A stretch of DNA of 37,024 nt, from NCBI GenBank assembly GCA_021810205.1, contig JAJZJC010000029.1, forward strand, positions 1 to 37,024, given 5' to 3'. The DNA is from Actinomycetes bacterium (GTDB lineage: Bacteria; Actinomycetota; Acidimicrobiia; Acidimicrobiales; RAAP-2). The notes under the pieces are model-generated. The model did not search any database and was not told the origin of the DNA. It saw only the letters and a list, made by a program, of their open reading frames with translations. Positions 1 through 37,024 of the stretch are shown one piece after another. The position numbers and the translations under genes were made by a program. Positions within the stretch are counted from its first letter, which is position 1. The number at the start of each line of letters is the position of its first letter.

Positions 1-2259
1 GCCGCCGCCGGAGCCGCCACCGCCGGAGGTGCTGCCGGAGACCTGGGGGCCGACGAGGATCGAGGCCTCGCCCGATGGTGTGGTGGTGAAGGCCGTGCCG
101 TTCGTCTCGCTGCCCGTGGCCTCGACGGTGAAGTAGTACGTCTTCCCGTTGACCAGGCCGCTCACGGTGCAGCCGCCCGCACCCGGCACGGGACAGGCCT
201 TCGAGGGTGCGACGTATGTCTCGGCACCGGCGGCGGTGGCGACGAACACGTCATAGGAGGCAGCACCGCTCACCGCGGACCAGCCGAGGCTCACCGATCC
301 TGTCCCCGTGGTCGCGTGGAGACCGGCGGGCGCAGGCACCGTCGCGACCGTCAACGCCGATGACGCAGACGTGGACAAGACCCCCGTGTGGAGGGTCTTC
401 ACGCTGAAGTAGTACGTCGTGCCGGCACCGAGACCCGTCACGTTGCACGCGGCCGTCGTCACCCCGGTGCACCCCGCAACAGGCGTCGCGACTGCCCCGC
501 CTCCGGACGTCGCGCCTGCGACGACGTCGTATCCTGAGGCTGTCGCGACCGCTGTCCAGCGCAGTCGGACCGAGGTGCTGCGTGCCGTCGCCACCACACC
601 GGTGGGTGCAGGCAGCGCCGTGTTCGCGATGACGGGGGCCGAGGGGCTCGACGGCGGGCTCGTGCCGAGCGAGTTCGTGGCGGTGACGGTGAACCCGTAC
701 GAGGTCCCGTTCGTGAGTCCGGTCACGGTGCAGGTGAGCGGGCCCGACGACCAGGCGCACTCGTGCCCGCTCGGTGTGCTCGTGACCGTGTAGGACGTGA
801 TCGGGGCGTCGCCCGGTGTCGGCGCCTGCCAGGAGACGGACGCCTGCGCGACGCCCGGCACCGCGGTCGGCCTGGCGGGCTGCAGGGGCGCGTCATAGGT
901 CGCACCTACCGCGGCGTTCCAGCTCCCCAGGCCGTCGCAGAGGTTGTAGCCGGTCACGCAGGCATGCCCGTTGGAGCCGGACGTCACGTCGTGGAAGGGC
1001 AACGTGTGGCCGTAGACGAGTGTCGCGGTGACGTGCAGCCCGGCCGCCGCCGCATGCCCCGCCCACAGCGGCGCCGACAGACTCGTGCCACCGACCTGCC
1101 ACCACCCCGTGGTCCCTGTCGGCTGGGATGCGTACACGGCGACCCCGGTCGCAGGTGTCGCGTCGGCGGCGACGTCGGGGGTCGCGCGCTTGCCTGCGCA
1201 TGTGGCACCTGACTGGTCGTAGGTGGGGAAGCTCGCCTGGGCCGCGGCCGCCGGCTCGTACTGGCTGCAGCCGCCGCCACCTGTCTTCCAGGCGGACTCG
1301 GCCTTGAAGGCACCGCTGGACAGTGTCACTGTGAGCTTCGTGCCGCCGACCGCGATCACGTCGGGGGAGGCGGACGGGTAGACCACCTCGGACGCCGTGT
1401 CACCTGCGGACGCGAAGAAGCTCACTGTCGCCGCGTGCGACGAGAAGACGCCGACGGAGGGGTCTGTGGCTGTCTCAGGGCCGCCCCAGCTCATCGACAC
1501 GTACGGCGCATTGCTCGCGGCGTATGTCGCGGCAGACAGCATTGTGGACATTGTCGTGGTGTCGGCTTCCACAAGCAGCACGTGGGCCTTGGGAGCCATC
1601 GCGTGCACCCACTCGATGTCGAGGCTCGTCTCCATCGTCCAGCCCGATGTGGCAGTGCTCACCGCGCCGGTACCGGCCATGACATGCTGGACGAGGCAGC
1701 CGCTCGAGACCGTGCAGGAGGGGAGACCGAACTGCGACGAGAACGTCGCGAGGTCCGCTGTGGCTGTCGGGTCCTCGTAGGCGTCGACGACCGCGACGGT
1801 CGTTCCTGTCCCTGTGCTCGGGTCGCTCTTGGCGAAGCCGTACGCGGTGGCGATGTCGCGGGGACTGAGGACGGTGGACCCCAATGTCGCGAGCGGTGCC
1901 ACGGACACCGGGCGGAGCCCATCCTGGCGGGCCACGTCTCCAGAGATGGCTGCGCTGCGCCCGTGCACCTCGAGCATGCAGCTGAAGTGGTGGGGCGTCG
2001 GCGCCGGGCACACCGACACCGTGACGACTGTGGCGGCGCTGGCCCCACTGGCCGCGCCCGCCGCCGGCGCGTCGGGCAGCGCCAGCGCCGGCAGTCCACC
2101 CAGCGCGAGTCCACCCAGCGCGAGTCCACCCAGCGCGCTGACGATCGCCAGGAGCAAGAAAGAGCCGAGGCGCGCGCCGGCACCGCGGGCCTGGACGCTC
2201 TGCGCGTGGCCCTCCACACGTGCCGGGTCGGACCCCTGACGGTCCCCGGTGCCAGCCAT
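1..2259 (-). CDS. secreted sedolisin (S53) peptidase with C-terminal fibronectin III repeats, 3'-truncated by window edge
   Basis: The 753 codons read here run off the window at position 1. An N-terminal hydrophobic stretch (about residues 31-61) looks like a signal peptide. The catalytic residues of the sedolisin family are visible: Glu210 and Asp214 in METSLDIEW, the oxyanion Asp287 in ASAGDTAS, and nucleophile Ser393 in GGTSLSAP. A calcium-site-like end (DVTSGSNG...GLGSWN) closes the domain near residue 445. Three fibronectin III-like modules follow (about 458-545, 546-640, 640-745; repeated TVxGLxxGTxYxFxV pattern), then a Gly/Ser linker at the window edge. Sedolisins usually carry a propeptide of nearly 200 residues; here only about 50 residues lie between signal and catalytic core. 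ATG at 2259 is preceded by GGGGAG. The likely role is extracellular protein degradation at acid pH, inferred from the family. Confidence 0.88.
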   Translation of the reverse strand, partial: MAGTGDRQGSDPARVEGHAQSVQARGAGARLGSFLLLAIVSALGGLALGGLALGGLPALALPDAPAAGAASGASAATVVTVSVCPAPTPHHFSCMLEVHGRSAAISGDVARQDGLRPVSVAPLATLGSTVLSPRDIATAYGFAKSDPSTGTGTTVAVVDAYEDPTATADLATFSSQFGLPSCTVSSGCLVQHVMAGTGAVSTATSGWTMETSLDIEWVHAMAPKAHVLLVEADTTTMSTMLSAATYAASNAPYVSMSWGGPETATDPSVGVFSSHAATVSFFASAGDTASEVVYPSASPDVIAVGGTKLTVTLSSGAFKAESAWKTGGGGCSQYEPAAAAQASFPTYDQSGATCAGKRATPDVAADATPATGVAVYASQPTGTTGWWQVGGTSLSAPLWAGHAAAAGLHVTATLVYGHTLPFHDVTSGSNGHACVTGYNLCDGLGSWNAAVGATYDAPLQPARPTAVPGVAQASVSWQAPTPGDAPITSYTVTSTPSGHECAWSSGPLTCTVTGLTNGTSYGFTVTATNSLGTSPPSSPSAPVIANTALPAPTGVVATARSTSVRLRWTAVATASGYDVVAGATSGGGAVATPVAGCTGVTTAACNVTGLGAGTTYYFSVKTLHTGVLSTSASSALTVATVPAPAGLHATTGTGSVSLGWSAVSGAASYDVFVATAAGAETYVAPSKACPVPGAGGCTVSGLVNGKTYYFTVEATGSETNGTAFTTTPSGEASILVGPQVSGSTSGGGGSGGG
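2093..2137. repeat. 15-bp tandem repeat, three copies, in signal peptide of S53 peptidase
   Basis: The unit AGTCCACCCAGCGCG occurs three times head to tail. On the minus strand it codes for the repeated LALGG of the hydrophobic signal region, so copy-number change would lengthen the signal peptide in frame. Confidence 0.85.
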
Positions 2260-2338
2260 CCCTCGTCGCTCCCCGCAGCCGATGCGGCACCTCCCCACGG
2301 GCTCCGCTTGCGCTCAACCCGGCTGCAATGACTTCACC

Positions 2339-2367
2339 ACTACACCAGGCGAGCCAGGCCCTGTCAA
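2339..2367 (-). promoter_or_regulatory. sigma70-type promoter for S53 peptidase
   Basis: On the minus strand a perfect TTGACA (2367-2362) is followed after 17 bp by TGTAGT (2344-2339). The predicted transcription start near 2332 gives a leader of about 70 nt before the ATG at 2259. This is the best consensus promoter seen in the window. Confidence 0.55.
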
Positions 2368-2460
2368 CGAATTTCGCGCCGAGCTCGTACCCGAGGCGAG
2401 CGTGGTCGCGATGGCACGACGGGTGGCACGGCGCGAGGTCGTCGGGATCTCCCCGTCGCC

Positions 2461-2508
2461 GGTGAGCGTCGCCGGTGAGCGTCGCCGGTGAGCGTCGCCG
2501 GCGAGCGT
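2461..2508. repeat. 13-bp tandem repeat, about 3.5 copies
   Basis: The unit GGTGAGCGTCGCC occurs three times exactly (2461-2499) and continues with a degenerate copy. It lies between divergent genes. Each unit carries a GTG that could be mistaken for a start codon of the downstream gene. Confidence 0.85.
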
Positions 2509-2658
2509 TCTCGGCGCAGTTCTCGTCTCGTCGACGTCGACTCCGATCTGCCGGTACCCTTTGGCGCCAGTGCGCACATCTCGTCCGAGCGATGGCCGGT
2601 GGCAGCTCTCCGGTCAGCGCCGCGGGGTAAGCGAGCAGCTCTACGAGACGAGCAGTCG

Positions 2659-4134
2659 GTGACCGACACGAGCGAGCGGGAGCCCCCTGCACCTGCGACT
2701 CGCGCGCTCGTCACCCCACCGGTCCCGACGGCGATCGACGCCGCCCCGTTCGACGATGCCCGCACGGCTGCGCTCCGGTCGAGGGCGATCGAAGTGCTCG
2801 CCGCCAACACTCGCGACGGGTACGTCGCCCCCGCGAAGGGTCTCTACATCCACCAGCACCTGTGGGACACGTGCTTTGTCGCGATCGGCCAGCGGCACTA
2901 CGACATCGAGGCCGCCATGAGGGGGCTCCGACGGCTCGTCGGCGCGCAGTGGAAGAACGGGATGGTGCCCCACATCCGCTTCGAGGCTGGCTGGCGGCAC
3001 TGGTGGGACCGGCACGTGTGGCGGAGCCGGGTGAACCCGGCCGCGCCGCGATCGCCGGCCACGGGTGGCATCAGCCAGCCGCCCATGCTCGCCGAAGCCG
3101 TCGTGCGCGTTGGCGAGGTGCTGGGGCGTGCAGAACGGCGGCGATGGTACGAGAGCATGTACCGGCCACTGGTCGAGTACCACCTGTGGCTCCACTTCGA
3201 CCGGGTGCTCGACGGCGACCGGCTCGCGGTCCAGATCCACCCGTGGGAGACGGGGCTCGACAACAGTCCACCGCTGCTCGAGCTCCTCGAACGCGCACGC
3301 ACCCCATTGTGGCTCGATCTCTTGGCGCGCTCGGGCGCGGACCGGCTTGCCACCAAACTTCGTTGGGACACCAAGTACGTCCCTGCCGACCAACGGAGCT
3401 CGACGCTCGAAGCACTCCGGCTCTACTGGGCCCTGGCCCGGATCCGGCGCCTGCGCTACGACACCGACGCCGCGCTTCGCCGCGGCCCCTTCGCCGTCCA
3501 GGACCTCACGGTCAACAGCATCCTGGTGCGCGCCAACGCTCGCCTGCGCGAGCTGGCCAGCGAGATCCGTGCGCCGCTGCCCGCGCACCTCCTCGCGGCC
3601 ATGTCCGCCCACGAGCGTGCGATGGGGGACCTGTGGGACGACGTCGACGGGCAGTACTACTCGCGTGACGCGAGATCCGGCGAGCTCGTCAAGGCGCCGT
3701 CGGTCGCGACGCTCATGCCGCTGTACGCGGGGTGCGTCGACCGAACGCATGCAACCGCGCTGGTACAGCTCCTGTCGAACCCCGGTGCCTTCGGCACGCC
3801 GTACCCGGTCCCGAGCGTGCCACCGGGCTCCCGGTGGTTCCAGCCCTGCCGTTACTGGCAAGGGCCCACGTGGATCAACGTGAACTGGCTCTTGATCGAC
3901 GGGATGCGGCGCTACGGCTTCGACGACGCGGCCGAGGCGCTCCGGCGACGGACGCTCGACGTCGTGACACGACACGGTTTCTTCGAGTACTACGACCCGA
4001 TCTCCGGCACCCCCGCGGGTGCCAAGGGGTTCTCGTGGACCGCCGCGCTGGTGATCGACCTCCTGGCGACCGAAGCCCGGGGCACGGCCCCGGGGTCTGC
4101 GGCACTGCGCGACCGACCCGCTGTCGCTCCCTGA
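2659..4134 (+). CDS. GH63-type alpha-glycosidase (glucosylglycerate/mannosylglycerate hydrolase-like)
   Basis: This is an intracellular (alpha/alpha)6-barrel glycosidase of about 491 residues; no signal peptide is seen. Family features include the WDTCF segment, WETGLDNSP (which in GH63 holds the general-acid Asp), the aromatic-rich WQGPTWINVNW stretch, and HGFFEYYDP near the C-terminus, where the catalytic base Glu sits. Characterised relatives release glucose or mannose from glucosyl- or mannosylglycerate, compatible solutes that are turned over when stress or nitrogen limitation ends; substrate here is inferred only. The frame is open back to 2488, but I prefer the GTG at 2659 because the upstream part is repeat-derived; neither start has a good ribosome site. 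No biosynthesis gene for such solutes is seen nearby. Confidence 0.8.
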   Translation: MTDTSEREPPAPATRALVTPPVPTAIDAAPFDDARTAALRSRAIEVLAANTRDGYVAPAKGLYIHQHLWDTCFVAIGQRHYDIEAAMRGLRRLVGAQWKNGMVPHIRFEAGWRHWWDRHVWRSRVNPAAPRSPATGGISQPPMLAEAVVRVGEVLGRAERRRWYESMYRPLVEYHLWLHFDRVLDGDRLAVQIHPWETGLDNSPPLLELLERARTPLWLDLLARSGADRLATKLRWDTKYVPADQRSSTLEALRLYWALARIRRLRYDTDAALRRGPFAVQDLTVNSILVRANARLRELASEIRAPLPAHLLAAMSAHERAMGDLWDDVDGQYYSRDARSGELVKAPSVATLMPLYAGCVDRTHATALVQLLSNPGAFGTPYPVPSVPPGSRWFQPCRYWQGPTWINVNWLLIDGMRRYGFDDAAEALRRRTLDVVTRHGFFEYYDPISGTPAGAKGFSWTAALVIDLLATEARGTAPGSAALRDRPAVAP

Positions 4135-4306
4135 CGGTGGCGCCGGCACAGACCGCGCACTGGCGGCATGGAACATGGCACGCGTCGCCCGGAGCGATCG
4201 CCGTGGCACGCCAGCCGGTCTCGATCTGCGCAAGCCCGCCGGCGATGCGCCCTAACGTGGATGAGAGCCGCCCCGATCCGGGCGAGAGCGACAAGGAGGT
4301 ACCAAA

Positions 4307-5185
4307 GTGGCGCGCTTCGTCATATCGACGCACGGTCGCCTGCAGGACTGGATCGCGGATGAAAAGGGCTATTTCGCCGACGAGGGTCTCGACTACGAGC
4401 TCGACGTGCGCGTCCTCGAGAACGCCGAGCAGAGCATCGAAGCTCCAGGCCGCTCGGAGATCCGGATCGGCGCCTACGAGCTCTACCGCTCCGGTGGCGG
4501 CGGCAAGAAGGACATGAGCTGCGCGTGCCACTGGGCGGTGAACCAGGCAGCAGCAGACGCCGCGGGCAAGATGTGGGGCGGCGCCTACGCCGTCCTGCCG
4601 AGCGGCATCTACGTCCAGGCGGACTCGGAGATACGGCACCCAAGCGATCTCGCCGGCGTGGAGATCGCCGTCGGCTACCACTCTGGGAGCCACTTCTCGA
4701 CGATCCAGGCGCTCGAGCCGTTCCTCGCGCCCGATGACATCCGCCTGCGGTTCGGCGGCATGCCCTACGACCGTGTCGACGCCCTCCTCGACGGGTCGGT
4801 CGCCGCTGCGGCGATCTGGAGTGCCCCGACGTACCTGGTGGAGCAGCTCGGCTGCCGAAAGGTGCTCGACACCACGTTCATGGCCGGCTTCATGTTCGGC
4901 CCATCGATCGACGCCGTCGACGTGCGGGGGTACTTCCGGGCGCTGCGGCGGGCACAGGCCGAGCTCGACTTGGAACCCGAAGCCTACAAGCACTACTACA
5001 GGGCGGAGATCCCCGACCGCTACCGGGAACGGGTCGACGTCCGTTGCTTCGGGACTGGCGAACGCATCGTCTTCCTCCCCTATACGGCCGACGCGTACGA
5101 GCGGTCTCAGCGCTGGATGCGCGAACGGGGGCTGTTCGAGACGGCAAGCGACCTGCCCGAGTACGCCTCGGTCGTCGAGACCTGA
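4307..5185 (+). CDS. NMT1/THI5-like substrate-binding-fold protein, cytoplasmic, with CACH motif
   Basis: The 292-residue protein has the pattern of the NMT1/THI5 and ABC-transporter binding-protein fold: a start reading FVISTHGRLQDW with an early GYFADEGLDYE, then HPSDLAGVEIAV, and a hinge region IWSAPTYLVEQLG. It has no signal peptide or lipobox, and no permease or ATPase gene is adjacent, so it is probably not an importer component. Cys72-Ala-Cys74-His75 sits inside the fold. Yeast-type THI5, which makes the thiamine pyrimidine from its own histidine and PLP, depends on a Cys-rich CCCFC motif, so a metal-dependent or self-sacrificing chemistry is a speculative alternative to ligand binding. 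The GTG start has a strong AAGGAGGT six bases upstream, and TAACGT at 4253-4258 is a possible -10. Function is not known. Confidence 0.75.
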   Translation: MARFVISTHGRLQDWIADEKGYFADEGLDYELDVRVLENAEQSIEAPGRSEIRIGAYELYRSGGGGKKDMSCACHWAVNQAAADAAGKMWGGAYAVLPSGIYVQADSEIRHPSDLAGVEIAVGYHSGSHFSTIQALEPFLAPDDIRLRFGGMPYDRVDALLDGSVAAAAIWSAPTYLVEQLGCRKVLDTTFMAGFMFGPSIDAVDVRGYFRALRRAQAELDLEPEAYKHYYRAEIPDRYRERVDVRCFGTGERIVFLPYTADAYERSQRWMRERGLFETASDLPEYASVVET

Positions 5186-5202
5186 CGCACCAGGTCAGGT
5201 CT
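5178..5202. terminator. bidirectional terminator hairpin between convergent genes
   Basis: Perfect 9-bp arms AGACCTGAC (5178-5186) and GTCAGGTCT (5194-5202) flank a 7-nt loop. The hairpin covers the stop codons of both convergent genes (5183-5185 plus strand, 5195-5197 minus strand). There is no long U tract, as is usual in high-GC actinobacteria. Confidence 0.6.
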
Positions 5203-6178
5203 TGCCCGTCACCGCGGTGTCGGCGGGTCGAGCTGACGTGGCACGCACGAGATACCAGGTCCCGCCGAACGACTCGATCCCCTCGCCTTCATCCTGCTTC
5301 GGCGCGCTGTCGCCGGCGTAGGTGTAGAGGCGGTAGCCATTGAAGGTGACCTGCTGCCTGCCGTCTCTGGGGACGAGCCCGAGGGCGCCGTGGACCCCGG
5401 GGCCAGCATGGAGCCGCCGCACCGAGGACGCGACCAGAAGCGGCGGCCAGATGGAAAGGCAGCCGCCGCGGCACACCGCTTGCGCACCGTCTCGCGCCCG
5501 CAGGAGGTAGAGCGTGCGCCCGCGCCGGGTCGCGAGCACATTTCCGTAGCCAGCCACATGCACGGCGCTGACGACATCACGGTTCGCTGCTGTAGCGATC
5601 CCACCGACCGGCGATGCCTGCCAGAGCGTGATGGAAAAGGCGACCAACGCGGTGAGCGCGACCGGCGACACCGCCTTGCCAAACGTCCTGAGCGCCGCTG
5701 TCCCGGCCTCGATGACCCTGCGCCGAGGCCCCCTGGAGGGCGCAGCGCGTCTGGTCGCCGCCGTGGCCAGGAGCCAGAACGCGCCGATGTCCATCAGTCC
5801 CGATGCGATGCCCGGCGCCGTCACGACTTCGTGAAACCCGAAGAGCCCTACACCGAGGCTGAGCAGGTAGCCCCCGAGCGTGGCCAGCGAGAACAGGGCG
5901 CCTCCGAGCGTCGCGAGGCGTAGCGGGGTCGCCAGGACGACGAGCCCGATGCTGCACGCGACGGACGCCTGGAACAAGAACAGGAGGCCGATCGTCGGTA
6001 CTTGCCCGTACCCGCCGACGAGGTACAGCGCGAGATGCTCGGCTCCCGTCGCGACGAGGAGAACCGCCCCCAAGAGCCGTACCAGTGCGCCCCGGCGCTG
6101 GCGCGCCACCGCCGCGCGCGGCCCAGTGCGCCCTCCATGCCCCGACCCCAGTCGGCGCGACCCCGGACGCCCGGACAT
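5195..6178 (-). CDS. five-TM membrane protein with C-terminal 'secreted repeat' (PF03640-like) domain
   Basis: After a basic N-terminus, about five hydrophobic helices are visible (starting LVRLLGAVLLVATG, IGLLFLFQASVACS, LATLGGALFSLATL, SGLMDIGAFWLL and VALTALVAFSITLW). The last ~115 residues match the pattern of the short extracytoplasmic repeat usually found in small lipoproteins (PF03640): GRTLYLL, a Cys-x3-Cys pair in CRGGCLSIWPP, and NGYRLYTYAGD ending in GGTWYLV. The family's role is not established. A fusion to a multi-helix membrane anchor is unusual, since typical members have a lipobox. The gene lies downstream of the aminotransferase on the same strand, separated by a 20-bp repeat array. 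Confidence 0.75.
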   Translation of the reverse strand: MSGRPGSRRLGSGHGGRTGPRAAVARQRRGALVRLLGAVLLVATGAEHLALYLVGGYGQVPTIGLLFLFQASVACSIGLVVLATPLRLATLGGALFSLATLGGYLLSLGVGLFGFHEVVTAPGIASGLMDIGAFWLLATAATRRAAPSRGPRRRVIEAGTAALRTFGKAVSPVALTALVAFSITLWQASPVGGIATAANRDVVSAVHVAGYGNVLATRRGRTLYLLRARDGAQAVCRGGCLSIWPPLLVASSVRRLHAGPGVHGALGLVPRDGRQQVTFNGYRLYTYAGDSAPKQDEGEGIESFGGTWYLVRATSARPADTAVTGKT

Positions 6179-6210
6179 GGCACCGTACTACTCCGTCCTC
6201 CTCCATCACG

Positions 6211-6300
6211 GAGCGCGGCGGGGCGTCACGGAGCGCGGCGGGGCGTCACCGAGCGCGGCCGGGCGTCACCGAGCGCGGCCGGGCGTCACCGAGCGCGGCG
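6211..6300. repeat. 20-bp tandem repeat, 4.5 copies
   Basis: The unit GAGCGCGGCGGGGCGTCACG repeats at 6211, 6231, 6251 and 6271, with a partial fifth copy at 6291; units differ at one or two bases. The stop codon of the upstream minus-strand aminotransferase (6288-6286, TGA) lies inside the array, so every full unit carries the same potential stop. Confidence 0.9.
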
Positions 6301-7524
6301 GGGGGGGCGGCCTCGAGAATCGCCCGTGGCGGCGCCCATCCGCTCCACGGCCTCGGTGAGCAGCGATGCGGACGTCGCGAAATTCAGACGGGCGCAGCGC
6401 TCGCCCCCCGAGCCGAACGCGGGCCCCGAGCTCAACAGCACGCGCGCGTGCTCGAGGAACCAGGCGGCCACGCCGGTTCGGGCGCTTGCATCGCCACGCA
6501 CCAATTCGGTCGGCGTGCCCGGCGTCGACGTGACACGGGCCAGCTCGGAGAAGTCGAGCCACGCGAGATAGGTCGCCGCACCAGGGGTCCAGCGCACCGA
6601 CGGCAAGCTGGCTGCCAATAGCTCGCCGAGGAGCGAGCGATTGCGGTCGAGGCCGTCGACCACCGCGTCCAACCACTCCTCGCCATGGCGCAAGGCGGCG
6701 GTGTGGGCCAGCACCGCGAGATGGCTCGCCCCGTGACCGACTTCTTCGGGCAGCCTGGTGAGGTCGCCGGCGGCGGCGGGTCCGGCAAAGGCGACCGCTG
6801 CCTTCAAGCCCGGGAGGTTCCAGCCCTTGGACGCCGAGACGAGCGCGAACCCGCGCTCGGCCCCGGCAACGGCGAGGTAGGGGGTGAAGGTGGCGCCGGG
6901 GAGCACCAGTGGCGCGTGGATCTCGTCGGCCACGACGCGCACGCCGGTTGCCTCGGCGGCGGCAGCCACCCCGGCAAGCTCGTCGGGCGAATGGACGGTC
7001 CCCGTCGGGTTGTGCGGGTTGCACAAGAGGAAGGCCGCGGCCCCGGCGGCGCCAGCCGCGTCGAACGCGTTGGCGAGGGCCGGCAGGTCCAGGCGCTGCG
7101 CCGCGTTCAGCGGCACCTCGACGACGCGGCGTCCGAGATGCGCTGCGAACGCGTAGAAGGGCGGGTACACCGGTGGCGTCACAACGACCGCGTCGCCGGG
7201 CGCCGTGACGAGCTTCAGGAGCTCCACCGCGCCGAGCATGACGTCGGGGACCAGGGCACTGCGCGCCGGGTCGAGGCCGCCGAACCCCCAGCGCGCTGTC
7301 GCGAACGCGGCGTATGCCTCGGCGTACTCGGGACCGAAGGCATAGCCGGTGTCTCCCCGCTCGAGCGCCTGGCGCAGTGCGTCGACGACAGGGCGCGCGG
7401 GCATCACGTCCATCTCTGCGACCCACAGGGGGAGGACCCCGGGATCCGCCGCCCGCCACTTGGCGCTGGTGCGCAACCGGAGCTGATCGAGCGAAAGATC
7501 GAACGGAGGGGCGTCGACGGGCAT
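6286..7524 (-). CDS. MalY/PatB-family aminotransferase (cystathionine beta-lyase type)
   Basis: A PLP fold-type I enzyme of 412 residues, the usual length. Visible family features are LPLWVAEMD near the start, GAVELLKLVTAPGDAVVVTPPVYPP split over the substrate channel, NPHNPTG, VADEIHAPL (Asp pairing with the PLP pyridine) and SASKGWN with the Schiff-base lysine. PatB/MalY enzymes cleave cystathionine or cysteine to homocysteine or pyruvate with ammonia; exact substrate is unknown. ATG at 7524 is chosen because TAGCGT (7538-7533) sits eight bases upstream, as expected of a leaderless transcript, and the longer frame upstream has no family similarity. The last few residues and the stop are contributed by the 20-bp repeat array. 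Confidence 0.87.
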   Translation of the reverse strand: MPVDAPPFDLSLDQLRLRTSAKWRAADPGVLPLWVAEMDVMPARPVVDALRQALERGDTGYAFGPEYAEAYAAFATARWGFGGLDPARSALVPDVMLGAVELLKLVTAPGDAVVVTPPVYPPFYAFAAHLGRRVVEVPLNAAQRLDLPALANAFDAAGAAGAAAFLLCNPHNPTGTVHSPDELAGVAAAAEATGVRVVADEIHAPLVLPGATFTPYLAVAGAERGFALVSASKGWNLPGLKAAVAFAGPAAAGDLTRLPEEVGHGASHLAVLAHTAALRHGEEWLDAVVDGLDRNRSLLGELLAASLPSVRWTPGAATYLAWLDFSELARVTSTPGTPTELVRGDASARTGVAAWFLEHARVLLSSGPAFGSGGERCARLNFATSASLLTEAVERMGAATGDSRGRPPRRAR

Positions 7525-7687
7525 GCCTGCGGACGCTACCCGGTCGCTCCCGAACGCTCGGGCGGCGTGCGCCCGGGCGGCGCACCGGCGGGGAGCACTG
7601 GATCGGGGGCCCCGGCGAGCCCGGGGACCATCGCCTCTGACATCGAGCGCGGCGCGGTGGGAAGGTGGTCGGGCGAAGGAGGTCTCC

Positions 7688-9013
7688 ATGACGTTCGTCG
7701 ACCGTGCGGACGCGGGTCGCCAGCTCGCGCGACGGCTCACTCACCTGCGCGACGAGCCGCTGGTCGTGCTCGGCCTGCTCCGTGGCGGCGTCCCCGTCGC
7801 CTACGAGGTCGCCGCGTCGCTCAGAGCCCCGCTCGACGTGATCGTCGTGCGCAAGCTGGGCGTGCCCTACCAACCCGAGCTCGCGATGGGGGCCGTCGGT
7901 GAAGACGGCGTGCTCGTCGTCGACAAGGGCATCGTCCGCGCGACCGGGATCGGCGTCGACCAGTTCGCCGGGGTCGAAGCGCGCCAGCGCGCGGAGGTCG
8001 AACGGCGCGCGCGAGAGCTACGCGTGCGTCGCCCGCGCGTCGATCTCGAGGGCCGCACCGCGCTCGTCGTCGACGACGGCATCGCGACCGGCGCCACCGC
8101 GCGCGCCGCATGCCAGGTCGCGCGCGCGCACGGCGCGAGACGGGTCGTGCTCGCCGCCCCCGTCGCCCCGCTGGGTTGGGAAGAGCGCCTCGGCGCCGAC
8201 GCCGACGAGCTGGTATGCGTGGACACCCCCGAGTCGTTCTCCGCCATCGGGCAGTGCTACGAGCACTTCTTTCAGGTCACCGACGCAGAGGTGCTCGACT
8301 GCCTCGAGCGGGCTCGCCGCGCGCGGTCCGCGCAGGAAGCGACGTCACCGCAGCGCCTCGCGCGCGACGAAGGCGTCGCGATCCCCGCCGGGACCGTCCA
8401 GCTCAGCGGCCACCTCGCCCTCCCGGTGTCCCCGATCGGAGTGGTGGTCTTCGCGCACGGTAGCGGCAGCAGCCGCCACAGCCCCCGCAACCAATACGTC
8501 GCGGGCGTGCTGCAGCACGTGGGCATCGCCACGCTGCTCTTCGACCTGCTCACCGAGGAAGAGGAGCGCAACCGCGCGAACGTGTTCGACATCGAGCTTC
8601 TCGCCGGCCGACTGGTGGAGGTCACCCGCTGGCTGCATGTGCAGCCGCTCGAAGAGGCGCTGCCCATCGGCTACTTCGGGGCGAGCACCGGGGCGGGCGC
8701 GGCCTTGTGGGCTGCAGCCGAGCCAGGATCGAGGGTTGCCGCCGTGGTCTCGCGCGGCGGGCGCCCCGACCTCGCCGATACCAGGCTCCCCCGCGTCGGT
8801 GCGCCGACGCTCCTCGTCGTGGGCGAACGGGATGACGCCGTGCTGGCACTGAACCGGCAGGCACAGGCGAAGCTGCGCTGCGACAGCCGCCTTGCCGTGG
8901 TGCCCGGAGCAACCCACCTGTTCGAAGAGCCAGGCGCCCTCGAGGCCGCGGCCTACGCCGCGCGCGACTGGTTCGTCGCGCACCTTGTCGCGGCACGGGC
9001 CGCGGCGAGCTGA
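7688..9013 (+). CDS. phosphoribosyltransferase fused to alpha/beta hydrolase
   Basis: The 441-residue protein has two domains. Residues ~1-215 are a type I phosphoribosyltransferase with the PRPP loop VVDDGIATGATARAA. Residues ~225-441 are a dienelactone-hydrolase-like alpha/beta hydrolase: oxyanion region FAHGSGSS, nucleophile elbow FGASTGAG, acid residue in GERDDAVL and His in GATHLFEEPG. The same architecture is known in mycobacteria (Rv0571c type), where the function is not settled. AAGGAGG lies just upstream of the ATG. The gene diverges from the aminotransferase and converges on the RNA methyltransferase. Confidence 0.87.
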   Translation: MTFVDRADAGRQLARRLTHLRDEPLVVLGLLRGGVPVAYEVAASLRAPLDVIVVRKLGVPYQPELAMGAVGEDGVLVVDKGIVRATGIGVDQFAGVEARQRAEVERRARELRVRRPRVDLEGRTALVVDDGIATGATARAACQVARAHGARRVVLAAPVAPLGWEERLGADADELVCVDTPESFSAIGQCYEHFFQVTDAEVLDCLERARRARSAQEATSPQRLARDEGVAIPAGTVQLSGHLALPVSPIGVVVFAHGSGSSRHSPRNQYVAGVLQHVGIATLLFDLLTEEEERNRANVFDIELLAGRLVEVTRWLHVQPLEEALPIGYFGASTGAGAALWAAAEPGSRVAAVVSRGGRPDLADTRLPRVGAPTLLVVGERDDAVLALNRQAQAKLRCDSRLAVVPGATHLFEEPGALEAAAYAARDWFVAHLVAARAAAS

Positions 9014-9027
9014 ACGCTGCCTTCCAG

Positions 9028-9072
9028 CCTCACCAGGGAGGCAGCCTCACCAGGGAGGCAGCCTCACCAGGG
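9028..9072. repeat. 17-bp tandem repeat, 2.6 copies, over a stop codon
   Basis: The unit CCTCACCAGGGAGGCAG begins at 9028, 9045 and 9062. The third, partial copy supplies the last Trp codon and TGA stop (9066-9064) of the convergent minus-strand methyltransferase gene; the other copies lie between the two genes. Confidence 0.88.
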
Positions 9073-9834
9073 ATAGCGACCGTCACGTTCGAATGCGGCG
9101 ATCCGCCAGGAGTAGAGCATCGCCGACAGCGCAGTGGCAAGGTTCACGCTCGAGACACCGGGCTTCATCGGCAGGCTCACCGATCGGTGCGCCACGTCAC
9201 GGACCCACGCAGGCAGCCCGTGGCGTTCGCCACCCACCACGAGAAGCGAGTCGGCAGGAAGGCTTGCGGTCGTGAGCGGTTCGGCGTCGACCTCCAGTGC
9301 CACGATCGGCCGCTCGCAGGCCAAGGAAAGCTCCATGTGCGCCACGGGGAGGGCGAACTGCAGACCCGTTGCACTGCGGATCGCGACCGGCGACCAGGGG
9401 TCCTGGCCCGAGACCGTCACCGCTCCCACGTCGGCCGCAGCGGCCACCCGGACGACGGCACCGACGTTTCCCGGGTTGCGCGGGCGCTCGAGGTGCACGA
9501 CGGGCTTCGCACGCTGGGCGAGCACGGCGGCGACGTCGACGTCGGGACGCGCGCAGATCGACAGGAGCGGGCTCGAGAGGCTGCGCCGCGACAGGCGCGT
9601 GAACCGCTCCCTGGTCACCACCTCGAGGACTGCTTCGATACCGGGGACGGACTCGGGCGCGAGCCGCTCGGCCAGCGCGAACAGCTTGTGCTCGTCGTAG
9701 GTGACCGCGACCTCCAGCACGGCGCCGAACCGAAGGGCGTGGCGTGCAGGGTGGAAGCCTTCGAGCACGGCGGACCGGGGATCTCGGTACGCGGCGTAGA
9801 AGCGGCGGGTCAGCACCGCCTCCCGCGCGTTCAC
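9064..9834 (-). CDS. SpoU/TrmH-family RNA 2'-O-methyltransferase
   Basis: The 256-residue protein shows all three SPOUT-class motifs in order: motif 1 HLERPRNPGNVGAVVR, motif 2 VVGGERHGLP and motif 3 LPMKPGVSSVNLATALS, which form the knotted S-adenosylmethionine site. The ~100-residue N-terminal part probably recognises the RNA. Such enzymes methylate ribose in tRNA or 23S rRNA; which RNA is modified cannot be told from sequence. The GTG start at 9834 has only a weak ribosome site (CAGGGCGG further upstream). Its 3' end merges into a 17-bp tandem repeat. Confidence 0.85.
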   Translation of the reverse strand: MNAREAVLTRRFYAAYRDPRSAVLEGFHPARHALRFGAVLEVAVTYDEHKLFALAERLAPESVPGIEAVLEVVTRERFTRLSRRSLSSPLLSICARPDVDVAAVLAQRAKPVVHLERPRNPGNVGAVVRVAAAADVGAVTVSGQDPWSPVAIRSATGLQFALPVAHMELSLACERPIVALEVDAEPLTTASLPADSLLVVGGERHGLPAWVRDVAHRSVSLPMKPGVSSVNLATALSAMLYSWRIAAFERDGRYPW

Positions 9835-9993
9835 GAGCCGGCCGCCCTGAGGGTCGAGACATGAACCATCAGCGCGTGCCTCCCGATGACCGATGCCATG
9901 CCGTCATCCTGGCAATCGGCATCGGGGACGAGACTGGTACGCCAGGGCCGCGACCACGTCGCCGACGGCGATCTCCCCAACCAGGTGATGGTC

Positions 9994-10020
9994 GCTCGCT
10001 AGACCTCTAGCGCTGCGAGC
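9994..10020. terminator. possible hairpin at end of NifX-like gene
   Basis: Two alternative pairings exist: CGCTAGA/TCTAGCG (9997-10003 with 10006-10012), and GCTCGC/GCGAGC (9994-9999 with 10015-10020). They cover the TAG stop of the minus-strand NifX-like gene. Function as a terminator is inferred. Confidence 0.35.
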
Positions 10021-10328
10021 ACCGCGCGTCGCGCGTCACCGGCAGCGCCCAGATGGACGGTGATACGCATCGTGTCGAGCATCCGGCGCATGCCGCCGCC
10101 CATGTGGTCGGCCACCACCGCGTCCACGTGGTGATCGAGGAGGAAGCGGGCCACCCGCGCGTGGTGGCGAGCCTCGCCACCGGCGTCGTGGAGCGAATCC
10201 CATCCGACGTCGACCTCTTCCCAACCGACGATCGCATCGCCACCGACGGTCGCCACTGCGATTCGCCCCGCTCTGCCCCATCGTGGGTCGACGGTGCCGC
10301 TGTCGTCCACGGGAACGCACACGATCAT
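9999..10328 (-). CDS. NifX/NifB-C-terminal-like (dinitrogenase FeMo-cofactor domain) protein
   Basis: The 109-residue protein matches the PF02579-type fold in outline: the start MIVCVPVDDSGTVDPRWGRA, then RIAVATV, the helix RVARFLLDHHVDAVV and the glycine-rich DHMGGGMRRML. Members bind iron-sulfur or molybdenum clusters in nitrogenase assembly, but many free-standing copies occur in non-fixing bacteria with unknown roles. No nif genes are seen here. ATG at 10328 has GGAGGG about eight bases upstream. A longer reading starting at 10451 would overlap the end region of the MFS gene. It follows the MFS gene on the same strand and may be co-transcribed with it. Confidence 0.7.
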   Translation of the reverse strand: MIVCVPVDDSGTVDPRWGRAGRIAVATVGGDAIVGWEEVDVGWDSLHDAGGEARHHARVARFLLDHHVDAVVADHMGGGMRRMLDTMRITVHLGAAGDARRAVLAALEV

Positions 10329-10453
10329 GGCGTCGATCCCTCCGTCGTCGATGGTGCCTGGACCTCCGAGGACACGGTACTCCCCCGTCGTCGCGCGCCG
10401 CGCGGTCGGCGCAATCCTCCCCTCGCGGACCCACTCGCCTCGATGCCGCATCG

Positions 10454-11827
10454 CTAGGCGCGCGCCTTTCGAGCTGCCGGTGACTGGCGCTGCGCGCGCA
10501 GCAACGGCACGAGCAGGACGATCGCGCACGCCTGGAGGGCGCCGACGAACAGCTCGATGGACGTCGCCGAACGTGCGTAGAGCGCGCCGATGGCGGTGGC
10601 GCCGCCGAACCAGGTGATGCCATAGACCGCGGTGAACAGCCCATAGCCGGTGCCTCGCCGCGACGACGGCACGAGGTCGGCGACCGCCGCGCGCATCGTC
10701 GACTCGTGGACGCCGAGCGCGCCGCCCCAGACGGCGGCGCCCACCCATACGAGCGCGGCACGTGTCGAGAACGAGAGGAACGGCACCGCCGCCGTGAGGA
10801 GCGGCAGGAGGAGAAGGCCGCCGAAGCCGATCCGGTCGTAGAGAAGGCCCGAGCCGAGCGCGGCCAGCGCGTCGACGCCCATCGCCACTGCGTAGACGAT
10901 GGGGATGAGCGCGGGTGCGACGACGTGGCGGACCTCGAGGTGGTACGAGAGCACGCCGAAGGTGGCGAACCCGGTCACCGTCGCCGCGCTGAAGGCGGTG
11001 TACAGCCAGAAGCGCCGGGAGAACCCTCGGAAGGTCTGGCGCCACCCGGTCCGTCCTGCAGCGTCGGTGAGTCCTGACGGTGTCGACATCGCCCCGCTCG
11101 CCCCGCTCGCCCCGCTCGCCCCGCTCGCCCTATTCGCGGGCTCGTACGCAGCGGGAGTCGGCACGGCGCGACGCACCACGACGAGCGCCACGAGCGCCAG
11201 GGCTGCGGGCACGGCGAGCACGGCGAAGCCCAGCCGGAACCCCGAGACCGCGACCATGCCCGCAACGAGCAACGGGCCGAGCAGCGCGCCGGACTGGTCG
11301 AGCGCCTCGTGGTAGGCGAAGGCACGTCCACGGCCGAGGTGGGCGCTGGCCTGCGAGAGCATCGTGTCGCGCGCCGGCGTGCGCACGGCCTTGCCGAATC
11401 GTTCGCCGACGACCGCCAGCGACGCCTGCCACAGCGTGCCGGCCGCGGCGAGCACCGGGACCGAGACTGCGGTGATGGCGTAGCCCGCGATGGAGATCGG
11501 CCAGTAGCGGCGGGTGCGGTCGGCGAGCGGCCCGCTCGCCAGGCGCAGCACCGAGGCCACCGCCTCTCCCACCCCGGTGACCGCGCCCACCACGGTGGCC
11601 GATGCCCCGAGGGTCGCGAGGTACGGTCCGACGATCGACCGGCCGCCCTCGTAGACGAAGTCGGCGAGCATGCTGACGACCCCGAAGGCGAGCACGAAGC
11701 GCAACGGCGAGTAGCGGTTCACGGTGCCCCGACCGTCGGGGCCGGGCTCCTGCGCACCGGGCTCCTGCGCACCGGGCTCCTGCGCACCGGGGTGGTCCGC
11801 CTCGGTGTCCTCCGGCTCGCTCCCCAT
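10454..11827 (-). CDS. major facilitator superfamily transporter
   Basis: This is a 457-residue polytopic membrane protein with about 12 helices in two halves. The loop after helix 2 carries the MFS signature-like GPLADRTRRYWP, and the second half has GSGLLYDRIGFGG. The pattern RFGKAVRTPARDTMLSQAS is typical of a little-studied group of actinobacterial MFS proteins of unknown substrate. Two coding tandem repeats interrupt soluble parts: PGAQE three times near the N-terminus, and Gly-Ala-Ser repeated in the central cytoplasmic loop. ATG at 11827 is chosen as the last Met before the family-like region; the open frame continues much further upstream without similarity. Confidence 0.82.
   Translation of the reverse strand: MGSEPEDTEADHPGAQEPGAQEPGAQEPGPDGRGTVNRYSPLRFVLAFGVVSMLADFVYEGGRSIVGPYLATLGASATVVGAVTGVGEAVASVLRLASGPLADRTRRYWPISIAGYAITAVSVPVLAAAGTLWQASLAVVGERFGKAVRTPARDTMLSQASAHLGRGRAFAYHEALDQSGALLGPLLVAGMVAVSGFRLGFAVLAVPAALALVALVVVRRAVPTPAAYEPANRASGASGASGASGAMSTPSGLTDAAGRTGWRQTFRGFSRRFWLYTAFSAATVTGFATFGVLSYHLEVRHVVAPALIPIVYAVAMGVDALAALGSGLLYDRIGFGGLLLLPLLTAAVPFLSFSTRAALVWVGAAVWGGALGVHESTMRAAVADLVPSSRRGTGYGLFTAVYGITWFGGATAIGALYARSATSIELFVGALQACAIVLLVPLLRAQRQSPAARKARA
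11092..11127. repeat. 9-bp tandem repeat, four copies, in MFS loop
   Basis: CCCCGCTCG occurs four times in tandem and encodes a Gly-Ala-Ser repeat in the central cytoplasmic loop of the MFS transporter. The period keeps the reading frame. Confidence 0.85.
11744..11788. repeat. 15-bp tandem repeat, three copies, in MFS N-terminus
   Basis: GGGCTCCTGCGCACC is present three times exactly and encodes PGAQE repeated in the N-terminal cytoplasmic tail of the MFS transporter. Confidence 0.88.
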
Positions 11828-12131
11828 GCTCCGGTGCTCCGTCGTCTCGTGCGGTCGACAACGACGCAGGGTCGCCGACGCGGCGTCGGTGCCATCCTGT
11901 CGGCTCCAGGGCTCGTGACGCCAGCACGGCGGTGCTCGTGCGCCGACAGCGCCACGGCATGGATGGTGCCGGGCTGTTGGCCCGCGGGCGAGCTCATCCC
12001 ATTGCTGGGCCCCGGCAATCCCGCTCCCGGCCCGCCTGTTCGCGCAGCGCGCATCGAGGACGTGCCGGGCAGTGGTGCCGCCGCTACGGTCGACCCCCGA
12101 GGTGCCTGCGACCGAGGGGGAGGAGCACCAC
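11828..12131. other. divergent intergenic region
   Basis: About 300 bp separate the divergent MFS and BASS-type transporter genes. TACGGT at 12085-12090 is a plausible -10 for the plus-strand gene, followed by a strong GGGGGAGGAG ribosome site before its GTG. No coding similarity, hairpin or operator was recognised in the rest. Confidence 0.4.
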
Positions 12132-13145
12132 GTGGAGGCCCATGACCATCGGCCGTCGCATCGGAGCGCGCGCGTGCCGGCGCACGGGGCGCCGAGCGGG
12201 CACGGTCGCACGTCGGCGATCGCGACGCGCGCCGAGACCCTCCTCGTCCCGATCTTCGTGGTCGTCGGCGTCGTGGGCGTGGCGCTCCCGTCCCCCGCGC
12301 GCGCCCTCGATCGCGCTGGCGCGGTCGACCCGACGCTCGCCGTGCTGGTGCTCAGCGCCGGCATGACCGTCGACGTCCGGCACCTCCGGCACGCCGTGCG
12401 GCACTGGACCCGGATCGCGATCGTGCTCCTCGCAAGCTCGGTGGTGCTGCCCGGGCTCGCATGGGCGCTCAGCCATCTGGTCTCGGGCGCGTTGCGCGAC
12501 GGGGTGCTCGCGCTCGGTGTCGCCCCGAGCGAGGTGGCCTCTTTGGGGTTCGCCGCGATCGGGGGCGGAGAGGTCTCGGTCGCGGTCGCGCTGCTCGTCG
12601 GCTCGAGCCTCGTCACCGTGCTCGCCGGCGGCCCGGTGCTCGGCGCGCTGTCGGGCGTCCCGAGCGTGCACCCTGCCGGGGTGGTCGTGACCTTGGTGCT
12701 GGTCGTCGGGCTGCCCCTCGTGGCGGGTATGGCGCTTCGCCACGCGCTCGGGTCGCGCGCGGGGGCGCTCGATGGCGGGCGCCTCGTCTCCGCCACCGTC
12801 CTTGTCGTCTTGTTGTGGGAAGTCGCAGGCCAGGTGCAGCTGCACGCCGCCTACCTCGCAGTGGTGGGCGCCCTCTGCGGCTTCCTCGCCGGCGCGGGCG
12901 CGCTCGGATGGGTGCTCACGAGGGGTGTCCGGCCGTCCCTGCAAGTGGGGCTCGCGCTACCGACCGCGATGCGCGACTTCGCCGTCGCCGCGGGGATCGC
13001 GACGAGCGCCTTCGGTGTGCGCGCCGCCGGGCCGCTCGGCGTCTACGGCGTGCTCGTGCTGGTGCTGGGCGGGCTCGGTGCCAGGGCGATGGCCAGCGCT
13101 GGCAGGACGCCACGACGCCACGCGCGGTGTCCGGGTGTCCCCTAG
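12132..13145 (+). CDS. bile acid:sodium symporter (BASS)-like membrane transporter
   Basis: The 337-residue protein is predicted to have about nine or ten membrane helices. The crossover region characteristic of BASS-type carriers is visible: GVAPSEVASLGFAAIGGG, then EVSVAVALLVGSSLVTVL, and in the second half LALPTAMRDFAVAAGIA. Family members move organic anions with sodium or protons; the substrate here is unknown. GTG at 12132 is preceded seven bases upstream by GGGGGAGGAG, which decides the start over the open frame reaching 12072. The ~40-residue N-terminal tail is His/Arg-rich and probably cytoplasmic. Confidence 0.75.
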   Translation: MEAHDHRPSHRSARVPAHGAPSGHGRTSAIATRAETLLVPIFVVVGVVGVALPSPARALDRAGAVDPTLAVLVLSAGMTVDVRHLRHAVRHWTRIAIVLLASSVVLPGLAWALSHLVSGALRDGVLALGVAPSEVASLGFAAIGGGEVSVAVALLVGSSLVTVLAGGPVLGALSGVPSVHPAGVVVTLVLVVGLPLVAGMALRHALGSRAGALDGGRLVSATVLVVLLWEVAGQVQLHAAYLAVVGALCGFLAGAGALGWVLTRGVRPSLQVGLALPTAMRDFAVAAGIATSAFGVRAAGPLGVYGVLVLVLGGLGARAMASAGRTPRRHARCPGVP

Positions 13146-13311
13146 CCACTCGTGGTACGACGCGGCAACGACGGGCCTTCGCCGAGAGCCCCATGTCGCG
13201 ACGTCGCGCGCGGCGCCGCGCGTGCCGGCTCTACCTCCGGCGCCCACTTGGATACGGTAACGACCGAGGCACGTTCACCCGCTGGTCGCCAGCCGTTCGC
13301 GAAGGAGCCCG

Positions 13312-14115
13312 TTGGTCCACCTCACCGCCACTGCGCCGTCACACACGCCGATGCAGCCGACCGTCCTCACCAGCGTCCGGGTGATGCCGCCCAAGGGGCT
13401 GAACACGCAGTACTACCTCGACTTGAACCACTTCTCACGCGAGACGGCCTGGGCCCACGGCTTCATGCACGACTACGCGCTCTGGCTCGGCCCCGTTCTC
13501 CTCACCGTGGTGTTCGTCGCCGTCTACGCGGTCGCCTGGTGGCGCCGCGCCCCGAGGGTCGCCGCCGTCCTGTTCCTCGGAGGGGTCGGCACCATCGTGG
13601 CCCTCGGGCTGAACCAGCTGGTCGGCCATGCAGCCAAGGAGCTGCGCCCCTACGCCACCCATCCCCACGTGCTGGTGCTCGTGCCAAAGACGACGGACTA
13701 CTCCTTCCCCTCGGACCACTCGATCGTCGCGGGCGGCCTCACGCTCGCGGTCCTGCTCGTGCTCGGTGGGGAAGTCTGGCGCCGACGCGAACCGGCGCTC
13801 GGCGCTCTCGAGGCGCTGGCGGGCAGATGGCGATCTCCAGGGGTCGCACGAGCCTTGGCCGTCGCGAACGTCGTGCTCGGGCTCTTCTTGTGCTTCGGCC
13901 GCGTCTACGTCGGCGCCCACTATCCCGGCGACGTCGTGGCGGGGTATCTGCTCTCCGCGATGGTCGTGGTGCTCTTCACGCTCCTGCGCCCCTTCGCGTA
14001 CCGGGCAGTCGACCTCCTCGAACCGACGCCGGCGGGGATCCTCCTGCGCCGGCCGCTCCCGGCGCTGGCTGCAGCGCACGACGCACCCGTCGGGAGCACC
14101 GCCGACCCTCGCTGA
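13312..14115 (+). CDS. PAP2-superfamily membrane phosphatase
   Basis: The 267-residue integral membrane protein carries the three motifs of type 2 phosphatidic acid phosphatases: KELRP, PSDHS, and GRVYVGAHYPGD with the catalytic His. Helices surround them. Relatives dephosphorylate phosphatidate, undecaprenyl diphosphate or similar lipid phosphates on the outer membrane face; substrate is not known. The TTG start follows AAGGAG by five bases. An extended -10-like GATACGGT (13251-13258) lies about 55 bp upstream. The spacing to the next gene is short (49 bp). Confidence 0.82.
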   Translation: MVHLTATAPSHTPMQPTVLTSVRVMPPKGLNTQYYLDLNHFSRETAWAHGFMHDYALWLGPVLLTVVFVAVYAVAWWRRAPRVAAVLFLGGVGTIVALGLNQLVGHAAKELRPYATHPHVLVLVPKTTDYSFPSDHSIVAGGLTLAVLLVLGGEVWRRREPALGALEALAGRWRSPGVARALAVANVVLGLFLCFGRVYVGAHYPGDVVAGYLLSAMVVVLFTLLRPFAYRAVDLLEPTPAGILLRRPLPALAAAHDAPVGSTADPR

Positions 14116-14151
14116 TCTCCACCCAACGGCGAGGGACGCCCCGCCGACGAC

Positions 14152-14157
14152 TACGGT
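14152..14157 (+). promoter_or_regulatory. candidate -10 element for leaderless N-acetyltransferase transcript
   Basis: TACGGT ends seven bases before the ATG at 14165, where a leaderless transcript would begin, and no ribosome site precedes that ATG. The same hexamer occurs upstream of the two preceding plus-strand genes (12085 and 13253). No good -35 is seen. Confidence 0.35.
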
Positions 14158-14164
14158 CCGTGCC

Positions 14165-15082
14165 ATGACGCGAGGCTCCACAGCCCGCCATGCGCCGGTC
14201 GCGCCGGCGTCGGGGACCTGGGGCTCGGAGCGCCTGGACCTCGGCGCCTATCTCCGGCGCATCGGCCACAGGGGAGCCGTCGGCGCCGACGTCGCCACGC
14301 TCCGGGCCCTGCACCGCGCGCACGTCTCGACCATCCCCTTCGAGAACCTCGACATCCTCCTCGGACGGCCCATCGACCTCGACGTCGTCTCCTTGCAAGC
14401 CAAGCTCGTGACGGCAGGACGTGGCGGCTACTGCCACGAGCACGGGGGGCTCTTCGCCGCCGTGCTCGAGCACGTGGGTCTCAGCTTCGTTGCGATGTCG
14501 GCGCGCGCCACCTTCGGGGACGACGCCCCGCGACCGACCACGCACATGTGCCTGCGCGTCTTCCTCGACGGCCAATGGTGGCTCGCCGATGTCGGCCTCG
14601 GCGCGGACGGGCTCCTAGAACCGATCCCCTTCGCCGACGGCGCCGTCGCGACGGCGAGCGGTGGCAGCGCCCGGTTCCGACTCCGCGAGCGAGCACCCGG
14701 CTGCTGGGCGCTCGAGTCGAGCCGCGCCGAGGGGTGGCTCGAGCTGTACCACTTCACCCTCGAGGCGCGCCTGCCCATCGACTACCGGGTCTTCACCTGG
14801 TACACCTCGACGCATCCGCGATCCCCCTTCATCTCACGCGTCATCGCCCAGCGCGTGGTCGCCGACGACGACCGCCGGTTCCTCGTCGGCAACCGATTGA
14901 CGCGCGTCGGGCGAGCGTGGCAGGCGGAGACCCAGGAGATCATGCCGTCCGACCTCGGCGAGATCCTCCGGCGCGACATCGGCATCGTCCTCGACCCTGA
15001 CGAGCTCGATGCCCTCGGTCGCTACGTCGTGGCGGCTCCACTCTCGGGGCGGTCGGCCGGCGATCTCGGGCCCCCCCGCTGA
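14165..15082 (+). CDS. nat: arylamine N-acetyltransferase
   Basis: The 305-residue protein has the full NAT catalytic triad: Cys90 in RGGYCHEHGG, His127 in THMCLR and Asp142 in ADVGLG. The N-terminal STIPFENLDILLGRPI is also typical. NATs transfer acetyl groups from acetyl-CoA to arylamines and hydrazides; in mycobacteria they act within a lipid/cholesterol-degradation cluster, but no such cluster is present here. ATG at 14165 is chosen because a -10-like TACGGT precedes it directly; the open frame upstream overlaps the PAP2 gene and is not coding. The gene converges on the DsbA-like gene. Confidence 0.9.
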   Translation: MTRGSTARHAPVAPASGTWGSERLDLGAYLRRIGHRGAVGADVATLRALHRAHVSTIPFENLDILLGRPIDLDVVSLQAKLVTAGRGGYCHEHGGLFAAVLEHVGLSFVAMSARATFGDDAPRPTTHMCLRVFLDGQWWLADVGLGADGLLEPIPFADGAVATASGGSARFRLRERAPGCWALESSRAEGWLELYHFTLEARLPIDYRVFTWYTSTHPRSPFISRVIAQRVVADDDRRFLVGNRLTRVGRAWQAETQEIMPSDLGEILRRDIGIVLDPDELDALGRYVVAAPLSGRSAGDLGPPR

Positions 15083-15104
15083 GATCGATGCATCGCGGCC
15101 GCGA

Positions 15105-15818
15105 TCAGCTCGCGGCGCGCCGGTGTCCGTGCTGCCAGTCCTCTTGGACGCCGACCGTCCCCTCCTCCACGCCGAGCGCGCGGAGCTGTGGAGTCTCGCG
15201 GAGGGAGCGCTTCAGTTCGGCGAAGCCGCCGAAGCGAGACAGCGCGACCACGTGGTCCCACAGCTCGACGGCCTCCTTGTCGCTCGGGAGCCTGCTGATC
15301 ACTGGACCGAACAGGGCGCTGCCCGCCGGCGGGTCGAAGTGCAGGATCGGGGTCCCGACGTCGCGACCGGTCAACTCGAGCGCCCGGTCGGTCTCCGCCT
15401 GGATCACCGGGTCGAGCGAGGTATCGCCGATCGCATCCAGGGTGCGTGCCGGCAGTCCGAGCAGTTCGAGCACCGGCGCCGCACACGCGCGCGTGTCGCG
15501 TTGCAGCTCCTCGCGCCTCGCTGGCGGCGAGTCGAAGAGCTCGGTGCCATACGCGAGGTAGAGGTCGGCGACCGCGGCCTCGCCGTGGTCACGGCGCACC
15601 GCCGCCGCTACGCGCAAGAGCTCGAGCCCTGCGGTGTGCGCGCGCTCGTAGTCGGGCGGGAACTGCGCGGCATAGTCGAGGCCCGCGTTCACCATGCGCA
15701 GCGAGATGAAACGCCAGGCGACCTCGTAGTCGCGCTGGGCCGCCACGAGACGCACCCACTTGCTGGTCATCCAGGCGAACGGGCAGATCGGATCGAAGTA
15801 GAAGTCGAGGTCGGCCAC
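15105..15818 (-). CDS. DsbA-family oxidoreductase of mycothiol-dependent nitroreductase (Rv2466c) type, second active-site Cys missing
   Basis: The 237-residue thioredoxin-fold protein begins DLDFYFDPICPFAW. In Rv2466c-type enzymes this position is a CPWC active site; here it reads Cys12-Pro-Phe-Ala15, a one-cysteine form. The conserved cis-Pro region GRDVGTPILHF and the helical insertion are present. It is probably cytoplasmic, as no signal peptide is seen. One-cysteine forms can still work through mixed disulfides with a low-molecular-weight thiol such as mycothiol. TAGGGT about a dozen bases before the ATG is a plausible -10 for a very short leader. Confidence 0.8.
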   Translation of the reverse strand: MADLDFYFDPICPFAWMTSKWVRLVAAQRDYEVAWRFISLRMVNAGLDYAAQFPPDYERAHTAGLELLRVAAAVRRDHGEAAVADLYLAYGTELFDSPPARREELQRDTRACAAPVLELLGLPARTLDAIGDTSLDPVIQAETDRALELTGRDVGTPILHFDPPAGSALFGPVISRLPSDKEAVELWDHVVALSRFGGFAELKRSLRETPQLRALGVEEGTVGVQEDWQHGHRRAAS

Positions 15819-15940
15819 CAGCTCACCCTACCGGGGACCGTTCGCCGCCAGCACCGCCGTGACGCGGCCTCGATGCGGCGATCTGCCAGCCAACGGGCAC
15901 ACGCCGCTCGGCCCGGGGCACGGTGCATGCAGGCAAACGC

Positions 15941-16621
15941 TCAGGGAGCGACGAGCCGGTAGCCCGCCCCGCGGACGGTCTGGATGAGCGGCGCCAGCCC
16001 CGGCCGGTTCAGCTTGCGCCGCAAGTAGCCGACGTAGACGTCGACGACGTTGCTTCCCGGCTCGTAGCCGAATTCCCATACCCGGCTGAGGATCCTGGTA
16101 CGGCTCAGCACATGAGTGGGGTACCGCATGAACAGCTCGAGGAGCGCCCACTCGCGCGGGGCGAGGTCGATCCGCCGTCCCGCCCGCCAGGCAACCTTGC
16201 TCAACAAGTCGAGGCGCAGGTCACCGACCACGAGCTCTTGGGCCGCGGGCTGGGTCGCAGAGCGCAACGCGACGCGCATGCGCGCGAGCAGCTCGTCGAA
16301 GGCGAAGGGCTTGGTGATGTAGTCGTTCGCGCCGAGCTCGAGTCCGCGAACCTTGTCGACCACCTCGCCACGAGCGGTGAGCACGATCACCGGGAGTCCC
16401 GACCCGGTCTCCCGCAGACGCACGAGCACCTCCTCACCTGAGCCGTCGGGAAGCCCCAAGTCCAAGAGCACGAGGTCGAAGTCGTCCTGTACCCGGGTCA
16501 CGACGTAGACGAGCGCCTCACGCACGCTACCTGCCAGCTCGGTCACGTACCCCTCTGCTCGCAGGCCTTTCTCGATGAACGAGGCGATCCTCGAGTCGTC
16601 TTCGATCACGAGGACGTTCAC
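15941..16621 (-). CDS. OmpR-family response regulator
   Basis: This 226-residue regulator has an N-terminal receiver (acidic pair in VIEDDS, phosphoacceptor Asp54 in LLLD-type DLVLLDLGLPDG, Lys in YITKPF) and a C-terminal winged helix ending in TVRGAGYRLV. It is the last gene of the electron-transfer operon and follows the sensor kinase by 25 bp, so the two form a cognate pair. A likely target is the operon itself: direct repeats spaced 11 bp, the usual OmpR/PhoB site geometry, lie upstream of its first gene (23256-23276). Confidence 0.93.
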   Translation of the reverse strand: MNVLVIEDDSRIASFIEKGLRAEGYVTELAGSVREALVYVVTRVQDDFDLVLLDLGLPDGSGEEVLVRLRETGSGLPVIVLTARGEVVDKVRGLELGANDYITKPFAFDELLARMRVALRSATQPAAQELVVGDLRLDLLSKVAWRAGRRIDLAPREWALLELFMRYPTHVLSRTRILSRVWEFGYEPGSNVVDVYVGYLRRKLNRPGLAPLIQTVRGAGYRLVAP

Positions 16622-16646
16622 CCGTCCACCCCTTCTCGTACCTGGA

Positions 16647-18194
16647 TCATGCCAGGCGCTCGTCGGGGTGCCACGCGACGTCGGAGGGGAGTCGGATCGC
16701 TACACGTGCTCCCCCGAGCACCGACGTCGAGATCTCGACGCGCCCGCCGTGGGCAGTGGCGACCGCGTCGGCGATCGCGAGGCCGAGCCCCGAGCCCGGT
16801 ACCCCAGGCGTGTGCAGGCGCGTGAAGCGTTCGAGCACTGCCTGGCGCTGGTCGGGGGGGATCCCGGGTCCCGAGTCGTCGACGGCGACGAGAACGCTCC
16901 GGCCGTCGGGCGCAAGATCTGCCGAGAGCGCCACGGCGTCGTGAGGTCGGGTCACCTTGATCGCATTGTCGACCACGTTCAATACGGCGCCGCGCAGTTT
17001 GGCCGAGTCGGCCCACAGCACGACATCGGGCACGGCAGTGATCGTCCACTGGCGCTCGGCGAGGATCCGCGCCGCCTCGTAGAGATCGGCGAGGAAGGCA
17101 CGAAGGTCGAGGGGCTCGAGCTGGAGGAAGTCGGGCTCGATCGCCCGACCCAAGAGCAAGAGGCTGTCGACGAGCGAGCTCATGTGCCCGAGCTCGTCGA
17201 GCACGAGCCCGACCGTGTCCGCGGTCGCCACGGGGTCGTCGCACCCCGCGCGCGTCAGCACCTCGAGGTGGCCCCTTGCGACGGTGAGCGGAGTCCGCAG
17301 CTGATGGGACACGTCGGAGAGCAGGCGGCGCTGGTTCCCCATCACGGCGGACAATCGGTCGAGCATGGCGTCGAAGGTGGCCGCGAGCTGCGACACCTCG
17401 TCGTCGGTCCCCTGGTCGCCGAGGCGGGTGTCGAGGTCTCCTTCGTGGATCTCCTCGGCCGCCGAGGTGATCCGCCCCACCGTGCGCAGCAGTCGCCGCA
17501 GCAGCAGGTACGCGCTCAGAGCGCCTGCTATGAGCGCCACGGCAGCTTCGGCCAACGACAGGTCGATGACGTTTGCACGCTGGCGGTCGAGACGGCCGAG
17601 CGGCGTGGAGACCACGAAGGTGCCAAGGGTGCGGCCATGACCCTCGATCGGAGCCACGAGCAGCTCGGTGTCGCGGCCGTCGATGCGCGTTGCAACGAGA
17701 CGGCTCGCCGGTGGAGGCGCTGCAACCCATTTTCCGAGCGCCCGGGCCGCCAGGACCGAGCGGGTGCCGTTCGTGCCCACCACGCCTTGGCCGGGGACCG
17801 CGACGACCAGCTGTTCACCCGTGAAGAGACTGTGGGTCTGCAGGTAGCGGTGAGAGAAGGCGAAGAGGTCCGCCGCGCTGGCGATGTGCGTGCGCGATGC
17901 CGCGGCGCGATACGAGTCGAGCTGCCCGGCGAGAGTGGAGGCCACGATCGACGCGTCGTTCGTCGACACCGCGCGAGCGAGAGCCACGACGACGACGCCG
18001 AGCACGGCGGCGAGCACGGTCGCCTGGAGCACGGCGAGCCGCAGCGCCGTCTTGAGCCGGCGCTGCCGGCGGCGGCCGGGGCCGATCCGGTGGGGCCGAG
18101 TCTGGGGCACAGCCCGCGCAGCCGGCCTGGCGACAGGACCCGCCTCGGACGCCGACCGCTGCGCCACCGGCTCAGTGGTCGGGCGCGCCGCCAC
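16647..18194 (-). CDS. membrane sensor histidine kinase
   Basis: The 515-residue kinase has a basic N-terminal tail, a first membrane helix at about residues 50-74, an extracytoplasmic sensor region of roughly 120 residues, a second helix, a HAMP linker (ITSAAEEIHEGDLDTRLG), phosphoacceptor His297 in LLSDVSHQLRTPLT, N box LNVVDNAIKV, and ATP-binding VDDSGPGIP and GSGLGLAIAD. GTG at 18194 overlaps the end of the upstream gene by 23 bp, fitting coupled translation; the frame is open further upstream but runs antiparallel to no family match. Its signal is unknown; position in a redox operon suggests envelope redox or metal state. Confidence 0.9.
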   Translation of the reverse strand: MAARPTTEPVAQRSASEAGPVARPAARAVPQTRPHRIGPGRRRQRRLKTALRLAVLQATVLAAVLGVVVVALARAVSTNDASIVASTLAGQLDSYRAAASRTHIASAADLFAFSHRYLQTHSLFTGEQLVVAVPGQGVVGTNGTRSVLAARALGKWVAAPPPASRLVATRIDGRDTELLVAPIEGHGRTLGTFVVSTPLGRLDRQRANVIDLSLAEAAVALIAGALSAYLLLRRLLRTVGRITSAAEEIHEGDLDTRLGDQGTDDEVSQLAATFDAMLDRLSAVMGNQRRLLSDVSHQLRTPLTVARGHLEVLTRAGCDDPVATADTVGLVLDELGHMSSLVDSLLLLGRAIEPDFLQLEPLDLRAFLADLYEAARILAERQWTITAVPDVVLWADSAKLRGAVLNVVDNAIKVTRPHDAVALSADLAPDGRSVLVAVDDSGPGIPPDQRQAVLERFTRLHTPGVPGSGLGLAIADAVATAHGGRVEISTSVLGGARVAIRLPSDVAWHPDERLA

Positions 18195-18780
18195 CCGACC
18201 CGGTGTCCCCGCCGCCCGCGGGTGCAAGAGGCGGCGTCGTAGAGCTCGGTGCATTGGCACTGCCGATGCTCGATGTGGCAGTGCTCGATGTGGCAGTGCT
18301 CGATGTGGCAGTGCTCGATGACTGCTCCGGGCTCGACGAGGTCGACGCGTGCTGGTCACCGCCACCCAGGTCGGACGTGGCACCCGCACGCCCCTGGGTG
18401 TCGGTCCCCGCCGCTGACTCGGCGGGCTGCACCACCACGTCGGGCGTCGGCATGACGACGGTGACGTCTCCTGGCACGCCGAACCCGTCACCCGATGGCG
18501 AGACGGGAGTCGCAGTGGACGTAGGCGTCGCGTCGTGCAGCTGCGTCGTCACTCCCGAGTCGGGGGGATTCGACGGCAGCACCACCGCAGGCGGCAACCG
18601 AACCCTTGGGCCAGCACCGAGCGACAACGAAGCCGCGATCCCGAGTGCCGCGGCGGCGCCCAGCACGCTCCCCAGCGCGACGCGCGCCCCGACGGAGGAC
18701 CGGCCGTCGCTCGCGACGCGTCGCCACCACCCGATGGCCGGCTGCGTCGTTCCCCCTACCGGGGCCCTCACAACACCCAT
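18172..18780 (-). CDS. single-TM, Ser/Thr-rich exported protein of unknown function
   Basis: I do not recognise a family in this 202-residue protein. A basic N-terminus is followed by one membrane helix (GARVALGSVLGAAAALGIAA...) and then a low-complexity extracytoplasmic tail rich in Pro, Ser, Thr and Gly, with the pentapeptide TATSS/STATS repeated from a 15-bp DNA repeat. No cysteine, no flavinylation-like motif. ATG at 18780 has GGAGGA about ten bases upstream. It sits between the ferredoxin (100 bp upstream) and the kinase (overlapping), so it belongs to the operon; a wall-spanning linker or a sensor partner of the kinase is conceivable. Confidence 0.65.
   Translation of the reverse strand: MGVVRAPVGGTTQPAIGWWRRVASDGRSSVGARVALGSVLGAAAALGIAASLSLGAGPRVRLPPAVVLPSNPPDSGVTTQLHDATPTSTATPVSPSGDGFGVPGDVTVVMPTPDVVVQPAESAAGTDTQGRAGATSDLGGGDQHASTSSSPEQSSSTATSSTATSSTATSSIGSANAPSSTTPPLAPAGGGDTGSGGGAPDH
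18268..18320. repeat. 15-bp tandem repeat, 3.5 copies, in Ser/Thr-rich protein gene
   Basis: GCTCGATGTGGCAGT occurs three times exactly plus a partial copy. On the minus strand it encodes repeated Ser-Thr-Ala-Thr-Ser in the extracytoplasmic tail. Confidence 0.9.
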
Positions 18781-18880
18781 TGTGCCCGAAGTCCTCCCAC
18801 CCGCCAGCGCTCTCGAGCCCGCGGCGCGAGCCACCGTCGCCACGAAGTCGGCGCGCGGCGCACGACGACGAGCCGAGCGG

Positions 18881-19090
18881 TCACTCGAGGAGCTCAAGCG
18901 CCAACGCCGCCGCCGGGCACATGGCGACGGCACGACGAGCCCGTCGCATGAGTCCTGCCCCTTCGCCGTCAGTCTGGGCAACCGACGCGTAGCCCCAGGG
19001 GTCCAGGCGAACGAGGTCCGGGCAGACGAAGGCGCAGATCCCGTGGCCGTCGCAGCGCGTGGCATCGAGGTGCAGGCGGAACCCGATCAT
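18881..19090 (-). CDS. small ferredoxin
   Basis: The 69-residue acidic protein has four cysteines: Cys13, Cys19 and Cys23 in RCDGHGICAFVCPD and a fourth in AMCPAAAL near the C-terminus. This is the pattern of the single-cluster ferredoxins common in actinobacteria, which carry a 3Fe-4S or 4Fe-4S cluster. Its ATG overlaps the stop of the NuoF-like gene (ATGA), so the two are translationally coupled and probably made in fixed ratio. It is the obvious electron partner of the NuoF-like protein or of the ferric-reductase-like cytochrome. Confidence 0.88.
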   Translation of the reverse strand: MIGFRLHLDATRCDGHGICAFVCPDLVRLDPWGYASVAQTDGEGAGLMRRARRAVAMCPAAALALELLE

Positions 19091-20454
19091 CTGGAGTGCG
19101 CATGGAGGGTGCTGGCAGTCGGGAACCAGCCGGCGCCACCCGGGTCGTCGTGGCCCGCGCACGGGCGTCGCCGCACGTGCGCGGCGAGATCGTCGGCGAA
19201 GATGGCGAGCGCGCTCTCGAGGAGGCTTACCGCCCCGTCGGGATGCGCGCAGCCTCCGCTCCCACGCACCGCCCCTGCTGCGGCGAGCACCCGACGCACG
19301 TCCCCGCGCGTGCCAGCCCCGCGCGCGATCGCGTCCAACATGTCGGCGAGCACGGACAACCCGTGCACGCAGGTACCGCACTGCCCGGCGCTCTCGGACG
19401 CCAGGTAGGCCACGAGGCGCGCAGTCAGCGCCAGCCCGCACGCGCCGTGGGCGAGCGGCGCGACCAGGCCGCAGCCGAGGCCGATGCCCGCCCGCCGCAA
19501 CACCGCACGGTCCAAGGGCGCTGCCCAGGCCGCCGGCCCGCTCGCCCAGGTGCCGCCGTAGCCCCCGAGGAGTACCCCTGCCGTGGGCTCGCGCAGGCCC
19601 CTCGCCTCCAAGACGGCGCCCATCGGGACCGGCGCGAGCACCTCGACGACCTCGCCTGGGGAGGCGACAGCACCGGCCAGCGTGACCAGTGACGATCCCG
19701 GAGCCTCGGGGCTCCCGGCGCCCCGGAACCACCCGGCGCCATAGCGTGCGAGAAGCCCGAGGTGGGCGAGGGTCTCGACGTTGCTCACGAGCGTCGGCCG
19801 CCCATGGACGCCGCGAACCGCGGCGGGGGTGGACGAACGGCGCGGCCGGGCGTCGCGCGCCGACAAGAAGGAGACCACCGCGCTCGACTCGCCGGCCACG
19901 AAGCGGTCGGGTGCCTCGACGACGCCCGTCCGCCAAGGGTCGATGCGCGCCGCCTGGCGCTCGGCGATCGCATGCATGAGCACCGTCCGGCTCCGCGGGC
20001 GTCCGCCGTGCAGGTACACCACCGTCTCGGTCGCCCCGACGGCGGCTGCCGCCACTCTCAGGCCGTCGAGGATGAGGTGCGGGCGCTGCTCCAAGAGGAC
20101 ACGGTCCTTTCGGCTCGCCGGCTCGCCCTCCGAGCCGTTGGCGACCACGAGCGCCGGTCCGCCAGCCGCCATGGCCGCGGCGAGCTTGCGAGCGAGCGGA
20201 AACTCGCCGCCGCCGCGCCCCTGCAGCCCACTTGCCGCGACGAGATCGAGGATTGCTGCGGGGCTTCCGAGCCAGAGCGGCCCGAGGCGCGCCAGGTGGG
20301 ACTCGAGCGGCTCAGGGATGCTGGCTGTCGCTGGACCGGCGAGGAGCCGGGCCGAGGGGGATCCGAGGACGCAGAAGGCACCGGGTCGGCGCGTCGGTGC
20401 CGGTCCGTCGAGCGGTACGTCGGGTCGACCAGGATGAGGGAGAAGCACGCTCAC
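19087..20454 (-). CDS. NuoF-like NADH:acceptor oxidoreductase subunit (FMN and Fe-S)
   Basis: The 455-residue protein follows the order of complex I subunit NuoF. It has a Gly-rich FMN/NADH region GLQGRGGGEFPLARKL, then NGSEGEPASRKDR with EQRPHLILDG, an SLBB-like middle, and a C-terminal Fe-S helical domain. In canonical NuoF the 4Fe-4S cluster is held by CGxCxxC plus a distant Cys. Here that segment reads SAGQCGTC, so the first ligand is Ala356 and only Cys359, Cys362 and Cys402 remain. It presumably oxidises NAD(P)H in the cytoplasm. Both ends overlap neighbours by 4 bp (GTGA at the start, ATGA at the end). Confidence 0.85.
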   Translation of the reverse strand: MSVLLPHPGRPDVPLDGPAPTRRPGAFCVLGSPSARLLAGPATASIPEPLESHLARLGPLWLGSPAAILDLVAASGLQGRGGGEFPLARKLAAAMAAGGPALVVANGSEGEPASRKDRVLLEQRPHLILDGLRVAAAAVGATETVVYLHGGRPRSRTVLMHAIAERQAARIDPWRTGVVEAPDRFVAGESSAVVSFLSARDARPRRSSTPAAVRGVHGRPTLVSNVETLAHLGLLARYGAGWFRGAGSPEAPGSSLVTLAGAVASPGEVVEVLAPVPMGAVLEARGLREPTAGVLLGGYGGTWASGPAAWAAPLDRAVLRRAGIGLGCGLVAPLAHGACGLALTARLVAYLASESAGQCGTCVHGLSVLADMLDAIARGAGTRGDVRRVLAAAGAVRGSGGCAHPDGAVSLLESALAIFADDLAAHVRRRPCAGHDDPGGAGWFPTASTLHAHSR

Positions 20455-21194
20455 GACCGTGCGCCCCTCGGCGCCCGGGCAGCGTTCTCGCGCGACCCAG
20501 TGGGGTCCTCGGTGGCGGTGGGCCGGACCGCCGCGCCGGCGAGCACCCGGCTGACGGCGAGCGCGACGACGAGCACGCCGGTCGCGGCGTAAAGAACCCG
20601 CAGGCGCATACCGTCCGAGCCCGCCAGGAGCCCGTGGCACCACACCGCGGCGAACACCGGCAGGGCGAGCAGATGGATGGGCCGCCATGCCCGCCCGACG
20701 AGACAGCCCCCGATCCCCGCGGTCGCGGCAACCAGGAGCAGGCCATAGGCGGCACAGACCCCTGCGGCGACCGGCCAGGGGCGGTAGAGGGCAGCGCCCG
20801 GCACCAAGGCGCCAGCCCATCCGACGCCGGCGTAGCGGTCCAGGGCAAGCGAGGTGACGTGACCCGCGACGAGGACGACCACCGACGCGCCGAGCGCCGC
20901 GTGCAGTCGCAGAAGCGCCTCTGGATGCACGACCGCCCACCGGCGCCGCCAGGGGTGGCGCATCCACAGACCGACCAGGACCATGAGCACCATGGCGCCG
21001 TACGCGGCCATACCGAGCGTGCGACCCGCGATCCACAAGAAGTAGCGGTCATGGACAAGCGGCATCGTGAGGCGCACGGCCAGGTATCCCGCGCCCATCG
21101 TGGCCACGAGGACCCCGAGCACGAGAAGCACGAGACGGCCGTGGCGGTCACTTCCCCCGGCCCGCAGCCTGCCGGCCCACCCAGGGGCCGTCAT
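20451..21194 (-). CDS. ferric-reductase-like transmembrane cytochrome
   Basis: The 247-residue protein is predicted to have six membrane helices and little else. Two helices carry His pairs suited to bind two stacked b-type haems across the membrane: His-x13-His in the segment starting RLHAALGASVVVL, and His-x12-His in the segment starting RPIHLLALPVFAAV. It lacks the C-terminal FAD/NAD domain of NADPH oxidases, so electrons must come from a separate partner, presumably the NuoF-like protein and ferredoxin encoded next. It would pass them to the outside face of the membrane. ATG overlaps the ApbE stop (ATGA). Confidence 0.82.
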   Translation of the reverse strand: MTAPGWAGRLRAGGSDRHGRLVLLVLGVLVATMGAGYLAVRLTMPLVHDRYFLWIAGRTLGMAAYGAMVLMVLVGLWMRHPWRRRWAVVHPEALLRLHAALGASVVVLVAGHVTSLALDRYAGVGWAGALVPGAALYRPWPVAAGVCAAYGLLLVAATAGIGGCLVGRAWRPIHLLALPVFAAVWCHGLLAGSDGMRLRVLYAATGVLVVALAVSRVLAGAAVRPTATEDPTGSRENAARAPRGARS

Positions 21195-22138
21195 CGGCGC
21201 CACACGACATGGGCCTGCGCACGGCCGTTCACGTGGAGCGCGCCGTCGTCGGTGACCCAGCAGCAAGCGACGCCGTGGCGCTCGGCGGCGCGGTCGATCC
21301 CGGCAGCGCCCTGGAGGAATAGGACCTTGCTCCACACCTCGGCGATTGCAGGGTCCGCACCGATCACCGTGACCGCCAGAAGGCCGTCGCCTCCGGGGCG
21401 GCTCGTCGAGGGATCGATCAGGTGGTGCACGGCATGCCCGGCGGACACCCAGTGCCGGCGCTGCACCGACGACGTGGTGCAGGCCTGGTCGCAGAGCGCG
21501 AGAACGGCCAGCGGGACGTCGCCACCCAAGGGGTCCTCGACGCCGATGCGCCAGCGGCCGCCGCCGGGCGCGCTGCCCGCGCAGTAGCAGTCTCCCCCGG
21601 CATCGATGAGGTGGTCGGACCGGCCAAGGGTCCGGGCGAGCGCGCAGCTTGCCCAGCGCACCGCCAAGCCCTTGGCGATGCCACCGAGGTCGACGCCGGC
21701 GGCGCCGACATGCACCGCGTGCACGAGGCGTACGAAGCGCGGGTGCCAGCGCCCGCGCGCCACCACAGGGCCCTCGGCGCCGGGGGCTGGGTCCTCGGTG
21801 CTGCCCGGGCCGTGCCTCGGTGGCCACCGGTCGTAGCCGAGCGCGACGAGGTCGGCAAGCACCCGTGGGTCGAACACTCCATTCGTCCAGCGGTAGGCGC
21901 TCCACGCCTCGTCGATCGCCGCGTAGCAGTACCGCCCGACATGGTGCCATCGGTGCGGCGCTCGGTTCACCAGCGAGAGATCGCTCGCCTGGTCGAAACG
22001 CGAGCACTGCGCCTCGACGTCGCGGAAGACCTCGAGCGCCGCGTCGCACGCTGGTGCCGCGCGGTCGCCTGCCGGCAAGGCGCCGCCGATCACCACGCGC
22101 ACCGGCGATGCCATGGCGACCGTCGCCACCTCGGTCAC
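21191..22138 (-). CDS. apbE: FAD:protein FMN transferase (ApbE)
   Basis: The 315-residue protein carries ApbE hallmarks: ATVAMASPVRVV at the start (family F.AMGT.V), the flavin-site GGIAKGLAVRWA, DAGGDCYC, and HHLIDPSTSRP near the metal site. ApbE splits FAD and links FMN covalently to a Ser/Thr in the motif Dxx[ST]GA[ST] of exported proteins. No signal peptide or lipobox is obvious, so the enzyme may act inside before export or be anchored otherwise. GTG at 22138 gives a start 13 bp after the upstream stop; an ATG at 22180 (29-bp overlap) or 22114 is possible. Its likely substrates are the two preceding gene products. Confidence 0.88.
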   Translation of the reverse strand: MTEVATVAMASPVRVVIGGALPAGDRAAPACDAALEVFRDVEAQCSRFDQASDLSLVNRAPHRWHHVGRYCYAAIDEAWSAYRWTNGVFDPRVLADLVALGYDRWPPRHGPGSTEDPAPGAEGPVVARGRWHPRFVRLVHAVHVGAAGVDLGGIAKGLAVRWASCALARTLGRSDHLIDAGGDCYCAGSAPGGGRWRIGVEDPLGGDVPLAVLALCDQACTTSSVQRRHWVSAGHAVHHLIDPSTSRPGGDGLLAVTVIGADPAIAEVWSKVLFLQGAAGIDRAAERHGVACCWVTDDGALHVNGRAQAHVVWRR

Positions 22139-22151
22139 CGCCGCAGCACGC

Positions 22152-22700
22152 TCAGATGCCGCTGGCACCGGTGGTCGCATGGACGGCGGGGGGGGCGCTG
22201 ATCGCAGGAAGCGAGATCGGTGGAAGAGCCGGGGCGAGCGGGGGCGCGCCAGCAGACGACGCATCCCCCGCACCAGCCGGCCCCGTACCGGCCGGCCCCG
22301 CACCGGCCGGTACGGCGCTGGCCGAGAACGCACTCGCCGCGCCCTGCCCCAATCCCGCAATGGCCTGCTGGTCGGCACGCAGCGCCTGAGCCAGCTGGCG
22401 AAGGAACACCCGCTCCGACGATGCCTCGGGCACCGTCGCGACGGTGTGCGCGTGCGTGGCCGTCGGCGCGACGGGCGTCGTGGCGCGCGCCCACGCGCTC
22501 AGCAGTCCGGTGCTCGCGATCACCCCGGAGGCGACGGCGGCGGGGAGCAACGCGTGACGACGGAAGCGCCCGCGGCTGGCTCGCCGAGCGGCGTCCGCAG
22601 CGAGCCGCGCGATGCGCGCGCGCTCGGCCACGAGCTCGGGGGGCAATGGCGGCGCGGATGACGAGTCGGCGGGTCGCGCCCGGTGCTCAGTGATCGCCAC
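22152..22700 (-). CDS. membrane-anchored protein ending in VHATTGASG, putative flavinylation substrate
   Basis: I recognise no family in this 182-residue protein. An Arg-rich N-terminal segment of ~50 residues precedes one membrane helix (HALLPAAVASGVIASTGLLS), then a short helical part (VFLRQLAQALRADQQ) and a low-complexity Pro/Ala/Gly tail. The very C-terminus is AVHATTGASGI. TTGAS fits the [ST]GA[ST] core of the ApbE target motif, with His where Asp is usual. The GTG start overlaps the upstream gene's end by 14 bp. A second copy of the motif is in that upstream protein. The gene immediately precedes apbE, the position where FMN_bind proteins are normally encoded. Confidence 0.75.
   Translation of the reverse strand: MAITEHRARPADSSSAPPLPPELVAERARIARLAADAARRASRGRFRRHALLPAAVASGVIASTGLLSAWARATTPVAPTATHAHTVATVPEASSERVFLRQLAQALRADQQAIAGLGQGAASAFSASAVPAGAGPAGTGPAGAGDASSAGAPPLAPALPPISLPAISAPPAVHATTGASGI
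22268..22312. repeat. 15-bp tandem repeat, three diverged copies
   Basis: Three units of the type CCGCACCGGCCGGCC encode Gly-Pro-Ala-Gly-Thr/Ala repeated in the extracytoplasmic tail of the motif-bearing membrane protein, just before its C-terminal VHATTGASG. Confidence 0.75.
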
Positions 22701-23193
22701 TGCCGTTCCCACCGCCGTCGCCCCCACCGCCGTCGCCCCCACCGCCGGTGCCCCCGCTCGCCCCGGTCGTCGCGTGGACGGGGGGAGGGCTCGCGGAGGC
22801 TGCGGCGAGCGCGGCAGCTTCTTGGCGGAGCTGGGACTGCTCGGCGGAGAGCTGCTGGGACTCGCCGACCAGCTGGGACTGCTCGGCGGAGAGCTGCTGG
22901 GACTGCGCGTCGAGCGACGCTTGCTCGGAGGCGAGCTGGCCGGCCTTCTGCTTCGCCAGCTGTGTCAGCTGGGCGCGCGCGGCGACGATGGCGCGCTGGA
23001 GGGCGGCCGATTCGGTGGCGAGCTGGTGGACCTGCGCGGCCACCTGCGTCGAGGCCATCCTCGACACCGTGGTCACGCCTGGCGCGCTCCCGGGCACCGT
23101 CGCCGGCGCGGGGACCGACACCAGCGCCGTGCCCGCGCCCGCCAGTACGCCGGCAGCGCCAAGTGCCGTCACCCATCGGGTCGACATCCCCAT
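22687..23193 (-). CDS. secreted coiled-coil protein with VHATTGASG motif, putative flavinylation substrate
   Basis: First gene of the operon. The 168-residue product starts with a signal or anchor helix (VTALGAAGVLAGAGTALV), followed by a Gln/Ala/Ser-rich coiled coil (about residues 50-130) that includes two 14-residue repeats SQQLSAEQSQL. Then come PPPVHATTGASGG and a Gly/Asp-rich tail ending GSGDH. The motif is shared with the next gene product but uses different synonymous codons, which points to selection on the protein. No FMN_bind domain or haem motif was found. ATG at 23193 has GGAGGGG about eight bases upstream. An extended rod carrying a flavin near its tip is my inference. Confidence 0.78.
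   Translation of the reverse strand: MGMSTRWVTALGAAGVLAGAGTALVSVPAPATVPGSAPGVTTVSRMASTQVAAQVHQLATESAALQRAIVAARAQLTQLAKQKAGQLASEQASLDAQSQQLSAEQSQLVGESQQLSAEQSQLRQEAAALAAASASPPPVHATTGASGGTGGGGDGGGGDGGGNGSGDH
22711..22755. repeat. 15-bp tandem repeat, three copies, Gly/Asp tail
   Basis: ACCGCCGTCGCCCCC occurs twice exactly and once with two changes. It encodes the Gly-Gly-Gly-Gly-Asp repeats at the C-terminus of the secreted coiled-coil protein. Confidence 0.8.
22829..22912. repeat. 42-bp repeat, two copies, coiled-coil heptads
   Basis: A 34-bp block starting AGCTGGGACTGCTCGG at 22829 recurs at 22871, an offset of 42 bp. It encodes a duplicated 14-residue segment (two heptads) of the coiled coil. 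Confidence 0.8.
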
Positions 23194-23252
23194 CGCCTTC
23201 CCCTCCGCCGTTCCTGAGGTCCCTCAGCCAGGATGCGCGCGGCCCGTGACGG

Positions 23253-23287
23253 CAAGATGAGTATCGGATGAGGATCTCTTCATCTTG
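23253..23287. promoter_or_regulatory. candidate OmpR-type response-regulator site upstream of the operon
   Basis: GATGAGTATC (23256-23265) and GATGAGGATC (23267-23276) are direct repeats whose starts are 11 bp apart, the usual spacing of OmpR/PhoB-family half-sites. They lie 63-83 bp upstream of the first gene of an operon that ends with such a regulator. The outer arms CAAGATGA (23253-23260) and TCATCTTG (23280-23287) also form an inverted repeat. Confidence 0.45.
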
Positions 23288-23507
23288 AGGCCGCATGCGA
23301 CACGCCGTATGGGCGGTAGACGTCGACGTCGCAACAGCCGGCCGATCGCCCTCGGGATCTCCTGGGCGAAGGCCGTGGCCAGCTGCACGCCGAGCGCTTC
23401 TCGCTCGGCGGGAGCGATCCCCTCGCTGCGGTCGGGTCGCGCAGGATCGCCATCGCCGCGGGCATAGACGGGAATAGAGAGGGACGCCCGAGCGTCGAAT
23501 GAGGCAG

Positions 23508-23526
23508 ACGGCACTCACAGTGCCGT
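23508..23526. promoter_or_regulatory. 8-3-8 inverted repeat upstream of hsp20
   Basis: ACGGCACT-CAC-AGTGCCGT is a perfect inverted repeat about 55 bp before the Hsp20 start. It is not a standard CIRCE (TTAGCACTC-N9-GAGTGCTAA) or HspR-box, though it shares GCACT/AGTGC with CIRCE. It could be an operator or a leader RNA hairpin. Confidence 0.4.
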
Positions 23527-23579
23527 GGAACAGGAAGGCAGAGAACCAAGCCGCAGAGCCAAGCAAAGGAGGTGGGATC

Positions 23580-24008
23580 ATGTTGATGCGGTTCGATCCG
23601 TTCCGCGACCTGGACCGCCTCACCAAGCAGCTGTGGGGCGGCGCGGCAATCGCGATGCCGATGGACGCCTACCGATCCGGCGACGAGGTGGTGGCGACCT
23701 TCGACCTGCCGGGCGTGGACCCCGAGTCGATCGAGCTCACGGTCGACGGGAACGTCTTGACCGTCGCGGCCGAGCGCCGATTCGACCCTGGCGAGGGTGT
23801 CGAGGTCCTGGTCGCCGAGCGACCGCACGGCCGATCCACGCGCCAGCTCCATCTGGGCGACAGCCTCGACACCGAGCAGGTCGAGGCTCGCTACGACGAC
23901 GGCGTGCTGACCGTGCGGGTGCCCGTCGCCGCCCATGCCAAGGCGCGCCGGGTGGCCATTTCGACCGGCGGCCGCCAAGGGGAGATCACGGCCGGCGCGG
24001 CCGCCTGA
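23580..24008 (+). CDS. Hsp20-family small heat-shock protein
   Basis: The 142-residue protein is an alpha-crystallin-type chaperone: short N-terminal arm MLMRFDPFRDLDRL, core strands EVVATFDLPGVDPESIELTVDGNVLTVAAER, truncated here to the shared pattern LPGVDPESI and VLTVAAE, and DDGVLTVRVPV before the C-terminal tail. Such proteins form oligomers that hold unfolding proteins. The ATG is set by AAAGGAGGTGGG seven bases upstream. A second, different Hsp20 gene follows after a terminator-like hairpin. In mycobacteria relatives respond to hypoxia and stress. Confidence 0.92.
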   Translation: MLMRFDPFRDLDRLTKQLWGGAAIAMPMDAYRSGDEVVATFDLPGVDPESIELTVDGNVLTVAAERRFDPGEGVEVLVAERPHGRSTRQLHLGDSLDTEQVEARYDDGVLTVRVPVAAHAKARRVAISTGGRQGEITAGAAA

Positions 24009-24013
24009 GTGGA

Positions 24014-24043
24014 GGGTGGGTCGGCCGACCGGCCGACCCACCC
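24014..24043 (+). terminator. strong hairpin between the two hsp20 genes
   Basis: Perfect 13-bp arms GGGTGGGTCGGCC (24014-24026) and GGCCGACCCACCC (24031-24043) with a 4-nt loop begin 5 bp after the first Hsp20 stop. It probably terminates or attenuates transcription, or stabilises the first message's 3' end. Confidence 0.6.
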
Positions 24044-24067
24044 CCGGGGTGAACCGAGAGGTGGACG

Positions 24068-24544
24068 ATGACCCAACCGGTGATCAGCGACGACAACCAG
24101 GTCCGTCCTTGGACACGGCCGGCGTCGGTTCCGCCAAACGTGTGGGTGGAGCTCGACCGGCTGCGTGACGACCTGCGTCGGCTGTTGGGCAGGATCGGGT
24201 TGCCCGAGACCGCCGTGCCCGCCCTGGGCACGATGCCGGCTGCCGACGTAGAGGAGACCGACGACGCCTTCGTGGTCGAAGTCGAACTGCCCGGCGTACG
24301 CAAGGACGACGTCGTCGTCTCCCTCGATGCCAGGCGTCTCACCGTCGACGCCGAGCGACGTGAGCGCCGGCGAACCGGGGTGCTGCACCGAAGGACGAGG
24401 GCGGTCGGGCATCTGCACTACGAGGTGGTGGTGCCCGGTGAGGTGGACGAGCAGGGGGTGACCGCCACGCTCGACGACGGCGTGCTCACCGTCCGCCTCG
24501 GCAAGCTGGCGCCCCTGCGCGCCCGGCGCATCCCGGTCAGCTGA
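24068..24544 (+). CDS. Hsp20-family small heat-shock protein, second copy
   Basis: The 158-residue protein has the same core as its neighbour (VVEVELPGVRKDDVVVSL, LTVDAERRERR, TLDDGVLTVRLGKL) but a longer N-terminal arm starting MTQPVISDDNQVRPW and low overall identity to the upstream copy, so it is not a recent duplicate. GAGAGGTGG precedes the ATG. The two may form mixed oligomers or act at different conditions. Confidence 0.9.
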   Translation: MTQPVISDDNQVRPWTRPASVPPNVWVELDRLRDDLRRLLGRIGLPETAVPALGTMPAADVEETDDAFVVEVELPGVRKDDVVVSLDARRLTVDAERRERRRTGVLHRRTRAVGHLHYEVVVPGEVDEQGVTATLDDGVLTVRLGKLAPLRARRIPVS

Positions 24545-24839
24545 AGGAGCGAGCGAGCAAAAGGGGGTGATCACGACACGGTGAACGCCGACAAGAGGTG
24601 ATCCTCCGGCCTGCCAGCCGTGGCGCCATGCCAGGACGCGGTCTCACGCGAAGGCCGCGACCACGACCTCGGGGCGACCACCCGCAGCCAGCGGCCGGCA
24701 GGCCGGCCGGGACCCTCCTCACGCGACGAGCCGGCGCGTGGGGTCAGACAACGAAGCGGCTCTACATGACAAGCGAGACGACAGACGCGCCCACCGGGCG
24801 CGTCGACCGCAGTGTCGATGACGAAGAGGAGGTGGTGAC
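24545..24839. other. intergenic region before DoxX gene
   Basis: About 295 bp with no convincing gene. It contains a hairpin GACGCGCCC-ACC-GGGCGCGTC (24784-24804) and a GGAGG ribosome site for the next gene. An ATG frame from 24767 runs into the DoxX gene out of frame and is not credible. Confidence 0.4.
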
Positions 24840-25391
24840 ATGGCGGTCGGCATCCTTATCCTTCGCCTGGTCCTCGGCTGCACGATCGCGGCCCACGGCG
24901 TCCAGAAGCTGTTCGGCTGGTTCGGCGGCCACGGCCTCGAGAAGACGGGAAAGTTCTTCGACTCCCTCGGCCTTCGCCCCGGCAAGCTGCACGCCCTCGT
25001 GGCTGGGCTCTCGGAGGCGGCGGGCGGTGTGCTCGTCGCCGCGGGACTGCTCACGCCCCTCGGCATCGCAGCCATCGTGGGCGTGATGGTGGCGGCGATC
25101 GCGATCGTTCACCTGCGCCACGGGTTCTTCGCCGCATCCGGCGGCATCGAGTACCCGTTCTTGCTGGCCCTTGCGGCAGTGGCTATCGGCTACACCGGAG
25201 CGGGGACCTACTCGCTCGACCACCTGATCGGCTGGACGCTTTCGGGCGCCGCCTGGGGTTCGGGGGCCCTCGGACTTGGCCTGCTCGCCGCCGTGACGGT
25301 GGTGCTCAGCCGGTGGGCCGTTGCCCGCAGCGCCGCCGGAGGCGCGGTGGTGGGCATGGGCCGGCACCGCTCCCGCCGACTTGCAGCCTGA
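24840..25391 (+). CDS. DoxX-family membrane protein
   Basis: The 183-residue protein has about four membrane helices, with family features RLVLGCTIAAHGVQKLFGWF near the start and LRPGKLHALVAGLSEAAGG at the second helix. DoxX relatives are linked to thiosulfate:quinone oxidoreduction in archaea and to oxidative-stress membrane complexes (with SseA and SodA) in mycobacteria; the role here is unknown. ATG at 24840 follows GAGGAGG at a suitable distance. It is followed by a strong terminator hairpin. Confidence 0.85.
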   Translation: MAVGILILRLVLGCTIAAHGVQKLFGWFGGHGLEKTGKFFDSLGLRPGKLHALVAGLSEAAGGVLVAAGLLTPLGIAAIVGVMVAAIAIVHLRHGFFAASGGIEYPFLLALAAVAIGYTGAGTYSLDHLIGWTLSGAAWGSGALGLGLLAAVTVVLSRWAVARSAAGGAVVGMGRHRSRRLAA

Positions 25392-25420
25392 CGAGCCAGC
25401 TGAGGAGCCATCGCTGTGGA

Positions 25421-25451
25421 GTGTCGGGGCGGCTCGGTGCCGCCCCGACAC
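25421..25451 (+). terminator. terminator hairpin after DoxX gene
   Basis: Perfect 13-bp arms GTGTCGGGGCGGC (25421-25433) and GCCGCCCCGACAC (25439-25451) with loop TCGGT, 30 bp after the stop. No U tract follows. Confidence 0.65.
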
Positions 25452-25482
25452 GCGCGGCCAGGGCGACAGGAGCTGCGCCTGG

Positions 25483-25524
25483 CAGCGCGCCCGCGTCTCG
25501 GTGCAGCGCGCCCGCGTCTCGGTG
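25483..25524. repeat. 21-bp tandem repeat, two copies, intergenic
   Basis: The unit starting CAGCGCGCCCGCGTCTCGG is repeated exactly twice and the next bases begin a third copy. It lies in non-coding sequence between the DoxX terminator and the zinc-finger gene. Confidence 0.85.
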
Positions 25525-25601
25525 CAGCGCGAAGACACGAGAGGCGCTCCGATGAGGCGCGCCGCAGGGACCGGCGCACGAGGCGCGGGGGCCGAACGCC
25601 C

Positions 25602-25748
25602 TCAGCGCGGGATTGGATCCTCGAGGGCGGTCTCGAACACGTGCGTCACGTGCGCCAAGCCGTGCTCCGTCCGTAGGTGGTCCTCGAGCTCAGGTTGGTC
25701 GAGGAAGCGCAACTCGCAACGGGGGCATTGGCGTGCCGGTCCCACCAT
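25602..25748 (-). CDS. tiny C2H2 zinc-finger protein
   Basis: The 48-residue protein consists almost only of one classical C2H2 finger: QCPRCELRFLDQPELEDHL followed by RTEH, that is Cys-x2-Cys-x12-His-x4-His with the Phe and Leu hydrophobic-core positions. Such fingers are rare in bacteria; the best known are Ros/MucR-type (with a shorter spacing). ATG at 25748 is chosen because AGGAGGTGA stands six bases upstream. The frame is open to an ATG at 25793 and a TTG at 25850, which would add 15 or 34 residues. DNA, RNA or protein binding are all possible. Confidence 0.65.
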   Translation of the reverse strand: MVGPARQCPRCELRFLDQPELEDHLRTEHGLAHVTHVFETALEDPIPR

Positions 25749-26157
25749 CGTGGTCACCTCCTGCTCGATTCGCTCGTACTGCCAGTGTTCCATGGCACCG
25801 TGGACGTTCGACTCGGACAACGACGTGATCGGCGCCGGTATTTCTGGCAAGGCGACCAGCCCTCGGCGCGACGTCTGTGGCTCCCGAACGCCTTGAAGTC
25901 GGCGGCCACGGACACGAACCCGCCGTCCATGTCCGCCCTGAGCCGCCGACTACCGCGCGGCCCCCATGGTGCTGATCGCCGACTGGGTGATGGCGAACGG
26001 GCCGACAGTCACCGCGGTGGCGTCGGCTGTGGAGCCATGGACGCGGGTACATGTCGACAATGTGGGAGTCGGTGGGGTGATGACGGCGCTCGGAGCGTCC
26101 GTGCGCGGGGCGGCACGATAGCGTCGCTGCAGGCGCGACGCGAGGAGGATCCGCATC
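25749..26157. other. intergenic region with a possible 51-residue frame
   Basis: About 400 bp between the zinc-finger gene and the nitroreductase. A plus-strand frame 25966-26121 would encode 51 residues (MVLIADWVMANGPTV..., ending ASVRGAAR). Its composition is protein-like, but it has no ribosome site and no family I recognise. It may be a small gene or the tail of a decayed one. Confidence 0.3.
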
Positions 26158-26673
26158 ATGGAGACCTGGGATGCCATTCGGTCTCGGCGCAACGTGCGGA
26201 GCTACACCGACCACCCGTTGGCGCGTGCGGACCTCGAGCGGATCCTCGAAGCAGGACGGCGCTCGCCGTCGTCGACCAACTGGCAGCCGTGGCACTTCGT
26301 CGTGGTGACCGACCGCCAGCAGCTCATCGACCTCTCCGAGACCTGGAGGGGCGCTGGGCACGTGGCCGTATCGGCGGCGACGGTGGCGCTGATCGGCGAG
26401 CGACCCTCGGACGAGCGACGCCGCGACTCGCTGCAGTACGACCTGGGACAGGCGAGCGCGTTCATGATGCTCGCTGCAGCCGATCTCGGGATCGGCTCGG
26501 GACACGCGGCGGTGGGTGACCAAGCGATCGCGCAGCGCGTGCTGGGCTTCCCCGACGAGTACGTGTGCTGCTACCTGCTGGCGTTCGGCTACCCCGACGA
26601 CCGCCCCCTCGCGCCGCTGCGCAGTCCGGATCGCAGACCGTTCGACGACGTCGTCCACTGGGGCCGCTGGTAG
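26158..26673 (+). CDS. nitroreductase-family flavoprotein
   Basis: The 171-residue protein is a short nitroreductase-fold enzyme: METWDAIRSRRNVRSYTDHP with the FMN-phosphate-binding Arg cluster, AGRRSPSSTNWQPWHFVVV, and GYPDDRP near the C-terminus. Family members use FMN and NAD(P)H to reduce nitro groups, quinones or enones. AGGAGG precedes the ATG. It may be a stress-response enzyme like its Hsp20 and DoxX neighbours, but there is no direct link in the sequence. Confidence 0.88.
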   Translation: METWDAIRSRRNVRSYTDHPLARADLERILEAGRRSPSSTNWQPWHFVVVTDRQQLIDLSETWRGAGHVAVSAATVALIGERPSDERRRDSLQYDLGQASAFMMLAAADLGIGSGHAAVGDQAIAQRVLGFPDEYVCCYLLAFGYPDDRPLAPLRSPDRRPFDDVVHWGRW

Positions 26674-26850
26674 CGACCGGAACTGCGCCCACAGGCGCCG
26701 GCATCGCCCCGACCACCGCCCCGGCGCGCACGAAGGGCCGGCAAGCCGCCCGGCCGGCGACGTGGTGACGGGTAGCCGAATACGACTTCTTCGGGTGCCT
26801 AATATTTTGGCTGCTTGGCACCGCGCACGTCCCGAAGGACCGGGCGCGTC

Positions 26851-26930
26851 CTCGACGCTGCAGGCCGCCCTGGCCGGCGTGGGGATCTTCGTGGGCAGCT
26901 ACGACCTCGGCGCGATCGGCGACGGAGCGG
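26851..26930 (+). pseudogene. possible remnant of an MFS transporter first helix
   Basis: In one plus-strand frame the segment reads LQAALAGVGIFVGSYDLGAI, which resembles the first-helix signature of phosphate/sugar-type MFS carriers (GxGxFxDxYDLxxIG). Nothing downstream continues the similarity, and the next gene is convergent. It follows an AT-rich patch (AATATTTTGG, 26803-26812) that stands out in this genome. A chance resemblance cannot be excluded. Confidence 0.25.
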
Positions 26931-26943
26931 TGCCGAGACGTTG

Positions 26944-28005
26944 TCACTTCCCGCTCGCAGGGTGCGCGCCGGCGGGGCTGGTGTGGACGGTGACGGCGCG
27001 GAGCCAGGGCACCCGCTCCAAGAGGTGCGCTTCGGCGTGGTGGGCGAGCTCATGGGCTTGGGTCACGGTGAGGTCCGGCGCGACGGTGGCATCGACCTCC
27101 GCTCGCAGGGTGTGCCCGATCCAGCGGATGTGCAGCGCTCGAACGTCGATGATGCCCGTCACGCCGAGCACGGCAGCGGTGGCTCGGTCGACGAGCGCAG
27201 GGTCGACGGCATCGAGGAGGCGGGCGCCGACTTGGCGGACCGCAGCGCGCAGCACCCCGAACAGGACCACGGTGATGAGCAGTCCGACGATCGGATCGGC
27301 GTCCGGGAAGCCAAGGGCCACGCCGCCGGTGCCAAGGAGCACGGCCAGGCTCGTGACGCCGTCGCTGCGGGCGTGGAGCCCGTCTGCGACCAAGGTGGCG
27401 CTGCCGATCCGACGGCCGGTCCCAATGCGGTAGCGGGCGACCACCTCGTTGCCGACGAACCCGACGACCGCGGCCAGCGCCACGGCCCACAGGTCGCGCA
27501 CCTGCTCGGGGTGGAGAAGGCGGTCGATCCCCTCGAAGGCGGCCAGCGCCGAGGAGAGGGCGATCATGGCGATGACGAAGAGGCCGGCGAGGTCCTCGGC
27601 CCGGCCGTAGCCGTAGGTGTAGCGCTTGGTCGGCGTCCGCTTCGCCAGTCCGAACGCGATGAGCAGCGGCACCGCGCTGAGGGCGTCGGCCACGTTGTGC
27701 AGCCCGTCGCCCAGCAGGGCGACAGATCCCGAGAAGGCGACGACGGCGAGCTGGACGGCGGCAGTCACCCCGAGGATGCCGAGGCTCCGGACGAGCACCC
27801 GGCGACCCTCCGCGGCGCGCTCGAGGGACGGGTCCGCATGCTCGGCGGCGTCGTGGGAGTGCACACCGAGCACCTCGCGGATGCCGTGGGCGAGGCGAGC
27901 GAGCGGGGGCGCCCGGCGCTCCTCGTACCGGCCGCCGCCTGCATCGTTGGGGCCGGACGGACGGTCGTGGTCACGGTCGCCGTCGTGTCGGTGGTCGGTG
28001 TGCAT
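26944..28005 (-). CDS. cation diffusion facilitator (zinc-type metal exporter)
   Basis: The 353-residue CDF protein starts with a His/Asp-rich cytoplasmic tail (MHTDHRHDGDRDHDRP) likely to bind metal. Six helices follow. The transport site is set by His-x3-Asp in helix 2 (GDGLHNVADAL) and His-x3-Asp in helix 5 (ADGLHARSDGVTS), the HD-HD arrangement linked with Zn/Cd export. A C-terminal ferredoxin-like cytoplasmic domain includes VRALHIRWIGH. GGAGG lies upstream of the ATG at 28005 and TAGGGT (28026-28021) is a probable -10. It diverges from an ArsR-type gene and shares its operator. Confidence 0.92.
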   Translation of the reverse strand: MHTDHRHDGDRDHDRPSGPNDAGGGRYEERRAPPLARLAHGIREVLGVHSHDAAEHADPSLERAAEGRRVLVRSLGILGVTAAVQLAVVAFSGSVALLGDGLHNVADALSAVPLLIAFGLAKRTPTKRYTYGYGRAEDLAGLFVIAMIALSSALAAFEGIDRLLHPEQVRDLWAVALAAVVGFVGNEVVARYRIGTGRRIGSATLVADGLHARSDGVTSLAVLLGTGGVALGFPDADPIVGLLITVVLFGVLRAAVRQVGARLLDAVDPALVDRATAAVLGVTGIIDVRALHIRWIGHTLRAEVDATVAPDLTVTQAHELAHHAEAHLLERVPWLRAVTVHTSPAGAHPASGK

Positions 28006-28020
28006 GGCGCCTCCGGCCCG

Positions 28021-28026
28021 ACCCTA
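28021..28026 (-). promoter_or_regulatory. -10 element of the CDF exporter gene
   Basis: TAGGGT on the minus strand, about 15 bp before the ATG, predicts a very short leader containing the GGAGG site. Its -35 region would fall in the operator at 28041-28064. Confidence 0.4.
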
Positions 28027-28040
28027 GCGTGGCGGTGCTC

Positions 28041-28064
28041 ATATCTGCGCAGGTGCGAATACAT
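28041..28064. promoter_or_regulatory. ArsR/SmtB-type operator
   Basis: ATATCTGCGCA-GG-TGCGAATACAT is an imperfect 11-2-11 inverted repeat (8 of 11 positions pair), close to the 12-2-12 form bound by SmtB/ArsR metal sensors. It lies between the divergent CDF and ArsR genes and covers the -35 regions of both, so one repressor dimer or two could shut off both promoters until metal binds. Confidence 0.6.
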
Positions 28065-28075
28065 CGCAATTGGGA

Positions 28076-28081
28076 TAGATT
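28076..28081 (+). promoter_or_regulatory. -10 element of ArsR gene, leaderless
   Basis: TAGATT ends seven bases before the GTG at 28089, and no ribosome site precedes that GTG, so transcription probably begins at or next to the start codon. Confidence 0.45.
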
Positions 28082-28088
28082 CGCGGGC

Positions 28089-28445
28089 GTGAAGAGCGCC
28101 AGAGCACCCAAGGACGCGACTGCGCACCCAGACTCCCCGAGCGACGCGCAGGTCGAGGCCGCGGTCGTGTCCTTCACCCTTCTGGCCGAGCCCACCCGTG
28201 TCCGGATGCTCTGGGCGCTGCGGGACCGCCAGCTCGACGTGGCGTCGCTGGCCGCGGTGGCGGGATGCCGGCCCACCGTCGCCAGCCAGCACCTTTCCAA
28301 GCTCCGCCTCGCCGGTCTGGTCGACGCGCGAAGGGAGGGCCGGCGGATGCTCTATCGGCTCCGTGGGGGCCACGTCCGCTCCCTCCTGACCGAGGCGCTG
28401 TTCCAGGCGGATCACCAGGTGTCGGGCCACCCTGTCCACGAGTAG
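28089..28445 (+). CDS. ArsR/SmtB-family metal-sensing repressor
   Basis: The 118-residue winged-helix protein has the family pattern LLAEPTRVRMLWALRD, the recognition helix region GCRPTVASQHLSKLRLAGLV and wing RREGRRMLYRL. The C-terminal helix and tail carry His and Asp (HVRSLLTEALFQADHQVSGH), as in zinc/nickel/cobalt sensors with an alpha-5 site (SmtB, NmtR, KmtR); there is no CxC motif of arsenic or cadmium sensors. It most likely represses itself and the divergent CDF exporter via the operator between them. GTG start placed by the leaderless -10 element. Confidence 0.88.
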   Translation: MKSARAPKDATAHPDSPSDAQVEAAVVSFTLLAEPTRVRMLWALRDRQLDVASLAAVAGCRPTVASQHLSKLRLAGLVDARREGRRMLYRLRGGHVRSLLTEALFQADHQVSGHPVHE

Positions 28446-28658
28446 CGAGCGTCCTGACACGACTCGGGCGCACGGTCGACCGCTGCACCGCCGCGCACTC
28501 GACGTCGGCCAGCGCCAGCTGCGCGGCAACGTGCCGCAGATGTTCGTCCATGCGCTCCTGCTCGAGTCCGTGGCGCGTCTCGGGCCGTTCTCCGGCCCTT
28601 CTTGACGCAGAGCCTGCGCGCCGGGCGCCGGGGAGGCAGGCGCCTCGCAGGGCGACGG

Positions 28659-29879
28659 TCAACCAGCTGCAGGTGCTGGGTTCGGGCCGCCGCCGAGCGC
28701 GCCAGCAAGTACGGAGAACCGCACCCGCTCTTGCTCCAAGCGGAGCGAGGGTCCGTAGGTTCCTTCGACGAGGTCGCGATACAGCGCCAGCTCGTCCGCA
28801 GAGAGGTGGGTCATCGCCCGAGTCGCCGGACTGGGCTCGCGCACCCAGTGGCGAGAGTGGGCGAGGAACGTGCCACGGTCCATGAGCATGGACCGCACGT
28901 TCGGGAGGTGGCTGCGGAGCCGGTTCAAGATGTCGAACCCGTGGGTGTCGATGTCGCCCCAGTAGACGATGTCCTTGCTCGCCAACCACGGCAGCGCGAC
29001 GACGCCCCCGAGAGCGAAGCCCGATCCGAAGACCACAATGGCGCCCACGACGGGTGGGAACGCCAGATAGGTCACTTCGTTCTCCACGACGAACACCGTG
29101 GGCGCGCCAGGGTCGCGTCGGGCGAGCTCGTCGCTGCGCACGGACATCTCGCTGAAGCCCCAGCTCCCCGCCTCGATGCCCGGATCGAGCACCCGCAAGC
29201 GGGTGTAGGCGGGTTTGTCGAGAAAGCCGAACCGGCGCGCGAACGTCACCGCCCGTCCGCGCGTGTCGACGGGCTCGACTGCCAGCACCACGCGCAAGAG
29301 CTGATCGAGCAGCTTTTGGTGCTGCTCGACGAACTTGGTGTCGACGCCCTCGACGTCGATGTGACGCAGGTATATCCGCGACGTGTCGTGCGCTGCGATC
29401 CAGCGCACCGTCTCGAGCAGCTCGTCCCAGATGCCGGCGTGGCGCAGCGCCGTCACCGGATGCGACGCGACCCAGTTGGCGAGGGATGGAACCGAAGAGC
29501 GGGTCGTCGCGAGGAGCGAGTCGAGCGACTTGACCTCCGCGTCGGTCCCCAGGATCCGACAGAGCTGGGAGAACGAATCGACGGCTGCGCGAGCCGGAAT
29601 CCGGTTGGTTCCCACATGACGACTCTGGACGTCTTTGTACGTGAGGGTGAACCCGGCGGCGTCGCGCTCGAACCTGGTGACCCACGCCCGGCAGGCGTCG
29701 AGCCGTTCGAGCAGATCGGTGGCCGTCGGCCCTTTGATCGCAAGCGTGACGGGCTGCCACTGCTGCCCGGTGGCGTACGCCTCGAGATACGACCCGGCCT
29801 CCCACCTGCGGCGCAGCACGGCGACCAGCTGCTCCGCGCGGGTCCACGGCGGTTCGGCGCCGCTCGGCGTGCGTCTCAC
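28659..29879 (-). CDS. jetD: Wadjet protein JetD, nuclease subunit
   Basis: The 406-residue protein has a DUF3322-type N-terminal part and a DUF2220-type C-terminal part with Toprim residues: Glu near residue 265 in VFVVENEVTYL and Asp-x-Asp in WGDIDTHGFDIL near residue 309. In characterised Wadjet systems JetD is the metal-dependent nuclease, related to topoisomerase VI/Spo11 subunit A, that cuts closed circular plasmid DNA after JetABC has extruded it. The GTG start overlaps the jetC stop (GTGA). The key acidic residues are intact, so it is probably active. Last gene of the operon. Confidence 0.93.
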   Translation of the reverse strand: MRRTPSGAEPPWTRAEQLVAVLRRRWEAGSYLEAYATGQQWQPVTLAIKGPTATDLLERLDACRAWVTRFERDAAGFTLTYKDVQSRHVGTNRIPARAAVDSFSQLCRILGTDAEVKSLDSLLATTRSSVPSLANWVASHPVTALRHAGIWDELLETVRWIAAHDTSRIYLRHIDVEGVDTKFVEQHQKLLDQLLRVVLAVEPVDTRGRAVTFARRFGFLDKPAYTRLRVLDPGIEAGSWGFSEMSVRSDELARRDPGAPTVFVVENEVTYLAFPPVVGAIVVFGSGFALGGVVALPWLASKDIVYWGDIDTHGFDILNRLRSHLPNVRSMLMDRGTFLAHSRHWVREPSPATRAMTHLSADELALYRDLVEGTYGPSLRLEQERVRFSVLAGALGGGPNPAPAAG

Positions 29880-32800
29880 GCTGCCGGCCCGTCAGGTCCT
29901 CTCGCCGCCACCAGGCGGGGCCCCGCCGCCGGGTCGTCTACGCCACCGAGGAGCCGGCGGAACTCGGTGATGGCGAGGGACTGCAGGCGGGAGTAGTTGC
30001 CGTTCGGATTGTCGACGAAGCCGACCGCGGCGACATGCGGCTCGATCACATGGATCTTCTGCAGGGGCGTGACGATCAGCAGCTGCAGGCCGAGGCGGGT
30101 GAACAAGCTGAGGGCGTAACGGGTGGACGCTTCCGAACCGCGGCTGAACGCCTCGTCGATGACCACGAAGCGGAAGGCCTTCGAGCGGGCCGCGCCCCAG
30201 TCCAGCTTGAATTGGTAGGCGAGCGAGGCCGCCAGGATGGTGTAGGCGAGCTTCTCCTTCTGGCCGCCCGATTTCCCACCCGAGTCGCTGTAGTGCTCGT
30301 GCTCGACGTCGCCGTCGCGCCAGCGCTCCGACGCGGAGAAGACGAACCACTGGCGCACATCGGTCACCCTCCGGGTCCACGCCCGGTCGATCTCGGTGAA
30401 ACCCTCCCGTCCCTTGAACCGGTCGATGAGCGCCTTCACCTGGAGGAACTTCTGCTCGGAGTACTGGTCGCTGCGGTCGGCACTGACGATGCCGTCGGTG
30501 CAGGCCCGCAGGTCTGCCCTGAACTGGCGGACGTCGGTATTGGGGCTCGTCCCGGCGATCAGCCGGATGTAGCGCCCGTCGTTGTAGTCGATGTCTTCGA
30601 GCGACCGGTTGATGGTCTCGAGGCGGTCCTTGATGTCCCGCTCCTGGGCGTGGAGCCTTGCCGCGAACCCGGCGATGTCGCGGATCGTGTTCTGGTTCAA
30701 GTAGTCCTTGAACTCGGCCTCGAAGCGGGGAAGATCGTCGTCGCACACTCTGCGGTGCAGCTCGCGGTAGTCGGCGCCAGACTCCACGGCGTCGTCCATC
30801 TCTGCGGTTTCCTGCGGATAGCGGTGGCGGAACTCCCCCATCTTCTGGATGATGCGTCGTGCGAGCTTGTGCCCGGTGTCCTCCAACTTCTGGCACTCGG
30901 CAGTGAGGAGCTCGGAGACGGCCTGCTCGGCTCGAGCCAGCGCGGCGGCGTCCTCCATTGGACCCGGCACGGTGGAGCGGATGATCGCGTCGACGGCCGC
31001 TCGGTCCTCGTCGCTCGCGCCAGCGCCTGGGGCGCGGGCGAGCACTGTCACCGCACGGCGCAGCTCGGCTTCTGCGGCGTCGCGCCGGTGGCCGATCGAG
31101 CCTTTGCGCCGCTCGAGCGCGCCGAGACGACCCTCGCTCGCTGCGATGGCCTCCTTGGTCCGGTCGAGCTCGGCGTTCAACGCGGACAGCCGGTCCGAGG
31201 TCGACAGGATCCGCTGCCTCTCCGCCTCGAGCGCGGCGATCTCGTTCACGAGCCCCTCCCAGTCGAGCTCGCCCCACGACGAATAGCCGTCGAGACGCGC
31301 GAGGGAGACCAGGCTCGCTGCCACTGCGTCCGCCTCCTGCTTGCGCTGGCGGATCTCGGCGTCGTGAGCCGAGATCCGCCGTTGGATCGCCGTGGCGTGG
31401 TCGATCAGCGCCTGGATCTTCGCCTCGTTGCTCCAGCCGAGCACGTACTCCCGCCGGTCGTCGATGCGGCGGCGGTCGTCCTTTTCGTGGCGCTCTCGGT
31501 CCTTGATCTGCCCGGTCCGGGTGACCGCCTTGGCGCTGGAGCGGAACTCGGCCATGGTGTCCACGCAGGCGTGGTTGGCCCTTCTCGCCAACTCGGTCTC
31601 GAGCCACGCGCGCAGCGGGGTGTCGGGCTTGATCTCGACTTGGTCGACCAGCAGTGGCAGCCCCTCGGCGCGCTCGGGGCGCGGCACGGCGGGCAAGGCA
31701 GCGGGCACCCGGTAGTAGACGAGGCGCGCCGCCAGGTGGTTGTCGTTGATCCAGGCCGCGACCTGCTCGTAGAAGGCCGACGGCACGAGCATGGAGAGCG
31801 CGAAGCTGTGGAGCACCCGCTCCGCCGCGCCCTCCCACTCTGGCGCGTCGGGGCGGACCTGGATGAGCTCGCCGGCGAAGGGCAGATCGCCGGCGTCCAG
31901 CCCGAGAGCCGCGCACAGTCTGGCCCGCAGCTCCAAGCTGGTCCGGGGAAGGTTGGTGCGTCGGGATCGCAGGCTGTGCAGCTCGTCGTGGACGGCTCGT
32001 GCCTCGTCCTGGATCTTTTGGAGGGCGACCGAGGCGTCGGTCAGGCGGTTCTGGGACTCGGCCTGCGCGGTCCGCAGCTGCACGTCACGGGCACCGACCT
32101 TCGTCTTGGCCGCGGCGAACTGCGACTCGCTCGCCACCGGTTCGAGCCCGGCGCCGACGAGCAGCTCGTTGAACTTGTCCTGTCGCTGCCTGCGACGGGG
32201 CTGCTCACGGGTGAGCTCGCCGATCTCTTCGGCGATGTCCTCCAGACGGTTGCCACCCTGGCCGGCGATCTCGATCTTCAGGCGTGCGGCCCCCTCGCGC
32301 AGCGCGGCCAGCTCCTCTGCCACGATCCCGAGCGAGGTCTCGACCTCTTGGGCCTCTGCCTCGAGCGCGCTGATCTGGGCCTCGAAGATGCCGCGGGCGC
32401 GCTCGGCGAAGAGATACGGCAGCGCTCGCTGCCTGGCGCGCACGGTCGCCGCTGCCGCCGTGGCCTGATCGTGCGCGTCCAGATCGGCAACGAGGGGCGA
32501 GAGCAGCTCGAGCTGGTGGCGCGCCCGGACGACGGCGTCGTGGGCCCGGGTGAGGTTCTCGAAGTGGTCGACCAGCGTGGCGATGTGGGCCTTGGTGTCG
32601 AACGGCTCGAGCATGTGGCTGCGCACGAACTCGGTGAGGTCGTCCACCGCCTTCATCGACACCGTCTGATGGAACAGCTCCATGGCCTGTTCCGATTCGA
32701 TCCCGAGCCGCCGCCGGAACTCGCGCCCGTACTCGGCGAACGTGTCGCTCACCTTGGCGCCGGCCGCTCGCAGACGGCGCTTCAAGGAGAGCAGCTCGGT

Positions 32801-33325
32801 GCCGAAGTCGAAGAAGTCGGCTCGGATGCTCATCTCCCGGTCGGCAACCACGAAGAAGCGGTCGGGCTGGCCGGGCTGGCCGGGCTCGCGTGGGCGGAAC
32901 ACCTGTGCGAGCGTGACCGTCGTGCCGAAGTCCAGATTGGCGAATATCCCGAGGATCACCGAGAAGGAGCGGGCGTCGCGCAGCCCAACCGGGCGCGAGG
33001 TGCCGGTCGTCTCGTTTCGTTCGGACTTGAAGTGCCCTTCCACATACGACCGCAGGTCCCGCTCGCGCGTGTCCGCGCCGGCGGCCCGGTTGTAGGAGAT
33101 CTTGTGGGACGCCAGCAGCAGAGTGGTGATCGCGTCGACCAGGGTGGACTTCCCCGAGCCGATGTCACCGGTGAGCAGCGCGTTGCGTCCGGCGAGATCG
33201 AACGACCAGACCTCGCGGTCGAAGGTCCCCCAATTGAACACCTCGAGCCGGCTGAGCCTGCTACCGGGCAGCCGATCGGGCTGGGCCGCTTCGAGCTGGG
33301 CCATCGTGAAGAGTGCCTGGGTCAT
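29876..33325 (-). CDS. jetC: Wadjet protein JetC, SMC-like (MukB-type) ATPase
   Basis: The 1149-residue protein is an SMC-type ATPase. The Walker A LTGDIGSGKSTL is at residues 51-62, there are long coiled-coil arms with a central hinge region, the ABC signature YSDSGGKSGGQKEKL is near residue 1013, and Walker B FRFVVIDEAFSRGSE is near 1052. Dimers of JetC with JetA and JetB form a loop-extruding motor that recognises small circular DNA by its topology. It starts one base into the jetB stop (TGATG), showing coupled translation. The large open frame on the opposite strand is a codon-bias shadow. Confidence 0.95.
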   Translation of the reverse strand: MTQALFTMAQLEAAQPDRLPGSRLSRLEVFNWGTFDREVWSFDLAGRNALLTGDIGSGKSTLVDAITTLLLASHKISYNRAAGADTRERDLRSYVEGHFKSERNETTGTSRPVGLRDARSFSVILGIFANLDFGTTVTLAQVFRPREPGQPGQPDRFFVVADREMSIRADFFDFGTELLSLKRRLRAAGAKVSDTFAEYGREFRRRLGIESEQAMELFHQTVSMKAVDDLTEFVRSHMLEPFDTKAHIATLVDHFENLTRAHDAVVRARHQLELLSPLVADLDAHDQATAAAATVRARQRALPYLFAERARGIFEAQISALEAEAQEVETSLGIVAEELAALREGAARLKIEIAGQGGNRLEDIAEEIGELTREQPRRRQRQDKFNELLVGAGLEPVASESQFAAAKTKVGARDVQLRTAQAESQNRLTDASVALQKIQDEARAVHDELHSLRSRRTNLPRTSLELRARLCAALGLDAGDLPFAGELIQVRPDAPEWEGAAERVLHSFALSMLVPSAFYEQVAAWINDNHLAARLVYYRVPAALPAVPRPERAEGLPLLVDQVEIKPDTPLRAWLETELARRANHACVDTMAEFRSSAKAVTRTGQIKDRERHEKDDRRRIDDRREYVLGWSNEAKIQALIDHATAIQRRISAHDAEIRQRKQEADAVAASLVSLARLDGYSSWGELDWEGLVNEIAALEAERQRILSTSDRLSALNAELDRTKEAIAASEGRLGALERRKGSIGHRRDAAEAELRRAVTVLARAPGAGASDEDRAAVDAIIRSTVPGPMEDAAALARAEQAVSELLTAECQKLEDTGHKLARRIIQKMGEFRHRYPQETAEMDDAVESGADYRELHRRVCDDDLPRFEAEFKDYLNQNTIRDIAGFAARLHAQERDIKDRLETINRSLEDIDYNDGRYIRLIAGTSPNTDVRQFRADLRACTDGIVSADRSDQYSEQKFLQVKALIDRFKGREGFTEIDRAWTRRVTDVRQWFVFSASERWRDGDVEHEHYSDSGGKSGGQKEKLAYTILAASLAYQFKLDWGAARSKAFRFVVIDEAFSRGSEASTRYALSLFTRLGLQLLIVTPLQKIHVIEPHVAAVGFVDNPNGNYSRLQSLAITEFRRLLGGVDDPAAGPRLVAARGPDGPAA

Positions 33326-33945
33326 CACGAACCGTCCCCCTGCTCCTCGCCATGGCCGACGAGCAGGGAGTACTCCTCGAGGCGCTGGTCGAAGTCCGAC
33401 AGCCACTGGCCGTCCACGAAGGCCTTGAGGATGCGCCGGACTTCGAACACCTGCTCTTGATTTCGCAACGGGCGGAGGAACCCCATCTCGACGACCCGCC
33501 TGATGTGGCCGTCGATCGTCTCGACGATCCTGGCCTCGTTCGCCGAGTCAGGCAGGTACAGGCGCAGCATGTCGACGATCTGGTCCCGGGTGAGCACCAG
33601 CCGGGTGTCGGCGCTCGTGGCGTCGAACTCGGCCAGCCGCTTGCGCAGCAGTGCCAAGAGCATGCTCACATGGAACGACAGCGTGCGCCTGGCCACCAGG
33701 CGGGGCAGGTCGGGGTCGTCGTCGCGCGCCGCGCGGCTCTTCAGGTAGGCGTACCCCTCCGCCTCGTCGAGAACGACGGTGAGGCCGAGGACCGACACGT
33801 AGTCACCGACGTCGCGGCGCAGACGCACCAGGTCGTCCCACACCTGCTCGTGGGTGTCGCGGTACACCGGGCCCTTCATGAGGTGGATCACGGCGGACGA
33901 CAGATCGCTCGGAGCGGTGCTGGTCGTCGAGGTGGTGTCAGTCAT
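33325..33945 (-). CDS. jetB: Wadjet protein JetB (MukE-like kite subunit, DUF4194)
   Basis: The 206-residue protein matches the DUF4194/JetB pattern: after a Thr/Ser-rich start, SAVIHLMKGPVYRDTHEQVW, then LLALLRKRLAEFD, TRDQIVDMLRLYLPD and VEMGFLRPL form two winged-helix units typical of kite proteins. It links JetA to the JetC arms in the loop-extrusion complex. Its ATG overlaps the jetA stop (ATGA). Confidence 0.92.
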   Translation of the reverse strand: MTDTTSTTSTAPSDLSSAVIHLMKGPVYRDTHEQVWDDLVRLRRDVGDYVSVLGLTVVLDEAEGYAYLKSRAARDDDPDLPRLVARRTLSFHVSMLLALLRKRLAEFDATSADTRLVLTRDQIVDMLRLYLPDSANEARIVETIDGHIRRVVEMGFLRPLRNQEQVFEVRRILKAFVDGQWLSDFDQRLEEYSLLVGHGEEQGDGS

Positions 33946-35393
33946 GAGCCTTCCGTGGCGCTGTCGGCCCGGCTCCTGGTGAACGTGGCGCGCGGCATGT
34001 CGACCAGGCGCTCGCCGTCGTCGACCGACCACGCGATCTGCTCGCGCTGCGCGCCGTCGAACACCACGGCGATGCCCGGCTCGTCGAGCGACAGGTAGGC
34101 GATCAGCTCCGCCAGCCCATGCTGGAGCGGAGCGGAGGCGACGACGTCACGGAGTCCCACCTGCGTGCGCGGTCCGAGACCGGCGAACACCCGGCGCGCC
34201 AGCTCCTCGCGGTCCACGTACGTCTGGGACACGAGCGCCGAGGCGTCGAAGTCCTCGGCGCCGGGACCCGCTCGCGCCGAGTCGAGCGGGACCGTGCACG
34301 GTCGCCGGTAGAGCGGGCGCTCCATCGGCAGGTGGACCGAGACACGGGCGTCGTCCATCTCCATGGTCACCGACGGGTCCTTCTCCCGGCGCAGCTGCAG
34401 CGCCTTGCCCTCGATGGTGCGCAACAGCTCGAACACCCGCCGGTTCTCCAGCCAGACCTGGTCGTCGAGGAAGCGCCGCAGCTGCTCCGAGAGCAGCCGG
34501 ACCGTCGACTGGGTGCGCTCGCTGGCCTCGATCCAGTCGTAGTGGACACGGCTGAGCCGCTCGTCGTGCTCGGTGATGTCGAGCGTCCGCAACCGGTTCA
34601 GCAGATCCGTGAGCTCCTCCTGGCGCTCGTGGGACAAGAGGAAGTCGTAGAACGCCTGGAAACTGCGACCTTGGTCCGATTCGGCGATGGAGTGGCGACT
34701 GCCCAGCACGTCGTCGAGGAGGGCGCCCTTGGTCCCGGTCCAGCCGGCGATCTGCTGGCGCAGATCCCGGTCCAGCCGGCGGAAGTTCTCCTCCACCTCC
34801 CGGAAGTCGGACAGCAGCTCGCGTGCCGTCTGGGAGAACTGCTGGTACCGGTCCCTCAGGCTGGCGGAGTCGAGCACCGTGACCTCGCCTCGCTCGACCC
34901 GGGCCATCTCGGCGTCGATCTCGTCGCGCCGCCGGCGGAGCTCGGCCAGCCGCCGATCGGGGTCCTCGTCGGCGCCGAAGACCATCTGGCGCAGCAAGTC
35001 GAAGATGGTGTTCAGGCGGGACTCCGTCCCGACGAAGTCCCGGCCCTTCAGCTCCTCCACCCACAAGAGGCACTTTTCGAGGACGGGGGTGATGTCGTAC
35101 CTGGGCTCGTCGGAGCCCGGCGGGTAGAACTTGCGCAGCCACCCGTGCTCCGACGTCCACTCGTCGAGGTACGCCTGCGCGGGACGCGGGAAGCGGTCGC
35201 CCCCCAAGCGCTCGTTCAGCGCGTACAGCTCGTCGTCCAGCTCGCTGATCACCTCGGATGCCGCCAGATCGCCGACGTTTCGTTGGATGAAGACGCGGCT
35301 GACGAAGCTGAGTACCAGCGCTGCATTGGACGCCCGCAGGAGACTCCACGCCGGGTGACGCTCCCGGAGCTGCTCGATGTCGTCGTAGTGCAT
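33942..35393 (-). CDS. jetA: Wadjet protein JetA (MukF-like kleisin, DUF3375)
   Basis: The 483-residue protein matches the DUF3375/JetA pattern: WSLLRASNAALVLSFVSRVF at the start, YDITPVLEKCLLWVEEL, and a long helical middle including WLENRRVFELLRTIE, the kleisin-type bridge of the JetC ATPase heads. ATG at 35393 is preferred because the alignment-like region begins there; the frame is open to 35528 but that part would overlap the preceding gene. The leader holds three TCGGTYGCCG repeats. The typical domain content of all four jet genes points to type I Wadjet. Confidence 0.92.
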   Translation of the reverse strand: MHYDDIEQLRERHPAWSLLRASNAALVLSFVSRVFIQRNVGDLAASEVISELDDELYALNERLGGDRFPRPAQAYLDEWTSEHGWLRKFYPPGSDEPRYDITPVLEKCLLWVEELKGRDFVGTESRLNTIFDLLRQMVFGADEDPDRRLAELRRRRDEIDAEMARVERGEVTVLDSASLRDRYQQFSQTARELLSDFREVEENFRRLDRDLRQQIAGWTGTKGALLDDVLGSRHSIAESDQGRSFQAFYDFLLSHERQEELTDLLNRLRTLDITEHDERLSRVHYDWIEASERTQSTVRLLSEQLRRFLDDQVWLENRRVFELLRTIEGKALQLRREKDPSVTMEMDDARVSVHLPMERPLYRRPCTVPLDSARAGPGAEDFDASALVSQTYVDREELARRVFAGLGPRTQVGLRDVVASAPLQHGLAELIAYLSLDEPGIAVVFDGAQREQIAWSVDDGERLVDMPRATFTRSRADSATEGS

Positions 35394-35400
35394 TGCCTGG

Positions 35401-35443
35401 TCGGTCGCCGATCTCGCTCGGTTGCCGGCTCGGTCGCCGATCT
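35401..35443. repeat. direct repeats in jetA leader
   Basis: TCGGTCGCCGATCT is present at 35401-35414 and again at 35430-35443, with a related TCGGTTGCCG at 35418-35427 between them. They lie 8-50 bp upstream of jetA and may be a repressor site or simple duplication. Confidence 0.6.
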
Positions 35444-35457
35444 TGCCTTCTTCGATG

Positions 35458-36864
35458 TTAGGACGGGGCTGTGACCACGACGGGACGAGCCTCGCGTGTG
35501 CCCGGGACGGCGCTCGGTGCGCCTTCACGGCGCGACGACGCCGACGTCCCTGCCAGCGTGCGACGCACGGCGAGATCCGCCATGTCCGCTGCGGCTGCCC
35601 CCGCCGCCCAGCCTGCGAAGTTGGTCACTTCGCAGCTGAGACGGCCGAGGTCACCGAAGAGCGACTCGATCGCCTTGTCCACCTCGTCCGCCTGGCGGGC
35701 GAGCACGGGCAGGAGCCGGTTCTCGAGCGCCGCGTCCGCCTCTGCCGTCGCCGCGGCGGACGCCGATGCGAGCCGCACCCCGATCCGACGCGCGTAGGAG
35801 ACGAGGAAGGAGCGGCGATACGAGGCGCGACGCGGCCGGGCACCCGCCGACTCTGCGCGTCCGAGGGTCCGAAGCTGGTTCATCGCCTGGACGAGGAGCG
35901 AGGTGAACAACAACGCGGTCGCGTCGAGATCGACGTCGTAGCCGACCACCGTGGAGAACCCGAGGTCCGGCGAGACGACCGCGCGGCAGCGGTTCGCGTC
36001 TGCCACCACCGCGAGCAGCAGTGCCTTGGCCTGGAGATAGGGGTCATCCAGCCACACCCGGCGAGCCGCGACTCCCGGCGCGCCCGCGCCCGCGGTCCGG
36101 TCCCTTTCATCGAGCACCGCCCGGTCGATGCAGTGGCGCGTCATGAGCTCTTGGGCCTTGGCCATGCAGGACTCGGCCTCCTCGGGGAACTCACTCGACT
36201 CCGCCTTGGCCAAGAGAGAGCGGATCCTGGCCAGCTGGCGCTCGTCGTCCTCCGAGCGCGCCGAGCGCGCCGTTGCTCCGAGCATCCGCAGGTCCGCGAG
36301 CGCCGGCGCGTGCTCGAGGACGCCCAGGGCGTCGACGCCCGCCGAGACGGACGCCGACCAGCGAGCGCAGTCGGGGTCGAGGAGAACTGCACCACCGGCA
36401 CCGTCGGCGAACTGGTGTCCCCGGTGCCGTGCGGCGCCTGCGAGCGGGGCGGCAAGGACAGCGCACGCGGTCGCCCCGGCTTCGCGGCGGACGTACCGAA
36501 CGATCTCGTCGGGCTCCCAGCCCCGCCGGAGCGCGGCAGCGCAAGCGCGCGTCAGCATGTCGGCCAGGCGGCTGGCGACCCGCTCTTGGCCTCCCGGGAT
36601 GCCGAGCCCCGCCACGAGCGCCCCCAAGAGCTGCGCACGCTCGTCGAGATCGTCCCTCGACGACGAGTCGCAACACGCGTGCGCCGCACGTTCGACCGCG
36701 AGCTCGATGGCGTCGTCGAAGCCGTCCCCGCCAACCCGCGCCTCCTGCGGCGACGTCCAGCCCCGTTCGGCGCGCCGACCTGCGCTCGCCTGCTTCGTGC
36801 GCCGAGCCTGCCTCATCCGCCGGGTCTGCTTCGCGCGCCGACGGTCTCGGTTCTTCGTGCCCAT
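35458..36864 (-). CDS. DUF2786-domain protein of unknown function
   Basis: The 468-residue protein begins with an Arg/Lys-rich stretch (MGTKNRDRRRAKQTRR) and has a ~40-residue DUF2786 domain in its middle: RQLARIRSLLAKAESSEFPE followed by EAESCMAKAQELMTRH. The C-terminal half contains YRRSFLVSYARRIGVRL and alanine-rich helices, as in other long DUF2786 proteins. Their role is not known; the family occurs in phages and actinobacteria. It ends 64 bp before jetA on the same strand, so it may be an accessory or control gene of the Wadjet operon, or only a neighbour. A GGAGGA lies about ten bases before the ATG. Confidence 0.75.
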   Translation of the reverse strand: MGTKNRDRRRAKQTRRMRQARRTKQASAGRRAERGWTSPQEARVGGDGFDDAIELAVERAAHACCDSSSRDDLDERAQLLGALVAGLGIPGGQERVASRLADMLTRACAAALRRGWEPDEIVRYVRREAGATACAVLAAPLAGAARHRGHQFADGAGGAVLLDPDCARWSASVSAGVDALGVLEHAPALADLRMLGATARSARSEDDERQLARIRSLLAKAESSEFPEEAESCMAKAQELMTRHCIDRAVLDERDRTAGAGAPGVAARRVWLDDPYLQAKALLLAVVADANRCRAVVSPDLGFSTVVGYDVDLDATALLFTSLLVQAMNQLRTLGRAESAGARPRRASYRRSFLVSYARRIGVRLASASAAATAEADAALENRLLPVLARQADEVDKAIESLFGDLGRLSCEVTNFAGWAAGAAAADMADLAVRRTLAGTSASSRREGAPSAVPGTREARPVVVTAPS

Positions 36865-37024
36865 GGGCTCATTGTCCTCCGATGCGTCCGGCGTCCGGCG
36901 GATCCCTTCTGGCAAGGATCGCAGTGGGTCTCATCGGAGCCGAATGGGGTACGTCGTCTCGGAGCGCTCCAGCGCTGCCCGACCTGCCAGCAGGAGGTCC
37001 CGGTCCACTTTCGATCAGCCGAGG
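36865..37024. other. window end, no gene assigned
   Basis: The last 160 bp hold only the ribosome site of the DUF2786 gene and a 24-codon minus-strand frame (GTG start, reading VDRDLLLAGRAALERS...) ending near 36930. An in-frame stop lies just upstream of that GTG, so it is not the tail of a longer gene in this frame. Confidence 0.35.

Follow-up and report, generated by a model that had tools for sequence, protein, structure and literature searches.

The window (the whole stretch of 37,024 nt that was analysed) carries at 4307-5185 a gene whose product, judging from its sequence, could be a cytosolic PBP-fold enzyme that depends on Cys74 and helps to channel acidic aromatic compounds towards 4,5-cleavage, a reading on which we consider the chances evenly balanced. 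The cytosolic appearance of the protein, a cysteine that stays the same in its known bacterial and haloarchaeal relatives, and the genes for degrading plant-derived aromatic acids beside several of these relatives suggest that it is probably an enzyme and not part of a transporter. The features on which this reading rests are the following.

4307..5185, + strand: protein of 292 aa with a PBP type II fold and no leader, in the NMT1/THI5-like superfamily, a proposed Cys-dependent enzyme (ORF, Pfam and predicted structure)
4293..4300, + strand: AAGGAGGT, the ribosome-binding site, with 6 nt between it and the GTG (sequence)
4331..4339, + strand: His9-Gly10-Arg11, right after the first strand (residues 4-7), with His9 and Arg11 in 9/9 near-clade members
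4520..4534, + strand: Cys72-Ala73-Cys74-His75-Trp76 (23-homologue alignment)
4679..4693, + strand: His125-Ser126-Gly127-Ser128-His129, at the start of the second-domain helix (residues 127-136; model and alignment)

The gene and its surroundings

The 4307-5185 ORF is a genuine gene. It begins with GTG, comprises 292 codons and follows the strong ribosome site that a preliminary description of this DNA had pointed out. Because the frame upstream of the GTG stays open for 14 codons only (306 versus 292 aa) and the first predicted strand starts at residue 4, no export signal was seen in the protein; this judgement, made by eye, agrees with the earlier statement that such signals are lacking. From the missing leader we infer that the protein is probably cytosolic. 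Rfam and tRNA scans across the window were empty, as was a promoter and terminator scan of 4100-5300.

The gene is flanked on one side by an MGH1-like glycosidase gene and on the other by a convergent gene with a Lipoprotein_15 repeat. When 23 of the 29 other window ORFs were scanned with Pfam, neither an ABC-transporter family nor an aromatic-cleavage gene was detected, the former in line with the earlier statement that transporter partners are lacking; the transporters found in the window were one MFS and one cation-efflux protein. These data bear on the possibility that the gene has no specific function and encodes a normal binding protein of an ABC importer, with a leader that has been lost or was missed in the gene call. 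Such an explanation would fit the annotation of plasmid matches, 13 of 16 of which are named ABC transporter substrate-binding protein, and the position of one distant relative (L011), which adjoins an ABC operon. It is opposed by the 14 codons of open frame before the GTG, by the lack of an ABC family among the scanned ORFs and by the aligned homologues themselves, in which a hydrophobic leader was not seen by eye (two of the rows begin only inside the first strand). We regard it as unlikely.

Elsewhere in the window, a Wadjet (JetABCD type I) anti-plasmid defence operon occupies 28659-35528 on the minus strand, and its DUF3375 JetA, DUF4194 JetB, MukB-like JetC and JetD genes all match PADLOC models. 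A tandem 20-nt GC-rich repeat of about five units (6206-6305) lies between the minus-strand ORFs 5195-6178 and 6286-7740 and extends into the end of the latter. The window also encodes a mycothiol-dependent nitroreductase Rv2466c-like protein (15105-15818, minus strand) and contains a nitroreductase-family gene (26158-26673).

Predicted fold

Both Pfam and modelling agreed with the binding-protein fold that had been recognized before. The NMT1/THI5-like family (PF09084) was matched at 23.3 bits against a cut-off of 20.5, with a best stretch of residues 16-32 only. An AlphaFold2 model built with 11 sequences reached a mean pLDDT of 85.6 and a pTM of 0.86, the loop at 39-52 being poor and unreliable, and an earlier model built with 9 sequences (pLDDT 71.9) matched the same families. 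The best structural match was SsuA (alkanesulfonate-binding; Z 22.1, rmsd 2.8, 261 aligned), and others were TauA (Z 20.4, rmsd 3.1, 262 aligned), PqqT (Z 18.7, rmsd 3.5, 266 aligned; PDB entries 9B1U, 9OOZ and 9B1V in the naming of the structure library), MqnD (Z 17.4, rmsd 3.6, 246 aligned), THI5 (Z 17.2, rmsd 4.0, 257 aligned, 15% identity) and DszB (Z 14.1, rmsd 3.9, 252 aligned). The match spans residues 1-292, and the fold predicted by the model is that of a whole PBP type II protein. Its predicted secondary structure includes a first strand at 4-7, a short strand at 73-74 followed by a helix from 75, and a second-domain helix at 127-136. A scan of viral contigs gave 50 pattern matches with no relative among them, and the viral structure library gave two matches at E up to 0.001, both of them PBP-like phage proteins.

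The nearest solved folds (SsuA, TauA) are binders, not enzymes, and this favours the main rival to the enzyme reading, a cytosolic ligand sensor or carrier that has lost its leader and that buffers an aromatic acid or its ring-cleavage product or signals it to a regulator, with Cys74 shaping the pocket or sensing redox. The matches to the PBP-like regulatory domains of CmpC/NrtC (Z 18.2 to 19.5), which we take to be cytosolic, point in the same direction. However, the window protein has no attached DNA-binding or signalling domain, and an invariant, often sole cysteine beside an invariant tryptophan exceeds what a binder needs. A sensor is possible, and we do not think it probable.

Relatives and the Cys-x-Trp signature

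Eight relatives aligned with the window protein at 49-66% identity, one of them (L005) being mismatched at the C-terminal end, and the nine near-clade proteins group together with 100/100 support. Distant relatives, at 23-30% identity, came from haloarchaeal, rhizobial, Geminicoccaceae and cyanobacterial plasmids and from two genomes of the window's phylum. At E up to 1e-15, matches were obtained in 3/396 genomes of the phylum sample, 2/298 of the order sample (the window's own genome is in both counts) and 4/296 of the class sample, and searches with relatives as queries gave 1/39, 1/247, 2/34 and 3/138. The gene is rare in the sampled genomes. On a Nostoc plasmid (L015, 1402-4179) a homologue is cut in two by an IS1380-family transposase gene.

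Conservation was counted over 23 aligned homologues, the window's own included. This count leaves out the split Nostoc copy and L016, an exported binding protein with ABC genes, both of which were inspected separately; H10, because its listed identity, score and query span equal those of H9; and H15 and H16, which cover 30%. L008 and the G1170 match share a contig place and were counted once, and the L005 row, mismatched at its C-terminal end, was cut at 2521 (the ORF ends at 2584). Several of the 14 far rows resemble each other closely (for example L012/L027 and L010/L028), so that the 23 rows represent fewer independent cases.

The preliminary description had singled out a Cys72/Cys74/His75 cluster (CACH, 4520-4531) and had proposed its conservation as a check. 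The alignment separated the three residues. Cys74 was present, together with Trp76, in 23/23 homologues and was the sole cysteine in ten of them, seven of these haloarchaeal; the window protein itself has cysteines at 72, 74, 183 and 247 only. His75 was constant in the near clade (9/9) and found in 0/14 homologues outside it, where its place is taken by Glu (6) or Lys (8). Cys72 occurred in 6/9 near-clade members, the other three having Ala, Ser or Gly, and in 0/14 far ones. Because conservation of the three residues splits in this way, there is no conserved Cys-Cys-His site: Cys74 withstood the comparison and the trio as a unit did not. The family signature, as read from the alignment, is Cys-x-Trp and not Cys-x-Cys-His. 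The Nostoc copy, outside the 23-row count, keeps it as CEW, with the sole cysteine of its N-terminal piece, and exported L016, which has ABC partners, has no C-x-W. The same counts weigh on the earlier idea of a metal enzyme with Cys72, Cys74 and His75 as ligands. The trio does co-occur in 6/9 near-clade members, but Cys72 is lost in 3/9 of these and in 14/14 others and His75 in 14/14 others, while Cys74 and Trp76 stay, and we hold a metal site of this kind to be very improbable.

In the model, Cys74-x-Trp76 is placed where a helix of domain 1 begins. As to whether the cluster lies near the cleft, secondary structure and a by-eye alignment lead us to expect the segment that holds the constrained Cys74 to be close to it, which would retain that part of the proposal. 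Six other residues were constant in the near clade (His9, Arg11, Ser128, His129, Arg156 and Arg253, each 9/9), and His125 was kept in 8/9 members; the number of constant residues suggests an anionic ligand.

Comparison with THI5 and other PBP-fold proteins

The cysteine cluster had also been likened to the essential cysteine motif of THI5. This iron motif, CCCFC (PMC10512395), corresponds to residues 195-199 of the compared THI5 chain and falls near residues 190-197 of the window protein, a stretch that is free of cysteine, the nearest being Cys183. The PLP lysine of THI5 is Lys62, with His66 a turn later (PMC10848271). The profile aligner left this region unaligned; by eye, on a shared Asp-Met block, KDMSCACHWAVN was aligned with THI5 VDMGLKAMIHTL, which places Cys74 within one residue of the catalytic Lys62 and, when set on the shared Asp, Ala at both the Lys62 and the His66 places of the window protein. 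CACH as a THI5-like cysteine motif was rejected, as it has no match to CCCFC and Cys74 is instead, by eye, beside the Lys62 place; for the same two reasons a thiamin-pyrimidine role is unlikely. A THI5-type thiamin pyrimidine synthase would share with the window protein its fold (Z 17.2, rmsd 4.0, 257 aligned), and THI5 is itself a PBP-fold enzyme with key residues in the matching helix-start segment (by eye). Nevertheless, the window protein has, in the by-eye alignment, neither the Lys nor the His (PMC10848271), and it has no CCCFC (PMC10512395), its identity to THI5 is 15%, and no thiamin genes were recognised beside the gene, so that a synthase of this type is hardly credible.

Solute-binding proteins of the SsuA/TauA/NrtA type (PF09084) resemble the window protein over the whole length of the fold and share blocks of the second domain at about residues 98-188; unlike them, the window protein is without a leader or found transporter genes and has the invariant Cys-x-Trp. 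DszB (2'-hydroxybiphenyl-2-sulfinate desulfinase) is a PBP-fold enzyme acting on an aromatic. A C27S mutant of it appears in PDB titles, and Cys27 is presumably catalytic, but the DszB cysteine is near the N-terminus and the window protein has none before residue 72. The menaquinone enzymes MqnA and MqnD are likewise PBP-fold enzymes (MqnD Z 17.4), but Cys11 of MqnD, which a PDB title names, does not coincide with the Cys74 position, and no menaquinone genes were recognised near the gene. We also take 4,5-dihydroxyphthalate decarboxylase (Pht5/OphC) to be a PBP-like cytosolic enzyme, one that feeds protocatechuate 4,5-cleavage. A search of the open PMC literature for the fold of dihydroxyphthalate decarboxylase, or for an NMT1-like protein with the gallate pathway, returned nothing relevant, and passages of PMC13040137 and PMC6362003 do not mention that fold.

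Aromatic-acid genes beside the relatives

Genes of protocatechuate/gallate 4,5-cleavage type lie near the gene in 5/9 near-clade loci. At L040, genes for PIG-L, CHA aldolase and DUF1932 and then the near-clade gene are all on one strand, and the divergent side carries genes for an OMA (4-oxalomesaconate) tautomerase and a LigI-like amidohydrolase. The CHA aldolase scored 330.9 bits (cut-off 179) and was just under a second NCBIfam cut-off (300.8 vs 304.5), and the tautomerase scored 506.8 bits against a cut-off of 440; LigA and LigB were absent from this 9.7-kb contig. At L005 the gene and a LigI-like gene diverge, the latter sharing 45% identity with its L040 counterpart. In NCBIfam the LigI-like proteins match a different hydrolase, below its cut-off; LigI, LigJ, GalB and similar are enzyme names that we assume for the families found. 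At loci L003 and L004, LigA/LigB lie 0.7-0.8 kb downstream in convergent orientation, one small ORF separating them from the gene, and at L002 a LigB-like gene, RraA and genes for two amidohydrolases are 2-7 kb off, with a gene for a TPP enzyme adjoining. Because L003 and L004 are closely related and share their gene arrangement, these loci amount to about four independent associations. No aromatic genes were seen at the other four near-clade loci (the window, L019, L039 and L059), where L019, a 4.8-kb contig, and the greater part of L039 and L059 were assessed on their ORFs only. At L059 (827-3520, minus strand, genome G1220) the near-clade copy comes after genes for DUF692 (MbnB/TglH-type RiPP enzyme) and DUF2063 on the same strand.

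The window's own genome, G000 (72% complete), carries on contig C2 genes for RraA, PrpF, two amidohydrolases, LigA, LigB and DUF1932, the PrpF gene being 56% identical to the L040 OMA tautomerase, and on contig C145 LigA and LigB that share 82-85% identity with the L003 pair. On account of these two gene sets, the 4,5-cleavage pathway is probably present in G000, unlinked to the window gene. LigA scored above cut-off in 4/4 genomes of the subclade at 63-66% identity, compared with 12/296 in the class sample, which includes one of the four and is unmatched for genome size and completeness. It was not found in the near-clade genomes G1202, G098 and G1000 and was sub-threshold only in G668; these LigA counts cover 10 genomes, G1220 being left out. 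The orthologue encoded in the G1202 operon shares 51% identity with the window protein.

Annotated plasmid regions were also viewed, and the families of the L040 cluster recur in them. Two 4,5-cleavage regions (L062 and L063) contain PIG-L, CHA aldolase, OMA tautomerase, amidohydrolase, class III extradiol dioxygenase, Gfo/Idh and DUF1932, although the L062 gene at the LigA position bears the annotation protocatechuate 3,4-dioxygenase. The L060 region has protocatechuate 4,5-cleavage families without PIG-L and DUF1932, and L061 has pobA, LigA and a dioxygenase only. A relative of the window protein was absent from the L060-L063 records, none of which is among the 16 plasmid matches. Because no proteobacterial cluster viewed contains the gene, its product is not a general step of the pathway. 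LigI-like plasmid records numbered 215, and an annotated 4,5-dihydroxyphthalate decarboxylase near LigB was found in none of the 4 plasmid regions viewed (100 records matched).

Haloarchaeal gene runs

Six plasmid regions of haloarchaea each carry a row of three PBP-fold genes that lie almost end to end and, judged by eye, encode no leader. The three-gene runs are located as follows.

L009, 5950-8809
L010, 5944-8809
L012, 5938-8793
L013, 5938-8788
L017, 5938-8797
L028, 4944-7806

Their members are a C-K-W relative of the window protein, a PqqT-related protein and a THI5/ThiY-related protein. Cupin and VOC genes lie near the runs in 6/6 regions, and genes for AOR (3), xanthine dehydrogenase (1) or aldehyde dehydrogenase (1) in 5/6. 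The run is possibly an undescribed cytosolic enzyme system.

Proposed function

The protein combines a PBP fold and the lack of a leader with an invariant cysteine, often the only one, that stands two residues away from an invariant tryptophan. This combination suggests catalysis, and on this sequence evidence we lean towards an enzyme with some confidence. The neighbour genes of the relatives suggest aromatic acids as its substrates, and for a role in an aromatic pathway, which these neighbours imply, we see slightly better than even prospects. Such a role is weakened by the four near-clade loci at which no aromatic neighbours were seen, the window's among them, and by the near-clade genomes in which LigA was not found or was sub-threshold. 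That the reaction is a decarboxylation would be a guess, and a rather improbable one. In the mechanism that we propose, the two lobes would shut around the substrate, an acidic aromatic or a ring-cleavage compound, whose carboxylates would be gripped by Arg11, Arg156 and the 125-129 turn, and Trp76 would stack on it. Cys74 would then serve either as the nucleophile or as a general acid, and its tuning would fall to His75 in the near clade and to Glu or Lys elsewhere. As the likeliest reaction we would guess the removal of a ring substituent, for example one in which a dihydroxylated phthalate-type acid is decarboxylated to give protocatechuate. We place it as an entry step because the L040 cluster already has genes for a tautomerase, a hydratase-like protein (PIG-L), a lactonase-like protein and an aldolase.

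More widely, and tentatively, the Cys-x-Trp proteins may form a new family of cytosolic PBP-fold, Cys-dependent enzymes in actinobacteria, proteobacteria, a cyanobacterium and haloarchaea. The near clade would catalyse an undescribed entry reaction of 4,5-cleavage; the haloarchaeal clade would supply one member of a trio of leaderless PBP-fold proteins that a single gene run encodes near cupin and VOC (mostly also oxidoreductase) genes, possibly as a hetero-oligomeric enzyme. We hold this combined picture to be less probable than not by a good measure. Cytosolic PBP-fold enzymes are a known kind, and the Cys-x-Trp signature would be new; no published description of this Cys-x-Trp protein was found in open PMC papers. 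To our knowledge, few enzymes have the binding-protein fold; those matched here include THI5, DszB and the Mqn enzymes. If the proposal is true, a set of "ABC transporter substrate-binding protein" annotations, the name borne by 13 of the 16 plasmid matches, is wrong, and the substrates implied for these proteins would be acids that feed or leave protocatechuate and gallate 4,5-cleavage.
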